Assembly (NCBI GenBank): GCA_021813905.1
Contig: JAKAJH010000016.1
Span: 1 to 55,562 of the forward strand
Source: Bacteroidota bacterium
Lineage (GTDB): Bacteria > Bacteroidota > Ignavibacteria > UBA10030
Direction: 5' to 3'
DNA: 55,562 nucleotides
The notes under the pieces are model-generated. The model worked only from the letters and a program-made list of their open reading frames with translations. It did no database searches and was not told where the DNA came from. Both the position numbers and the translations under genes were made by a program. Of the stretch, positions 1-55,562 are shown piece after piece; position 1 is the stretch's first letter, and every line of letters starts with the position of its first letter.

Positions 1-549
1 GCGGAACGTCTGGTCCGCCGTCACGGTGAGAAGCTCCCCGTCGTGATCCTCCGCCCTCCCGCCGTCTTCGGACCGAGAGATACAGACATCCTCGAGATGT
101 TCAAATGGGTCGGTCACGGATTCAAGCCGGTAATCGGTTCAGCCCGCAAAACATTGAGCCTCGTGTACGGACCCGACCTCGCGGAGGCCATTGTCACCGC
201 TGCGATGTCTCCCCGGACAGCCGGCGAGACGTACTTCGTGGCGGATCCGACCATCTTCACGCTTTCGTCCCTGCTCGACTTTCTGGGGACGTTCCAGGCC
301 CGCAAGCCGCTGACCGTGCACCTCCCCCGGAGCCTGGTTTATTCGATGGCCGGCATTACGCAGTTCGTGTCGGCATTCGGCCGCAAACCTGCCGTGCTGA
401 ACATCGAAAAGGCCCGCGATATCCTGCAGAAGCACTGGGTGTGCAATCCGGACAAGTTCGAAGCGCACACCGGCTTCCGGACGCGCACGACCGTGTTCAA
501 GGGTTTGCAGGAAACATTCGAATGGTATAAATCCGTCGGTTGGCTGTAA
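1..549 (+). CDS. NAD-dependent epimerase/dehydratase (SDR), 3' part
   Basis: C-terminal 182 residues of an extended short-chain dehydrogenase; the frame is open at base 1, so the Rossmann nucleotide-binding half and the catalytic YxxxK lie upstream of the window. Visible is the motif LRPPAVFGPRD, which in extended SDRs follows the catalytic helix and begins the substrate-binding lobe, then a typical 'VYGPDLAEAI' segment (the usual 'v.D.a.ai' region) and a C-terminal helical lobe. Family members act on nucleotide sugars, sterols or flavonoid-like substrates; the visible part does not say which. It runs toward the pit gene, with 44 bp between the two stop codons. A GTG at 43 is internal and is not the true start. 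Confidence 0.85.
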   Translation, partial: AERLVRRHGEKLPVVILRPPAVFGPRDTDILEMFKWVGHGFKPVIGSARKTLSLVYGPDLAEAIVTAAMSPRTAGETYFVADPTIFTLSSLLDFLGTFQARKPLTVHLPRSLVYSMAGITQFVSAFGRKPAVLNIEKARDILQKHWVCNPDKFEAHTGFRTRTTVFKGLQETFEWYKSVGWL

Positions 550-593
550 TCCTTCCACCACTTCCCCGCACCGATCACGAATGACGCCGCGCT

Positions 594-1580
594 CTAGACG
601 AACGCGGCAATGAGATGGTACGCAATCGCGGATACCACCGCCGCCAGTGGAATCGTGAGTATCCACGCTACCACGATCCGGCCGGCAAGGCCCCAGCGTA
701 CCGCGGACATTCGCTTCGTCGCTCCCACCCCCATGATCGCCCCCGTGATGGTATGGGTCGTGCTGATCGCAATGCCGCTGAACGCCGTCACAAGCAGCGT
801 GACTCCGCCCGCCGTCTCGGCGCAGAAACCGTCTGACGGCTTCAGCTTCGTCACCTTCTGTCCCATAGTTTTCACGATGCGCCAGCCGCCGAACAGCGTT
901 CCCATCGCGATCGCAAAGTGGGAACTCAAGATGACCCACCAAGGAACTTCAAAGTGCGTCAGAATTCCCGCTGTCACCAGAAGCGTCGTGATGATTCCCA
1001 TGGTCTTCTGCGCGTCGTTCGTTCCGTGCCCGAGGCTGTACAGCGCCGCGGACAACAACTGGAGCTTCCTGAAACTCTTGTTGATGCGCGAGGAGGAGCG
1101 ACGGTGGAAGATCCACATCAGGCTAACCTTCATGGCGAAACCAAGGACCATGCCCATCAGAGGAGCCAGCACGATGAAGAGCAGCGTATTCGTCCAGCCC
1201 GCATAGAGGATGGATCCGAAGCCCGCCTTGGCAACAGCCGCACCGGCATACCCACCCATCAGCGCGTGCGAAGAGCTGGCGGGAATGCCGAAGTACCAGG
1301 TCAGAAGATCCCAGAAGATCGCGCCAACCAATCCGGCAAGAATGACGTAGACGTCCACCGCCGCGAGATCGATAAGCCCCTTGCCAATCGTCTTGGCGAT
1401 GTGCACATCGAAGAGAAAAGCCGCCACCAGGTTGAAGAATGCGGCCCAGACCACGGCTTTGCGCGGCGTCAACACCCGCGTCGAGACCACGGTCGCGATC
1501 GAATTGGCGGCGTCGTGAAAGCCGTTCAGAAAATCAAAGACCAGCGCAACGACGATGATAAAGATGACGAGGAGAAGCAT
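594..1580 (-). CDS. pit: Inorganic phosphate transporter, Pit family
   Basis: A 328-residue, very hydrophobic protein with about ten predicted membrane helices, the usual size for the compact bacterial PiT type. Both inverted-repeat signatures are present: GFHDAANSIATVV near residue 21 and GHGTNDAQKTMGII near residue 200, which carry the Asp/Asn residues used for cation-coupled phosphate uptake. Expected role: low-affinity, proton- or metal-phosphate-coupled import across the inner membrane. It starts 16 bp after the stop of the DUF47 gene, and the two are almost certainly co-transcribed; this pair is a recurrent bacterial arrangement in which DUF47 is thought to regulate the transporter. Confidence 0.95.
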   Translation of the reverse strand: MLLLVIFIIVVALVFDFLNGFHDAANSIATVVSTRVLTPRKAVVWAAFFNLVAAFLFDVHIAKTIGKGLIDLAAVDVYVILAGLVGAIFWDLLTWYFGIPASSSHALMGGYAGAAVAKAGFGSILYAGWTNTLLFIVLAPLMGMVLGFAMKVSLMWIFHRRSSSRINKSFRKLQLLSAALYSLGHGTNDAQKTMGIITTLLVTAGILTHFEVPWWVILSSHFAIAMGTLFGGWRIVKTMGQKVTKLKPSDGFCAETAGGVTLLVTAFSGIAISTTHTITGAIMGVGATKRMSAVRWGLAGRIVVAWILTIPLAAVVSAIAYHLIAAFV

Positions 1581-1596
1581 TGCGGGGAACCCGGCT

Positions 1597-2244
1597 TCAG
1601 TTATGCTTGATCAGAATGGCTTCCAGCACGTTCGCGGCATCCTCACACTTGTCGGTCGCCGTCTCCAGTCCGACGAAGACCTCCTTCAGCTTGATAATAG
1701 TCACCGGATCCGTGTCCTGATCGAATATGCGCGCGACTCCCAGGCCGAACACCGTATCCGCGTCATTCTCGCACTCGTTGATCTGCTTGATCACTCGCAG
1801 CATTTCGTCGGAATCGCTGAGTTTGCGCAACTGGTGGATGCCGTGGGCAAGTTCCTGCACTGAACGTTCGAGGATGTCCACCAGCTTGTGGATCTCGGGA
1901 GGCATGACGCCGATCTTGTACAGGGAAATGCGCGAGGCACATCCATCCATGTGGTCGAGTACATCGTCCAGCGCCGAAGCCAGGAGATGAATATCCTCCC
2001 GATCGAACGGAGTGACGAAGGTGGCGTTGAGTTCCGAGAAGATCCGGTGCGCAACGGCATCCCCGAGGTGCTCGAGGTCTTTCACTTTCCGGACAAGCGG
2101 TTCACGCTTCTCACGATCCGCCTCTGCAACCAGCGTTTTCATCACGGCCGCCGTCTCGATCAGGTGGCGGGCCGATTCTTCAAGCATCACATAGAATTTG
2201 TCGTCTTTGGGCAGAAGACGATGGATGAGTTCATCGAATTTCAT
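1597..2244 (-). CDS. DUF47 / PhoU-like phosphate transport regulator
   Basis: 215 residues, all alpha, starting MKFDELIHRLLPKDDKFY, which is the usual beginning of the DUF47 (TIGR00153) family. The ATG at 2244 is chosen over upstream starts because AAGGAAA lies a few bases before it and homologues begin here. The family resembles PhoU: a three-helix bundle repeated twice with acidic metal-binding clusters (for example DREDIHLLASALDDVLDHMD near residue 80). It is thought to sit on the cytoplasmic face of Pit transporters. Position directly upstream of pit fits this. Confidence 0.92.
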   Translation of the reverse strand: MKFDELIHRLLPKDDKFYVMLEESARHLIETAAVMKTLVAEADREKREPLVRKVKDLEHLGDAVAHRIFSELNATFVTPFDREDIHLLASALDDVLDHMDGCASRISLYKIGVMPPEIHKLVDILERSVQELAHGIHQLRKLSDSDEMLRVIKQINECENDADTVFGLGVARIFDQDTDPVTIIKLKEVFVGLETATDKCEDAANVLEAILIKHN

Positions 2245-2311
2245 CGCGGATTTCCTTCGGTCTGCGGGGTCTCGAACACATGCAGCAGGACGATCCTTCG
2301 CCCGTCCCGCT

Positions 2312-4054
2312 TTACACACCGAGGCGCTTGCGAAGCGCCGCGTGCTCTGTCCACAATTCCTGCGGGAACCGGTCACCAAACGTGCGGAAGAATTCCGCCA
2401 TGCCGTCGGTCGCCACCCGCCAACCGCCGCGATCGATCGCGAAGAGCTGCTTCATCGCATCCGGCTGAAGAGTGAGTCCATGAGTGTCGATCGCATCGGG
2501 CGCGGGCATGGCTCCCAGCGGCGTGTCGACGGCTTTGCCGGTGCCATGGACCCGCTCGAGGATCCATTTGAAGACCCGGATATTCTCTCCATACCCAGGC
2601 CAAAGAAACATACCGGATAAATCCTTCAGAAACCAATTCACGCGAAAGATTTTCGGCGGCTTCTTCATTCGCGCACCCATCTCCAGCCAGTGTCGGAAGT
2701 AGTCGCCCATGTTGTAGCCGCAGAAGGGCAGCATCGCCATCGGATCACGGCGAACAACACCCACGGCTCCTGTCGCTGCGGCAGTTGTCTCCGCACCCAT
2801 CCCCGCACCGATCAATACGCCGTGCTGCCACGATCTCGCCTCAAACACCAGCGGAACGAGCGCCGAACGGCGGCTGCCAAACACGATCGCAGAGATGGGA
2901 ACCCCCTCCGGATCTTCCCAGTGCGGCGAGACGGACGGACATTGCCGTGCGCTGACGGTGAACCGGGAGTTCGGATGCGCCGCCGGACCGTTCGCCGGGT
3001 CCCATGGCCGTCCCCGCCAGTCGATCAGCCCTTCCGGAGCCGGTGTGCCGATGCCTTCCCACCACGGTTCGCCGTTCAGTGTCACTGCCACATTCGTGAA
3101 GATGCAGTTCCGGTGCACCGTCTTCATGGCGACCGGATTGGTCGAGAGGCTCGTTCCCGGCGCAACGCCGAAGAAGCCTGCTTCCGGATTGATCGCGCGA
3201 AGCTGGCCCTCCTGATCAATGTGAAGCCAGGCGATATCATCTCCCACGGTCCGGACGCGATACCCTTCATCCGCCAGCGTGGACACGAGCATGGCAAGGT
3301 TGGTTTTACCGGATGCCGAGGGAAACGCCGCCGCAACGTACGTGGTACGTCCCTCCGGGTCTTCGATGCCGATGATGAGCATGTGCTCCGCCATCCAGCC
3401 CTCATCTCGCGCCATGTGGCTGGCAATGCGGAGAGCAAAACACTTCTTGCCCAGAAGCGCGTTGCCGCCGTACCCCGAGCCAACGCTCCAAATAAGTCGT
3501 TCCTCGGGAAAGTGCACGATGAACCGCCGATCCGGGGAGAGATCGCCCAGAGAATGCAGCCCGGGCACAACATCTCCCGTTTCTTCGATCCGGTCCATAG
3601 CGGGCCTGCCGACGCGCGTCATCAGATGCATATTTGCCGCGACGTATGGACTGTCCGTGATCTCGATTCCCGCTTTGCTGTGTGGCGAACCGACCGGTCC
3701 CATCAGGTACGGGATCACGTACATGGTCCGTCCTTTCATCGATCCATCGAAGAGGGGACGGAGTCTTGCTTTTGCCTCCGCGGGAGCCATCCAGTTGTTG
3801 TTGGGACCGGCATCCTCCTCGTGCTGCGTACAGACGTAGGTCAGGTGTTCCGTCCGCGCCACGTCATTCGGGTCACTGCGGTGCAGGAAGCTGTTCGGAT
3901 GAAGTGCGTGATTCAGGCGAATCAGTGCGCCACTCCGGACCATCGTCTCCAGGAGCATTGCATACTCGATCTCCGATCCGTCGCACCAGTGCACGCTGCT
4001 CGGGAGTGTGAGCTGTATGCACTCCTCCACCCACCGCTTCCAGTCAATCGCCAT
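2312..4054 (-). CDS. pckG: Phosphoenolpyruvate carboxykinase (GTP)
   Basis: 580 residues, within the usual range for GTP-dependent PEPCK. It interconverts oxaloacetate + GTP and PEP + GDP + CO2 in the cytoplasm at the gluconeogenesis/TCA junction. Visible landmarks are the PEP/OAA-binding region near [20 protein letters not shown] (about 118), the Lys-containing [13 protein letters not shown] (about 197), the P-loop [11 protein letters not shown] (242-252), the metal-binding pair in GDDIAW (272-273) and FRVNWFLKD in the C-terminal part. Oddity: the hyper-reactive cysteine that normally precedes the Gly-Lys of the P-loop (AFPSACGKT) is Ser248. The start has GGAGAG seven bases upstream. purE follows upstream on the same strand, 57 bp away. 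Confidence 0.96.
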
Positions 4055-4111
4055 TCCCGTTCTCTCCGTTCCCTTCCGCTCCGTGGAGACTTTCCTTCCG
4101 CGCCGAACTCG

Positions 4112-4642
4112 CTACTCCCCTTTCCCGTGCCGGGCCAATTTGTGGTTCGACTCCAGGACCATCGTCTCGAGCTTCTTTCGGTACGCTTTCAGTCCCGCCC
4201 GGATGTCCGGACGGCTCTGCGCCAGAATGCTCAGCGCCAACAGACCGGCGTTTGCAGCACCGTCGATGGCCACGGTGGCGACCGGGATTCCCGGCGGCAT
4301 CTGCACCATGGCGAGCAGCGAGTCCAGGCCGTTCAACGACTTCGACCTCACCGGAACGCCGATGACGGGAAGTACCGTCATGCTCGCGACGACGCCCGCG
4401 AGATGTGCGGCTCCCCCCGCCGCCGCGATCAGCACTTCGATTCCCCGGTTCTCCGCCGATGCGGCGTAGTCCGCTGTCTGCGACGGTGTTCGATGAGCCG
4501 AGAGAACCCTGACCTCGCAGGGGATATGAAACTCCTCCAGGATCTGTCGGGCAGGTTCCATGATCTCCGCGTCCGAGATACTTCCCATCAGGATGCCGAC
4601 CAGCGGGCCGACAGCCGGACGTGAAACGGTTCGTTTTGCCAT
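4112..4642 (-). CDS. purE: N5-carboxyaminoimidazole ribonucleotide mutase
   Basis: 176 residues, typical for class I PurE. It moves the carboxylate of N5-CAIR to C4 to give CAIR in purine synthesis. Motifs in order: [14 protein letters not shown] (phosphate-binding SxSD, about 13-26), VLSAHRTP (about 44, catalytic His), [14 protein letters not shown] (about 73) and the segment [21 protein letters not shown] (about 121-141). The usual sequence is MPGGVPVATVAI; here Gly-Gly is Pro-Gly. No purK is adjacent in the window. It is followed on the same strand by pckG and preceded by sua5, 30 bp away, so it may lie in a mixed housekeeping operon. Confidence 0.94.
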
Positions 4643-4672
4643 GATCTGTGACTCCGATTCAGGTTGAATGAT

Positions 4673-5671
4673 CTACTCCGTTCGCTCTTCCGCTGCACGG
4701 CGCAGACGATCCATGATGGTCGCGCCAATTCCTGTTTCCTCCACCGCCTCGACAATGATAGTATCGACGCCGGCAGCGTCAAACTCCCGTAACGCCTGAA
4801 AGAGCTGCCGTGCGAGATCTTCAGAACCGGTTACCGCCGTCGTCCGGACAGATCCGCGAAGCGACTTCAGCGCCGGTGAGTGCACCAGCAGTCCGATTGT
4901 TTGGCGCCGATCCGCGCATTCCTTGAGGACGGCAGCAAAGCGCTCAGGATCCTCTGGCGGCGTCAGGACGACCCGAGCGCGCGGAGCATAATGCCGGTGC
5001 CGGGTACCGGGGGAACGGCTCATGCCGTTCGAGTCCGGACGCTGCAGGGGTCCGATCGCCTGCTCCAGCGCCTCGCGCGTCAGTGCTCCTTTCCGGAGGA
5101 TGGCTGGCGGCGCGACGGTGCAGTCCACCACGGTCGACTCCAGGCCGATTACCGTGGGACCGCCGTCGATCACAAAATCGATCCGACCGGCCAAATCGTG
5201 CACAACATGCTCTGCCCGCGTCGGGCTCGGCCGACCGGACGTGTTGGCACTGGGACCGACGATCCCGCCGTCGAACGCTTCCAGCAGCGCGAGCGTCACC
5301 GGATGCCGCGGTACCCGGATGGCCACCGTGTCAAGCCCGGCCGTCACGAGGTCCGGCACAAGATCGTTGCGTTCCACGACGACCGTGAGCGGACCGGGCC
5401 AGAATTTTTCCATCAGCGTTCGCGCCGACTCAGGGAGGTCTGCGGCAAAACGACGCGCTTGTTTCGCCGAGGCAACGTGCACGATCAACGGATTGTCGGC
5501 CGGCCGTCCTTTCGCCTCAAAGACCCTCTCCACCGCTTCGGGATTCAGCGCGTCCGCTCCGAGTCCATACACGGTCTCGGTCGGAAACGCGACCAATCCA
5601 CCGCGCCGCAGGATTGTGACGGCGTCCGCAACTGTGGTCTCATCGGATGCCCGTCGAACTTGTGTCAGCAT
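4673..5671 (-). CDS. sua5: L-threonylcarbamoyladenylate synthase (Sua5 type)
   Basis: 332 residues with both domains of the Sua5 form: an N-terminal YrdC-like domain (about 1-195) and a C-terminal Rossmann-like domain (about 215-332) joined by a linker. It condenses threonine, bicarbonate and ATP to threonylcarbamoyl-AMP for the t6A37 modification of ANN-decoding tRNAs. Motifs are GGLVAFPTETVYGLGADA, KGRPADNPL, VAIRVPRHP and GPSANTSGRPSPT, followed by RSPGTRHRHYAP at the start of the linker. ATG 5671 is chosen because homologues start about ten residues before the first strand; an upstream in-frame start would only add a low-complexity tail overlapping the next gene. Confidence 0.95.
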   Translation of the reverse strand: MLTQVRRASDETTVADAVTILRRGGLVAFPTETVYGLGADALNPEAVERVFEAKGRPADNPLIVHVASAKQARRFAADLPESARTLMEKFWPGPLTVVVERNDLVPDLVTAGLDTVAIRVPRHPVTLALLEAFDGGIVGPSANTSGRPSPTRAEHVVHDLAGRIDFVIDGGPTVIGLESTVVDCTVAPPAILRKGALTREALEQAIGPLQRPDSNGMSRSPGTRHRHYAPRARVVLTPPEDPERFAAVLKECADRRQTIGLLVHSPALKSLRGSVRTTAVTGSEDLARQLFQALREFDAAGVDTIIVEAVEETGIGATIMDRLRRAAEERTE

Positions 5672-5705
5672 GGTGCCCTGCGCCCTCGGTGGCCGATCAT
5701 CGATC

Positions 5706-6365
5706 TCAGAGTCCTTTGCGACGGAGCCATTCATCGACCAGGCGGGACCAGATCGCATATGCCGGAGCCGTCAGATGCACGCCGTCCGAAGTGAATTCGT
5801 CACGGAGCACACCGTTCACGCTCAGCCTCGAATCCAGGTCCAGATAGTCTACGCCGGCGTCGGCTGCCAGCGCTCTGAGTCGTGCATCCAATTGGGTGAT
5901 CTCCGGATTCTTCTCCTCACTTCGCCTCCACTTCGGCGACACGTGCAGCGTCGACTGGATCACCGGCACGATTCCGGCCTGACGGAGTGTATCGAGAATC
6001 CGGCGGTAGTTCCGGACGACGACCTCCACCGGAATGTCGGCGAAGAGGTCGTTCACGCCGCCCATCACGAAGCAGACTTTGGGATGGAGACGCGTGACGT
6101 CACCGATGCGGGCCAGATATCCCTCCGTGTTGTCTCCCACGATCCCGCGGTTGATCACGCCGGGGCGATCAAGGAGTTCGTTCCAATTGGCGCCGAAGGT
6201 GATCGAATTGCCGAGCATGACCACATCCGCGTGCGTTGTCCGGTATATCCCGTACAACGCCCGTTGGGACTGATAGAAATGATTCGTCAGATACAGGGAG
6301 TCACGTTGCGCATGTGCCGGCGCGCCTACGAATACGAGGAATAACACCAATACGGGCCATTTCAT
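5706..6365 (-). CDS. SGNH/GDSL-family hydrolase, secreted
   Basis: 219 residues beginning with a signal peptide (MKWPVLVLFLVFVGAPAHAQ, cleavage about residue 20), so periplasmic or exported. Catalytic blocks of SGNH hydrolases are present: VMLGNSITFG (block I, nucleophile Ser in GNS), NRGIVGDNT (block II Gly), MGGVNDLF (block III Asn) and DGVHLTAPAY (block V Asp and His). Members hydrolyse esters, including acetyl groups on sugars or lipids; the substrate cannot be read here. The gene has its own promoter-like sequence just upstream and is followed by sua5 after 34 bp. Confidence 0.9.
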   Translation of the reverse strand: MKWPVLVLFLVFVGAPAHAQRDSLYLTNHFYQSQRALYGIYRTTHADVVMLGNSITFGANWNELLDRPGVINRGIVGDNTEGYLARIGDVTRLHPKVCFVMGGVNDLFADIPVEVVVRNYRRILDTLRQAGIVPVIQSTLHVSPKWRRSEEKNPEITQLDARLRALAADAGVDYLDLDSRLSVNGVLRDEFTSDGVHLTAPAYAIWSRLVDEWLRRKGL

Positions 6366-6408
6366 TCCGCGACCATCCAGTGCTGAGGGAGCACGTCAAT
6401 TTTTCGCC

Positions 6409-6437
6409 AACATACCAAAGGAACCATGGAAAAGCAA
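6409..6437 (-). promoter_or_regulatory. Sigma70-like promoter for the SGNH hydrolase gene
   Basis: On the minus strand TTGCTT, a 17-bp spacer and TATGTT. The expected transcription start is near 6402, about 37 bases before the hydrolase ATG. It lies just beyond the stop of the DUF5686 gene. The -35 box matches the consensus in four of six positions, so support is moderate. Confidence 0.45.
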
Positions 6438-6463
6438 GGCGAGCGGCCCGGGCACTACACCGG

Positions 6464-8785
6464 TCAGAGGATCGTCGCGGTTCCCAGCGTCACATCGAGC
6501 GAAGCCGGAGGCGTGAAGCGCCGGGAGACGTCGACACGGAAGAACCCGAGGATGCGGCTGATGCCCAATCCACATTCCGAGTACCACCCTTCCGTCACGC
6601 GCGGCGGATCATGCAGTGCATGGGTCCACCAGGTACGTCCGGTGTTGAAGAATGCAACGACCTCGATCGCACTTCGGGACAGCGCGGTCAGACCCAGCAA
6701 CGTGAACGGGACCGAACGGAAGTTGTGCTCCGCATGAAACGCGATGTACGCATCGCCCGCGAATTCCTTCGGCTGCAGCCCGTGGAATACTCCCGCGGGA
6801 GCGAATCCGTCCAGTTGAGCCGCGAGCGCGTAAGCTCCTTGACGCGGCAGATGCCCCCATCCCCTTCCGGCACGGACGAGCACCGCGAACTGCGGAGCAA
6901 GAAAGTTCCGCGTGAAGAAGGTCGCCACATGCCAGTCCCCCGCCAGACGAAGCGTGCGATACGTGAAGTCCCCGCCCAGGATCCCGGCGTCAGCAACTTC
7001 CCAGTCCAGCGTCAGCGCGTTCACCGCGACAAGACCAAGCGGCAACCGAGGCTCTCCGAGCCGCACCGAACCGTCGACACTGTACTGGCAGCCCTCGTCC
7101 GCCGGCGGGTTCGGACGATACCGGGAACTGCGATAGAAGAGGCTGAAGTCTGTCTGCTGCTTCGCGCTTCGCTCCTGACGTACCGTGGCACCGAGGCGTA
7201 CCACGAGCCGACGTGATGATTGCCACTCCAGCGCCGTTGTGAATGCATCGAGATAGTAATAGTCGTCATAGTCATTCTTTGTTGTGAGCGCTGCGATTGA
7301 ATTTGCGAACGCGCCGTATTCGGCCTCGTCCGGAGTCCGACCGAGCCCCCGGCGTACTTCGGCGGTCAGCGACCACGACCGATCCGAGGACAACCCCACG
7401 TCCGCTGTGGCGCGTCCATTCCAGCGTCGATCCGCCATTCCGTAGCCGATGCCGGCTCCCACCTTCCACCGTCCGCCGCTCACCTCCCACGTCCCATCGA
7501 CGCCGGCATACAATCCTTCCACCCGATCGAATCGCACGTCAAGAAATCGAAGAGACGATTCCGACAGATCACTGAATGCAGCGAGCGGTCCCGAAGGCTT
7601 CAATTGCTTCTCCAGTGTCTGTGTCGAGTCGAGCCGCTGATACGCTTCCCGTTCTTCCTTCGTCAAAGGCAAAACAGCATTCTTTGCCCAGAACGTGGAA
7701 TCGATCGTGTCCGCCCCTTTCATCACCAACCGTCGCGGCTGCCGTTCGATGGAATCGGGGATCGCCGGATTGATCTCGTAATCATAGATCGACGAGGTGG
7801 ACTGCAGACGCAATGCGGGAAGAGACATCCCCGGTATGCCGATCGTGAACCGCCCGGCGACTTCAATATCAACGGGAAGCCAGAAGTCAGCGCCGAACCG
7901 GCGGAACTGCTGTGCATAACGGAGATCGATGGATGATACGAAGGGCAGCACGAAGGCTTCATTCGGACGGACCTGCACGCCGACCAGCGCGAAGTCTCCG
8001 TCAAGAATGCTGATGTTCCCGTCGAACAGCGGAATGAAGCGCGAATTCGGGTGCAGGCCGATCACGAACACCTGCCGTCCGTCGATCAGCTTCGTCTGCT
8101 CCAGCTGAAAGTCATAATCCGCAAATGCGTCGGGTGAAGTCGGACCGACGAAGGAGAATCCCGCGAAGCGGATATCATCATCGTAGAAATTCAGGATGGT
8201 GCCGACCGACGCGACGTTGCCGCTCACGGGAATATTCTCCGTCTGCCGCCGCTGCCGGATGACCTCGCGCAGTGTGTCCCCCCACTGCCAGTACCCGATC
8301 GAATATGATTCGGTGATCGAGGCGATGGCGGTGTCGCGCCACAGGACCTGGCGCGTGAAAGCGTCAAACCGGTATGACGTCAGCCGTGCCTGCCAGGCTT
8401 CCTTGCCGGCGATGACCCTGCGCATGATCGCAATGGCCGGATCCTCACCCGTGACAACGACTTCGGGAAGCTCGACTGCCGCCGGGACGAGATGGACGTC
8501 GATCGTCGTATCCCGGTTCAGTTCAACCGCGAGTGTGTCCGATCGGTAGCCGATGTAGGAGAAGAGTAAACGGGGGTGTCCCGGCTCCAGCGAGATCTGA
8601 TAGTCCCCGTTGCCGTTCGCGATGGTCCCCCGGGAGGTTCCGATGATACGAACGGTCGTCGCGGACAGCGAGATCCCGTTTGACGCATCACTTACGTGAC
8701 CTGCAATGCGCCACGATTGCGCGGAGGCGGGTGCCCAGAACGTCACAATCAGTGCCGCGGCGAGCAGCGTCCCGCAGACGGACAT
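6464..8785 (-). CDS. DUF5686 family outer-membrane protein with carboxypeptidase-like domain
   Basis: 773 residues. A signal peptide (MSVCGTLLAAALIVTFWAPA, cleaved about residue 22-23) is followed by a carboxypeptidase-regulatory-like beta-sandwich (about 25-105: WRIAGHVSDASNGISLSATTV ending in FSYIGYRSDTLAVEL), then the DUF5686 region beginning AIAIMRRVIAGKE and a long beta-rich part ending in an aromatic/hydrophobic tail, consistent with an outer-membrane barrel. The family is widespread in Bacteroidota and of unknown function. ATG 8785 is chosen because GGAGG precedes it by six bases and the signal peptide begins there; the longer frame upstream overlaps the Fe-S gene. Co-directional with the Fe-S oxidoreductase, 110 bp downstream of its stop. 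Confidence 0.88.
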   Translation of the reverse strand: MSVCGTLLAAALIVTFWAPASAQSWRIAGHVSDASNGISLSATTVRIIGTSRGTIANGNGDYQISLEPGHPRLLFSYIGYRSDTLAVELNRDTTIDVHLVPAAVELPEVVVTGEDPAIAIMRRVIAGKEAWQARLTSYRFDAFTRQVLWRDTAIASITESYSIGYWQWGDTLREVIRQRRQTENIPVSGNVASVGTILNFYDDDIRFAGFSFVGPTSPDAFADYDFQLEQTKLIDGRQVFVIGLHPNSRFIPLFDGNISILDGDFALVGVQVRPNEAFVLPFVSSIDLRYAQQFRRFGADFWLPVDIEVAGRFTIGIPGMSLPALRLQSTSSIYDYEINPAIPDSIERQPRRLVMKGADTIDSTFWAKNAVLPLTKEEREAYQRLDSTQTLEKQLKPSGPLAAFSDLSESSLRFLDVRFDRVEGLYAGVDGTWEVSGGRWKVGAGIGYGMADRRWNGRATADVGLSSDRSWSLTAEVRRGLGRTPDEAEYGAFANSIAALTTKNDYDDYYYLDAFTTALEWQSSRRLVVRLGATVRQERSAKQQTDFSLFYRSSRYRPNPPADEGCQYSVDGSVRLGEPRLPLGLVAVNALTLDWEVADAGILGGDFTYRTLRLAGDWHVATFFTRNFLAPQFAVLVRAGRGWGHLPRQGAYALAAQLDGFAPAGVFHGLQPKEFAGDAYIAFHAEHNFRSVPFTLLGLTALSRSAIEVVAFFNTGRTWWTHALHDPPRVTEGWYSECGLGISRILGFFRVDVSRRFTPPASLDVTLGTATIL

Positions 8786-8895
8786 GCGCGCCTCCAGTGA
8801 TCCGGGGACAGTGTGGGGAGAGATCTGCCGCGGGAGCGGCTGCCTTTGCCGGAATGCTCGTGCCTGCCGCAGAAGCCGCAACACCGTGCCGATCC

Positions 8896-10884
8896 TCAGG
8901 TCTCTTTCGAGGATGCGGCAACGAGGAGCTCGGCGACGTCTTTCACCTGCACGCGATCCGAAGCTCCTTCGGCCTTGACGCCGTCCGAGAGCATCGTCAT
9001 ACAGAACGGACACGCCGTTGCGATCACATCCGTCTTCAGCGCAAGCGCCTCGCGGGTCCGCTCGATGTTGACGCGCGTGCCTTCGTGCTCTTCCATCCAC
9101 ATGCGGCCTCCGCCGGCACCGCAGCAAAAACCGCGGGACCGGGACCGTTCCATCTCCTCGAGGCGCACGCCGGGAATCGACGTGAGAGCGGACCGCGGCG
9201 CATCGTAGATGTCGTTGTAACGGCCGAGATAGCAGGAATCGTGGAACGTGATGCCGGCGGCCTGTTCCTTCGTGATCGAGAGCTTGCCGGCGTTGATAAG
9301 GCGGACAAGGAAGTCCGTATGATGCACCACCTCGTACGTGCCGCCGAACTGCGGGTACTCATTCCGGAGCGTGTTGAAGCAATGCGGACAGGTTGCAACG
9401 ATGGTCTTCACGTTGTACTTGTTCAGCGTCGCGACATTTTCTTTCATCAGCGTTTGCGCCAGATACTCGTTTCCCAGCCGGCGCGCGGAATCACCGGTGC
9501 ACTTTTCTTCTGTGCCGAGCACGGCGAACCGGATCCCCGCCTGCTGCATGAGTCGCGCGAAGGCCTGTGTCACTTTCCGGTAGCGTGCGTCGAATGCTCC
9601 CGCGCACCCGACCCAGAACAAGACTTCCGCGTCCGGCGTGTTCGCTATCAGCGGTACATCCATTCCATCCGCCCAGTCCATGCGCGAGGAGGAGGGAAAT
9701 GCCCACGGACTGAAATTCGTTTCGAGATTTCTGAAAACGACCTGAACTTCCGGGGGAAAGTTCGATTCCATCAGCACCAGCGCACGCCGCATATCGACGA
9801 TCGAGCTCACATGCTCGATGCTGACCGGACATTCCTGCACGCACGCCATGCAGGTCGTGCACGCGAACAGCTCCTGTTCGGAGATGAATCCGTGCAGCAG
9901 GGTCTTCTGCGCCGGCTCGTTGCCGCTGCCGGCGGCCGTCGGCGCCTCCCCCCTCTCCATCAGCCGGTGCCGGATATCCACGATGATCTTTCGCGGCGAA
10001 AGCTGCTTGCCCGTTCCGTTCGCGGGGCAGGCCGCGGTGCACCGGCCGCACTCCGTGCAGGCGTACCCGTCGAGCAGTTGCTTCCACGTCAGGTCTTCGA
10101 CGTCGGTGACGCCAAACCGCTCCACCCCTTCCGCTTCAAGGTCGATCGGAGCAAGTGCTCCCCGCGGCTGCGTGTTGGCCAGATAGACATTCGGGATGGA
10201 CGCGAGAATGTGCAGATGTTTGGAAAACGGGAGGTAGTTCAGGAAACCGAGCACCAGCACAATGTGCATCCACCAGAAGATGCTGTAGAGCGTGCCGAGT
10301 GTGGAAACATCGACGCCTGCGAACAGCGGCTGGACCGCGCGGGCGATGAATCTCCCGGCATCCGGCGCTGTCATCACCGCATGAACGGCATTCTGTCCGA
10401 TCATGCTGACCATGATCAGCAGGATCGTCAGAAGAATCAGGATCGCGTCGCCCTGTCCGTGACCTTCCACGGCGAGACGTTTCGGTCGAAGGATGAGTCG
10501 ACGGTAGAGGGCGGTGAAGACGCCGACGATCACCAGACCGGCGAACAGATCCTGCATGAATGCAAGTACCGGATACGCCGGACCGAGGAACCGGAGCGTG
10601 AACCCGTCCGAAAGCCCCTGGCCGATGGATTCCAGGATGGCGGTCGTCAGGACGAGAAATCCCCAGAAGATGAACGCATGCATCAGACCCGGGATCGGCT
10701 CGCGGAAAAGCTTTGACTGCCCAATCGCGATCCGCAGCATGCGGCGCACCCTCACACCGGGGTGATCGAGGCGATTCGCCGGCTTGCCGGTGCGCAACAG
10801 GCGCACAAGACGCGTCACATTCGCCACGAAGAAAATCAGAGAAGCGATCAGCACGACCGCAAACACGACAGAACGAACGGGCAT
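8896..10884 (-). CDS. Membrane Fe-S oxidoreductase, ETF:menaquinone oxidoreductase-like
   Basis: 662 residues. The N-terminal third (about 1-225) has several membrane helices with histidines that could hold b-type haem. Then come two 4Fe-4S sites (Cys276/279/282/286 in [12 protein letters not shown] and Cys342/345/348/352 in [12 protein letters not shown]), and two CCG-type cysteine-rich modules (FWVGCAGAF...CPHCFNT and [12 protein letters not shown]...[12 protein letters not shown], then [11 protein letters not shown]). This architecture matches the family shown in some anaerobes to pass electrons from electron-transfer flavoprotein to menaquinone, often labelled heterodisulfide reductase-like. 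Role here is inferred: beta-oxidation or amino-acid-derived electrons into the quinone pool. AGAGGA lies five bases before the ATG. phzF is 9 bp upstream. Confidence 0.9.
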
Positions 10885-10893
10885 AGGATTCCT

Positions 10894-11823
10894 CTACCGG
10901 AGGGAAGTGCTTGTCGCCGTGCAGACCGTAGCGGCCTCGCCGGCAATGGACACGTCATCGATGGCCGCGTCACGCATGCGCACGCGGATCTTCACACGGC
11001 CGCAGCGACCGATCTCATCCCCCTGTTCACCGATGTATTCGACACGACCGTCCGCCAGGGCACGGGAAGACACCGGAATTCCTTTCGCCACGGCGAAGTG
11101 ATGGACATACACGCCGAGCGGTCCGTTTGCTGATCCCGTCACCGGGTCTTCGTCGATCCCGACCGACGGGGCGAAGAACCGGGAATGGACCGCCGATTCC
11201 TTCTCCACCGTATCGAGCGTGAACACGCAGACGCCCGTGTAGCGATCGCGTGTGCACCACCGTGCGATCTCCGCGAACTGAGGGCGCATGTGCCCGATGA
11301 CGGCGAGGGAACGGACGGGGATGAACAGATCACGATCGGCGACCACCGGAAGGCCCGGCGCCAGGTCGCGCGTTGCGAGCCCCAACGATGAAAGGATGCC
11401 CGGTGGAAGCGCGCGCTTCCTGCGAAACACCGGAACCGGCAACTGGAACTCCACGCCGATTCCATGGAAGTTCTTCTCGACCCGAACGGAAAGGATCCCG
11501 CTCCCGGTCTGCACCCGGAAGTAGTGCTGCCCGTTCGTTTTCATTCCCGCCAGGCCATCTTCGGCAAGCGCGTGGAACGCCGCGACCGTGGCGTGGCCGC
11601 ACAGATCGACCTCGTGCGTCGGTGTGAACCATCGGATGCGGATATCCGCCTTGGCCTCCGTGGGAGAGAGGACGAAGGCCGTCTCGGAAAGGTTCATCTC
11701 GCGGGCGATCCGCTGCATCAGATCGTCCGACAGACCGTCACCGTTCAGGACGATGCCGGCCGGATTTCCGCCGAACGGCTTCGTGGTGAAAGCATCGACG
11801 TGTTTGATTTGAAGGGTGGTCAT
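10894..11823 (-). CDS. PhzF-family isomerase
   Basis: 309 residues of the PhzF/DapF-like fold, two similar barrels. MTTLQIKHVDAFTTKPFGGNPAGIV is the family opening and the catalytic glutamate is in NLSETAFV (about residue 46). The C-terminal half has DEDPVTGSANGPLGVYVHHF, the second glycine-rich signature. PhzF isomerises dihydrohydroxyanthranilate in phenazine makers, but most family members sit in genomes with no phenazine pathway and their substrates are unknown; none of the phz genes is seen here. ATG 11823 is taken because homologues start there; an ATG seven codons upstream lacks a ribosome-binding site. Confidence 0.9.
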   Translation of the reverse strand: MTTLQIKHVDAFTTKPFGGNPAGIVLNGDGLSDDLMQRIAREMNLSETAFVLSPTEAKADIRIRWFTPTHEVDLCGHATVAAFHALAEDGLAGMKTNGQHYFRVQTGSGILSVRVEKNFHGIGVEFQLPVPVFRRKRALPPGILSSLGLATRDLAPGLPVVADRDLFIPVRSLAVIGHMRPQFAEIARWCTRDRYTGVCVFTLDTVEKESAVHSRFFAPSVGIDEDPVTGSANGPLGVYVHHFAVAKGIPVSSRALADGRVEYIGEQGDEIGRCGRVKIRVRMRDAAIDDVSIAGEAATVCTATSTSLR

Positions 11824-11949
11824 TGAGGCACCTGCTCCGGACATCGCATTGGGTGGAGATCATTCGCCCGCTCGACGGGCCGGTCAGTCCGGCCGCCATC
11901 CTGCTGCGCGTCCACCATCCTCACCGTTCGGGGTTGGACCGCGCACCGA

Positions 11950-12816
11950 TCACGCATGCAGCGACAGCGCTGTCAGCGTGCTTCCGTCCTTTACGAACAG
12001 CACCTGATCACCTTTGACGAAGAACGAATCAGGAACCGCTGCCCGCGCATCGTGCTGGATCACGTCCTCGAAGAGTACCTTGCGCGTGCGTGCGTCCAGC
12101 ATGACGAGACGGTTCTCCAGCCGCGGTTCCGCATCCGTTTCTGCGCCAAGCCGTCTGTGGAATGAGACCACCACCCGATCGTCGCGCTGAATCACTTCGA
12201 TCTCCCCTGCCCGCCGGTCGTGCGGCACCATCCGGCTGATGCGCTCCGCCACCGTCGCCGGGAGGCCGGCAGCTTCAAGTAGCACAGGGAACTGTACGTC
12301 CGATGGGATTTCGCTCTCCGCCGATCGCTGCCGCAGAGCGTACAGCGATTCAAGAGACTCACCGAATTCCTCCGCCACCGCGCCGGACGTCAGGTCAAGC
12401 GAAACACCAAGACGTCGGTCAAATCCATTGCGCACGCCGTACACCCGCCCTTCGGCGGCAAACCAGAACGTCAGGTCCGGAGCTTCCCAGAGCCGCCGGC
12501 CATCGCGCACGTCGCATGCCCACACGCCGAGATGTTCCGGCATGTCCGGTTCTGCAAACCCATGAAGCAGCACCACACCGCGGTGCAGTCCTTCCAGTCC
12601 GGTCCACCATGGATCCGGCAGCGATGCCACGCGCCACAGCAGGAGTCCGGTGAGTTCATCCACGCCGAAGAATTCAACACGCTTTTCTTCCTGCCAACGC
12701 GCTTCGCCGACGATGACGCGATCGTCCGAAACGAACAGACGCCAGACGATTCCGCCCGGCGCAAATGTCCATGCGGGCTTGGTGTGGCTGGTACCGGAGA
12801 AATGGAAGAGTCGCAT
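11950..12816 (-). CDS. DUF4905-like beta-propeller-type protein
   Basis: 288 residues starting MRLFHFSGTSHTKPAWTFAP. Recurrent short beta segments with Trp (AWTF, VWRLFVS, LLWRVASLPDPWW, VWACDVRDGRRLWE) resemble PQQ/WD-type propeller blades. The pattern of 'WRL' followed by a 'D..TG.LLW...PWW.GL.G' segment recalls DUF4905, a family of unknown function known mainly from Bacteroidota; I am not certain of the match. No signal peptide or membrane helix, so probably cytoplasmic. It begins just after the gpx terminator and has no clear Shine-Dalgarno sequence. A GTG 11 codons upstream would fall inside that terminator and is less likely. Confidence 0.7.
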   Translation of the reverse strand: MRLFHFSGTSHTKPAWTFAPGGIVWRLFVSDDRVIVGEARWQEEKRVEFFGVDELTGLLLWRVASLPDPWWTGLEGLHRGVVLLHGFAEPDMPEHLGVWACDVRDGRRLWEAPDLTFWFAAEGRVYGVRNGFDRRLGVSLDLTSGAVAEEFGESLESLYALRQRSAESEIPSDVQFPVLLEAAGLPATVAERISRMVPHDRRAGEIEVIQRDDRVVVSFHRRLGAETDAEPRLENRLVMLDARTRKVLFEDVIQHDARAAVPDSFFVKGDQVLFVKDGSTLTALSLHA

Positions 12817-12837
12817 CAAACGCAGTGTACCAAAAAA

Positions 12838-12876
12838 TCCCCAAAACACAAAGAAGGCCGGTCATCAGACCGGCCT
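12838..12876 (-). terminator. Rho-independent terminator of gpx
   Basis: Minus-strand stem-loop with a perfect 8-bp stem (12855-12862 with 12869-12876, loop 12863-12868). It is followed on that strand by a T-rich stretch (TTCTTTGTGTTTT, then GATTTTTT). It lies about 24 bp after the glutathione peroxidase stop codon. Confidence 0.9.
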
Positions 12877-12899
12877 CACTTGCCCATCGTGACGTTCTT

Positions 12900-13397
12900 T
12901 CAAGAAGGCAGTTCGAGCAGTGTCTCGATCGCGCTGATCAGCTCGGGATCGGTCGGCTCCGTTGCCGGGGGGAACATGCGGACGACATTTCCGCTCCGGT
13001 CGACCAAGTACTTCTGGAAATTCCATTTGACCGAACCGGCAGCAGGACTTTCCTTTGTGAGGTACCGATACAGCGGATGCTGATTCGATCCTTTCACGGA
13101 GATCTTTGAGAAGAGATCGAACGTGACGTTGTAGGTCGTCGAGCAGAACTGCTTGATCTCCACGTCAGTTCCGGGCTCCTGCCAGAGGAAATTGTTGGCG
13201 GGAAATCCGAGGATCATGAATCCGCGATCCTTGAACTTCCGGTAGATCGCTTCCAGGCCGTTATACTGCGGAGTGTACCCGCACTTCGAGGCCACATTCA
13301 CGAGCATCAGGACCCGGCCGCGATATTGGGCAAGAGACCGCTCGTTTCCGTCGATCGTCTTCATCGTGAACGCATGCACACCGGACGCCTGTGTCAT
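12900..13397 (-). CDS. gpx: Glutathione peroxidase (thioredoxin-type, Cys form)
   Basis: 165 residues. It reduces hydrogen peroxide and organic or lipid hydroperoxides. The peroxidatic cysteine is in NVASKCGYTPQY; the partner Gln is in FPANNFLWQEP (usually FPCNQFGxQEP) and the Trp-Asn pair in VKWNFQKYLVD. The second motif lacks the resolving Cys of FPCNQF, where the sequence is FPANNF. A cysteine at KQFCSTTYNVTF is the usual resolving position of thioredoxin-linked bacterial and plant enzymes. ATG 13397 is picked because AAGGAG sits six bases upstream; an ATG two codons earlier would abut it. No signal peptide, so cytoplasmic. Confidence 0.93.
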   Translation of the reverse strand: MTQASGVHAFTMKTIDGNERSLAQYRGRVLMLVNVASKCGYTPQYNGLEAIYRKFKDRGFMILGFPANNFLWQEPGTDVEIKQFCSTTYNVTFDLFSKISVKGSNQHPLYRYLTKESPAAGSVKWNFQKYLVDRSGNVVRMFPPATEPTDPELISAIETLLELPS

Positions 13398-13577
13398 CGG
13401 CATCTCCTTCCCTTCATGCGCACAAGTCACCGGCGTTCTCCCTCAGACCAGCCGGGCACTATCCGCGGCCAGGATCGTGCGTATTCTCACGTGCCGAAGG
13501 TTCTTTCTCGATCTCCTGAGAAGCACAATCGTGCGTCAACATCTACCGTTCCCCTCAATCGATGACCAAAAGAGTCG

Positions 13578-13769
13578 CTAGGACGGTTCATCCGGAACAA
13601 TCCACCAGGCGATGAGATAGCCGATGACAAATGGAAGTACTCCCGTGACGAGTCCGAGGACGATGGTGATCAGCCGCACCACGGTCGGATCGGCATCGAG
13701 ATACTGGCCGAGCCCGCCGCAGATCCCCGCGATCTTGCGATCAGAGCGTGAGCGATACAGTCGTTTCAT
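13578..13769 (-). CDS. PspC-domain small membrane protein
   Basis: 63 residues, a bare PspC domain: KRLYRSRSDRKIAGICGGLGQYLDADPTVVRL followed by one membrane segment (about 33-56) ending in AWWIVPDEPS. PspC domains act in envelope-stress (phage shock) systems in the inner membrane, but single-domain forms like this are common and mostly uncharacterised. GGAGG lies seven bases before ATG 13769. It follows arfB by 19 bp and is probably co-transcribed with it. Confidence 0.88.
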   Translation of the reverse strand: MKRLYRSRSDRKIAGICGGLGQYLDADPTVVRLITIVLGLVTGVLPFVIGYLIAWWIVPDEPS

Positions 13770-13788
13770 GGCACCCTCCATTGATGGG

Positions 13789-14226
13789 TCAATCCGCTTC
13801 CGTCCAGCCGGCCCCGGATCGCCGGGAGCGCTTCAGATCGGACTGCTTCCGCTTTTCGTCGCTCCGGCGCCGGCGCGAGCCTGGCGTCGGTTTCGTGGCG
13901 GTTCGCGATTTCACCGGACAGAGGACGGCGCGAATCCGGGCAGCAAGTTTTTCAAGGGCACCCTGGCGATTCTGCCACTGACTGCGCGATTGTTGTGCGG
14001 TGACGCGGAGGCGCCCGTCCGTGACGCCGACTGATTCCAGATACGAGAGCAGACGTTGTTTCGTTGCAGGATCGAGAGCGGAGGATTCGGCGACATCGAA
14101 GATCACTTCGACCTTCGTCTCCACCTTATTGACATGCTGACCGCCGGGTCCGCCGCTGCGTGCCGTGCGCACGTGCAACTCGGCCGCCGGGATTTCGAGT
14201 CGGGCGCTGATCCGAAGGCCGGGCGT
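13789..14226 (-). CDS. arfB: Alternative ribosome-rescue factor ArfB, probable ACG start
   Basis: Peptidyl-tRNA hydrolase-like release factor that frees stalled ribosomes lacking a stop codon. It has the GGQ loop (SGGPGGQHVNKVETKVEV, GGQ at about 28-30) and a basic C-terminal tail (RRRRSDEKRKQSDLKRSRR) that in ArfB threads into the empty mRNA channel. Oddity: the frame has no ATG, GTG or TTG before a TTG at 14178, which would remove the first strand of the fold (RISARLEIPAAE) that aligns with the E. coli N-terminus. An ACG at 14226 lies exactly five bases after GGAGG (14236-14232) and gives a 145-residue protein starting where homologues start. The coordinates assume this ACG; the conservative alternative is 14178. 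Confidence 0.8.
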   Translation of the reverse strand, partial: TPGLRISARLEIPAAELHVRTARSGGPGGQHVNKVETKVEVIFDVAESSALDPATKQRLLSYLESVGVTDGRLRVTAQQSRSQWQNRQGALEKLAARIRAVLCPVKSRTATKPTPGSRRRRSDEKRKQSDLKRSRRSGAGWTEAD

Positions 14227-14237
14227 ATGGACCTCCG

Positions 14238-14735
14238 TCAGAAGAAGTAGTAGTGGATGGCGGCTTGCGGCAGCGGAATGACACGGCCGTCCGAAAAGAA
14301 CACAAACATTCCCTCCAGCGACAGGTGCAGGGCTTCCTGGAGCTTGAATTCTCCGCCCGCGCCGACACCGACGCGGAAGGGACCGGAGACTTCGTTTCCG
14401 CCATTGCCATTGTAGAAATAGGAAATCGCCGGAGCAACGTAGAAACGGGTCGCGCTCCCCCGTACCAGATCATACTGATATTCACCGCCGACACTCATCG
14501 ATAGCTTATCCGACGTTCTGATGATGCCGAATACTCCCTGAAACGAAGACTTCGACGGAAGGTGCGCGCGAAAGCTGACGCCGATGCCGGATGCCCAACC
14601 CGCCGCAACACCGAGTCCGTAAACGGTCTTTCCGAGTCCCTGTGCGTTCGAGAGACCGCTGGCGGTGACCTGCCCGAACACGCGGACCAAAGCGAACACC
14701 GAGAACAGCAGCAGCATCGCGAACAAGCGTTTCAT
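14238..14735 (-). CDS. Small outer-membrane beta-barrel protein, unknown
   Basis: 165 residues. A signal peptide (MKRLFAMLLLFSVFALVRVFGQ) is followed by alternating hydrophobic/polar strands and a terminal Tyr-Tyr-Phe-Phe, the C-terminal aromatic signature of outer-membrane barrels. Glycine-rich strand pairs such as GVGAGGEFKL and SVGGEYQYDL suggest an eight-stranded OmpX/OmpA-like barrel. No function can be read. Its TGA stop lies four bases upstream of the GGAGG ahead of arfB, so arfB probably depends on read-through or coupling from it. ATG 14735 is chosen as the start of the signal peptide. Confidence 0.75.
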   Translation of the reverse strand: MKRLFAMLLLFSVFALVRVFGQVTASGLSNAQGLGKTVYGLGVAAGWASGIGVSFRAHLPSKSSFQGVFGIIRTSDKLSMSVGGEYQYDLVRGSATRFYVAPAISYFYNGNGGNEVSGPFRVGVGAGGEFKLQEALHLSLEGMFVFFSDGRVIPLPQAAIHYYFF

Positions 14736-14863
14736 GGTGATCTTCACTTTCCCGGAGATGATGGCGGCGAACAACCGTGCACCGGCAAGATACGAGTTCT
14801 TCGCGTTGGATGAAAGTGGAGGCGGCCATCCGGCGGCGACCGGTGCATGCCGTCGATCAGCGA

Positions 14864-17149
14864 TCAGAACTCCGCGCTCACCCCGATGCTGGGCAGGATG
14901 CCGATTGATCCGCCCGACTCAGCCCGATCCGTGCGTGGATTATACCTCGGGACGCTGTGCGGGATACGGTTATATACGTTCTGAATATCCAGATACGTCA
15001 CGAGCGCCCAGCGTTCAAACCCCCAACGCCGGTCAACGCGCACATCAAGGCTGTGATTCGGCACGACGCGCGCCGTGTTGTATTCCGCCGGCACTTGAAC
15101 ACCGCCGGGACCGTACGGCGTATACGGGCGTCCCGTATAGTAACGGAACTTCGCGCTGAACTCCCAAGATTCGTCCGGCATGTAACCACCCCCGACATTC
15201 AGGATCCACCGCTGATCGAAGGTCCCCGGGCGCTCGATGCCGTCCAGCGCCGTGAAATCCGTTTCGTTGTACGTGAGACTGAACGTGCCATAGCACGGAA
15301 TCTCGGAGAATTTCTTCTGAACCAGGAATTCCGCGCCGCGGGACCTCCCGGATCCGCCGTTGACCAGCGGATCGATGCCAAAGGACGCGAATCCTTCGTC
15401 CATCCCTCCGAATCCGGCACCAGTATTTGCCAGCACCAGATACCGGCGCGTGAGACTCGCCGGGTAATCGAAGTATCGTTTGTAGTACACCTCCAGGCTC
15501 ACCTTCGTGTCAGCCGTGACCAGCTGATCCACGCCAATGATATACTGGTCGGCCCCGACAAAGCCAAGCGATGCGTTCGCCGGATTCGAGAGAATCCACA
15601 CGTAGGACGGAGCCTGATAGTAGCGTCCGATGCTGCCATTCAGATTGAGCGTCGGGGTGATCGGCACGGTTCCCGACAGGCGCGGCGCAACCGCGACCGG
15701 ATTTTCCAGAACGCTGAAATAGTCCAAGCGCACTCCTCCGGTGAGCCGCAGGAATCCGAGATTCTGGGAAATCTGGGCGTAGGCCGCAGCCTTCCATCCG
15801 GATGCCCGATCGTTGATCCACGCTCCGGGCAGCGGACCGAATCCCGTGGTGTCGGGACGGAGTGCGAGGTCATTCTTCACCTGCACGCGTTTCGCGATCA
15901 CTCCGATCGAAAGGTCGGTTTGACGCCAGATGTGCGTCAGCAAGTCAGCGCGAATTGAGGTCTCTCCTTCATACGAATTGCTGCGGAAGATCGGTGCCAG
16001 CAGCGAGTCATTCTGCAAATAGTCGAATTGCACGGCTGTCTGCCCCGCCGTGACACTGAGGACCCCTCCGCCCATGATCCGGCGCCAGGTGGCGGCGCCG
16101 ATGAACTGTCGCTGATCGCTGCCGAGGACGCGGGAATTGTCAAAACGCTTCTCCTCCGTATTGTTAATCAGCTTCACGTTATCCAGCGCGCCAATAGCAA
16201 ACGCGGTCAGCTGGTCCGTGGCGGAGAGATTGAAGTGCGCTCCTCCGAGGAAATCCCAGTATTCCGGCACAAATCCAAATCCTGCCGCCTGGAAGATGAA
16301 ATCGAGATAGCTCCGTCGCGCGGAGAAAATGAAGTTACTGCCGTTCGATTCGAGCGGACCCTCCAGATTCAGTCCGAACTGAGTGGCGGAGATCGTCGCT
16401 TTCCCCCCGAGCCGATCCTTGCGACCCTCTTTCAGTCTCAACGAGAGGACGGATGATAGCCGATCGCCGTATTGAACGCCGAATCCGCCGGTCGAGAAGG
16501 TCGTTCCTTCCACGAAATCCAGATTGATGAAGCTGAGGGGTCCGCCGCTAGCACCTTGCGTGCCGAAGTGGTTGATGTTCGACACTTCCAAGCCGTCAAC
16601 AATGAAGAGGTTTTCCGAAGGCGCTCCGCCCCGGACGATCAGATCGTTCCGTCCGGGATCGACGACGGCGACGCCGGGAAGAATCGAGATCGCGCGCACG
16701 ACGTCTTCGAGCCCGCCGGGCAGTCGACGAATCTCTTCATTGGATTGCGAAAGCGTACTGAGAGGTCGATCGGGGATCTTCTGGAAATAACTGGCGGTTA
16801 CCTGTACCGCTTCAACCTCGATCGATGTTTGAATGAGCGAGATTGCCAGCTCGGTCGGCTTCGTCGCGGATACGACCACGTCGCTGACGACGTACGGAGT
16901 GTAACCGAGCGCGGTCACACGCAACGCATACATACCCACCGGCACATTGCGGATCTCGAAAGTTCCGTCGTCCTCTGTCGCGACACCAAGCCGGGTACCA
17001 AGCACGATGACATTGGCGCCGATCAGGCGCTCTCCCGTCATTCTGTCGGAAACATCACCGGAAATTACGCCCGTCAGCTGAGCCGGAACCTGCGACCAGA
17101 TGCGTCCGAAACCCGTGACAAATAGGAATACCAGTACTATGCGTTTCAT
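14864..17149 (-). CDS. TonB-dependent outer-membrane receptor
   Basis: 761 residues. Signal peptide (cleaved near GRIWSQ), then a carboxypeptidase-regulatory-like domain (about 25-105: GVISGDVSDRMTGERLIGANV, with DDGTFEIRNVPVG), a plug domain (LPGGLEDVVRAISILPGVA, then NDLIVRGGAPSENLFIVDGLEV, about 130-225) and a beta barrel ending in SIGVSAEF with a terminal Phe. Expected role: TonB-driven import across the outer membrane. The plug lacks any clue to the ligand and no SusD partner is next to it, so a polysaccharide system is unlikely. The neighbouring peptide genes make a peptide or metal ligand possible, but this is only context. Confidence 0.92.
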   Translation of the reverse strand: MKRIVLVFLFVTGFGRIWSQVPAQLTGVISGDVSDRMTGERLIGANVIVLGTRLGVATEDDGTFEIRNVPVGMYALRVTALGYTPYVVSDVVVSATKPTELAISLIQTSIEVEAVQVTASYFQKIPDRPLSTLSQSNEEIRRLPGGLEDVVRAISILPGVAVVDPGRNDLIVRGGAPSENLFIVDGLEVSNINHFGTQGASGGPLSFINLDFVEGTTFSTGGFGVQYGDRLSSVLSLRLKEGRKDRLGGKATISATQFGLNLEGPLESNGSNFIFSARRSYLDFIFQAAGFGFVPEYWDFLGGAHFNLSATDQLTAFAIGALDNVKLINNTEEKRFDNSRVLGSDQRQFIGAATWRRIMGGGVLSVTAGQTAVQFDYLQNDSLLAPIFRSNSYEGETSIRADLLTHIWRQTDLSIGVIAKRVQVKNDLALRPDTTGFGPLPGAWINDRASGWKAAAYAQISQNLGFLRLTGGVRLDYFSVLENPVAVAPRLSGTVPITPTLNLNGSIGRYYQAPSYVWILSNPANASLGFVGADQYIIGVDQLVTADTKVSLEVYYKRYFDYPASLTRRYLVLANTGAGFGGMDEGFASFGIDPLVNGGSGRSRGAEFLVQKKFSEIPCYGTFSLTYNETDFTALDGIERPGTFDQRWILNVGGGYMPDESWEFSAKFRYYTGRPYTPYGPGGVQVPAEYNTARVVPNHSLDVRVDRRWGFERWALVTYLDIQNVYNRIPHSVPRYNPRTDRAESGGSIGILPSIGVSAEF

Positions 17150-17267
17150 TGTCGTGCTGAACGGATGGGGATTGGATCGAACAACTCGGACCATGGAACC
17201 GGATGAGGATCCGCAAAGTTCCGATTTGCACGCAATGCGCGTTTCGCGGGAGTGAGACGAGAGCCGA

Positions 17268-18230
17268 TTAGACGAGCAGCTTCCCCGCTTTCATTATCAG
17301 CGTCTCATCAAACCACACATCCGGAGACCTCACCAATCCGTCCAGATGGCTCGGGACGGCGACCGATCCTCCCATCGATTTGTTGTCCCCGAAGGCAACG
17401 TGAATGGTCCCCATCACTTTTTCGTCCTCGATGATCTTGCCGGAAAGGATCGCCTTGTCATTCGTCCCGATGCCGAATTCCGCGACATTTCGCGCAGGTC
17501 GGCCATGCGGCTTCAGCAGCGCCTCCAATTCCACGGCCTGGGATCCACCCGAGATCGCCTCTGCGAACCCCTTCCGGACTTCAATGCGAAGCGGTTCACG
17601 CATCATTCCGATCCCGGCCATCGATCCATCTACAACCACGACGCCCTCCGCCTGCCCTTCGAGGGGAGCAAGATAGGCTTCACCGGTAGGCAGGTTTCCC
17701 CATTGACCCCGCTCGCGAAAAAGGCCTGAGCTTGCGTGAGCTTTCCGACCTTCGACGGGAAGAATAATGTCTGTGCCGGCAGGTGTTTTCACGCGCACAA
17801 CCTTCGTCTTTTCCAGGAGACCGCAGAGTGTAACTGTGCGTACTGTAATAGCTTGGTAATCTGCGTTCATGCAACGTACCATGATCTCTTCTGTTACTCC
17901 GGGCAGCGTTGCCACCCGCGCGCCGGAGGCGCTAGCAGCCCGGCGCGCTTCCGTATGCGTCAGCGATCTGCTTGTCGGGCAAAGGACCACATCCATGCCT
18001 GGCATCAGTCGGGCGACATCGGGCGGCGGTTCTTCCCCGTTCGTCGCCCGCGGGAGCATTTCGAGCAGGAGCGGATCGGCTCCCGCTACCCGGGCGGCTT
18101 CGAACAGCGCCTGTCCGATCAATCGCATCGGGGCGTCCGTGATCACGAGGAGCCGTTCCCCGGACCGCACCCCCATGCAGTCCCTGACTGCGACAAGGGC
18201 CGCCGATGCAAGCGCCGGAGAAATCGTCAT
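17268..18230 (-). CDS. M29-like aminopeptidase
   Basis: 320 residues, shorter than the classic aminopeptidase T/PepS (about 410). The metal-site motifs of the M29 fold are in the C-terminal half: NLPTGEAYLAPLEGQAEG, NVAEFGIGTND, IIEDEKVMGTIHVAFGDN and VPSHLDGLV. These give Glu, Glu, His and the His-x-Asp set. The related NicX ring-cleaving dioxygenases share this fold, so peptidase activity is likely rather than proven. ATG 18230 follows the TGA of the MFS gene by one base, implying translational coupling. With the upstream transporters and PepD it fits intracellular peptide breakdown. Confidence 0.82.
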   Translation of the reverse strand: MTISPALASAALVAVRDCMGVRSGERLLVITDAPMRLIGQALFEAARVAGADPLLLEMLPRATNGEEPPPDVARLMPGMDVVLCPTSRSLTHTEARRAASASGARVATLPGVTEEIMVRCMNADYQAITVRTVTLCGLLEKTKVVRVKTPAGTDIILPVEGRKAHASSGLFRERGQWGNLPTGEAYLAPLEGQAEGVVVVDGSMAGIGMMREPLRIEVRKGFAEAISGGSQAVELEALLKPHGRPARNVAEFGIGTNDKAILSGKIIEDEKVMGTIHVAFGDNKSMGGSVAVPSHLDGLVRSPDVWFDETLIMKAGKLLV

Positions 18231-18231
18231 G

Positions 18232-19527
18232 TCAGTGCGCTTTGATAGTGATTGTTTCGAGTCCGTGAGAGCTCGGTCCGGTCTCCCGCCGGCGTAGCAG
18301 CCAGGCAAACGCAAACGCAAAGAAGCCGAGGGACGAGAAGATCCACATCCCCATTGTGTATCCCCCGGGATTCACCGCGCTTGCCGCGGAAACGTCGTTC
18401 GCCCACCCGACGACCAGATTGAAGCCGGCCAGTCCGATGTTCTGTACCATGGTCATCAGGCCGTAGGCGGTTCCCAATTTCGATTCGTCGACGATGTAGG
18501 CCACGGACGGCCACATGATGCCCGGGATCATCGAGAACGCGATCCCCATCATCGCCATCGGCACATAGAGGCTAACATGTGTGTAGGCCATGATCAGATA
18601 CACGGGGATGAGAAGGAGCGAGCCGTACATCATCAGCTGAGCCCGGCGTCCGACCCGGTCGGCCAGCAGCCCGAACAACGGCGTCGCAATCATAGCGAAG
18701 ACCGTCAGCATGCTGGACAGGAAACCGCCCAACTGACGCGAAGCCCCATGCGCGTCCATGAAGAACTTCACCGCGAACGTCTGGAACGGGAAGATGCCCG
18801 AATAGAACGTGACACACAGGGCCACGATGAACCAGTAGGATCTCCCGAAGTTGAAGATATCGCGGAACACAATCTTGTCGGTCGCCCCCGGCTGGCCGAT
18901 CTGGTATTTGCCCACCGCCTGAGCTTCCATGATCCAGTAGAGTACCGCGCCCGCCACGCAGATCACCCCGAAGGCGACTGTGATGAACAGCGGCCACTGC
19001 CAGTTCACGAAATACTTTTCAGCCCAGGAGGGAGAATTCAACGCGACAAACGATCCCAACCGGGCGATCGTCAGATTGAGCCCGAATGCAAAGCTCAACT
19101 CCTTGCCGCGGAACCACTTCGCGATCGCGGTCGTCACCGCGACAATGAGGGATTCCGCACCGAGACCAAACACGAGACGTCCGGTCGCCATGATCCAGAG
19201 CGTGGGCGTCGCCGCCGTGATCGCCGCACCGACCAGGCACAGCACCGCGAAAATCATCGTTGAGCGCTTCGTGCCCAGCCGGTCGATGATGAATCCCCCC
19301 AGCAGGACCATGAAGACGTTGGGAATGCTGTAGATCGCCTGCAAAAGGCCGATATCGGAATCGGTGAAGCCAAGCTGGCGTGACAGCACATCGGCGAGCG
19401 GACTGATCGCATCGTAGATGTAGTAGTTCCCGAACATCGCGAGACTGATCAGAACAAGCACAGTCCAGCGGAATGCCGCGGGCGGTTGCGGCTTGGTGGG
19501 GAAAGCGGTTGTCGGTGTCGAGTCCAT
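18232..19527 (-). CDS. MFS transporter, MFSD1-like
   Basis: 431 residues with 12 predicted helices. The MFS loop motif GGFIIDRLGTKRS (helix 2-3) and its counterpart GLLADRVGRRAQ (helix 8-9) are present. The segment AKWFRGKELSFAFGLNLTIARLGS closely recalls eukaryotic MFSD1 (WFKGKELN...GLQLSxARxGS), a carrier reported to move dipeptides. Placement between PepD dipeptidase and an M29 aminopeptidase agrees with a peptide or dipeptide substrate, but that is inference. ATG 19527 has AGGAAGAG about ten bases upstream; an alternative ATG is at 19548. A terminator-like hairpin separates it from pepD. Confidence 0.85.
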   Translation of the reverse strand: MDSTPTTAFPTKPQPPAAFRWTVLVLISLAMFGNYYIYDAISPLADVLSRQLGFTDSDIGLLQAIYSIPNVFMVLLGGFIIDRLGTKRSTMIFAVLCLVGAAITAATPTLWIMATGRLVFGLGAESLIVAVTTAIAKWFRGKELSFAFGLNLTIARLGSFVALNSPSWAEKYFVNWQWPLFITVAFGVICVAGAVLYWIMEAQAVGKYQIGQPGATDKIVFRDIFNFGRSYWFIVALCVTFYSGIFPFQTFAVKFFMDAHGASRQLGGFLSSMLTVFAMIATPLFGLLADRVGRRAQLMMYGSLLLIPVYLIMAYTHVSLYVPMAMMGIAFSMIPGIMWPSVAYIVDESKLGTAYGLMTMVQNIGLAGFNLVVGWANDVSAASAVNPGGYTMGMWIFSSLGFFAFAFAWLLRRRETGPSSHGLETITIKAH

Positions 19528-19551
19528 ACGGGAGATTCTCTTCCTCATTCA

Positions 19552-19595
19552 CGGTAAAAGAAACGGCGCCGCCCCGGTTCGGAGTCAGCGCCGTC
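19552..19595 (-). terminator. Rho-independent terminator-like hairpin after pepD
   Basis: On the minus strand a 7-bp stem (ACGGCGC, 19594-19588, with GCGCCGT, 19569-19563) and a 19-base loop that can pair further internally, followed by TTCTTTTACC. It sits 33 bp past the pepD stop and before the MFS start, so it could end the proline dehydrogenase-OPT-pepD transcript or lower the output of the last two genes. Confidence 0.65.
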
Positions 19596-19627
19596 TGATT
19601 TGGATCATGCCGTTGCCTGTCCGGCGG

Positions 19628-21085
19628 TCAGTTCGCGTTCCGGAGAATAGCCAGCAGGAAGTTCCAGAAGCGTTCAACGGTGTCGATGTAGATCTTCTCA
19701 TCCGGTGAATGCACGCCTTCGAGCGTCGGGCCAAACGAGACCATGTCGATCCCCGGATACTTCTCGCCGATAATCCCGCACTCAAGACCGGCATGGATCG
19801 CTTTGACTTGCGGTTCCTTCCCGGCGAGCGATTTATACGTATTGCGCGCAACCTTCAGGACCGGCGAATCGAGGTTCGGCTTCCAACCCGGGTATCCCTC
19901 CGTTTGCACCACCGTCGCCCCGCCCAGTTCGAACACGGAGGCAACGGTGTGCAGAACCTCATCGATCTCGGAGGCGACCGAGCTTCGCTGACTGGTGGTC
20001 AGCACCACCGATTTCTTGTCCGTGCGGATGATCGCCACGTTCGTGGAGGTCTCGACGAGCCCGGGGATATCCGCGCTCATACGGACCACGCCGTGCGGGA
20101 GGCCGGAGATCGTCTGGAGGATCCGCTTCTGGAGCGGTTTCTTCAGGACGACGCCTTTCTTTTTCGGCGCCTCTTCCAGCGTGATCGCGAGATCCGGATC
20201 GACCGTCGCAAATTCGGCTTTGACGATCGAGTGATACTGCGAGACGATGGCACTGGCTTCGTTCAACTTGCGGGACGGAATGAAGGCGACGCACTCGGCT
20301 TCCCGGGGGATCGCGTTGCTCTTGTTTCCGCCTTCCATGGACGAGATGCGGACGCCGGCCTTGCGTTCAAGCGCGACCAGAACCCTGCCCAGGATCTTGA
20401 TCGAGTTTCCACGCCCCTTGTCAATCTCCAGGCCCGAGTGTCCGCCCTTCAGGCCCTTGACCTTGATGACCACGCCGGCATGCGCCGCGGGGATCTTCTC
20501 GGCTGCCAGCTTCCACGAACCGATGGTGTTTCGTCCTCCGGAACAGCCCACGTACAGCGCACCTTCTTCCTCGGAGTCGAGATTGAGCAGTGTCCGGCTC
20601 TTGACGAACCCGGGTTGCAGGTTGTTCGCTCCGGTCAGGCCGGTCTCTTCATCGATGGTGAAAAGAAATTCCAGGGGTCCGTGCTCGAGCGACTTGTCTT
20701 CCATGATCGCCAGATTCGTCGCCACGGCGACACCATTGTCCGCGCCCAGCGTCGTGCCGTTCGCCATCAGGAGGTTCCCTTTGCGGACGAGCTCGATCGG
20801 ATCCTTCTCAAAATCGTGCGTGGTCTCTTTGTTCTTTTCGCAGACCATGTCCAGGTGTCCCTGCAGGCAGATCATCGACTGCTTTTCTCGTCCTGCGGAC
20901 GCCGGCTTCCGTACGACCACGTTGAGAAACTTGTCCTGCTGAACTTCGAGTCCGAGCTTCTTGGCCGTCTGAACCACGTACGCTGAGATCTGCTTTTCGT
21001 TCTTCGATCCGCGGGGGATCCGGCTGATCTCGGCAAAGTACTTCCACACCAGTTCCGGCTTCAATCCCTCAATGGCATTCGACAT
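19628..21085 (-). CDS. pepD: Aminoacyl-histidine dipeptidase PepD (M20C)
   Basis: 485 residues, the usual size of PepD. It cleaves Xaa-His and other dipeptides in the cytoplasm with two zinc ions. Motifs: GHLDMVCEKN (first metal His/catalytic Asp, about 79-88), LGADNGVAVA (bridging Asp), TIDEETGLTGANNL (catalytic Glu and metal Glu), NLDSEEEGALYVGCSGG and the C-terminal GLECGIIGEKYPG with FGPTLEGVHSPDEKI (last metal His). All ligands appear intact. GGGAG lies seven bases before ATG 21085. It is downstream of the OPT transporter on the same strand, with 140 bp between, and supplies the intracellular hydrolysis step for imported peptides. Confidence 0.95.
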   Translation of the reverse strand: MSNAIEGLKPELVWKYFAEISRIPRGSKNEKQISAYVVQTAKKLGLEVQQDKFLNVVVRKPASAGREKQSMICLQGHLDMVCEKNKETTHDFEKDPIELVRKGNLLMANGTTLGADNGVAVATNLAIMEDKSLEHGPLEFLFTIDEETGLTGANNLQPGFVKSRTLLNLDSEEEGALYVGCSGGRNTIGSWKLAAEKIPAAHAGVVIKVKGLKGGHSGLEIDKGRGNSIKILGRVLVALERKAGVRISSMEGGNKSNAIPREAECVAFIPSRKLNEASAIVSQYHSIVKAEFATVDPDLAITLEEAPKKKGVVLKKPLQKRILQTISGLPHGVVRMSADIPGLVETSTNVAIIRTDKKSVVLTTSQRSSVASEIDEVLHTVASVFELGGATVVQTEGYPGWKPNLDSPVLKVARNTYKSLAGKEPQVKAIHAGLECGIIGEKYPGIDMVSFGPTLEGVHSPDEKIYIDTVERFWNFLLAILRNAN

Positions 21086-21178
21086 ACGATTGCTCCCGTT
21101 AGTGTTGAGTGGCGTCGTTTCCGCGCGGCACGTCGTCGGGACCGGGCACGGAATCGTCGCCCCTCCCTCCATTACCAC

Positions 21179-21208
21179 GACGGAGCAACCGATCAGGGTC
21201 GCTCCGTC
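21179..21208 (-). other. Stable hairpin between OPT transporter gene and pepD
   Basis: A perfect 8-bp inverted repeat, GACGGAGC (21179-21186) and GCTCCGTC (21201-21208), with a 14-base loop, located 17 bp past the OPT stop and 94 bp before pepD. No T-run follows on either strand, so it is not a standard terminator. It might protect the upstream mRNA 3' end or modulate read-through. Confidence 0.4.
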
Positions 21209-21225
21209 GCCATCCGCATCCGCGT

Positions 21226-23319
21226 CTAGAAGACCGCCGTCGGCGGTGCCGGTTCATCCGGCTTCCCCGCCTTCGAAAGTGGAACGAAGATCAGATACGA
21301 TCCCAGAATGATGAAGATCGGAATCGCCAGGTAGCCGGCGATCGACTCAAAGCCCGGAATAGTCCAGAAGGCCGGAATGCCCTCCGCCCGGTCACGCACA
21401 AAGACCACCACCGCAATGAACAATCCCATGAGCGCTTCGCCGGCGATGAGTCCCGATGCCGAGAGCACGCCTGCATTCTCCACCCGCGCCTTCTGGGCCG
21501 CATTCAATCCTTTCTTCGCCGCACGACGGTCCACATACCCGCGGATCAGACCGCCGATGAAAATTGCGAACGTCGTCTCCAGCGGCAGATACATGCCGAC
21601 GGAGAACAGCATCGGGCTTTTCACACGAATGAGGATCAGCGAGATGCCGAGCGCGATGCCGACGAGCACCAGCGGCCAGGCCATTTCTCCGCCAACGATT
21701 CCCTGCGACAGCGCCGCCATCAGACCCGCCTGCGGCGCCGGAAGGTTGCCGCTGCCGAAGCCTCCGGTGGCCGGATTGCTGGCCAGATCCGAGTTATGCA
21801 AGACGTACAGCGGGAAGAACATCACCAGTCCCGCCAGGATAACGCCGATGATGTCGCCCACCTGCATCTTCGACGGCGTGCCGCCGAGGATGTGTCCCAC
21901 TTTCAGATCCTGCAGCATCTCGCCGGCAACGGCCGAAGAGACGCACACGACCGCGGCCACGCCCAGCACCGCCGCAACGCCCTGAATACCGGTCGCGCCG
22001 ATGATGACCATCGTCAGCGCCGCGACGACAGTCGTGGCGAGCGTCAGGCCGGAGATCGGATTATTGGATGAGCCGATCATTCCGACGAGATTGCCCGACA
22101 CCGCCGCGAAGAAGAATCCCGCGACCAGCATCACGATCGCCGCCAGAATCGCGCCCAGATACATCTGCGTGAAGTAGAAGTACAGCGCGATCATCAGGGC
22201 GAACACGACGACGATGCCCAGGATGACCGATTTGAACGGAAGATCCCGTTGCGTCCGCTCGCTCGGCGCTGCCGCCACGGCCGACTTCCGGACATCCTGA
22301 ATACCGCGCTTGATGCCCAACACGAGATTCTTGCGCATTTTCCAGAGCGTATAGACTGCACCGACCAGCATGCCACCGACGGCAATCGGGCGCACGATGT
22401 ACATGTAGAAGTGGTTCGCCAGCGCGCCCCATGCCGCGACCGAGTCGCCATTGTGAAGCGCCAGATAGGCGTCAATCTTCAGCGGACCCAGGAAGAACAC
22501 CAGCAGAGGGACGAACAGCCCCCACGCCAGCAAGCCGCCGGCGAAGTTGAGCGCGCCGAGTTCCGGTCCGATGATGTATCCCACGCCGATGTAGGCCGGT
22601 GTCGCGGCCGGTGCCGAGACGGTCGTGATGCCACCGCCCAGGACCTTCTCCGCATTCTCCTTCAGGCCGAGCTTCACAAAGGATTCCTTGACCTGCCCCA
22701 CCATCACCTGGAAGCTGTTGGAGCTGTGGAAAATCCCCAGACCGTCCATCAGCTTGATCACGGCGCCGACACCCATGGCTTTAAACAGCTGCAAGGCTGC
22801 ATCCGCTCCGCGCTGACCGGCTTTGTGGATCTCCGACGCCGCCACGGATTCCGGGAACGGAAGCGTCTGGTCTTCCACCATCACGCGACGCAGGATCGTG
22901 ACGAACAGGATGCCGAGAATGCCGCCGAGGATCATCAGAGAGGCGGCGGTCAGATACTCCGTCATCATGTTCTCGGCGGTGAAGTGCCAGATATGGAGAA
23001 TGACGAACGCCGGAATCGTGAAGATCGCTCCCGCAGCAACCGATTCGCCGATGGAGCCGACCGTTCGGGCGAAGTTCTCTTCGAGAATCGATCCCTTCAT
23101 CAGTCGAAGAACCGCCATTCCGATGACTGCGGCCGGATACGTGGCAGCGATGGTCATGCCGGCTTTCAGTCCGAGATACGCGTTTGCGGCGCCGAGAACC
23201 ACGCACATCACCAGTCCGATCAGCAGCGCGCGGACGGTGAATTCGCGCATCGTCGTGTCGCTCGGGACGTACGACCGGAATCCCGATCCTGCTCCACCTG
23301 TGCTGTTCACATCTGCCAT
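21226..23319 (-). CDS. OPT-family oligopeptide transporter
   Basis: 697 residues with about 15-16 predicted membrane helices, matching the prokaryotic OPT type (TIGR00733-like). Conserved parts include ANAYLGLKAGMTIAATYPAAVIG near the start and the PLY and GGLIRGYVDRR segments near the C-terminus. OPT proteins import oligopeptides or metal-chelate complexes by proton coupling; peptide is favoured here because proline dehydrogenase lies just upstream and PepD just downstream. AAGGAG sits six bases before ATG 23319. It starts 27 bp after the proline dehydrogenase stop. Confidence 0.92.
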   Translation of the reverse strand: MADVNSTGGAGSGFRSYVPSDTTMREFTVRALLIGLVMCVVLGAANAYLGLKAGMTIAATYPAAVIGMAVLRLMKGSILEENFARTVGSIGESVAAGAIFTIPAFVILHIWHFTAENMMTEYLTAASLMILGGILGILFVTILRRVMVEDQTLPFPESVAASEIHKAGQRGADAALQLFKAMGVGAVIKLMDGLGIFHSSNSFQVMVGQVKESFVKLGLKENAEKVLGGGITTVSAPAATPAYIGVGYIIGPELGALNFAGGLLAWGLFVPLLVFFLGPLKIDAYLALHNGDSVAAWGALANHFYMYIVRPIAVGGMLVGAVYTLWKMRKNLVLGIKRGIQDVRKSAVAAAPSERTQRDLPFKSVILGIVVVFALMIALYFYFTQMYLGAILAAIVMLVAGFFFAAVSGNLVGMIGSSNNPISGLTLATTVVAALTMVIIGATGIQGVAAVLGVAAVVCVSSAVAGEMLQDLKVGHILGGTPSKMQVGDIIGVILAGLVMFFPLYVLHNSDLASNPATGGFGSGNLPAPQAGLMAALSQGIVGGEMAWPLVLVGIALGISLILIRVKSPMLFSVGMYLPLETTFAIFIGGLIRGYVDRRAAKKGLNAAQKARVENAGVLSASGLIAGEALMGLFIAVVVFVRDRAEGIPAFWTIPGFESIAGYLAIPIFIILGSYLIFVPLSKAGKPDEPAPPTAVF

Positions 23320-23346
23320 CGGTGTCTCCTTTTGTAGAGTGTTCAA

Positions 23347-24246
23347 TCAGCGGACGAACAGTGCTTTCGTGATATACCAGGCCATGTGGGGATTTTCCTT
23401 CAGCCGGCGAGTCGAATACGCGTACCACTGCTCGCCGTACGGGACGTACACCCGCAGCCGGTGCCCCGCTGCGACCAGCTGGTCGCGGCGATTCTCCCGG
23501 ACGCCCAGCAGCATCTGAAACTCATACTGATCCGTGCGCATGCTGCGCTTCTTCAATTCGTCGATTGCATGATCGATGAGAACGTCGTCGTGCGTCGCGA
23601 TACCGACGTAGGCTCCGCCGTCCAGAAGCATCCGGAGCAGCGCCTTATAGTTCTCGCGGATTTCCTCGCGATCTTTGAACGCAATGGCGGGCGATTCATT
23701 GTAGATGCCCTTGCAAAGGCGCACATTGAGGCCGTCCTTGAGAAGTGTCGCCACATCGGCCTGACTGCGCCGCAGATAGGCCTGGATCACGATGCCGAGG
23801 TTCGTGAATCCCTCCTTCCGAAACCGTCGGTACATATCGAGCGTCAGGTCCGTGGTCGTGGCGTCTTCCATGTCGATCCGTACGAAATTCGCCTGATCCC
23901 GAGCCTGCACGACGATTTCACGGATGCGCTGATAGCACGCCTCCGGGTCCAGCTTGAGGCCCAGCTGAGTCGGTTTCACCGATACGTTGGATTGAAGCCG
24001 GTTGTCGCGAATCGTGTCAAACATGCCCCGAATACCGGCATGCACTTCGGCGGCTTCGGAGATTTGTGTAATATCCTCCCCGAGGAGGTCCATCGTCGCC
24101 ATCATGGAGCGCTCGTTGAGAGACTTCACCATGCGCACGGCATCCGGCAATGTGGTGCCGGCAATATATCGTTTCGCCACCTGTCCGACAACCGCTTTCG
24201 GAATGATCGGCAGCGCGGTCACCACAAGCTTATTCAACAGGGACAT
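23347..24246 (-). CDS. Proline dehydrogenase (monofunctional)
   Basis: 299 residues, the size of monofunctional PRODH. A flavoenzyme oxidising proline to pyrroline-5-carboxylate and passing electrons to the quinone pool. Visible parts of the (beta/alpha)8 barrel: NVSVKPTQLGLKLD, NFVRIDMEDATTTD, LGIVIQAYLRRSQAD, VRLCKGIYNES and the substrate-binding YVPYGEQWYAYSTRRLKENP with the paired arginines. No P5C dehydrogenase is in the window. The gene is first in a co-directional block with peptide transport and peptidase genes, and a good sigma70-like promoter lies about 57 bp upstream. Confidence 0.95.
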   Translation of the reverse strand: MSLLNKLVVTALPIIPKAVVGQVAKRYIAGTTLPDAVRMVKSLNERSMMATMDLLGEDITQISEAAEVHAGIRGMFDTIRDNRLQSNVSVKPTQLGLKLDPEACYQRIREIVVQARDQANFVRIDMEDATTTDLTLDMYRRFRKEGFTNLGIVIQAYLRRSQADVATLLKDGLNVRLCKGIYNESPAIAFKDREEIRENYKALLRMLLDGGAYVGIATHDDVLIDHAIDELKKRSMRTDQYEFQMLLGVRENRRDQLVAAGHRLRVYVPYGEQWYAYSTRRLKENPHMAWYITKALFVR

Positions 24247-24302
24247 ATCGGTAATCGTCTGAAGGAAATTCTGAGGGCTTGGTCGGCTACATCAACGGGG
24301 TC

Positions 24303-24331
24303 AATATACCCACCACTGCGTACAAAATCAA
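24303..24331 (-). promoter_or_regulatory. Sigma70-like promoter for the proline/peptide block
   Basis: Minus strand TTGATT, 17-bp spacer, TATATT. Expected transcription start near 24296, leaving a leader of about 50 bases before the proline dehydrogenase ATG. It abuts the terminator of the upstream porin-like gene. Confidence 0.65.
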
Positions 24332-24332
24332 C

Positions 24333-24361
24333 AAAAAACCCTCCGAACAAGGAGGGTTTTG
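24333..24361 (-). terminator. Rho-independent terminator after the porin-like gene
   Basis: A perfect 6-bp GC stem (24339-24344 with 24351-24356, loop 24345-24350) extended by four A-T pairs and flanked by A and T runs, so it can work in both directions. On the minus strand it is followed by TTTTTT and lies about 30 bp past the stop of the 24389-25708 gene. Confidence 0.92.
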
Positions 24362-24388
24362 GCGATAGACGCACGTGCGAAAGGATGT

Positions 24389-25708
24389 TCAGAACGAGAA
24401 CACGAGGCTGACCTTCGGTTCAATGCGGCGCTGGGTCTCGTAGCCGACAACGTTGCCCGCCGCATCCTTCTTCTGCGCCCAGGTCCATTGGTACAGTGTC
24501 GAGACGAGGAGGTACGGAACGGGTTTATATCCGATCTGCGCGTACAGGATGGAATTCTCGTCCAGTTTCAGCAACGGCCCGATGTTCTTTCGGTCATATC
24601 CGCCGCCGACGACGATTGCCGGGATCACGTTGCCGGTCTCAAGTTCAAGATGCAGCACGCCTGCGTTCGGCACGCCCAGCGGCGCCTGATAGCCACCCAC
24701 GACGTTGATGGTGTTCAGAATGCTGACCAGCAGCTCGCCGTAATAGCCCTGCACGGCCCGGGCGGCATCCAATGCCATCGCTTTGCTCACGAATCGCACA
24801 GAATCGAGCGGAACGTACCGCTCCCGCTCGTACATTGCATCAAAATACGAGGGCAAGAAATGATCACCGATGAAGCGTCGCTCGTACTTCGCCGCAATCG
24901 TCAGTAATCCCATGCCGCCGACATGCAGGTCGATGCCCGCGGCCGAACCGCTGCCGTAGTTGGCGATCTTGGCATGGTCAAAATACAGCGTGGAGCGAAG
25001 CATCGAGAGCGAGAGCAGCGGCAGTCCGACGTCGAATCCGTACACCGCCATTGCACCGTCATCGGTGATCGTGCCGTTCGTCGAGTTATACTTCTTTCCG
25101 GCATCTCGGTTCAGGTCCGTCGCATACGTGATGCCCGTCTCCAGCCCGCCAATGATCGGGATCCTGCCGACGGTCGTGAACTTCAACGGCCGGACATATC
25201 CGCGCAATCCGAGTACCCCGCGTCCGGCGAAGTCGCTGTACATCGATTCCAGCCCGAACTTTTCGAAATTCACGTCCAGTTCCATTCCCGTCTTGCGCAG
25301 ATCGTAGCTGGATGAATTCCGATAGTTGTACATAATGAAGCCGTGTCCCAACAGGGCGTAATCTAGCTGCCCAAGCCGGATGTAGAAGGGATCACCCTTC
25401 TGCGCCCATCGGACATACCGGATCATGCGCAGATAATCGCCGAACGTTTCATAATCGCCGGCGCGCAGCTTGCCGGACGTGCTGAAGCGCAGGTTCACGT
25501 CCAGACCGACGCCCAGCTTGCCGAAGGCCACTTCCGGGGCGATGTTGACCAGATAATATGTCTCGCCGTTGATGAATGTGGCCCCGAATCCGATCGGCAC
25601 GGAGCCGCTGTTCTGCTTCTTCGCCGCCATCGACGTCTGCGCCGACAGCGTGCCCATCGTCAGCACGGACAGCACAAGTGCCGCCGTCATGTATCGAAGT
25701 GCTTTCAT
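24389..25708 (-). CDS. Outer-membrane porin-like protein, unknown
   Basis: 439 residues. Signal peptide MKALRYMTAALVLSVLTMGT with cleavage near LSAQ, then regularly spaced amphipathic beta strands and a terminal EPKVSLVFSF ending in Phe, as in outer-membrane barrels. Segments such as VGLDVNLRFSTSG and KGDPFYIRLGQLDYALLGHGFIM suggest a 14-18-stranded porin-type barrel. I do not recognise a characterised family. AGGAGG is well placed before the ATG. It follows spmB by 30 bp and is followed by a strong terminator, so it probably ends the spmA-spmB transcript. Confidence 0.8.
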   Translation of the reverse strand: MKALRYMTAALVLSVLTMGTLSAQTSMAAKKQNSGSVPIGFGATFINGETYYLVNIAPEVAFGKLGVGLDVNLRFSTSGKLRAGDYETFGDYLRMIRYVRWAQKGDPFYIRLGQLDYALLGHGFIMYNYRNSSSYDLRKTGMELDVNFEKFGLESMYSDFAGRGVLGLRGYVRPLKFTTVGRIPIIGGLETGITYATDLNRDAGKKYNSTNGTITDDGAMAVYGFDVGLPLLSLSMLRSTLYFDHAKIANYGSGSAAGIDLHVGGMGLLTIAAKYERRFIGDHFLPSYFDAMYERERYVPLDSVRFVSKAMALDAARAVQGYYGELLVSILNTINVVGGYQAPLGVPNAGVLHLELETGNVIPAIVVGGGYDRKNIGPLLKLDENSILYAQIGYKPVPYLLVSTLYQWTWAQKKDAAGNVVGYETQRRIEPKVSLVFSF

Positions 25709-25738
25709 GCGACCTCCTGTATCACAGTGGTTGTCCAG

Positions 25739-26287
25739 CTACATTCCGAACAGTATCCGGCAGATAATCACGGCGCCGAGCATACCGGCCGCGTCCGCGA
25801 TGAGACCGGCGGCGACCGCATGCCGGGTGTTCTTCACGCCGACCGATCCGAAATAGACGGCCAATACGTAGAATGTGGTCTCGGAACTGCCGTACATCGT
25901 CGAAGCCAGAATGCCGATGAATGAATCCGGTCCATGCGTCTTCATCAGTTCCGTCATGATCCCCAGCGATCCGCTGCCCGAGAGCGGACGCATCAGCGCC
26001 ATTGGAAGTGCCTCCGACGGCATGCCGATCAGATTCGTCAGCGGCGAAAGCGCCGACGTCAGCACATCCATCGCACCGCTCGCCCGAAAGACACCGATGG
26101 CAAACAACATGGCCACAAGATACGGAATAATCCGGACGGCCGTGTTGAACCCGTCTTTGGCCCCCTCGACGAACACCTCGTACACGCGGACTTTCTTCGC
26201 GTAGCCCCACGCCAGGAACGCCGCGATCATCAGCGGGATCGCCAGCACAGCGACCAGATTCAGGATCGTGCGAAAGAGATCAGCCAT
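25739..26287 (-). CDS. spmB: SpmB-like nucleoside-recognition (Gate) domain membrane protein
   Basis: 182 residues with four or five membrane helices. Motifs typical of SpmB are GFNTAVRIIPYLVAMLFAIGVFRASGA, ALMRPLSGSGSLGIMTE and GILASTMYGSSETTFYVLAVYFGSVGVK. The Gate domain is shared with nucleoside and ferrous-iron carriers. SpmA/SpmB were named for spore core dehydration in Bacillus, but the pair is widespread in non-sporulating Gram-negatives, where its transport role is unknown. Its start overlaps the end of spmA by eight bases, indicating coupled expression. Confidence 0.9.
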   Translation of the reverse strand: MADLFRTILNLVAVLAIPLMIAAFLAWGYAKKVRVYEVFVEGAKDGFNTAVRIIPYLVAMLFAIGVFRASGAMDVLTSALSPLTNLIGMPSEALPMALMRPLSGSGSLGIMTELMKTHGPDSFIGILASTMYGSSETTFYVLAVYFGSVGVKNTRHAVAAGLIADAAGMLGAVIICRILFGM

Positions 26288-27287
26288 TGCTCTTCTCCTC
26301 TTCCGCGGGCGGGGTCACCGCCAGATCCTTCTTATACCGCGGCAGGCGCTGAAGCAGGCGCGACGCGGTGATACCCGCAATGGTCGCGCAACCCGCGCCG
26401 AAGATCGATGTGCCGATGATGATGCCCGGATTAACCGAGCCGGCAGCTGCCCGAACAGCGATCGCCGTCGCCGGAATCAGGATCAGTCCGCCCGTGTTGA
26501 TCGCCAGGAACGTCACCATCGCATTGGTCGCAGTGCCCGGTTTGGGATTGAGCTTGTTGAGTTCTTCCATGGCCTTGAGCCCGATGGGCGTCGCGGCATT
26601 ACTCAGTCCCAGCATATTTGCCGCAGTGTTCATGATGATACTGCCGATGGCCGGGTGATCGGGCGGAATATCCGGAAACAGGCGCCGGGTGACCGGAGTC
26701 AGCAGGCGCGTGAGCACGCGAACGAGGCCTGCATCTTCCGCGATCTTGATCAATCCAAGCCAGAGGGCCATGACCCCGATCAGACCGATGGCGATCTCCA
26801 CGGCGGTATTGGCAAAGTCGATCGCCGCCTGCGTGACCGCCTTCAGTTTCACAAACCGGATCGGCTCAATCACGAGGCTCACTTTCATCCTTCCATCCGC
26901 TTCCGTGGGTGACAGGCGCGTGACTCTTCCGGAAAGTCTGTCCTTTACCGACGCGGACTTCCCCATTGTCTGCCAGAAGGCCGGGGTGAGATCGGTGCAG
27001 GCGAAGGAGAAGCTCCCGGTCCCGTCCGGAGCGACGGTCAGCGTGACCGGTTGCTGGATGGCGCTGTCCGGCGCCGGAATACCATAGAACGCCCCGAAAT
27101 CGGCCGCGCTCATGGTGAGCGCGCCTTCCCATGTCTGTTTGCCCCCTCCGGGTACTCGCGTGGCTTGAAATTCGGCCGTGAGCGGGACATCATTCCGGTA
27201 GCGGTTCCGGACCTCATCCGAAATGTCGTTGCCTGCGGCAACCAGTAGTGATATGACAATGAGGCCCATCCAGATGTAATTCAGCAT
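26280..27287 (-). CDS. spmA: SpmA-like Gate-domain membrane protein with inserted domain
   Basis: 335 residues, far longer than typical SpmA (about 195-200). Residues 1-20 are the usual first helix (MLNYIWMGLIVISLLVAAGN); from about 138 the normal family sequence resumes (FANTAVEIAIGLIGVMALWLGLIKIAEDAGL, then SIIMNTAANMLGLSNAATPIGLKAMEELN). Between them, about 25-132, is an extra soluble, beta-rich segment (TAEFQATRVPGGGKQTWEGALTM and on) with one cysteine and no family I recognise. It probably sits on one side of the membrane between helices 1 and 2. spmB follows with an 8-base overlap. A weak -10-like TATAAG is at 27307-27302. Confidence 0.88.
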   Translation of the reverse strand: MLNYIWMGLIVISLLVAAGNDISDEVRNRYRNDVPLTAEFQATRVPGGGKQTWEGALTMSAADFGAFYGIPAPDSAIQQPVTLTVAPDGTGSFSFACTDLTPAFWQTMGKSASVKDRLSGRVTRLSPTEADGRMKVSLVIEPIRFVKLKAVTQAAIDFANTAVEIAIGLIGVMALWLGLIKIAEDAGLVRVLTRLLTPVTRRLFPDIPPDHPAIGSIIMNTAANMLGLSNAATPIGLKAMEELNKLNPKPGTATNAMVTFLAINTGGLILIPATAIAVRAAAGSVNPGIIIGTSIFGAGCATIAGITASRLLQRLPRYKKDLAVTPPAEEEKSNG

Positions 27288-27644
27288 GCCGTCTGTCGGT
27301 CCTTATAAGAGTGCGGGGTGGGGAAGGAAACCTGAGGATGCGTCCGGCGATTCGGCACGCGGGGTGGCACCAACGGTTGGACGCACAGCGATCAACAATG
27401 AATCCCTTCGCGGAATGGTCGGTCCATCATGAAGGAACGCGCAGCGCCGCCGGTATGCACCGAACGACACACAAATATTGCGCTTTCGTCCGCAAAATCC
27501 AAGCGGAATTTCCGCGAAACGCCAGCACGAGAGAGGAACACGTCCGGGTTCGGAGGGTGCCCGCACACGCAGATTCATCATCCGTGCGCGCAGGCATGCG
27601 TTGCGTCCTGCAACTTCGTTCCGACCCTGAGGTGGTCGAAAAGA
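27288..27644. other. Intergenic region between RND pump gene and spmA
   Basis: 357 bases with no convincing gene on either strand. It separates the pump operon's end from the start of spmA, so it should hold the spmA promoter (possible minus-strand -10 TATAAG at 27307-27302, with no good -35). It contains a perfect 13-base palindrome GCGGAATTTCCGC (27503-27515) and a short 5-bp stem (27622-27638) just past the pump stop without a T-run. No clear terminator for the pump operon was found. Confidence 0.6.
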
Positions 27645-30600
27645 TCACTCCTCCGACCGGATCTCGCGCTTGAAGCGCTCTTCGAACACCGTGTAGAGGA
27701 GCGGGATGAAGAAAAGTGTCAGGGACGTGGAGAACGTCAGACCGCCGATCACTGCGATCGCAAGCGGTGCCTGCGTCGATTCACCGCCGAGACCGATCGC
27801 CATGGGGATCAAACCGAGAACCGTCGCCAGTGACGTCATCAGGATCGGCTTCAACCGTGTGCGTCCACCCCGCACGATCGCTTCGTGCAGCTCCACTCCT
27901 GTTGCCCGAAGCTTGTTGGTGTAATCAACGAGCAGGATGCCGTTGCTGACGACGATTCCCACCATCACGATCACGCCCTGGAACGACGTAACCGACAAAG
28001 TGGTGTTGGTGAGGAACAGCGTCCAGAGGGTCCCGGCGATGCCGAGGGGAACCGTGAACATGATGATGAACGGATCGATGAGCGACTGGAATTGCGACGC
28101 CATCACCACATACACGAGCAGGATCGCCAGACCGAACGCCAGGAGCAGGTCGCGGAACGTCTTCTGCTGCTGTTCCACGTTGCCGGTCAGGACCAGCTCG
28201 AATCCCGGCGGAACGTTCAGCTTCGACATCTGAGCGCGAATGTCACCTGCCACGCTGCCCAGATCCCGGCCGCTGACGTTGGCCGTGACATCCACGATCC
28301 GCTGCTGATACTTGCGGTCGATCTGCACCGGAGCGGCCGTGCGCTCGATGGTCGCGATCGTGCCGAGTTGGACTTGCTGACCGCCCGTCGTCGCCACCAC
28401 GATCTTCTTCAGATCGTCGATGTTCGACCGATAATCTTCGTTCAACCGAACCAGGATATCATACGGATTCCCTGTTTTCGGGTCTGTGAATGTCGACGCG
28501 ACCGTTCCGTTGATGCACGTGTTGATCGTATTCGAGATCGTTGCGACACTGATCCCGAGAACACCGGCCTTTTCGCGGTCGATACGCACGCGAAGTTCCG
28601 GAAGGTTGTCATCGCGACTCACCTGAACGTCCACCGCCCCGGGCGTTGCGCGGACGATCGACGCAACGTCTGCCGCCAGACGCGATCCGGTATCCAGGTC
28701 GAATCCGCGGACTTCCACGTCGATCGGGGCGGACGAGCCGAAGTTCATCAGGAACCGGAGCAGCCCGCCCTGGTTGATGAACACCTGTGCGCCCGGGATC
28801 TTCATGAGTTTGGGGCGAAGTTGTCTGATGATCTCAAAGACATCCCGGTGCCGCTGCTCCGCCGGGATCAAGGCCACCTGAATACTCCCCGCATGGCTTC
28901 CGGAATTTCTGCTGAACGGATTGGCCGATCGCGCCGAAGGAACACCGACGTCGCTGATGATCGTCTGCACCTCCGGCACGGAGGACGTCACGATGCTCTC
29001 GATCTGCTTCGCCACGGCGTCGGTGATCTCGTGCCGCGTACCGACCGGCAACTTGAGCGTGATCGTGAACTGTCCCTCGTCCTGATCGGGGAAGAACTCC
29101 GTTCCGATCACGAAGAGAAGCCCGAAGGAGAGCAACGCAAATCCCGATACGCTGGACAGAATGAGCCGGCGGTGACGCATCGCGGCCCGCAGTCGGCCTT
29201 CATACCACCGGTCGATGCGATCCAGCGCATCGTGCGCCCAGACGCGCATCCGATCCGAGAAGACTGCGGACTCCCGGTTCAGTTCTTTTTCCGGCGGCAG
29301 ATAGTGCATGCACATCAACGGCGTCACGGTTCGCGACACGAAGAACGAGCCGAACAGCGCCACCGCAATGGTGATAGTCAGCGGAATAAAGAGCAGCTTG
29401 GCGATCCCCGTCAGGAACACGACGGGCAGAAACACGATCACCGTGGTAAGCGTCGAGACGAAGATCGGTGCCGCCACCTCTTTCGCGGCGTCGAGCGTCG
29501 CCTCCAGCTTCGATTGACCCTGACGGCGCATGTTGTAATGACGGGAGATCGCCTCCAGTTCGACGATCGAGTCATCCACCAGACGCCCCACCGCGAGCGC
29601 CAATCCGCCGAAGGTCATGATGTTCAGCGTGATGTTGCCGAAGCGAAAGAGGATGAACGTAATGAGGATCGACAGCGGGATGGCGACCGCAATAATCACC
29701 GTACCGCGGAAATTCCGCAGAAACAGAAGGATGATGATCATTGCCAGGACGGCGCCCAGCGTCGCCTCGCGCTGCAGGCCGGAGATCGTCTGACGGATGT
29801 ACAGCGACTGGTCAAATGAGACCGACATCTTCACGCCTTCCGGAATTCCGCTGAGTTTCGGAAGGTTCCGCACGACATTATCCACCACATCCACCGTGTT
29901 GGCGCTTGCCAGCTTCTGGACGCGCAGGGACAGCCCCGGCTTGCCGTTCACGCGGATGGTCTCGGTCTGCTCCTGGTAGCTGTCTTCCACGCTTCCGATG
30001 TCGCGCACTCGCACCGGCACGTCGTTGATGACGCGGACGACGATATCCTCCATTGGCTGGACGACATTGAACCGGCTCTCCGTCTTCAGTGAATAGTCGA
30101 AGGGACCGCTCTTCAAGTCGCCGGACGGAATGATCAGATTGGAGTTCGCGACGGCAGACAGCACGGAGGCCACCGGGATCTGCAGTGCCTGCAGGCGGTT
30201 CCGGTCGAGCGTCACATGGATCTCACGGATCTTGCCGCCCACCACCTGGGCGGAGGCGACACCGGAGAGATGCTCGATCTGCGGCTCAATGACGTTGAAC
30301 GCCAGGTCGTACAGGTCCCGTTCGTCCATGTCAGCCGAGACCGCGATATTGCAGACCGGTATGTTGGTGATGTCGAACCGGAGGACGGACGGCTGTGAAA
30401 TTCCATCCGGCAATTGCGTCAGAATCCGGTTCACGCGCTGGACGACATCGACGAGACTGACGTCGAGATTCGTGCCCCAGTTGAAGTTGATGCGAACCTG
30501 TGAAATGCCTTCCCGCGTGGATGACTGCACATAGTTCACGTCACTGACGGAACTCACACCCCGCTCGATGATCCGGGTGACGGACTGTTCCATGTCGAGC

Positions 30601-30767
30601 GGTCCTGCGCCCGGATAGTAAGCGACCGTAGTGACCACGGGAATGCTGATATCCGGAAGCAGATCCACCGGAAGCTGCTGGAAGGAAATGAATCCGAGGA
30701 CGACAATGACCAGGGCGAACAGAAAGGTCGAGATCGGGTACCGAAGCGCGAGACGGGTCAGCCACAT
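27645..30767 (-). CDS. RND efflux permease (HAE1/AcrB-like)
   Basis: 1040 residues, full length for an RND pump protomer. The N-terminus MWLTRLALRYPISTFLF and QQLPVDLLPDISIP are typical. The helix-4 proton-relay pair is in LAVGRLVDDSIVELEAI (two Asp), which favours a multidrug-type rather than heavy-metal (CzcA) pump. The two large periplasmic loops and the duplicated 6+6 helix layout are evident. It exports hydrophobic or amphipathic compounds from the inner membrane or periplasm with proton antiport. The gene follows its adaptor by 9 bp. No TolC-type channel is adjacent, so the outer-membrane partner must be encoded elsewhere. Confidence 0.95.
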   Translation of the reverse strand: MWLTRLALRYPISTFLFALVIVVLGFISFQQLPVDLLPDISIPVVTTVAYYPGAGPLDMEQSVTRIIERGVSSVSDVNYVQSSTREGISQVRINFNWGTNLDVSLVDVVQRVNRILTQLPDGISQPSVLRFDITNIPVCNIAVSADMDERDLYDLAFNVIEPQIEHLSGVASAQVVGGKIREIHVTLDRNRLQALQIPVASVLSAVANSNLIIPSGDLKSGPFDYSLKTESRFNVVQPMEDIVVRVINDVPVRVRDIGSVEDSYQEQTETIRVNGKPGLSLRVQKLASANTVDVVDNVVRNLPKLSGIPEGVKMSVSFDQSLYIRQTISGLQREATLGAVLAMIIILLFLRNFRGTVIIAVAIPLSILITFILFRFGNITLNIMTFGGLALAVGRLVDDSIVELEAISRHYNMRRQGQSKLEATLDAAKEVAAPIFVSTLTTVIVFLPVVFLTGIAKLLFIPLTITIAVALFGSFFVSRTVTPLMCMHYLPPEKELNRESAVFSDRMRVWAHDALDRIDRWYEGRLRAAMRHRRLILSSVSGFALLSFGLLFVIGTEFFPDQDEGQFTITLKLPVGTRHEITDAVAKQIESIVTSSVPEVQTIISDVGVPSARSANPFSRNSGSHAGSIQVALIPAEQRHRDVFEIIRQLRPKLMKIPGAQVFINQGGLLRFLMNFGSSAPIDVEVRGFDLDTGSRLAADVASIVRATPGAVDVQVSRDDNLPELRVRIDREKAGVLGISVATISNTINTCINGTVASTFTDPKTGNPYDILVRLNEDYRSNIDDLKKIVVATTGGQQVQLGTIATIERTAAPVQIDRKYQQRIVDVTANVSGRDLGSVAGDIRAQMSKLNVPPGFELVLTGNVEQQQKTFRDLLLAFGLAILLVYVVMASQFQSLIDPFIIMFTVPLGIAGTLWTLFLTNTTLSVTSFQGVIVMVGIVVSNGILLVDYTNKLRATGVELHEAIVRGGRTRLKPILMTSLATVLGLIPMAIGLGGESTQAPLAIAVIGGLTFSTSLTLFFIPLLYTVFEERFKREIRSEE

Positions 30768-30776
30768 AGAGCAATA

Positions 30777-31820
30777 CTACGGTTGGATGGAGATGGCACC
30801 GCCGTTGCGAACGAACTGCTGGCCGGCGACGATGATGGATTCTGGGCCGGTCAGGCCGGACAGGACTTCCGCCCGTGAGGTTTCCTCCAGGCCCGTCCGA
30901 ATGCGGACCTGACGAGCGGTCTGGCCGTCGGCCACGAAGACGTACTTGCCGGTGGCGTCGCGGAGGATGCAGTCCAAAGGAATCGTCAGCGCGTTGTCAT
31001 GCCGGGCGAGCGTCAGCCGCACGGTCGCGAACATGCCCGGCTTGATCTCCTGCCCGCGGTTGGGGACGCGGATTTCGATCGCCATCGTCCGGGTCGCGAG
31101 ATCCAACGCTTCGCTGAAGCGGGTCACGACCCCTTCAAATTCTCTTCCCGGGAGGGCATCGACCATCACGCGCGCCCGGCGGACCCGGTACACGGAGGGC
31201 ACATCTTTTTCCGGGACCATCACGATCAGCTTGACGGTATCCAGATCCATGAGCGTGAACATCGTGGAGACATTGGCCGTCAGCACCGCGCCGACATCCA
31301 CGAAGCGCCGGGTGATCACGCCGCTGAACGGCGCGCGAATGCGGGCGTAGCTCAATCGGGTCGCCGCGAGTTCCCGGTTCGCCAGCGCGACCTTCATCGT
31401 CGCCTCTGCGTTATCCACGTCCTGCTGGGAGGACAAGGCTTTATCAAACAGTTGCAGGATCCGCTGGTAGGTCGCACGGCTGTTCTGGTAGGTTGCCGCC
31501 GCCTGCATATACTGTTCACGCAGTTCCGTGGAGTCGATCACCGCGAGGAGTTGACCGTCCCGGACCGGCGTTCCCATCTCCACAGAGAACCGGTCGAGCG
31601 TCCCTCCCACTTTCGGGATGATGCTGGTCTGGCGGACGGGCAGAACATCCCCCGTCAGATCCAGACGATAGATGACGGTGTCGCGCGACGGCTGCTGCAC
31701 ACGAACGACCGGGGCCGAGGAACGCCGGTTGTCCCCTCCTCCCTTTCCGGCAAGACGGAACGCCACAACGATAGCCACCACGATCAGCGCGGGGATGCTG
31801 TACTTCCAGAACCGATTCAC
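30777..31820 (-). CDS. RND membrane-fusion (periplasmic adaptor) protein
   Basis: 347 residues. N-terminal membrane anchor (YSIPALIVVAIVVAFRLAG), then the barrel-sandwich hybrid (GTLDRFSVEMGTPVRDGQLLAVID, closed by TRLSYARIRAPFSGVITRRFVDVG), an alpha-hairpin (about residues 95-150) with a QDVDNAEATMKVALANREL heptad pattern, the beta-barrel domain, and a C-terminal proximal domain ending in VAGQQFVRNGGAISIQP. It bridges the RND permease to an outer-membrane channel. It sits between the CpxP-like gene and the permease in one transcription unit. Confidence 0.94.
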   Translation of the reverse strand: MNRFWKYSIPALIVVAIVVAFRLAGKGGGDNRRSSAPVVRVQQPSRDTVIYRLDLTGDVLPVRQTSIIPKVGGTLDRFSVEMGTPVRDGQLLAVIDSTELREQYMQAAATYQNSRATYQRILQLFDKALSSQQDVDNAEATMKVALANRELAATRLSYARIRAPFSGVITRRFVDVGAVLTANVSTMFTLMDLDTVKLIVMVPEKDVPSVYRVRRARVMVDALPGREFEGVVTRFSEALDLATRTMAIEIRVPNRGQEIKPGMFATVRLTLARHDNALTIPLDCILRDATGKYVFVADGQTARQVRIRTGLEETSRAEVLSGLTGPESIIVAGQQFVRNGGAISIQP

Positions 31821-31847
31821 AGGAATTCCTTCGACTTCAGCGTTTGC

Positions 31848-32222
31848 TTATCGTCCGGGACGAGAGGCATGACGGCGCTCTTCCCGTGCCTTCACTTCCT
31901 TCAAGTATTCATCGAACAGCGTGTTCTGTTCAGGCGACAGGAGTCTCCGGATCTCCTGCCGTGTCGAGTCTCGTACCGAGAGCATCGCGCTTCGGTACTG
32001 ATCGAACTTCCGTCTTCGCTGTTCCAGAATAGTGTCCACTTGCGCGATCTGAGCATTATTCAAACGCAGTCGCTCCGCGAACGCCTTCATCATGTCGATC
32101 TGGTTCTCGGATCGTCTCTCGAACCGCAAGCTCTCCCAGGATCTCAGGGCCGTTCCGCCCACGAGCACTCCCAGAACGAACGAGACCAGAATGAAGAGGA
32201 GGGTCTTGGTCTTAGGATTCAC
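31848..32222 (-). CDS. Membrane-anchored CpxP/Spy/CnrX-like sensor protein
   Basis: 124 residues. One N-terminal membrane anchor (LLFILVSFVLGVLVGGTAL, about 8-26) and a periplasmic all-helical part with two LTxxQ-like motifs, LNNAQIAQVD and LSPEQNTLF, characteristic of the Spy/CpxP and heavy-metal-resistance (CnrX) fold. The histidines and methionine that bind metal in CnrX are not evident: the only His is near the C-terminus. A role in sensing misfolded proteins or drugs is therefore as likely as metal sensing. It lies 13 bp after the anti-sigma gene and just before the pump adaptor, the same gene context as cnrYXH. Confidence 0.78.
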   Translation of the reverse strand: MNPKTKTLLFILVSFVLGVLVGGTALRSWESLRFERRSENQIDMMKAFAERLRLNNAQIAQVDTILEQRRRKFDQYRSAMLSVRDSTRQEIRRLLSPEQNTLFDEYLKEVKAREERRHASRPGR

Positions 32223-32235
32223 GGCATACCGCCTT

Positions 32236-32688
32236 TCATCGTGTCACCACGGCGAGCAGGACGTCGCTCTTGGTCAGCTCGTCCGGTTTCATCAGCACCC
32301 CCGTGATCGTTGTATCCTGCACCGAAGAAAGAATCATATGTTCGCTGGCCGACTCACGCGGGCTCAAGGCCGTCAGCGTCGCCAGGAGTATCGCCGCCGT
32401 GAGCGCAAGTCCCATCACCGCATTCCGTGCGAGACGCTCCACCGCGACCCACGAATCGACCCGGGCGTCCTGGTATCGCGCCCGCTCGACCACCGATACG
32501 GCAAACGACGGATCCAGGTCCAGCTCGGCGGCATCCCGGATCGCATGCCGGAGCGTCTTGAGATCCTCCGCGTAGGCACGGCAGTCAGCACACGACGCCA
32601 GGTGAGTTACAACATCCTTTGTCTCATCGGCGGACAGTTCCCCGTCAAACCGGCGGGAGATGCGTTCTTTCCAGTCATCGTGTCTCAT
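32236..32688 (-). CDS. Zinc-finger anti-sigma factor
   Basis: 150 residues. N-terminal zf-HC2 anti-sigma domain with H29-x3-C33-x2-C36 (THLASCADCRAY), which holds the sigma factor in the cytoplasm, one membrane helix (about 89-108, VMGLALTAAILLATLTAL) and a short periplasmic tail of about 40 residues. Its start overlaps the sigma gene's stop in an ATGA, the usual arrangement for a sigma/anti-sigma pair. Signal release is probably by regulated proteolysis or by contact with the downstream CpxP-like protein (inferred). Confidence 0.9.
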   Translation of the reverse strand: MRHDDWKERISRRFDGELSADETKDVVTHLASCADCRAYAEDLKTLRHAIRDAAELDLDPSFAVSVVERARYQDARVDSWVAVERLARNAVMGLALTAAILLATLTALSPRESASEHMILSSVQDTTITGVLMKPDELTKSDVLLAVVTR

Positions 32689-33275
32689 GATTCACCTCGC
32701 ATGTACTCTTCGAGCTGTTCGCGGAGTTCCGAACGTGCCCGGAACAACCGTGACTTCACGGCTTGAACAGAAATGCCCAGGATGTTCGCAATTTCATCGT
32801 ACGGAAGATCCTGATATTCCCGGAGGATCAGGATCTGACGGTGCAGCGGCGACAATGCCTGAAGCGCATCGACGACTTTCTGGCGCCGTTCTTCGCGGAG
32901 CAGCTCATCTTCCGGCGTCGTGGACGCTGGCGGTTCGAACGACGGATGGTCGCCATCTTCCGCGAGGAAGTCGAGGGAGAGCACGCGCCGCAGCTTCCGT
33001 CGCCGGATCTCGTCAATGCAGAGATTCAGCGTGATCCGATACAACCAGGAAAAGAACGAAGACTCAAAATTGAAGCGACCGACGGACCGGTGAACCCGGA
33101 TGAACACTTCCTGTACAAGATCGTCGAGCCCGTCGCGCGAACCCATGGTCAAATAGATCAGGTTCGCCACTTGCCGCTGATACCGCCTCACCAGTTGTGC
33201 AAAGGCGGCATCATCACCGTCCTTGACACGGTGAACCAACTCGCGGTCGTCCGTCGTAGACGCTTTCTTGGACAC
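32685..33275 (-). CDS. ECF (RpoE-like) RNA polymerase sigma factor
   Basis: 196 residues. Region 2 (about 25-95: FAQLVRRYQRQVANLIYL, DDLVQEVFIRVHRSV, SSFFSWLYRITLNLCIDEIRR) and region 4 (about 135-190: LSPLHRQILILREYQDLPYDEIANILGIS then VKSRLFRARSELREQL) are complete. No region 3, as in ECF factors. It most likely directs its own operon, which ends in the RND pump. The frame starts with GTG at 33275; no strong Shine-Dalgarno sequence is visible there. Confidence 0.93.
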   Translation of the reverse strand: MSKKASTTDDRELVHRVKDGDDAAFAQLVRRYQRQVANLIYLTMGSRDGLDDLVQEVFIRVHRSVGRFNFESSFFSWLYRITLNLCIDEIRRRKLRRVLSLDFLAEDGDHPSFEPPASTTPEDELLREERRQKVVDALQALSPLHRQILILREYQDLPYDEIANILGISVQAVKSRLFRARSELREQLEEYMRGES

Positions 33276-33363
33276 GGGATAGACGGATTAGGGAAAGAAA
33301 TGTTTCTCAGAAAATGGACAGGGTGGTCGTACGAAAGGGTTCGGGCTTCCTTCGGCCGGCGAT

Positions 33364-34461
33364 TTAGTCAAATGCCTCCGCAATGACGCCTCCTCCGGCG
33401 AGGTCGTCCCCCGCGTAGAAGACCACCGATTGCCCGGGCGTAATGGCCCGTTTTGGCGCGTCAAACGTGACGTGAACCGCTGACGGCCCTTCGGCCACAA
33501 CGGTAGCGGCCGTCGGGTCATCCTTGTACCGCACCTTCACACCCGCCCGGAAGGGTTGTTCCGGCCGGCTCATGCCGGACCAGTGCACCTGGATCGCCCG
33601 AAGAGACCGGTGCATCAGTTCAGTCTCCGGGCCGATCCGCACCGTGTTCGTGGCCTTGTCGATGCCCGTGACGTACATCTTGCGCCCGTACGCCCCGATG
33701 CCCTTCCGCTGGCCGATGGTATAGAAGGGATACCCCGCATGCGTGCCGACGACTTTCCCATCCTGCACGATGGACCCGCCCGCGACGCGGCTGTCGAGAC
33801 CGGCGGTCCGCTCCCGGAGAAATCGGTCGTAGCGATTGTCCGGAACGAAACAGATCTCAAAACTTTCCTGCTTGTTTGCATTCCGGAGGCCGAGCGCTTC
33901 GGCCCGCTTGCGCACGTCCGGCTTCGTCAGTCCGCCGACGGGAAACATCGTTCGTCGAAGGGCATCCTGCGGCACCGACCAGAGCGCATACGACTGATCC
34001 TTATCGATGTATCGCGCACGTGACAGCACCGCGCGCCCCAACTGTTCATCGTGTCGAATGCGAACGTAGTGCCCGGTCGCGATGAAGTCCGCACCGAGCG
34101 CGTCAGCCTTCCGCAACAACTCGCCCCACTTGATGCTGCGGTTGCAGATCACGCACGGATTCGGCGTCCGACCCTGCAGATATTCATCGACGAAGTTTTC
34201 GATCACTTCGCGCCGGAACGCATCGCGGAAGTCGACGACGTAATGCGGGATGCCGAGATGCGCGGCCGCCCGCCGGGCGTCCTGCACGGCGCCGAGACCG
34301 CAACAGGATGCTTCATTCTCGGCATTACCTCCCACTTCGTCGAAGTCGTACGTCTTCATCGTGATCCCGATGACGGCGTATCCCTGCTCGAGCAGCAGGG
34401 CGGCAGCGACTGAGGAATCAACGCCTCCGCTCATGCCGACGACAACGGTCTTCTTCTCCAT
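33364..34461 (-). CDS. mnmA: tRNA-specific 2-thiouridylase
   Basis: 365 residues, the usual size. It thiolates U34 of tRNA-Lys, -Glu and -Gln, using ATP and sulfur from a persulfide relay. The PP-loop [14 protein letters not shown] is at about 7-20; the catalytic cysteines are in [15 protein letters not shown] (about 100) and in [10 protein letters not shown] (about 199), both present, and GHYVRI is conserved. The C-terminal domain has the usual beta-barrel segments ending in [18 protein letters not shown]. Gaps of about 90-105 bp on both sides suggest a separate transcript. Confidence 0.96.
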
Positions 34462-34566
34462 CTGAACAGCCGCATTCCTTCCGCACGTTTCGCGCCGTCG
34501 GCAAACACCCGGCGCATTTCCCTGTTCCTCTCCTCACTTCTGTCCGGCGAGCCACCTTGAGCCTCG

Positions 34567-36513
34567 CTATGGGAACCCGATCACACCTTCCGCCTGCACA
34601 CGCCACTGCGACCGGATGTCGTGAGCGCCGAACGGATTGTAAATTGGCCCGGCGGACGACCGACTGACTTCATTTTGCACATACTTTGCCGAAAGTTCAA
34701 GACCGCCGCCAAGCTGGCACCGCGCACCGATGTACCAGCGCGTCCCATCCCCGCTCATCGTGATCAATTCCGTCTCTCCGGGAACACCCTGCTCCGAATC
34801 GTACAGAACAACTCCTTCATCCCGCACACCGGAGATGCAGAAGCCGCTTCGGAGCACCAGCCAGCCGCCGGAACGCCAGCTGATCTCCTGCCGCACGAGC
34901 ATCCCCGACCCGCGTGAGCCCGTGCCTTCTGTGGCGATGCCCGACCAGCGCACCCTGGTCTCGAGGCTGAACATGTCGCGCACCGTGTGACGGACACACC
35001 ACTGGAATGTCCGACGGGACTGCGCATAGCGGCGGTCCATCACCTCCGTCCCCTCCATCGCCTCCCGGGTCGTTTGAATGACGCGCAACCGAGCCTGCAA
35101 TCGAACGCGTGTGCTTCGCGCGACGGTGATTCCGATGTCGCCGAGCATATCATGACCCGCCCACGGGAGGCCGTTCCATGTTCGCGGCGCTCCGAACGTG
35201 AATTCGTCGACGCGAAACAATGCGGTCACCGCCCGATGAACCCGCATATCCGCCGCCGTCGTGACTCCGCGTTCCCGTTGCCCCTGCACACGACCCGCGC
35301 TCGGTGCATTGCCCTGGATACTGACGAATCCGTCTCCGTAGCTGCGACCTTCGATCGACACAGTGCACCAGTCGGATGCGTTGAGCCAAAGAGCGATCGT
35401 ACCGCCGCCTCTGCCGCCATCGGACTGCGCGTACTCTCCGGACACCCGCAGCCGGGATCCCGTCAGCCGAAATCCTACCGACCCGGCGCGCGCTGACGAT
35501 GCGTTGATGATCATGCAACGCTCCGGCAGCCGCGTGGTACACAGGGCCGTTTCGATGGCAAACCAATCCGTGACGGCCGCCGCACAGAAGCCGCCCAGGG
35601 ATTCCATCCGCACCTGCGTCGAACGAACAGCGGTGCGGGATACACTCGAGATACCATATTCGCTGAGCGAGACAATACCGTCATCTTCCGAGATCCGGGC
35701 ACCCACATCCCTTCTCGACACAAAGATTGCCGAGCGGACGGAGCCGGCGTGAAATTCGAGCGCACAACCCCGGAGTGTTCCCGTGCGCAGCGCCGACGAC
35801 GACGGGACCGCACCACGGGCACTCATTCCGTCCGCCGTCGGACCGAACGAACGGTCCCGCGAGAAGACTCTCCACAGAACAAGCCCTCTCCCAGCTTCCA
35901 TGCCAAAGTCACCGGCCAGGACGGAGATACCGTACGTCGGTATGCTGATGCGGGTATACCAGGATGGATCACGGAAGGCGTGCTGCGGCACATCGACGCC
36001 ATCCCCGATCATTATCCCGTCGAGCTGGATCGCATTATCACCGACCCGAACGCCACGCAGGCGCAGGCGGGCCTGCGATCGGGCGTTTTCCGCATCGCTC
36101 ATCTGCCCCGAACCTCGGAGGCGCACCTCGACAGTCCCGGACTTCGCGTACTCTGTCGGACGGATTGTGAGATATCGCCCGATACGACGCACACGTTCGG
36201 CGGACAGACCGGGCACCATCGCGAGATCCGCGATCTTCTGAAACCGCTGTTCCAGCCTGGTCTGCACGATCGACTCTGCAAGCACGGCATCGATGTCCGG
36301 GATCTGCATGAACTCGTTTGCGCTGCAGGTGTTCACATCGAGCGGGTGGATCTCCAGGTCGTCCAACACCGCCACTGCAGCGGCATCAGAGTTCTGGTCA
36401 TCCAGGATATCCGCATCCGGGACGAGCGTGAGGTCCGTGTCCACTGTATCGGTCAGTTGTCTCGCTTCCGCCGTGACAGAGAGCAGAGCAATGCAAAGCA
36501 GACTGCGGATCAT
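34567..36513 (-). CDS. Helix-hairpin-helix protein with outer-membrane barrel-like region
   Basis: 648 residues. Short signal peptide (MIRSLLCIALLSVTAEA), an acidic linker, then a ComEA-like double helix-hairpin-helix (about 55-115: IHPLDVNTCSANEFMQIPDIDAVLA, ADLAMVPGLSAERVRRIGRYL), then about 520 residues of amphipathic beta strands rich in Gly, Arg and Ser, consistent with a large barrel. Similar HhH-plus-barrel proteins occur in Bacteroidota/Chlorobiota; their job is unknown, with DNA uptake or outer-membrane assembly among the guesses. ATGA overlap with the PorV-like gene upstream indicates a coupled pair. The protein is not rich in aromatic C-terminal residues. Confidence 0.72.
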   Translation of the reverse strand: MIRSLLCIALLSVTAEARQLTDTVDTDLTLVPDADILDDQNSDAAAVAVLDDLEIHPLDVNTCSANEFMQIPDIDAVLAESIVQTRLEQRFQKIADLAMVPGLSAERVRRIGRYLTIRPTEYAKSGTVEVRLRGSGQMSDAENARSQARLRLRGVRVGDNAIQLDGIMIGDGVDVPQHAFRDPSWYTRISIPTYGISVLAGDFGMEAGRGLVLWRVFSRDRSFGPTADGMSARGAVPSSSALRTGTLRGCALEFHAGSVRSAIFVSRRDVGARISEDDGIVSLSEYGISSVSRTAVRSTQVRMESLGGFCAAAVTDWFAIETALCTTRLPERCMIINASSARAGSVGFRLTGSRLRVSGEYAQSDGGRGGGTIALWLNASDWCTVSIEGRSYGDGFVSIQGNAPSAGRVQGQRERGVTTAADMRVHRAVTALFRVDEFTFGAPRTWNGLPWAGHDMLGDIGITVARSTRVRLQARLRVIQTTREAMEGTEVMDRRYAQSRRTFQWCVRHTVRDMFSLETRVRWSGIATEGTGSRGSGMLVRQEISWRSGGWLVLRSGFCISGVRDEGVVLYDSEQGVPGETELITMSGDGTRWYIGARCQLGGGLELSAKYVQNEVSRSSAGPIYNPFGAHDIRSQWRVQAEGVIGFP

Positions 36514-37373
36514 TCGGAGTCGCCTCCCGCTGGCATGATGAATCCAATCTCGATCTGCTCCGACCAGCCGAGATCAGCGTGCATCCAGGCTGCGGCCCCA
36601 ACCACAATCCCGTTCATCCCGACGTCGATCCCGGCCGAGAACACATCCGGGTCTGTCGTCAATCCAAGACGAACCTTCACGCCATCCACGATCGAATACG
36701 CGGCTCCTCCGCCGACGGTCGGCGGTGTGTGCTCCTCGAGCCCGACGCCGACAACGGCAAGGAAGTGTTCCGCAGCCTGAAACGACATATCGGAGCGGAC
36801 ACGCGAGGGTGCGCGCTCCAGGCCCCGCACGATCCAATTGCGAGTCGGGTTCTCGACCACAGTTCCGATGGTCAGCAAGTCGCCGGCATCGACCAGGAGA
36901 CCAACCGTCAGTGCCCAGTACCGGACCGATCCGTACCGTTGGAAGCTCATCTGTTCGCCGCACACGCCCACGCCGATGGCCACGGACTCCGTCACTGAGG
37001 CCGCACCCGCGAGCATACCGCCTTCGACATGGAACAGCGGGCTCCCTTCCGAAACCGCGACAAGACCGGATCCGACTGTTCTGCCCGACCACGTTACCCC
37101 GAGGCCAAACCGGCGCAGTTCAGAAAGTCCGAACAACGCGGGGCGGACCCCGGCGACGATTCCGAGATGCACCGAATCCGACAATCCGGCAGGATTGACC
37201 GCCGGACCCCATCCGGGAATCCGCATCGAAGCCCCGCACCCGCCCAGTGCGCAAACCTCCGCACTCAATCGTTCGTCGAGCGCGAGGAACTGTGCCGTCG
37301 ACCGTCCGGGACAGATCAGGGCGAGTACGCACAGCGTGTTGCCGCATCTGCGGAAAATCCCTATATTGTGCAC
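36510..37373 (-). CDS. PorV/UPF0164-like outer-membrane barrel protein, unknown
   Basis: 287 residues from GTG 37373. The signal peptide is VHNIGIFRRCGNTLCVLALI with cleavage near GRSTAQ. The mature part begins with GPAVNPAGLSDSVHLGIVAG, a pattern seen in PorV, PorQ and related FadL-like barrels, and continues as glycine-rich strands. GAGGGGG nine bases before GTG supports this start; an ATG at 37400 would overlap the divergent gene's start codon. It overlaps the next gene in an ATGA and lies opposite a DUF4835 gene, a combination that hints at secretion or surface assembly, though the evidence is thin. Confidence 0.65.
   Translation of the reverse strand: MHNIGIFRRCGNTLCVLALICPGRSTAQFLALDERLSAEVCALGGCGASMRIPGWGPAVNPAGLSDSVHLGIVAGVRPALFGLSELRRFGLGVTWSGRTVGSGLVAVSEGSPLFHVEGGMLAGAASVTESVAIGVGVCGEQMSFQRYGSVRYWALTVGLLVDAGDLLTIGTVVENPTRNWIVRGLERAPSRVRSDMSFQAAEHFLAVVGVGLEEHTPPTVGGGAAYSIVDGVKVRLGLTTDPDVFSAGIDVGMNGIVVGAAAWMHADLGWSEQIEIGFIMPAGGDSE
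37339..37367 (+). promoter_or_regulatory. Sigma70-like promoter for the DUF4835 gene
   Basis: Plus strand TTGCCG (37339-37344), 17-bp spacer, TATATT (37362-37367). Expected start near 37374, giving a leader of about 25 bases with GAGGTGAG directly before the ATG. It lies inside the 5' end of the divergent PorV-like gene. Confidence 0.65.
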
Positions 37374-37398
37374 GGTGAAATTCCCCCTCGAGGTGAGC

Positions 37399-38307
37399 AT
37401 GAAACGCGTTCTGGCCTTCCTGATCCTCTTTCCCCTATTCCCATTCGCAACAGTCATCGCGCAGGAATTGAATTGCACGGTGACCGTGAACCTCGAGAGC
37501 ATCCCCTCGGCACAGCGGGACTACCTCCGGAGTTTCAAGGACGATCTGGAGCGGTACCTGAACAATACCCGGTTCACAACGGAAGACATGCTCGGCGACC
37601 GGATCCAATGCACTATGGATGTATTCTTCAAGTCGGTTGTGGGGGACAACCGGTATCAGGCGCAGGTATTCGTGGGGAGCCAGCGGCCGATCTACGTGGG
37701 GAACGACAAATCGGACAAAGTCACGCCGGTCATTCGGATCATGGACGGAAGCTGGGAGTTTACGTACGTGCCGAACCAGCGAATGCTTCAGGACGATCTG
37801 ACGTTCGATCCGCTGTCAGACGTGCTGGATTTCTACGCGTACATGATCATCGGGTTCGACCTGGAGACGTACACCCCCATGTCCGGTTCACCGTATTTTC
37901 GGAAGGCACTGAATATCTGCCAACAGGGGGCCGCCAGCAGCTACTCTGCAGATTGGAAGCTTTCGACGACAACATACAGCCGTTCGGGTCTCGCGGACGA
38001 ACTGAATAACGGAAAGTACAACGCGTTCCGCACGGCCTTCAACAGCTACCACTTCGACGGTCTTGATCTTCTGGCCACTGACAGGCCCGCCGGGCTTGCG
38101 AACATGCTGAAGGCAATCCAGACGATCAGCGACATCCGCTCACGGCAAAATCCGACCAGCATCCTCGTGAAGCTGTTCTTCGACGCAAAATACAAGGAGA
38201 TCGGCGACACGTTCGTCGGCTCCGGCGATTATACGGTCTTCGATAAGCTGTCGGAACTTGACGAGCAGCACCGCTCCTACTACCAGGACAAGAAAGCCGG
38301 TCGCTAG
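37399..38307 (+). CDS. DUF4835 family secreted protein
   Basis: 302 residues. Signal peptide MKRVLAFLILFPLFPFATVI with cleavage near AQELNC. The mature start QELNCTVTVNLESIPSAQRDY, the WxFTYVPNQ-like segment and LDFYAYMIIGFDLETYTPMSGSPYF (about 140-165) are the conserved parts of DUF4835, a Bacteroidota-type family. Some annotators link the family with type IX secretion (PorD), but I cannot confirm that here. A strong Shine-Dalgarno sequence and a sigma70-like promoter lie upstream. It converges on the HEAT-cyclophilin gene and its stop codon shares the CTAG at 38304-38307 with that gene's stop. Confidence 0.85.
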   Translation: MKRVLAFLILFPLFPFATVIAQELNCTVTVNLESIPSAQRDYLRSFKDDLERYLNNTRFTTEDMLGDRIQCTMDVFFKSVVGDNRYQAQVFVGSQRPIYVGNDKSDKVTPVIRIMDGSWEFTYVPNQRMLQDDLTFDPLSDVLDFYAYMIIGFDLETYTPMSGSPYFRKALNICQQGAASSYSADWKLSTTTYSRSGLADELNNGKYNAFRTAFNSYHFDGLDLLATDRPAGLANMLKAIQTISDIRSRQNPTSILVKLFFDAKYKEIGDTFVGSGDYTVFDKLSELDEQHRSYYQDKKAGR

Positions 38308-40439
38308 CGCGCGTCGAGCGACACGGACAGGATCCGGTCACCGATCTGGATCCGGTCCACCGCCGTCATCCCCTCGATGACGCGGGCAAAGATCGTATAG
38401 CGTCCGTCGAGGTGCGGCGTCGGGCAATGCGTAATGAAGAACTGGCACCCCTCGGTGTCCTTTCCCGCACTCGCGATCCCGCAGGTCCCCCGTTTGTACT
38501 CCTCCGTCGAAATCTCCGTTCGGATGGTGAATCCGGGCCCGCCCCATCCGTCTCCGCGCGGGTCGCCCCCCTGCACCACGAAGTTGGGCACGACGCGGTG
38601 GAAGGTCAACCCGTCATAGAATCCGCTGCGGACCAGCTTCACGAACGTCACGACCGTCCACGGGGCGGCGTCCGGAAGCAACTCGAGCTTCACCCCACCG
38701 CGCGACGTGATCATCGAGACGATCGGATGGCTTCGCGCCCATGCAAGTGTTGCCCAGTCTTCGTCGATGTGCTGTGGACGCCGGTATACCGCCGTGGCAT
38801 CACCGTCGTCCCGTCCGGTCAACCGTTGAAGCGCCGTCCGCGCCGCTTCCGCCACCGTGACATCCGCATCATTGCGAAGCGGCTGGAGAGCGGATGCGCA
38901 GGTGGAATCACCCACAAGTCCCAGCGTACCGATCACGGCCTGCATGGCTTCCGCATCCTCAGCGCTCTTCATGTGTCGCAGCGCCTCGCACAAACCCGAA
39001 CGAATGGCGGCCTGTTGTCGTGCATCGAACGCAAGCCCCCACACCACCGAATCCGCGAAGAAGCCGGCGACCACCGTCGCCAGTCCGCCATCATGTCGTT
39101 CGAGCGTCTGCAGTCCCGAACGAACCAGCATCGCAGGGATCGGAGCCCAGGAAGTGCTGTCCCGTTTCAGGATCTGCACAACGGGCGGCACCACCACACG
39201 ATGCAAGAAGTCCCACGCCGCCATCGCCACCCGCACGGAATCATGGTCCAGATTCTGCATCAGGATGTGCAAACTCGGACGCGAGGCATGCTGCGCCACG
39301 CCCTCGAGAATCTTCGCCTTCAACTGCGGGGGCACGCTGGGACGGTTGAGAAGCGGCAGCACACGGTTCAGATCGACCTCGAACTGTCGCCCGGTTGCCA
39401 CGATGGCCTCGCCCTGAACGGCTTCGATCTGACCCGACCCCCCCGCGGAGAGCATCCGCAACGCGGCGCGAATCGTGTCCCGTTGGGCAGTGGAATCCTT
39501 GAGGACCGACGGTGACAGAGCTGTCACTCCCTGAAGCGCAGTAATCACAACGTGGGGATTGGAGTCGGACAGCCCCGCCGTCAGCATGCGGAGAAGCACC
39601 GGATGCGCAGCGGCCTGCTGCGCGGCAGCACGCATCAGTTGGACCTGGACACGCCAGTCGGGCCGATTCTGCTCGGCGGCATACAGTTCCTGCAGAATGA
39701 CCACTGCCGTATCCGAACTGCTTCTGCCGAGCAATGGAGCGAGTTGCATGCGCACGTCCGGATCCGGATCAAGGCACAACGCACGCAACCGCATGGAATG
39801 AGCAGCGATCCCTTTGTCTGTCTCCGCATTCGGTGCCACACGCCACAATGCATACAGCGCCCTCCAGCGCACGTCCGGCGATGGATTTTCCAGTGCGGAG
39901 AAACATCGCAAAATCATCGCCTCGTTTCGCAGGCCTCGAATCGCGAAACGCAGGAGACCTGCGACTACCATCGAATCCGGGAGTCGCGAGGACTCATCCT
40001 CCTCGCGCGACAGGAGGATCCGGATGTCATCCGAAGAACCGACCTTCCCGATCGCCTCGGCAAGCGCAGAGCGCACTCCGGGGTCTTTCTCCGATCCCAG
40101 CGCGTTACGTACCGCCATGGCCGATGTCGCACATGGAATCTGCCCGAGGCAAAACGCCGCCGCTTCCTGCACATCGCGCTGCGAGTCTGTCAAGAGCGGC
40201 TGGACAAGTCCGACGGCGGTCGAATCCTGCTTGTTGGCGAGGGCGATCAGCGCCGCCTTCCGGATGGATGAACTGCTGTCCTGCAGGGCGGCAATAATCA
40301 CCGAGTCAACGGGCAGCCGCTGATCCTGCCACTCCAGGACGGCGCGAAGACGAGTATCCTGAGCCTTGACAACGCTGGTTCCGCCGACGAGGATTGCGAT
40401 CATCGCAGCTCCGATGCAGCAGCGCAGGGAACGCTCCAT
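38304..40439 (-). CDS. HEAT-repeat/cyclophilin fusion, exported
   Basis: 711 residues. N-terminal signal sequence (RSLRCCIGAAMIAILVGGTSVVKAQ), about 500 residues of HEAT repeats (repeating pattern such as SSIRKAALIALANKQD, RDVQEAAAFCLGQIP, PDVRWRALYALWRVAP), then a cyclophilin domain (about 566-711). The cyclophilin keeps FHRVVPNFVVQGGDP (catalytic Arg, Phe, Gln), GCQFFITH and HLDGRYTIFARV. It should be a peptidyl-prolyl isomerase chaperone in the periplasm, with the HEAT solenoid as a binding platform. ATG 40439 has AAAGG nine bases upstream. tatD follows 35 bp away on the same strand, upstream in transcription. Confidence 0.9.
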   Translation of the reverse strand: MERSLRCCIGAAMIAILVGGTSVVKAQDTRLRAVLEWQDQRLPVDSVIIAALQDSSSSIRKAALIALANKQDSTAVGLVQPLLTDSQRDVQEAAAFCLGQIPCATSAMAVRNALGSEKDPGVRSALAEAIGKVGSSDDIRILLSREEDESSRLPDSMVVAGLLRFAIRGLRNEAMILRCFSALENPSPDVRWRALYALWRVAPNAETDKGIAAHSMRLRALCLDPDPDVRMQLAPLLGRSSSDTAVVILQELYAAEQNRPDWRVQVQLMRAAAQQAAAHPVLLRMLTAGLSDSNPHVVITALQGVTALSPSVLKDSTAQRDTIRAALRMLSAGGSGQIEAVQGEAIVATGRQFEVDLNRVLPLLNRPSVPPQLKAKILEGVAQHASRPSLHILMQNLDHDSVRVAMAAWDFLHRVVVPPVVQILKRDSTSWAPIPAMLVRSGLQTLERHDGGLATVVAGFFADSVVWGLAFDARQQAAIRSGLCEALRHMKSAEDAEAMQAVIGTLGLVGDSTCASALQPLRNDADVTVAEAARTALQRLTGRDDGDATAVYRRPQHIDEDWATLAWARSHPIVSMITSRGGVKLELLPDAAPWTVVTFVKLVRSGFYDGLTFHRVVPNFVVQGGDPRGDGWGGPGFTIRTEISTEEYKRGTCGIASAGKDTEGCQFFITHCPTPHLDGRYTIFARVIEGMTAVDRIQIGDRILSVSLDAR

Positions 40440-40474
40440 GCAGATCATCCTTTCAGTTCGTGGGGAGCGACGGC

Positions 40475-41278
40475 TCACGGAATTCCGAAGAGCCGGCGGG
40501 AGTTCTCTGTGGTCGCCGCAGCCAGCGCTTCCTCGGTGATTCCGAGTGCCGATGCGATGTGCCGGGCGATGTGCAGCAAATGGGCCGGTTCGTTGCGTTT
40601 CCCCCGGAGCGGTACCGGCGCAAGATACGGCGAATCGGTCTCCAGCAATATCTTCTCGAATCCGATCGCGCGCAGAATCTCGATCGTGTGCGAATTCCGG
40701 AATGTCACGATCCCCGGGAACGAAACGCCAAATCCGAGCGTCCTCAGTTCCGCGGCCTCATCCGCGGTGCCGGGGAAGCAATGGAACACGCCGCGGCGCG
40801 GCTCTCCATCGTGCGTCGCCGACGCATTCCATCGGGGAGATCGCTCCGTGCCCGCATGCACCATGGACATCGCATCCGTCATCGACTCCCGCGTATGCAC
40901 CACCACCGGCTTCTGCATCGACGCGGCGAGATCGATCTGAGCCGCGAACCAACGCATCTGCACCTCCCGCGGGGAAAACTCATAGTAGTAATCGAGGCCG
41001 ATCTCACCGATCGCCACGACGCGCGATGACCGGCAGAGCCCGGCGATCGCCTCCAGGTCGCTTTCCTGTGCTTTCGCGGATTCGTGCGGGTGGATGCCCA
41101 CGCAGGCGTAAAGATCCGGATAGCGTTCCGCAAGATCGACGGCTTCGCGGCTCGTCGCGAGGTCCGTGCCGGGTACGATGATGGCCGCGATCCCCGCCGA
41201 ACGGGCGCGATCGACGACCTCATTCAGGTCGGCACGAAACGCAGGATCGAAGAGATGTGCGTGGGAGTCGATGAACAT
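40475..41278 (-). CDS. tatD: TatD-family metal-dependent hydrolase
   Basis: 267 residues. TIM-barrel hydrolase with the full metal set: FIDSHAHLFD (HxH at 6 and 8), AIGEIGLDYYY (Glu), KPVVVHTRES (His), GVFHCFPG (His) and ILLETDSPYLAP (Asp). E. coli TatD is a 3'-5' DNA/RNA exonuclease involved in oxidative DNA repair; homologues are often next to metG, but here metG is about 3 kb away. A canonical sigma70-like promoter lies 19-47 bp upstream of the ATG. The HEAT-cyclophilin gene is probably in the same transcript. Confidence 0.94.
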   Translation of the reverse strand: MFIDSHAHLFDPAFRADLNEVVDRARSAGIAAIIVPGTDLATSREAVDLAERYPDLYACVGIHPHESAKAQESDLEAIAGLCRSSRVVAIGEIGLDYYYEFSPREVQMRWFAAQIDLAASMQKPVVVHTRESMTDAMSMVHAGTERSPRWNASATHDGEPRRGVFHCFPGTADEAAELRTLGFGVSFPGIVTFRNSHTIEILRAIGFEKILLETDSPYLAPVPLRGKRNEPAHLLHIARHIASALGITEEALAAATTENSRRLFGIP

Positions 41279-41296
41279 GATGACGTTCGCTGTTTC

Positions 41297-41325
41297 ATTT
41301 TACGCCAATCTTCCATGGATTTCAA
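41297..41325 (-). promoter_or_regulatory. Sigma70-like promoter for tatD
   Basis: Minus strand TTGAAA, 17-bp spacer, TAAAAT. The transcription start should fall near 41290, leaving a leader of about 12 bases. It is divergent from the menG promoter, with 34 bp between the two -35 boxes. Confidence 0.7.
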
Positions 41326-41359
41326 CCGTCCTGTCCGGTGACCATGCAGCGGACACCGG

Positions 41360-41388
41360 TTGGAATTCAGGGCATCGATCCGTATATT
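41360..41388 (+). promoter_or_regulatory. Sigma70-like promoter for menG
   Basis: Plus strand TTGGAA (41360-41365), 17-bp spacer, TATATT (41383-41388). Expected start near 41395, about 13 bases before the ATG, which makes for a very short leader. Confidence 0.65.
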
Positions 41389-41407
41389 TCTTTCGTACGA
41401 TTACAGA

Positions 41408-42151
41408 ATGAAACGGATGATCTCCCCGGCGACACCATCGTCAGCACACGGGCGGCGAGTGTACAGGCGTGAGTATGTTGAACGCCTGTTCGATTCGATC
41501 GCCCCGAAATATGACGTCCTGAATCATCTCCTCAGCTTCGGCCGTGACATTCTCTGGCGGAAGCGGGTCGTGTGGGCGCTTCGAGCCATCGCTCCGCAAC
41601 GTTTGCTGGATGTGGCCACCGGCACGGGCGACCTGGCGATCGCCGCCGCGACGCTTCGCCCCCGGAGCATAGTTGGGATCGACGTCTCCGCCGGCATGTT
41701 GAACCTCGCGACCGACAAGATCCGCCGGCAAGGGCTGGACAAGACGATCTCGGTCCAGCGGGCCGACGCGGAGCACCTCCCTTTCCCGGACGCTTCCTTC
41801 GACGCTGTAACGGTGGCCTTCGGGGTTCGCAACTTCGCCGACTTGAACGGCGGACTGCGCGAGATGGCACGGGTGCTGCGACGGGGCGGCGTGGCTGCCA
41901 TCCTCGAATTCTCGAAGCCCGCCGGATCGTTCATCAGGGCACTGTTCGCGGCGTACTCCCGTTCTGTCATTCCATCGCTGGGTGGGGCGATTTCGGGGAA
42001 TCCCGAAGCATACAAGTATCTGCCGGCCACCGTCGCGGAGTTCCCGTCGGGCGATGCGTTTGCCCGTATCCTGCAGGACGCGGGATTCGAGACGGTCAGC
42101 GTTCACGAACAGACGTTCGGGATCGCCACACTCTATCTCGCATCACGGTAG
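41408..42151 (+). CDS. menG: Demethylmenaquinone methyltransferase (UbiE/MenG)
   Basis: 247 residues. SAM-dependent C-methylation of demethylmenaquinone to menaquinone, the last step of the pathway. Motifs: RLFDSIAPKYDVLNHLLSFG at the start of the family core, LLDVATGTGDLAIAA (SAM motif I), GIDVSAGMLNLA (motif post I), DAEHLPFPDASFDAVTVAFGVRN (motif II) and REMARVLRRGGVAAILEFSKP. C-terminal SGNPEAYKYLPATVAEFPSGD is the second signature. The start at 41408 follows the promoter by about 20 bases; an ATG three codons further is possible. The only menaquinone gene in the window; the Fe-S oxidoreductase at 8896-10884 would use the product. Confidence 0.95.
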   Translation: MKRMISPATPSSAHGRRVYRREYVERLFDSIAPKYDVLNHLLSFGRDILWRKRVVWALRAIAPQRLLDVATGTGDLAIAAATLRPRSIVGIDVSAGMLNLATDKIRRQGLDKTISVQRADAEHLPFPDASFDAVTVAFGVRNFADLNGGLREMARVLRRGGVAAILEFSKPAGSFIRALFAAYSRSVIPSLGGAISGNPEAYKYLPATVAEFPSGDAFARILQDAGFETVSVHEQTFGIATLYLASR

Positions 42152-42178
42152 GCACGATCAAAGACTCCGACGATCGCG

Positions 42179-43102
42179 ATGATCGGACTGTATAAAATAT
42201 TCGACAGCCACATCCACTTCTACTCCAGCACGTTCTTCCGGTATCTGATCAAGCAGAAGCCGAACCGGGCGGACCTGAGCACGGAGCTGCGGAATCTGGC
42301 CGCGAAAGGGCACCTCGAGATCCCCGGCGAAGATCCCGTTCAGCTCGCGAAGCGTTGGATCGAGACGATGGACAAGTGGAAGTTGGAGCGCGCGACGCTG
42401 TTCGGCAGCATTCCCGGCGACGAGGAGTCGGTGGTCAAGGCGGTCCAGGCGTACCCGCAGCGCTTCGCGGGATTATTCACGGTCGATCCGAATTCCAATG
42501 TGCTGATGGAGAACGCGGAAAAGCGGCTGCGGCAGGACAAGTTGCGCGGCATCGTGCTGTATCCGTCCCTGTATCAGATCAGCGTCGGAGACGAATGGCT
42601 TACGCCTCTGTACACGCTCGTGCAGGAGTGCAGAGGCATCGTGGTGACCCAGTTCGGACGCCTGATCATGCGCCCGCGGGATTTTGCCGGCATTCCGACC
42701 GTCATCAACGAGGAATTTGCCGATCCGCGCGCTCTTGTTCCCGTGGCCAAGCGTTTTCCGAAGATCCGGTTCATCATTCCGAATTTCGGCGCCGGCCGCT
42801 TCGAGGAGGTGTTGGAAGTCGGACGGGCCTGTCCGAACGTCTTTGTGGATACGGCGGGATCGAATTCATGGATGGCGGATCATCCGTCCAAACCGGATCT
42901 GCGCAAGGTGTTCCAGCGAGCGCTCGACGCATTCGGATCGGGCCGTATCCTCTTCGGCTCCGATTCCGGTTTGCTGCCGCGCGGCTACCGGTATGACATC
43001 GTGGACAATCAGCTGAAGCTGGTGCAGGAAATGCGCATTCCGATGCAGGACATCAAGAAGATTTTCTACGAAAATCTTGCGGGATTACTGGACTCGGCAT
43101 GA
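42179..43102 (+). CDS. Amidohydrolase-fold protein with incomplete metal site
   Basis: 307 residues. Starts MIGLYKIFDSHIHFYS with the HxH pair (His11, His13), and has ILFGSDSGLLPRGYR (Asp262) near the C-terminus, so it is a metal-dependent-hydrolase TIM barrel (COG2159 type). The two central ligands usually found as His are different: strand 5 reads VVTQFGRL (Gln158 where TH.G is common) and strand 6 reads IIPNFGAGRFE (Asn202 where IxxHxG is common). It may bind one metal, or be a non-catalytic or altered-activity member. It follows menG by 27 bp. Neither neighbour suggests a substrate. Confidence 0.8.
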   Translation: MIGLYKIFDSHIHFYSSTFFRYLIKQKPNRADLSTELRNLAAKGHLEIPGEDPVQLAKRWIETMDKWKLERATLFGSIPGDEESVVKAVQAYPQRFAGLFTVDPNSNVLMENAEKRLRQDKLRGIVLYPSLYQISVGDEWLTPLYTLVQECRGIVVTQFGRLIMRPRDFAGIPTVINEEFADPRALVPVAKRFPKIRFIIPNFGAGRFEEVLEVGRACPNVFVDTAGSNSWMADHPSKPDLRKVFQRALDAFGSGRILFGSDSGLLPRGYRYDIVDNQLKLVQEMRIPMQDIKKIFYENLAGLLDSA

Positions 43103-43123
43103 GCGCTTAATGCCGACGAAAAG

Positions 43124-43155
43124 CCTCCCCCTTCTTCCCCTTTCCCTCTTTCCTC
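43124..43155 (+). other. 32-base pure polypyrimidine tract between convergent genes
   Basis: Uninterrupted C/T run on the plus strand in the 54-bp gap between two convergent stop codons. It is G/A on the minus strand. There is no flanking hairpin, so it is not an intrinsic terminator. Such mirror-rich homopurine tracts can form triplex DNA and stall polymerase. Confidence 0.5.
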
Positions 43156-43156
43156 G

Positions 43157-44014
43157 TTACAGATTGATCTTGTATCCGACCATCTTGAGTTCTTTAATGA
43201 GACTCAGGCTGGCCTCCTCGAGTTTCACAACGATGGGTTTGACCGTTACGCCGGGGACGTTCTTCGGGAAATTTACGTCTGTCATGTGAAGTACGCAGAC
43301 GCGTCCGCTGCCGAGCTTGCCCATGAAGTGTCCGATCTCGAACATCGCGTACGCGAGGTCGTCGGAATTGATGACGAAGAATGCGTAGCGCGCGTTGGAT
43401 TCCGTCGACAGACCGTCCAACGCAAGCATCTGTCCCCGTTGACGGTCGATGGGCACTTCACGAATGCCGAGCTCGCCGAGAAAATCCGCCAGCTGCAAGC
43501 GGAGCGGATCGCTCTTCTCGCCGATGACGTAGACGCAATCGGCACAGGCGGTGGGTGCCGCCGCGGCAGGTTCAGGCGTCGGCTTCGCCGTTGCCGCAGA
43601 TTTCGGCGGCGGTTTGAGCACCCGCCCTCCCCCTGTGTCCGACGCCGTCGGTTGCTGTGAAGAAACGACCGGGGCAGGTTCCGTCGCCGCCCCGAGTTCC
43701 GGCGACGCCTTCAGCTTCTCGAAGAGTTCACGCGTCGCACCGAGGATCAGCAGCGCGGAGGACTGGAAGAAATATCCGCCGTTCTGATCGGCGAGGATCC
43801 TGTTCTTGTACGGGAAACCGATGGGTCCGACCTGTTCCATCGTCTCGAGACACGCCTTGCGCCAGTCGAGATACTTGTTTTGCAGTCGCGCATTGTACCC
43901 CGAGAAATCAAATCCTCCCAGCGGAGCCAGTTGCGTGCCCGTGGCGACAAGTCCCTCCAGTTTTTTGATCAGCTGCTCTGGCATTCCGTTTCCGTTCTGC
44001 ATCGGCGGGAGCAT
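43157..44014 (-). CDS. TIR-like nucleotide-binding protein (PF10137-like)
   Basis: 285 residues. Residues 1-100 are an N-terminal helical part (LIKKLEGLVATGTQLA...GYNARLQNKYLDWRKACLETME) with no family I can name; 105-158 is a Pro/Ala/Thr-rich linker; 159-285 looks like the CAP12/PF10137 'TIR-like nucleotide-binding' domain: VYVIGEKSDPLRLQLADFLG, AFFVINSDDLAYAMFEIGHF (Glu226 at the place of the conserved FELG Glu), MGKLGSGRVCVLHMTDVNFP and, at the end, SLIKELKMVGYKINL. TIR domains of this class can cleave NAD+ in anti-phage defence. Catalysis here is inference. It starts 68 bp after the metG stop, same strand. Confidence 0.72.
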   Translation of the reverse strand: MLPPMQNGNGMPEQLIKKLEGLVATGTQLAPLGGFDFSGYNARLQNKYLDWRKACLETMEQVGPIGFPYKNRILADQNGGYFFQSSALLILGATRELFEKLKASPELGAATEPAPVVSSQQPTASDTGGGRVLKPPPKSAATAKPTPEPAAAAPTACADCVYVIGEKSDPLRLQLADFLGELGIREVPIDRQRGQMLALDGLSTESNARYAFFVINSDDLAYAMFEIGHFMGKLGSGRVCVLHMTDVNFPKNVPGVTVKPIVVKLEEASLSLIKELKMVGYKINL

Positions 44015-44082
44015 CAGCGCTTCCGCCGTTCCGCATCAATCGTCACTTCCTCGCGTTCGGGAAGAGGCGCTCCGCTCGCAAG

Positions 44083-46011
44083 CTACTTGACGGTCGCCCC
44101 CGGATTCACATCAGACGCCGGCGTCAGGATCGCCAGACGTCCCGTTTCGTCGCTTGCCGCCAGCAGCATTCCGTTCGATTCCTGGCCCATGAGTTTCGCC
44201 GGCTGCAGGTTCGCCACGACGACGATGTTTCGACCGACAAGCGTTTCCGGCGCGTAGTGTTGTGCGATGCCGGCCAGGATCTGCCTCCGTTCCGAACCGA
44301 TTTCGATCTGCAGCTTCAGCAGCTTCTCCGATTTCGGCACTCGTTCGGCGGACGCGACGCGCGCAACACGCAATTCCACCTTCCGAAAATCATCGATGGA
44401 GATTCGCGGCGTCTCAGGCGTCTGCTTCGGTTGCGTCTCCGGCTGGGGAGCAGGCTTCCCCGCAGCCTTCGGGAACAGGATTGGGGCGCTCCTTGTCGGC
44501 GTGCCCGGGATGAGTCCGCCCCACTCCGTCAGATGCTTCACCGGCGGGGCCCCGGCAGGGAGTCCGAGCGTTGAGCGCAACTCTTCCATCTTCGCGGGCA
44601 TGACCGGATGAAGCAGTCCGCTGACGATGCGCAGCGATTCGGCGGCGCAGTACATCACGGTCTGCAGACGTTGGGTGTCGCCATTCTTGGCGAGCGCCCA
44701 CGGCTGGTTCTTTTCGATGTACCGGTTCGCCTCACGCACCGCCCCGACAAGTGTCGCCAGGCCTTTGTCGATACGCATTTCCTCGACGGCAGTGACCATG
44801 CCTTCCGCAGCCGCGAGGACGGCGTTCCGCAAGAGCAGATCCGTTTCCTGCATCTCTCCCGGTTGCGGGATGGTCTTGCCAAGGTGCGCTTCGATCATTT
44901 TGGCCACCCGGCTGAGCAGATTGCCGAGATCGTTGGCGAGGTCCGAATTGTACCGCGACTCGTAGCTCTCCGGATTGAAACTGGCATCCTGTCCCAGCAC
45001 CATCTCGGCCATCAGAAAGTAGCGGAATGCATCCACGCCGAAGCGGTCGATCATGTCGAGCGGACTGACCACGTTTCCGAGTGACTTGCTCATCTTGGTC
45101 TGCCCGCTCAGCCACCAGCCGTGCGCGAAGATCGTATCCGGCATGGTCACACCCGCGGCTTTCAGCATGATCGGCCAGTACACCGTATGCGTGGTGAGGA
45201 TGTCCTTGCCGATGAGGTGGTACGTCGCCGGCCATCGACGCGCGAACCGCGTTTGATCCCGACGGTACCCTACCGCGCTGATGTAATTGACCAACGCATC
45301 GAACCAGACATACGTCACAAAATCGCGGTCGAACGGGAGTTCGATGCCCCAAGCCAGCCGGCTTTTGGGGCGGGAGATGCACAGGTCCTGCAGCGGCTTG
45401 CGGAGGAAGCCCAGCGTTTCATTGCGACGAAAATCGGGCTGAATGAACAGCGGATGCTCCTCGATGTAGGAAATCAGCCATTCCTGGTACTTGCTCATCC
45501 GAAAGAAATAGTTCGCTTCGCGTACCTTTTCCACCGGCCGTCCGCACTCGGGACAATTCCCGCCCGAGAGGTCCTTTTCGGTGTAGAAGCGCTCGTCCGC
45601 CACGCAATACCAGCCGTCATACTCGGCCCGGTAGATCTCTCCCCGGTCAAAGAGGTCCTGAAGGATCTCCTGCACCACCACTGCGTGCCGGGGCTCTGTC
45701 GTGCGGATGAAATCGTCGTTGGTGATCCCGAGGCGCTTCCAGAGATCCTGAAACCGGACGACGGTGGTGTCGGCCTGTTGCTGTGGCGTCATGCCGGCGG
45801 TCTCGGCCGCCCGCTGAACCTTCTGACCGTGCTCATCGGTCCCGGTCAGGAACCAGGTGTCGGCACCGAACAGCCGGTGAAATCGTGCCAGCACGTCGGC
45901 GAGGATCGTCGTGTACGCATGGCCGATGTGCGGCTTGTCGTTGACATAATAGATCGGTGTGGTGATGTAGAATTTATTTCTGGTCATGCGGTTCGGGAGG
46001 TCGCTCCCCAT
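44083..46011 (-). CDS. metG: Methionyl-tRNA synthetase with C-terminal tRNA-binding domain
   Basis: 642 residues. Class I synthetase charging tRNA-Met with methionine. HIGH motif in HIGHAYTT, KMSKS in QTKMSKSLGNVV, the zinc-knuckle half GNCPECGRPVEKVREANYFF and FTYVWFDALVNYISA are in place. The C-terminal 110 residues are an EMAP-type tRNA-binding OB fold (VELRVARVASAERVPKSEKLL, VVANLQPAKLMGQESNGMLLA), a common appended dimerisation/tRNA-binding domain. The start at 46011 overlaps the holB stop as TGATG. An internal ATG at 45987 matches the usual family N-terminus (TRNKFYITTPIYYVN) and is an equally possible start. Confidence 0.96.
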   Translation of the reverse strand: MGSDLPNRMTRNKFYITTPIYYVNDKPHIGHAYTTILADVLARFHRLFGADTWFLTGTDEHGQKVQRAAETAGMTPQQQADTTVVRFQDLWKRLGITNDDFIRTTEPRHAVVVQEILQDLFDRGEIYRAEYDGWYCVADERFYTEKDLSGGNCPECGRPVEKVREANYFFRMSKYQEWLISYIEEHPLFIQPDFRRNETLGFLRKPLQDLCISRPKSRLAWGIELPFDRDFVTYVWFDALVNYISAVGYRRDQTRFARRWPATYHLIGKDILTTHTVYWPIMLKAAGVTMPDTIFAHGWWLSGQTKMSKSLGNVVSPLDMIDRFGVDAFRYFLMAEMVLGQDASFNPESYESRYNSDLANDLGNLLSRVAKMIEAHLGKTIPQPGEMQETDLLLRNAVLAAAEGMVTAVEEMRIDKGLATLVGAVREANRYIEKNQPWALAKNGDTQRLQTVMYCAAESLRIVSGLLHPVMPAKMEELRSTLGLPAGAPPVKHLTEWGGLIPGTPTRSAPILFPKAAGKPAPQPETQPKQTPETPRISIDDFRKVELRVARVASAERVPKSEKLLKLQIEIGSERRQILAGIAQHYAPETLVGRNIVVVANLQPAKLMGQESNGMLLAASDETGRLAILTPASDVNPGATVK

Positions 46012-47171
46012 CAGTCCGCGGACTGCGTGATGCAGGTGCGGAGGTCAAGTGCCAGAGATATCAGAACAAGCACAAGGTAGCCATTTTTGTCCAGATCGGC
46101 AATCGCCCGTTCCACGCGCTGCACGGCAGCGGGAAGATCCGCGCCGGGGAAGCGGGAACAGAAATTCTCGAGCGCCACACGATCCTCTCCCTCGCTGTGC
46201 ACGGGTCGGCCTTCGCTCATCATCAGCGCATCCCGAAGCCACCCGCCGAGCAGGCGCATCCAGCGCTCCACCCCCGGACGGTCGTTGGACGACGCGAGCA
46301 GCTCGATCTCCTGGATCAGCGGCAATCGCTGCTTCGCCAGGATCATCCGCAGGAACGCAACGGCCCGGACCCTCTGGGCCTGGACGTCCGTAGAGAGCAG
46401 GTCGCGAGCGGCGGTGTAGCTTCCTCCCGCCATTTCGGACGCAAGATGCGCGGCATCTTCAGGAATGCCATCACGACGGCGAAGAGCGTCTTCGATTTCA
46501 TCTTCGCCGAGCCGGTCGCAGATGATCTGCTGGCACCGCGAGACGATTGTCGGGAGGAGCGCATCACGCTCCGATGTCGTCAGAAGCAGCACCGTATCGG
46601 CCAGCGGCTCCTCGAGCGTCTTCAGGAGGGAATTGCTCGCATCCGCACCCATCAGCTCCGCCTGAAGGAGGACAAAGACATTGCGTCCCCGGGTCGGTTG
46701 GCTCATCGATGCCTCCCGCTTGATGGCCCGGATGCTGTTGATTTTGATCGACGTCGCGCGCGGGATTTCCATGCGTGCGTACGGATCGGCCGCCTTCGCG
46801 GCGATGACGTCGCGCACGGCAACGACCTGATCGTCGGTGAGCACGGTCAGCGGATCATCTCCCTGCTTCTCATTCTTGCCGACCGGCAGCGGGAACACCA
46901 GGTGGACGTTCGGGTGTTGCAGGGTCTGCATCGCGCGGCAGCTTGCGCAACGGTCGCAGGCGACGGCACCCCCCTCCTCGCAATTCAGGACACGCGCCAG
47001 TTCCAGGGCGAGCGCATCGGCGCCCACGCCTTCCGGACCGGCGAACAGGTACGCATGCGCGACCTGTCCGGAACTGACGGCGCGTTGCAGGAGATCTTTC
47101 GCCCGCCGCTGACCGATCACCCGGTCCCACCCGTGAAGAACTTCGGAACTTGCCGGTGTCTCAGAAGGCAT
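46011..47171 (-). CDS. holB: DNA polymerase III delta' subunit
   Basis: 386 residues. Clamp-loader subunit. AAA+ fold with a degenerate Walker A (GPEGVGADAL, with Ala where Lys is needed), as expected for the ATPase-dead delta', a four-Cys zinc module (CEEGGAVACDRCASC, about 69-83), the sensor-like PTIVSRCQQI and the SRC motif. About 75 residues in the middle (around LPVGKNEKQGDDPLTVL) are somewhat longer than usual. Its start lies within the last codons of the Omp85 gene (11-base overlap), and its stop overlaps the metG start, so omp85-holB-metG is one coupled unit. Confidence 0.9.
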   Translation of the reverse strand: MPSETPASSEVLHGWDRVIGQRRAKDLLQRAVSSGQVAHAYLFAGPEGVGADALALELARVLNCEEGGAVACDRCASCRAMQTLQHPNVHLVFPLPVGKNEKQGDDPLTVLTDDQVVAVRDVIAAKAADPYARMEIPRATSIKINSIRAIKREASMSQPTRGRNVFVLLQAELMGADASNSLLKTLEEPLADTVLLLTTSERDALLPTIVSRCQQIICDRLGEDEIEDALRRRDGIPEDAAHLASEMAGGSYTAARDLLSTDVQAQRVRAVAFLRMILAKQRLPLIQEIELLASSNDRPGVERWMRLLGGWLRDALMMSEGRPVHSEGEDRVALENFCSRFPGADLPAAVQRVERAIADLDKNGYLVLVLISLALDLRTCITQSAD

Positions 47172-49215
47172 GGCCCACTCCCAGCTGAATCACTCCCTGG
47201 CTGAATGTCTCGGCGAAGAACCGCCGCTGGGTCACCCATCGTCGTCCGGGCACTTCGGTGGGATTGTACATCTTCATTCCAAAATCCACGCGGATCGGGC
47301 CGGCCACCGTGTTGTATCGAATACCGATTCCGGCCGCCAGCGCGATCTGATCCGGGCGGATCCGACTCGCGTCGCCCCACACATTGCCCGCATCCGTGAA
47401 GAGAACCAGAGAGAACTTCTCAAGGTCGAGGAATCCAAGCATTCCCGCGCCTTTGAACAGATTCCACCGCCCTTCGAGATTTCCTTCGAGGATCGCGCGT
47501 CCGCCGTACTGCGGTGTCGGAATGCCCAGCTCACGGGATTTCCAGCCACGCACGCTGCTGCTGCCGCCGCCGTAGAAGCGTTGGGTGAGCGGCACATCCA
47601 ACGGCGAGCTGCCGTACAGGTACGCGGCACCCGCGCGAAGTCGCAGCGCCCAGATCCAGTCCCGTTTGTCGGTCGGATCCCAGTACCATTGTCCCAGCGC
47701 CGTGAATTTGACGTATTGTGAGTACGGCAATTTCGATCCAAGCATCTTGCCGAAGGTCCGCGGGAAGGTGCCGGCCTCCTCGATCGAGGCTGCGTGGAAG
47801 AACCCCGACGTCGGCGAAAAGAGGTCGTTGCGTTTGTCCCGCTGGATGGTGAACGTCAGAACGGAGTTGAACTGCTTTGTGAACTCACCGTAGGTGCCGA
47901 AGACCGTGTCCTGTTGCGTGCTCACCGTCTTCGGGTCCATCAACTCCAGGCTCCAGTCCAGGAATGCACGGGTGTAGGTGGCCGTCTGCGCGGAAATGCC
48001 GATGCGGCTGCGGAGGATCGGCAGGTAATACGTGCTCTGCTTATCCAGGATCCCGGAGACCGTGACGGTCAGGTTCGTCTTGTTGTTGAAGAAGTACGGC
48101 TGGATCAACTGGACGGAGACGTCGAGCTTTGAGACCACCGTGCTGTCCCGGAGGCCGCTGGACGTGAATACCCGACGGAAGTTCACATCCTGAATCGACT
48201 GGAGGCTGTACTGGATGTGGGTGGAGAAATTCCGTGCTCCGCCGAAGAAATTACGATGAGTATACCCGATGCCGGTGAGGATGTTGAACGCGTTATTCTC
48301 GTCGTTCACGCCGATTTCCGGCGTCAGTTCGTGGAAGGACCGCGCGCGCACGATAACATCGACCGGCACCCGAAGGCTGTCCGACGGCTGACGCGGAGGG
48401 GCGTTTTCGATCTTCGAGGCTTCGAACACGCCGAGCCGGTTTAGATTCCGTTCGCTCTCGACCTTCTTCTGATCACTGTAGAAATCGCCTTCGGCAAAAT
48501 CCAGCTGCCGCAAGACGACTGTGGGATCCACCCGGTAGGGAACCGTCGTATCCTCTTCGACCGTCACCGTGCCGAACTGGTACCGTATCCCCGGCACAAA
48601 ACCGAAGACGAGCGTCACGTTGTTCGTCGATGCGTACCGGTCGGCGTACACCGTATCCACCCGCGCACGGACGTATCCCGAGTTCGCGAACACGCTGATC
48701 ATTCGGCGCAATTCCGCGTCGGCGCGGGACATGACAAAGGGATCGCCCACGGCGATCAGGCGGTTCGTTTCCAGCTCACGTACGACATCGCCGGGCAGAT
48801 CCGCCAGTCCGCGGATCCGGATGGTATCCACGGAGGAGCGCGGACCTTCGTGGATCAGGAAGGAGAGATCGACCTCATTCGACGCGTCGGCCTTGATACT
48901 CGTATCCACCCGGGCACTGTAGAATCCTTGGTCAAGATAATACAAGCGAAGCGCACGTGTGTCTCCTTCGAACGTGATCGGATCGAAGTATTCCGGCTGC
49001 TGACCCAATTTCTCGCTGATGTTCCGATAGATGAACTTCCAGAGTCCCCACGGCGTTTCGCGGGTGCGGACAACATTCAGGAGGGCATCAGTCTTCAAAA
49101 ACCGGTTTCCCACGAAACGAAGGCTTCTCACCTCGCGCGCACCGGCATCACTCTGCGTCCGGGCGACCGGTGCGATGAGGAACAGAAATGCGACAACGCT
49201 CAATGCTCGTTTCAT
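47161..49215 (-). CDS. Omp85-family protein, TamA/BamA-like
   Basis: 684 residues. Signal peptide MKRALSVVAFLFLIAPVARTQ, then about three POTRA-type domains (about 30-330; VRSLRFVGNRFLKTDALLNVV, VDTIRIRGLADLPGDVVREL, YQFGTVTVEEDTTVPY) and a 16-stranded barrel with the Omp85 loop signature YGGGSSSVRGWKSREL and DAGNVWG near the C-terminus. Three POTRAs and the length favour TamA-like over BamA. Role: insertion of outer-membrane proteins or autotransporter-type cargo. ATG 49215 is chosen as the start of the signal peptide. A terminator lies just upstream, so it may have its own promoter that I cannot locate. Confidence 0.92.
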   Translation of the reverse strand: MKRALSVVAFLFLIAPVARTQSDAGAREVRSLRFVGNRFLKTDALLNVVRTRETPWGLWKFIYRNISEKLGQQPEYFDPITFEGDTRALRLYYLDQGFYSARVDTSIKADASNEVDLSFLIHEGPRSSVDTIRIRGLADLPGDVVRELETNRLIAVGDPFVMSRADAELRRMISVFANSGYVRARVDTVYADRYASTNNVTLVFGFVPGIRYQFGTVTVEEDTTVPYRVDPTVVLRQLDFAEGDFYSDQKKVESERNLNRLGVFEASKIENAPPRQPSDSLRVPVDVIVRARSFHELTPEIGVNDENNAFNILTGIGYTHRNFFGGARNFSTHIQYSLQSIQDVNFRRVFTSSGLRDSTVVSKLDVSVQLIQPYFFNNKTNLTVTVSGILDKQSTYYLPILRSRIGISAQTATYTRAFLDWSLELMDPKTVSTQQDTVFGTYGEFTKQFNSVLTFTIQRDKRNDLFSPTSGFFHAASIEEAGTFPRTFGKMLGSKLPYSQYVKFTALGQWYWDPTDKRDWIWALRLRAGAAYLYGSSPLDVPLTQRFYGGGSSSVRGWKSRELGIPTPQYGGRAILEGNLEGRWNLFKGAGMLGFLDLEKFSLVLFTDAGNVWGDASRIRPDQIALAAGIGIRYNTVAGPIRVDFGMKMYNPTEVPGRRWVTQRRFFAETFSQGVIQLGVGHAF

Positions 49216-49228
49216 AGGTCCGGGAACA

Positions 49229-49258
49229 AAAAGACCCAGCCTGGCTGTGCTGGGTCCC
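49229..49258 (-). terminator. Rho-independent terminator of the DUF2795 gene
   Basis: Minus-strand stem GACCCAGC/GCTGGGTC (8 bp, loop 8) followed by TTTTTG, about 55 bp past the stop of the 49307-49531 gene and about 15 bp before the Omp85 ATG. Confidence 0.88.
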
Positions 49259-49306
49259 GATCCACACTGACCAACGCTCCGACGGACATTGCTGCCGGGA
49301 GGGTGG

Positions 49307-49531
49307 TCAATACTCCTTATCGTCTTCAAAAAAGAAATCTTCGTCGGACGGATAATCCGGCCAGATCTCCTCGATGCTTTCGTACGGCTCGTCTGACTCT
49401 TCCAACTCCTCAAGATTCTGAATCACCTGGGTTGGAGCACCTGTCCTCACCGCATAGTCAATCAGTTCATCTTTTGTCGCCGGCCAGGGCGCGTCATCGA
49501 GATAAGACGCTAACTCGATGGTCCAAATCAT
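49307..49531 (-). CDS. DUF2795-type acidic small protein
   Basis: 74 residues. MIWTIELASYLDDAPWPATKDELIDYAVRTGAP is a widely conserved FCB-group opening that I recognise from DUF2795-like proteins; the second half is very acidic (EEIWPDYPSDEDFFFEDDKE). Function unknown. AAGGAG lies ten bases before the ATG. It follows the M23 peptidase gene by 35 bp, and a terminator follows it. Confidence 0.88.
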   Translation of the reverse strand: MIWTIELASYLDDAPWPATKDELIDYAVRTGAPTQVIQNLEELEESDEPYESIEEIWPDYPSDEDFFFEDDKEY

Positions 49532-49566
49532 GTCTGTTCTGCTCCTTCATCCTCAGGGCAAATCGG

Positions 49567-50478
49567 TTAGTCAACGTCGTCATTGAAGAAATAGTCCCGG
49601 GGGTTGTGCGCGACACCGTTCACCCGCACCTCATAATGCAGATGCGGACCGGTGGACAATCCCGTATTCCCGGACCGTGCGATCAGATCTCCCCGCTTCA
49701 CTTTCTGTCCTTCCCGCACGAGGATCTTTGACAGATGTCCGTAGGTGGTCTTGATGGAATACCCGTGGTTGATGGTGACCATCAGACCAAGACCGCTTTC
49801 CCGACCGGCGTATTCCACCACACCGTCAGCCGTCGCATGGACCGGCGTCCCCTGGCTCGCGACGATATCGATTCCCTGGTGCGGCCGATAGATGCCCAGG
49901 ATCGGATGCAGCCGCATACCGAAGTCGTATGAGTAAAAGCCATCCATCGGCTTTACGGCCGGGAGATGCGTGAAACGGACTTTGTCTTCGTCAAGTTTCC
50001 GGGATACTTCTGCGTAGCTGGTCGCCTGCAACTGCGCTTCCTGTTCCACGCGACTGACCATACCCCGGATATTGTTCAGCAGATCTCCGACACTTCGGCT
50101 GGTCCCGAACTCCACGCGTTCATCCGTGCCACCCGTGCCCGCTTGTTCGACGTCAGGATCAAGCGGCGTCAGGTCGGCGCGCAGACGAAACTCATTCCCC
50201 TGGTCGCCCAGGTTGTCCAGATTCTTCTGGACCTTTTCGATTCTGCTCCCGATGAACTTCAGTTGCTCACGCAGCACGCGGTTCTCGCGCAGCAAAGCTG
50301 CATTCTGAACGATACCCAATCCGATGGGATCATCGTAGCGCTGATTCACTTCCGCCGCGATCGCGAGCAGGACCATGCCCAACACCATCCCGAGCGTGGC
50401 AAGGCGGGTTCTCCCCCACCGAACCTCCCGGAATACGAGGCCATCTGTGGAATAGCGATACAGGCGCGTCTTGGGCAT
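49567..50478 (-). CDS. M23-family peptidoglycan endopeptidase, membrane-anchored
   Basis: 303 residues. N-terminal single membrane helix (ATLGMVLGMVLLAIAAEV, about 28-45) following a short cytoplasmic tail, a coiled-coil region (ENRVLREQLKFIGSRIEKVQKNLDNL), then the LytM/M23 domain. The zinc ligands are seen in RPHQGIDIVA (His and Asp) and GPHLHYEVRVNG (His-x-His), with NHGYSIKTTYGHLS between. It cleaves peptide cross-links in the periplasm, or regulates amidases. A TTGACA-N17-TATCAT promoter stands upstream, so this gene should be well expressed. Confidence 0.94.
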   Translation of the reverse strand: MPKTRLYRYSTDGLVFREVRWGRTRLATLGMVLGMVLLAIAAEVNQRYDDPIGLGIVQNAALLRENRVLREQLKFIGSRIEKVQKNLDNLGDQGNEFRLRADLTPLDPDVEQAGTGGTDERVEFGTSRSVGDLLNNIRGMVSRVEQEAQLQATSYAEVSRKLDEDKVRFTHLPAVKPMDGFYSYDFGMRLHPILGIYRPHQGIDIVASQGTPVHATADGVVEYAGRESGLGLMVTINHGYSIKTTYGHLSKILVREGQKVKRGDLIARSGNTGLSTGPHLHYEVRVNGVAHNPRDYFFNDDVD

Positions 50479-50535
50479 GAATTTCAGGTTCGGCTCAGGT
50501 TCCTGGTGTCGAAAACTCTCGGTCAGCGTTGGGCA

Positions 50536-50564
50536 ATGATAGAGAATTATTCGGGGTTTGTCAA
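50536..50564 (-). promoter_or_regulatory. Strong sigma70-like promoter for the M23 gene
   Basis: Minus strand TTGACA (perfect -35), 17-bp spacer, TATCAT. The start should be near 50529, with a leader of about 50 bases. It begins 14 bp after the hprK stop. Confidence 0.8.
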
Positions 50565-50577
50565 GAAATTCCGACGG

Positions 50578-51585
50578 CTACTCAAAATCGTGTTCGAAGT
50601 AGTCGATGGCCCGTCGTCCTTTGTTTTTCTCCGAAATCGCGGCGTCGAGCCGCTTGGCGAATGCTTTCGCCGCGTCGTATCCGTAATGCTTCAGCAGATA
50701 GTCCAATGCGATCACTTCGACGATGACCGTGATGTTCTTGCCGGGAAAGATTGGCAGCTTGATGTGGGGGATGCTGACGCCCAGCAACGAGATATTGTCG
50801 TGATCCAGTCCGGTGCGGGTGTACTCGCCCTCCTGCCGCCACTCTTCAAGCTCCACGATGACTTCCACCCGCTTCTGGAACCGGATGGCCCGGACGCCGA
50901 AGACCGCTCGGACATCGATGAGTCCCAGTCCGCGGATTTCCATGAAATGCTTGACCACATCCGATCCCGCCCCCATGAGAATGCCCTCTCCCTTCCGGAT
51001 GACCATCACGACGTCATCGGCCACCAGCCGATGCCCCCGCTCCACGAGGTCAAGCGCAATTTCGCTCTTCCCGATCCCCGAGCGGCCCGTCATCAGAACG
51101 CCGATGCCGTACACATCGAGGAACGAACCGTGCAGCACCGTCTGCGGTGCAAACTGATCGTCGAGGAAATCGCCCAGGAAGTAGACGAGCTTGGTGGTCT
51201 CGAACGGTGACTGAAACACCGCCACGCCGCGTTCGGACGCAATCGTCAGGAGTTCCGGGTCCAGCGTGTTCTCGCCGGTCACGATCATGCAGGGAATTTC
51301 GAACTGAAGGATCGTCTCGAACGACTTGATCCGTTCCTGCAGCGTGAGATGGCGCAGGTATCGCATCTCGGTGTTCCCGAAGATCTGAACCCGGTTGAAG
51401 GTGAACAACTCCACGTATCCCGCCAGCGCGAGACCGGGACGATGGATGTTCTTATCCCGGATCTCTTTGCCGAAGCCGGTCTCTCCGTTCAGCGCCTTGA
51501 GCCTCAGCCGCTCTTTGTTGCTGTCGAAGAGATAGCCCACAGTGATGCTGTTCTTGCGCGTCTCCTTGATCTGCTGGAGATCCAT
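50578..51585 (-). CDS. hprK: HPr kinase/phosphorylase
   Basis: 335 residues. Bifunctional enzyme that phosphorylates HPr at a serine using ATP and reverses the reaction with phosphate, linking carbon supply to regulation. Walker A is GVLMTGRSGIGKSEIAL (about 152-168), and the K2 signature EIRGLGLIDVRAVFGV (about 219) is intact. The N-terminal domain (about 1-130) is the usual HprK_N fold. GAGGTGAG is close to the ATG. It follows hpf by 20 bp. No HPr or EI gene is in the window. Confidence 0.94.
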   Translation of the reverse strand: MDLQQIKETRKNSITVGYLFDSNKERLRLKALNGETGFGKEIRDKNIHRPGLALAGYVELFTFNRVQIFGNTEMRYLRHLTLQERIKSFETILQFEIPCMIVTGENTLDPELLTIASERGVAVFQSPFETTKLVYFLGDFLDDQFAPQTVLHGSFLDVYGIGVLMTGRSGIGKSEIALDLVERGHRLVADDVVMVIRKGEGILMGAGSDVVKHFMEIRGLGLIDVRAVFGVRAIRFQKRVEVIVELEEWRQEGEYTRTGLDHDNISLLGVSIPHIKLPIFPGKNITVIVEVIALDYLLKHYGYDAAKAFAKRLDAAISEKNKGRRAIDYFEHDFE

Positions 51586-51605
51586 TGCTCACCTCGTGCT
51601 GGTGG

Positions 51606-51938
51606 TCATTCCTTCTCACGCACCTTGCGCACCTTCGACCGATCGTGCGCATGCATCCGTTCTTTGTATTTCTTCAGCTGCACCTGGACCTTTGCCACCG
51701 CGGCATCGATCGCCTTTTCAAATTGATCGGCTTCCGCGAGTCCCATGAGCACGGCGTTGTACACCTTCACGGTGACTTCCGCCTTCTTCATGCTGTTCCG
51801 CACTTTTTCGAAACTCAGGACAACCTCGGCCTTCAGGATGCCGTCGTAGTACCGCGACAGTCCTTCCACCGCCTGCTCGGCGTACTCGTTCAGTGTTTCG
51901 TGCGCTTTGAAATGACGCGATGTGACCTTCGTGTTCAT
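51606..51938 (-). CDS. hpf: Ribosome hibernation-promoting factor (short HPF/YfiA type)
   Basis: 110 residues, the short HPF type. MNTKVTSRHFKAHETLNEYAEQAVEGLSRYY is the helix-1 region, the centre has VVLSFEKVRNSMKKAEVTVKVY, and EADQFEKAIDAAVAKVQVQLKKYKERMH gives the C-terminal helix with the basic 'KYK' tail. It binds the 30S decoding site in stationary phase. AGAGGAG lies just upstream of the ATG. It is downstream of xerC by 40 bp and upstream of hprK in the same direction. Confidence 0.93.
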   Translation of the reverse strand: MNTKVTSRHFKAHETLNEYAEQAVEGLSRYYDGILKAEVVLSFEKVRNSMKKAEVTVKVYNAVLMGLAEADQFEKAIDAAVAKVQVQLKKYKERMHAHDRSKVRKVREKE

Positions 51939-51978
51939 CGTCGTTCTCCTCTGTTCCGTTCACAACGCCCCCGTCATT

Positions 51979-52866
51979 TCACTCACCCGCCTTCGGATGA
52001 GCTTTCTCGTACACTTTCTTCATCCGTGCTGTCGAGACATGTGTATACACTTGCGTCGTGGAAAGGCTTTCATGGCCCAGCAGTTCCTTGACCGCCCGCA
52101 GGTCCGCTCCCCGGTTGAGCAGGTGCGTCGCATAGGTGTGGCGCAGCGTATGCGGACTCTGCCGTCCGATCTCCGTCACCCGTGCCATGTAACGATGAAC
52201 GATGCGTCCCACGGCCTGCGGATAGATCCGTCTGCCGTGCGAAGCGAGGAAGAGCGCCCGCTCCGTCGCCATCCCACGTCCCTGCCGCTGTTCAAGATAC
52301 GAACCGATGGCTGCGATCGCCGCACGTCCGATCGGCACGACCCGCTGCTTGCGCCCTTTGCCGGATACTTTGATTACCTGGCCGCGCAGATCCAGATCAT
52401 TCACATTCAGTGCCACGAGCTCGCTCAGGCGGATTCCGGTGCCGTAGAGCAATTCCAGGATGGCTGCGTCGCGCGTTCCATCCGGAGTCGAGCGATCCGG
52501 CTGCTCAACCAGTCGTGTCGCAGCCTCCTCATCGAGATACGACGGGAGCCGGCGTGGACGTTTGGGAGTGATCAGGCTGAGCGCGGGATTGGCTGTGACC
52601 GTGTGCGTGCGCTTGAGGTAGCGGAAGAAAGACCGGATCGCGGCGATTTTACGTGCGATGCTAGTGCGCTCGAATCCCCGGTCAGCCAGCGATGCAAGAT
52701 AGGTGCGCAGGAAATCCCGATCGATGGTACCGAAGGAACGGCGATTCTGCGCCGCCATGAATGCCACGAGATCCCGGAGATCTGTATCGTACGCCGTGAT
52801 CGTCCGCGGGGAGTAATTCCGCGCGCTTTCAAGATACTCGAGGTATGCCCGGACCGTCTGCACCAC
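51979..52866 (-). CDS. xerC: Site-specific tyrosine recombinase XerC-like
   Basis: 295 residues from GTG 52866. The SAM-like N-terminal domain (VQTVRAYLEYLESARNYS, SPRTITAYDTDLRDLVAFM) precedes the catalytic domain with Arg in YGTGIRLSELVAL, Lys in KVSGKGRKQRVVPIG, His-x-x-Arg in HTLRHTYATHLL, and the GHESLSTTQVYTHVS box with His and the Tyr nucleophile. It resolves chromosome dimers with XerD at dif. GTG 52866 is chosen because AGGAG lies seven bases before it. An ATG at 52893, overlapping the topA stop region, would add nine residues. Confidence 0.93.
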   Translation of the reverse strand: MVQTVRAYLEYLESARNYSPRTITAYDTDLRDLVAFMAAQNRRSFGTIDRDFLRTYLASLADRGFERTSIARKIAAIRSFFRYLKRTHTVTANPALSLITPKRPRRLPSYLDEEAATRLVEQPDRSTPDGTRDAAILELLYGTGIRLSELVALNVNDLDLRGQVIKVSGKGRKQRVVPIGRAAIAAIGSYLEQRQGRGMATERALFLASHGRRIYPQAVGRIVHRYMARVTEIGRQSPHTLRHTYATHLLNRGADLRAVKELLGHESLSTTQVYTHVSTARMKKVYEKAHPKAGE

Positions 52867-52899
52867 GGGGCCTCTCCTGTTCGCGCCGGTCATGCACCA

Positions 52900-55158
52900 T
52901 CAGGCTGACGCGGCAACCTGTTCGGCCGGGACTTCCTGCTTGCACTGCGGGCACTGCAGGAATTCCCCTTTCGCCTGAGAATACTTGGACACAATGTACG
53001 CGTTCCCGCAGAACGGGCACGCCCGGTTGACGGGCTTGTCCCAAGAGGCAAAATCGCATTCCGGGTAGCGTGAGCAGCCGTAGAACACGCGCTTTCCCTT
53101 CTTGGTCTTCCGCTCAATAAGATCGCCGTCGCTGCACTTCGGACATTTGATGCCCGTCGGGATCGGCTTGGTGTTCTTGCACGTCGGATAATTGGAGCAG
53201 CCGAGGAACGTGCCAAAGCGGCCGCCTTTCACCACCATATCGCCGCCGCAGAGCTCGCATTTCCCGCCGATGATGTGCTGATGCTTCTCCTGGTCCGCGG
53301 CCAGCGGCTTCGTGTTCTTGCAGTCCGGATAGCCGGTGCAGGCCATGAAGCGTCCATTCCGACCCCACTTGATGATCATCGGCTTGCCGCACACTTCGCA
53401 GACCTCGTCGGTCTTCTCCTGCAGCGACTTCTTGATGTTGCTTGCCAGGCTCGACGCCTTTTCCACCGCATGATGGAACGGTTCGTAGAAATCCTTCATC
53501 ACCCGCAGGTATTCGTCCTTGCCGGACGCGATAGTGTCCAGCTCCTCTTCCATCCGCGCGGTGAACTGCACATTGAAGATCTCGGGGAAATGCGCGGTCA
53601 GCAGCTTGTTCACCTGCATGCCCAGTTCGGTCGCATAGAGTTTGCGCTCGCGCTGATCCACGTATTTCCGGTCGATGACTGTGCTGACGATGAGTGCGTA
53701 CGTGCTCGGGCGACCGATGCCCAGCGACTCCAGTTCCCGCACCAGGCTGCTCTCAGCGTAGCGTGGCGGCGGTTTCGTGAAATGCTGTCCCGGCAGGATG
53801 TCGCTGACCGTGAGCCCTTCTCCCTCTTTCAGATTGGGCGGGATGTCGGACGTGGGATCCTCTTCCTCTGCCTCGCCGCCGTTCTCGTCCACCTGATCGT
53901 CGTACACCTGCAAAAATCCGCGGAAGGTCGACACCTGATCGGTCGCGCGGAAGAGGTACGGACCGCCGACGATATCGACGCCGATCTGCTCGAACTGGGC
54001 CGGCGCCATCTGGCACGCCACGAAGCGCTTCCAGATCAGCTCGTACAGGTCGTACATATCCTTGTCAAGATACTTCTTGACCGCTTTCGGTGTGAACTTG
54101 ATCGACGTGGGGCGGATGGCTTCGTGCGCATCCTGCGAGGATTTCCCTTTCTTGAACTGGCGAGGCTCTTTCGGCAGGTATTCCTTGCCGTAATTCTCAT
54201 AGATGTACTCGCGCACCTGAGCCACGGCCTCCTCGCTCAGCCGCGTGGAGTCGGTACGCATATACGTGATCAGACCGGTCAGTCCTTCTTCGCCAATCGC
54301 CTGGCCTTCGTACAGCTTCTGCGCCAGCATCATCGTGCGCTTGGCGGAGAGTCGGAGCCGGCGGGCTGCCTCCTGCTGAAGAGTGCTCGTGATGAACGGC
54401 GCTGGAGGATTGCGCTTGACCGGCTTGCGGGTCAGGGCCGCGACGCGGAATTCCTGCTTGGCGATTTCCTCGGCCGCGGCCCGCGTCACCTGCTCGTTGC
54501 CGAGCTTCGGCTCTTCACCGTTGAAGCGGGCGAGCTTAGCCAGGAACGAAACATCGTCGGGCGTGCGGAATTCCGCCGTGATCGACCAATATTCGTCGGG
54601 GACGAACCGGTTGATGGCCTCTTCCCGCTCGCAGATGAGTCGCAGAGCGACCGACTGGACGCGTCCGGCCGAGAGACCATAGAAGACCGTCTTCCACACG
54701 AATGGCGAGACCTTGTAGCCCACGATGCGGTCCATTGCCCGGCGGGCCTGCTGTGACATCACGAGGTTCGTGTCGAGCTTCTTCGGATGCGCCATTCCCT
54801 CTTTCACGCCCGTCGCAGTAATCTCGTGGAATAGCACACGCTTGATGTTCTTGTTGACGGGCCGGAGCTCATCCGCGATGTGCGCAGCAATGGCCTCGCC
54901 TTCGCGGTCCGGGTCGGTGGCGATAAAGACTGCTTTCGCCTTGGACGCGCGGTCCTTCAGCTTTTCGACGACTTCCTTCTTCCCGTCGATGGTCTCGTAC
55001 ACCACGTCAAAGTCGTTCTCGATATCGACGCTCAGTTTGCTCTTGGGCAGATTCTTGATGTGCCCCACCGACGCTTCAACGACGTACTCCTTGCCGAGGT
55101 ACTTGTTGATCGTCTTCGCCTTGGCAGGCGATTCAACGATAATCAGCGACTTATCCAT
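52900..55158 (-). CDS. topA: DNA topoisomerase I
   Basis: 752 residues. Type IA topoisomerase that relaxes negative supercoils. Toprim domain at the start (SLIIVESPAKAKTINKYLG, ATDPDREGEAIAAHIADEL), the active-site Tyr in GLITYMRTDSTRLSEE (about 300), and YVDQRERKLYATELG in domain IV. The C-terminus carries four four-cysteine zinc modules (CEVCGKPM..C, CELCGGDM..C, CPKCSDGD..C, CPFCGNAY..C, from about 590 on). Smg starts 11 bp upstream and xerC follows directly, so smg-topA-xerC-hpf-hprK look like a single run of genes. Confidence 0.97.
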   Translation of the reverse strand: MDKSLIIVESPAKAKTINKYLGKEYVVEASVGHIKNLPKSKLSVDIENDFDVVYETIDGKKEVVEKLKDRASKAKAVFIATDPDREGEAIAAHIADELRPVNKNIKRVLFHEITATGVKEGMAHPKKLDTNLVMSQQARRAMDRIVGYKVSPFVWKTVFYGLSAGRVQSVALRLICEREEAINRFVPDEYWSITAEFRTPDDVSFLAKLARFNGEEPKLGNEQVTRAAAEEIAKQEFRVAALTRKPVKRNPPAPFITSTLQQEAARRLRLSAKRTMMLAQKLYEGQAIGEEGLTGLITYMRTDSTRLSEEAVAQVREYIYENYGKEYLPKEPRQFKKGKSSQDAHEAIRPTSIKFTPKAVKKYLDKDMYDLYELIWKRFVACQMAPAQFEQIGVDIVGGPYLFRATDQVSTFRGFLQVYDDQVDENGGEAEEEDPTSDIPPNLKEGEGLTVSDILPGQHFTKPPPRYAESSLVRELESLGIGRPSTYALIVSTVIDRKYVDQRERKLYATELGMQVNKLLTAHFPEIFNVQFTARMEEELDTIASGKDEYLRVMKDFYEPFHHAVEKASSLASNIKKSLQEKTDEVCEVCGKPMIIKWGRNGRFMACTGYPDCKNTKPLAADQEKHQHIIGGKCELCGGDMVVKGGRFGTFLGCSNYPTCKNTKPIPTGIKCPKCSDGDLIERKTKKGKRVFYGCSRYPECDFASWDKPVNRACPFCGNAYIVSKYSQAKGEFLQCPQCKQEVPAEQVAASA

Positions 55159-55169
55159 TCCACCGCACG

Positions 55170-55562
55170 CTAGTGTATGCTCTCATTCATACCGAAGGAA
55201 ATATGACCCGAGCCGTTGCGCGGGTTTTCCGCATCGAAGAGAATCCCCGCGACAAAGGAGCGCACCTCCGCGACACCCACGGATGCAAAACCCGCCGCCA
55301 TAATCCGTTCCAGGATCGTTTCCAGGTCCTGGTTCGTCAGCAGGCCGAGCTGTCGGAACTGCAGGAGATACCCGAATGCATCCGGAGAAATGACCAGCTT
55401 TTCCGCTTCGTGCAGGATGCGATGCGACCGGTCATTCTTCGGACCGGCCCCGGGAACGGGATGCCCCACGGACATCCGGTCAAATAACCAGGAAAAGGCC
55501 GTCGTGATCTCGGACTGCGTATACCCCTCCCGGGACAGCGCCGTCACATCCACATCACTCAG
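55170..55562 (-). CDS. Smg/DUF494 family protein, partial (3' part)
   Basis: At least 130 residues, open to the window edge (the frame continues upstream through Leu-Ser-Asp before VDVTALSREGY). It ends GHISFGMNESIH. The content (LSREGYTQSEITTAFSWLFDR, LVISPDAFGYLLQFRQLGLLTNQDLETILERIM) matches the DUF494/Smg family, helical proteins encoded next to topA in many bacteria, of unknown function. The GTG at 55553 is not assumed to be the start. Confidence 0.8.
   Translation of the reverse strand: MSDVDVTALSREGYTQSEITTAFSWLFDRMSVGHPVPGAGPKNDRSHRILHEAEKLVISPDAFGYLLQFRQLGLLTNQDLETILERIMAAGFASVGVAEVRSFVAGILFDAENPRNGSGHISFGMNESIH

Follow-up and report, generated by a model that had tools for sequence, protein, structure and literature searches.

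A gene on the minus strand of the 55,562-nucleotide stretch of Bacteroidota DNA analyzed here (the window, meaning this entire stretch) encodes a protein whose last ~125 residues belong to the PF10137 family of TIR-like domains by profile, profile-profile, and fold comparison, and this gene is inherited vertically as part of the core genome of its lineage and is not a patchy defence gene. The best explanation we can offer, to which we give an even chance of being correct, is that a defence-type PF10137 TIR was captured into a housekeeping operon and domesticated to a core sensor or scaffold. In bacteria, a TIR domain is taken as a marker of defence, and PADLOC returns candidate-defence matches for this gene. 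Here, the domain resides in a fixed, housekeeping-like gene and its NAD+ pocket is eroded; annotation that relies on the domain alone is therefore misleading.

The gene corresponds to the longest open reading frame at positions 43157 to 44014, which opens with ATG and specifies 285 aa; the plus strand of this interval is interrupted by a stop. As a previous reading based on the sequence alone had proposed, it is co-directional with metG (positions 44083 to 46011, minus strand), from which it is separated by 68 bp when measured from the first ATG. The 28 aligned relatives start at or adjoining Met11 of the window protein, one of them carrying six extra residues. Because nearly all relatives begin at the equivalent of Met11, the true start is probably this codon at position 43984, as judged from the 29-sequence alignment, which would yield a protein of 275 aa and a gap to metG of 98 bp. 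Numbered from the first ATG, the product comprises an N-terminal four-helix domain (residues 11–106; positions 43697 to 43984), a disordered Pro/Ala-rich linker with a conserved RVLKPPPK motif in the alignment (residues 107–156; positions 43547 to 43696), and the TIR-like domain (residues 157–285; positions 43160 to 43546), all encoded on the minus strand. In an AlphaFold2 model built from the 29-sequence alignment, residues 157–285 form a confident TIR-like domain, with pLDDT values above 90 across most of its length, whereas residues 117–155 are disordered (pLDDT < 50), which agrees with the linker described in the sequence-only reading.

That reading had also assigned the C-terminal part of the protein to a PF10137-type TIR domain, and this assignment holds. 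The PF10137 profile, which represents CAP12 and Pycsar TIR domains, covers residues 162–259 with a score of 33–34 bits against a Pfam gathering cut-off of 24.7 (E = 7e-8), and matches 28 of the 29 lineage members at E ≤ 1. The expected structural resemblance to CAP12-type TIR domains was recovered, in that the closest solved structure to the TIR part is a TIR-STING protein (9lmr; Z = 12.0, 2.7 Å over 118 residues), with another, 7un8, at Z = 10.9. This comparison is not specific, however, as CheY-like and other Rossmann-like receiver domains tie with TIR-STING, and therefore the fold alone would not decide the family. Membership is settled instead by profile-profile comparison with canonical PF10137/PDC-S35 domains (E = 7e-25, probability 99.6). 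PADLOC's PDC-S35 profile, which describes a candidate defence family of single-gene PF10137 TIR proteins, matches all 29 lineage members, with E values of 3e-14 for the window protein and 4e-25 for the best relative. Weak matches are also seen to the PycTIR profile for the window protein and to a nucleoside deoxyribosyltransferase family in eight members.

The NAD+ pocket of SfSTING is composed of F6, W33, F37, L47, S10, R78, N80, and the catalytic E84, and is entered by D110 from the dimer mate (PMC9402430). By alignment and by their spacing from E84, R78 and N80 would correspond to the RARQN motif of PF10137, and D110 to its PSD motif. In the window protein, Glu226 (codon at positions 43337 to 43339, minus strand) lies within FEIGHFMGKLG and corresponds in the alignment to the catalytic Glu of PF10137 NADases. 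Its conservation, noted from the window alone, extends to 28 of the 29 members, the exception being an intact open reading frame (L063) with Ala at this position. The RARQ segment is deleted in every one of the 29 members, in which the following N is mostly replaced by Tyr; the PSD Asp of the DD-loop (D110 in SfSTING) is likewise absent from all 29, and the first strand has an altered HG as well. Among canonical sequences, a comparison set of only 22, R and N are each kept in at least 21 and the PSD Asp in 20. Helix αC around Glu226, through which SfSTING dimerizes, is highly conserved across members, so the domain resembles a dimerizing TIR that lacks the known substrate clamp. Since RARQ and the PSD Asp are missing throughout the lineage family, NAD+ degradation cannot be assumed, and NADase activity of this protein seems doubtful.

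Several observations nevertheless favor an active enzyme of the NADase or cADPR type with a rearranged pocket, which would be a resident of the genome, passed on vertically, and would act in abortive infection or stress when triggered by its N-terminal domain. The retention of Glu226 is greater than a dead pocket requires, and two near-invariant new residues in the BB-loop region, Arg191 and Gly194, could form a different active site; both points count against our best explanation. A TIR-STING protein heads the solved structures, albeit tied with receivers, and the PDC-S35 and PycTIR profiles match. Against these stand the loss of RARQ and the PSD Asp from all members, the existence of one intact member without the Glu, the slow evolution of what is a core gene within a metabolic operon, and a neighborhood of ten genes without a partner defence gene. 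On balance, we regard such an effector as unlikely.

Comparison with known systems sharpens this contrast. Like the window protein, PDC-S35 proteins are ~260–290 aa in length and carry a C-terminal TIR domain that includes the last helix, but unlike the lineage members they keep the HG[HR]D, RARQN, and PSD motifs, and they are patchy in distribution or located on plasmids. CAP12/TIR-STING, the CBASS effector exemplified by SfSTING, shares with the window protein the TIR fold and the αC Glu. The window protein differs in having neither a STING domain nor a CD-NTase, in the C-terminal position of its TIR domain, and in the missing RxN and Asp, and it scores only 17 bits against the NCBIfam Cap12 models, for which the cut-off is 450. 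The Pycsar effector PycTIR also has a PF10137 TIR, whereas the window protein bears a four-helix N-terminal domain and has no cyclase gene among its ten neighbors. A search of these ten genes against PADLOC-DB revealed no CD-NTase, cyclase, SAVED, or STING gene, in accord with the initial impression that no partner defence gene is present.

The helical N-terminal region that the sequence-only reading could not place comprises ~95 residues in four helices and has no recognizable relative. Modeled alone, it forms a four-helix bundle composed of helices only (pLDDT 89.7, pTM 0.83). Fold searches returned generic four-helix bundles only (best Foldseek E value 0.57), a VIA fold search gave a best Z of 8.9, which does not exceed the noise level given for helical bundles, and a sequence profile search of the PDB produced a single match at E = 0.15. 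Among 395 genomes of the phylum, the domain was not found outside two families. Homology to the N-termini of PDC-S35 proteins, which are diverse among themselves, was unsupported by hhalign (profile-profile probability < 3); one second-family member (L062) matches the PDC-S35 profile over its full length. Within the family, mean identity is highest for the N-terminal domain (0.67, compared with 0.62 for the TIR domain and 0.33 for the linker), and the alignment reveals invariant GG...SG(Y/F)NA, WRK, and F-x-Q motifs. Because of this conservation and these motifs, we suspect a binding surface, and the domain is likely to be the sensor or partner-binding part of the protein.

The distribution of the gene is that of a core component. 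A search of 61 genomes detected the protein in 31 of the 32 genomes of the window's family, the sole exception being a genome of only 55% completeness. A second family has it in at least 10 genomes, most of those sampled; in the four other sampled families of the order, no full-length homolog was found. Across the class (294 genomes), full-length copies of the protein are confined to these two families, and matching public records are titled Ignavibacteria/Ignavibacteriales and Bacteroidota metagenome-assembled genomes (MAGs). The gene is single copy, and occupies one conserved locus in the window's family. Canonical PDC-S35 relatives, by contrast, occur sporadically across the phylum, and 1147 plasmid records match a canonical query, whereas the window protein matches plasmids by its C-terminal domain only, at 25–28% identity in the best matches. 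No relative of the window protein was detected in viral contigs and phage records. In a tree of TIR domains, the 29 members form a single clade with a support of 0.94 and a long stem. Mean identity of the protein (0.58–0.60) exceeds that of HolB, UbiE, and TatD for the same genome pairs, and dN/dS between two relatives (G026 and G028) is about 0.12 (dN 0.083, dS 0.67); the gene is under purifying selection. It is split or frameshifted in two MAGs (G016 and G023), by assembly error or decay. These data do not support a defence reading. That a core gene may nonetheless serve defence counts against our best explanation.

In relatives such as L041, the gene occupies a defined position in a futalosine-type menaquinone operon, with the order metG, ubiA/mqnP, ubiX, ubiD, an mqnE/mqnA fusion, the TIR-like gene, and mqnC, faced by an amidohydrolase gene, mqnD, and ubiE. 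Here, MqnC and MqnE were named by NCBIfam models and MqnA and MqnD by PF02621; the remaining names were read from the sequence. The mqnEA–TIR-like–mqnC order recurs in the second family (L062). In families without the TIR-like gene, mqnEA and mqnC are mostly direct neighbors, and the gaps that do occur hold vapC-like, relE-like, and DUF559-like reading frames, as read from the sequence; the gaps of sister families contained no hidden TIR-like genes. Since this slot holds such accessory reading frames, it accepts captured genes; a single capture probably brought in the TIR-like gene.

In five genomes (the window genome, G012, G015, G023, and G024), mqnC is absent and PF02621 is represented by a remote paralog alone. 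Replacement of the futalosine pathway by MenD was rejected for these genomes, in which no MenD scored above the cut-off. In the window genome, G012, G015, and G023, the TIR-like gene lies about 70–115 bp from metG. Intermediate stages are visible in G028, in which mqnC is reduced to its second half and interrupted by a frame break next to an intact TIR-like gene, and in G026, where mqnC is broken and mqnEA has shrunk to an 81-residue remnant. The adjacency to metG, which had been taken to hint at stress-linked expression, is instead the scar of a lost menaquinone operon, because the ubiA-ubiX-ubiD-mqnEA block that separates both genes in relatives is lost in the window. The window metG (PRK12267-type) is only ~31% identical to the metG found in the same place in relatives, which is of another MetRS type; this suggests that metG may have been replaced in situ by a foreign copy. 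In G028, another UbiA-family prenyltransferase gene, MenA-like in sequence (L043:8527–9420), lies just upstream of the TIR-like gene. By coordinates, the same holds for G024 and G026, and mqn genes are lost or broken in all three genomes.

The association with the menaquinone operon could signify a regulator or sensor of quinone, respiratory, or NAD(H) balance that was produced alongside the enzymes of the pathway and retained for a broader function once the pathway had been lost. The very close spacing to mqn genes in relatives is consistent with such a function, as is the adjoining presence of ubiE and a strongly conserved amidohydrolase gene in several mqn-less genomes. In the second family, moreover, two genomes without mqnC (G040 and G053) also lack the TIR-like gene. 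Operon membership may, on the other hand, reflect merely a captured promoter, and we hold this function to be improbable. In the window, a ubiE/menG-type methyltransferase gene (positions 41360 to 42151, plus strand) is retained at the locus despite the missing mqn genes. Next to it is the PF04909 amidohydrolase gene (positions 42179 to 43102, plus strand), which is convergent with the TIR-like gene. The amidohydrolase is 68–77% identical across the family, more conserved than its neighbors; its gene is found beside mqnD and ubiE in relatives, and is still beside ubiE in mqn-less genomes.

Least plausible, and in our estimation very improbable, is that the protein fills the aminofutalosine nucleosidase (MqnB) step, a reading made attractive by operon position and rejected on distribution. 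In the pathway encoded by the operon, this is the point at which MqnB acts as an N-glycosidase, an activity that TIR-like domains share. The gene is flanked by mqnE/A and mqnC in 20 family genomes in which a single contig carries both neighbors, and also in five genomes of the second family; the weak deoxyribosyltransferase matches point the same way, as does the failure to recognize any MTAN/MqnB-type PF01048 protein in the main classes typed. MqnB, however, has the PF01048 fold and a non-matching distribution: the TIR-like gene is present without mqnC and MenD in the window genome, G012, G015, and G024, persists beside mqnC remnants in G026 and G028, and is missing from four sister families that have the full mqn set and the same PF01048 pattern. 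Genomes of the order carry mqnA, mqnC, mqnD, and mqnE, and their typed PF01048 proteins are purine nucleoside phosphorylases; a few genomes encode a third, apparently secreted, MTAN-like protein (L153). Among the papers searched, none linked futalosine with a TIR domain or with Ignavibacteria, and none named PDC-S35.

The TIR-like gene is intact and selected where mqn genes have decayed, and therefore its product is not merely a menaquinone enzyme; nor does it act solely in menaquinone synthesis, because the gene outlives that pathway. Under the domestication proposal, a PF10137 TIR of plasmid-borne or defence type, with PDC-S35 as its nearest kin, would have entered the observed position, with mqnE/A on one side and mqnC on the other, in an ancestor shared by the two Ignavibacteria families that carry it, and would have settled there as the single-copy core gene now maintained by purifying selection. 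The conserved four-helix N-terminal domain would have been gained or kept. The alignment shows the TIR domain to have lost the CC-loop/RARQ segment and PSD Asp and to have retained the dimer-forming αC with its Glu. The N-terminal bundle might bind a partner or ligand, with the TIR-like domain dimerizing via αC as a sensor or scaffold and a nucleotide possibly still bound around Glu226. The role would then be a constitutive cell function rather than NAD+-depleting phage defence.

A precedent exists in Dictyostelium, whose TirB, TirC, and TirD are PF10137 TIR proteins that the host has adopted and inherits vertically; TirB and TirD are non-toxic in E. coli, and the action of TirD in yeast is independent of its putative catalytic Glu (PMC13142454). 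These proteins differ in being eukaryotic and in having other N-terminal parts, and TirC is a potent NADase (PMC13142454). With slightly less than even confidence, we extend our proposal to a bacterial counterpart of eukaryotic TIR domestication, in which an immune-type TIR, joined to a lineage-specific helical receptor domain, became a core non-immune sensor, scaffold, or other-nucleotide enzyme that was first anchored in the menaquinone operon and then became independent of it. The defence/NADase interpretation is weakened, and the non-defence alternative already raised from the sequence is favored, being better supported by the core distribution and the eroded pocket. If true, domestication would show the taming of an immune TIR protein by its host genome, and natural variants, including the Glu-to-Ala form, could separate structural from catalytic TIR residues. 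The latter variant is a 343-aa reading frame (L063:9500–10528) in which the linker is longer and repetitive.
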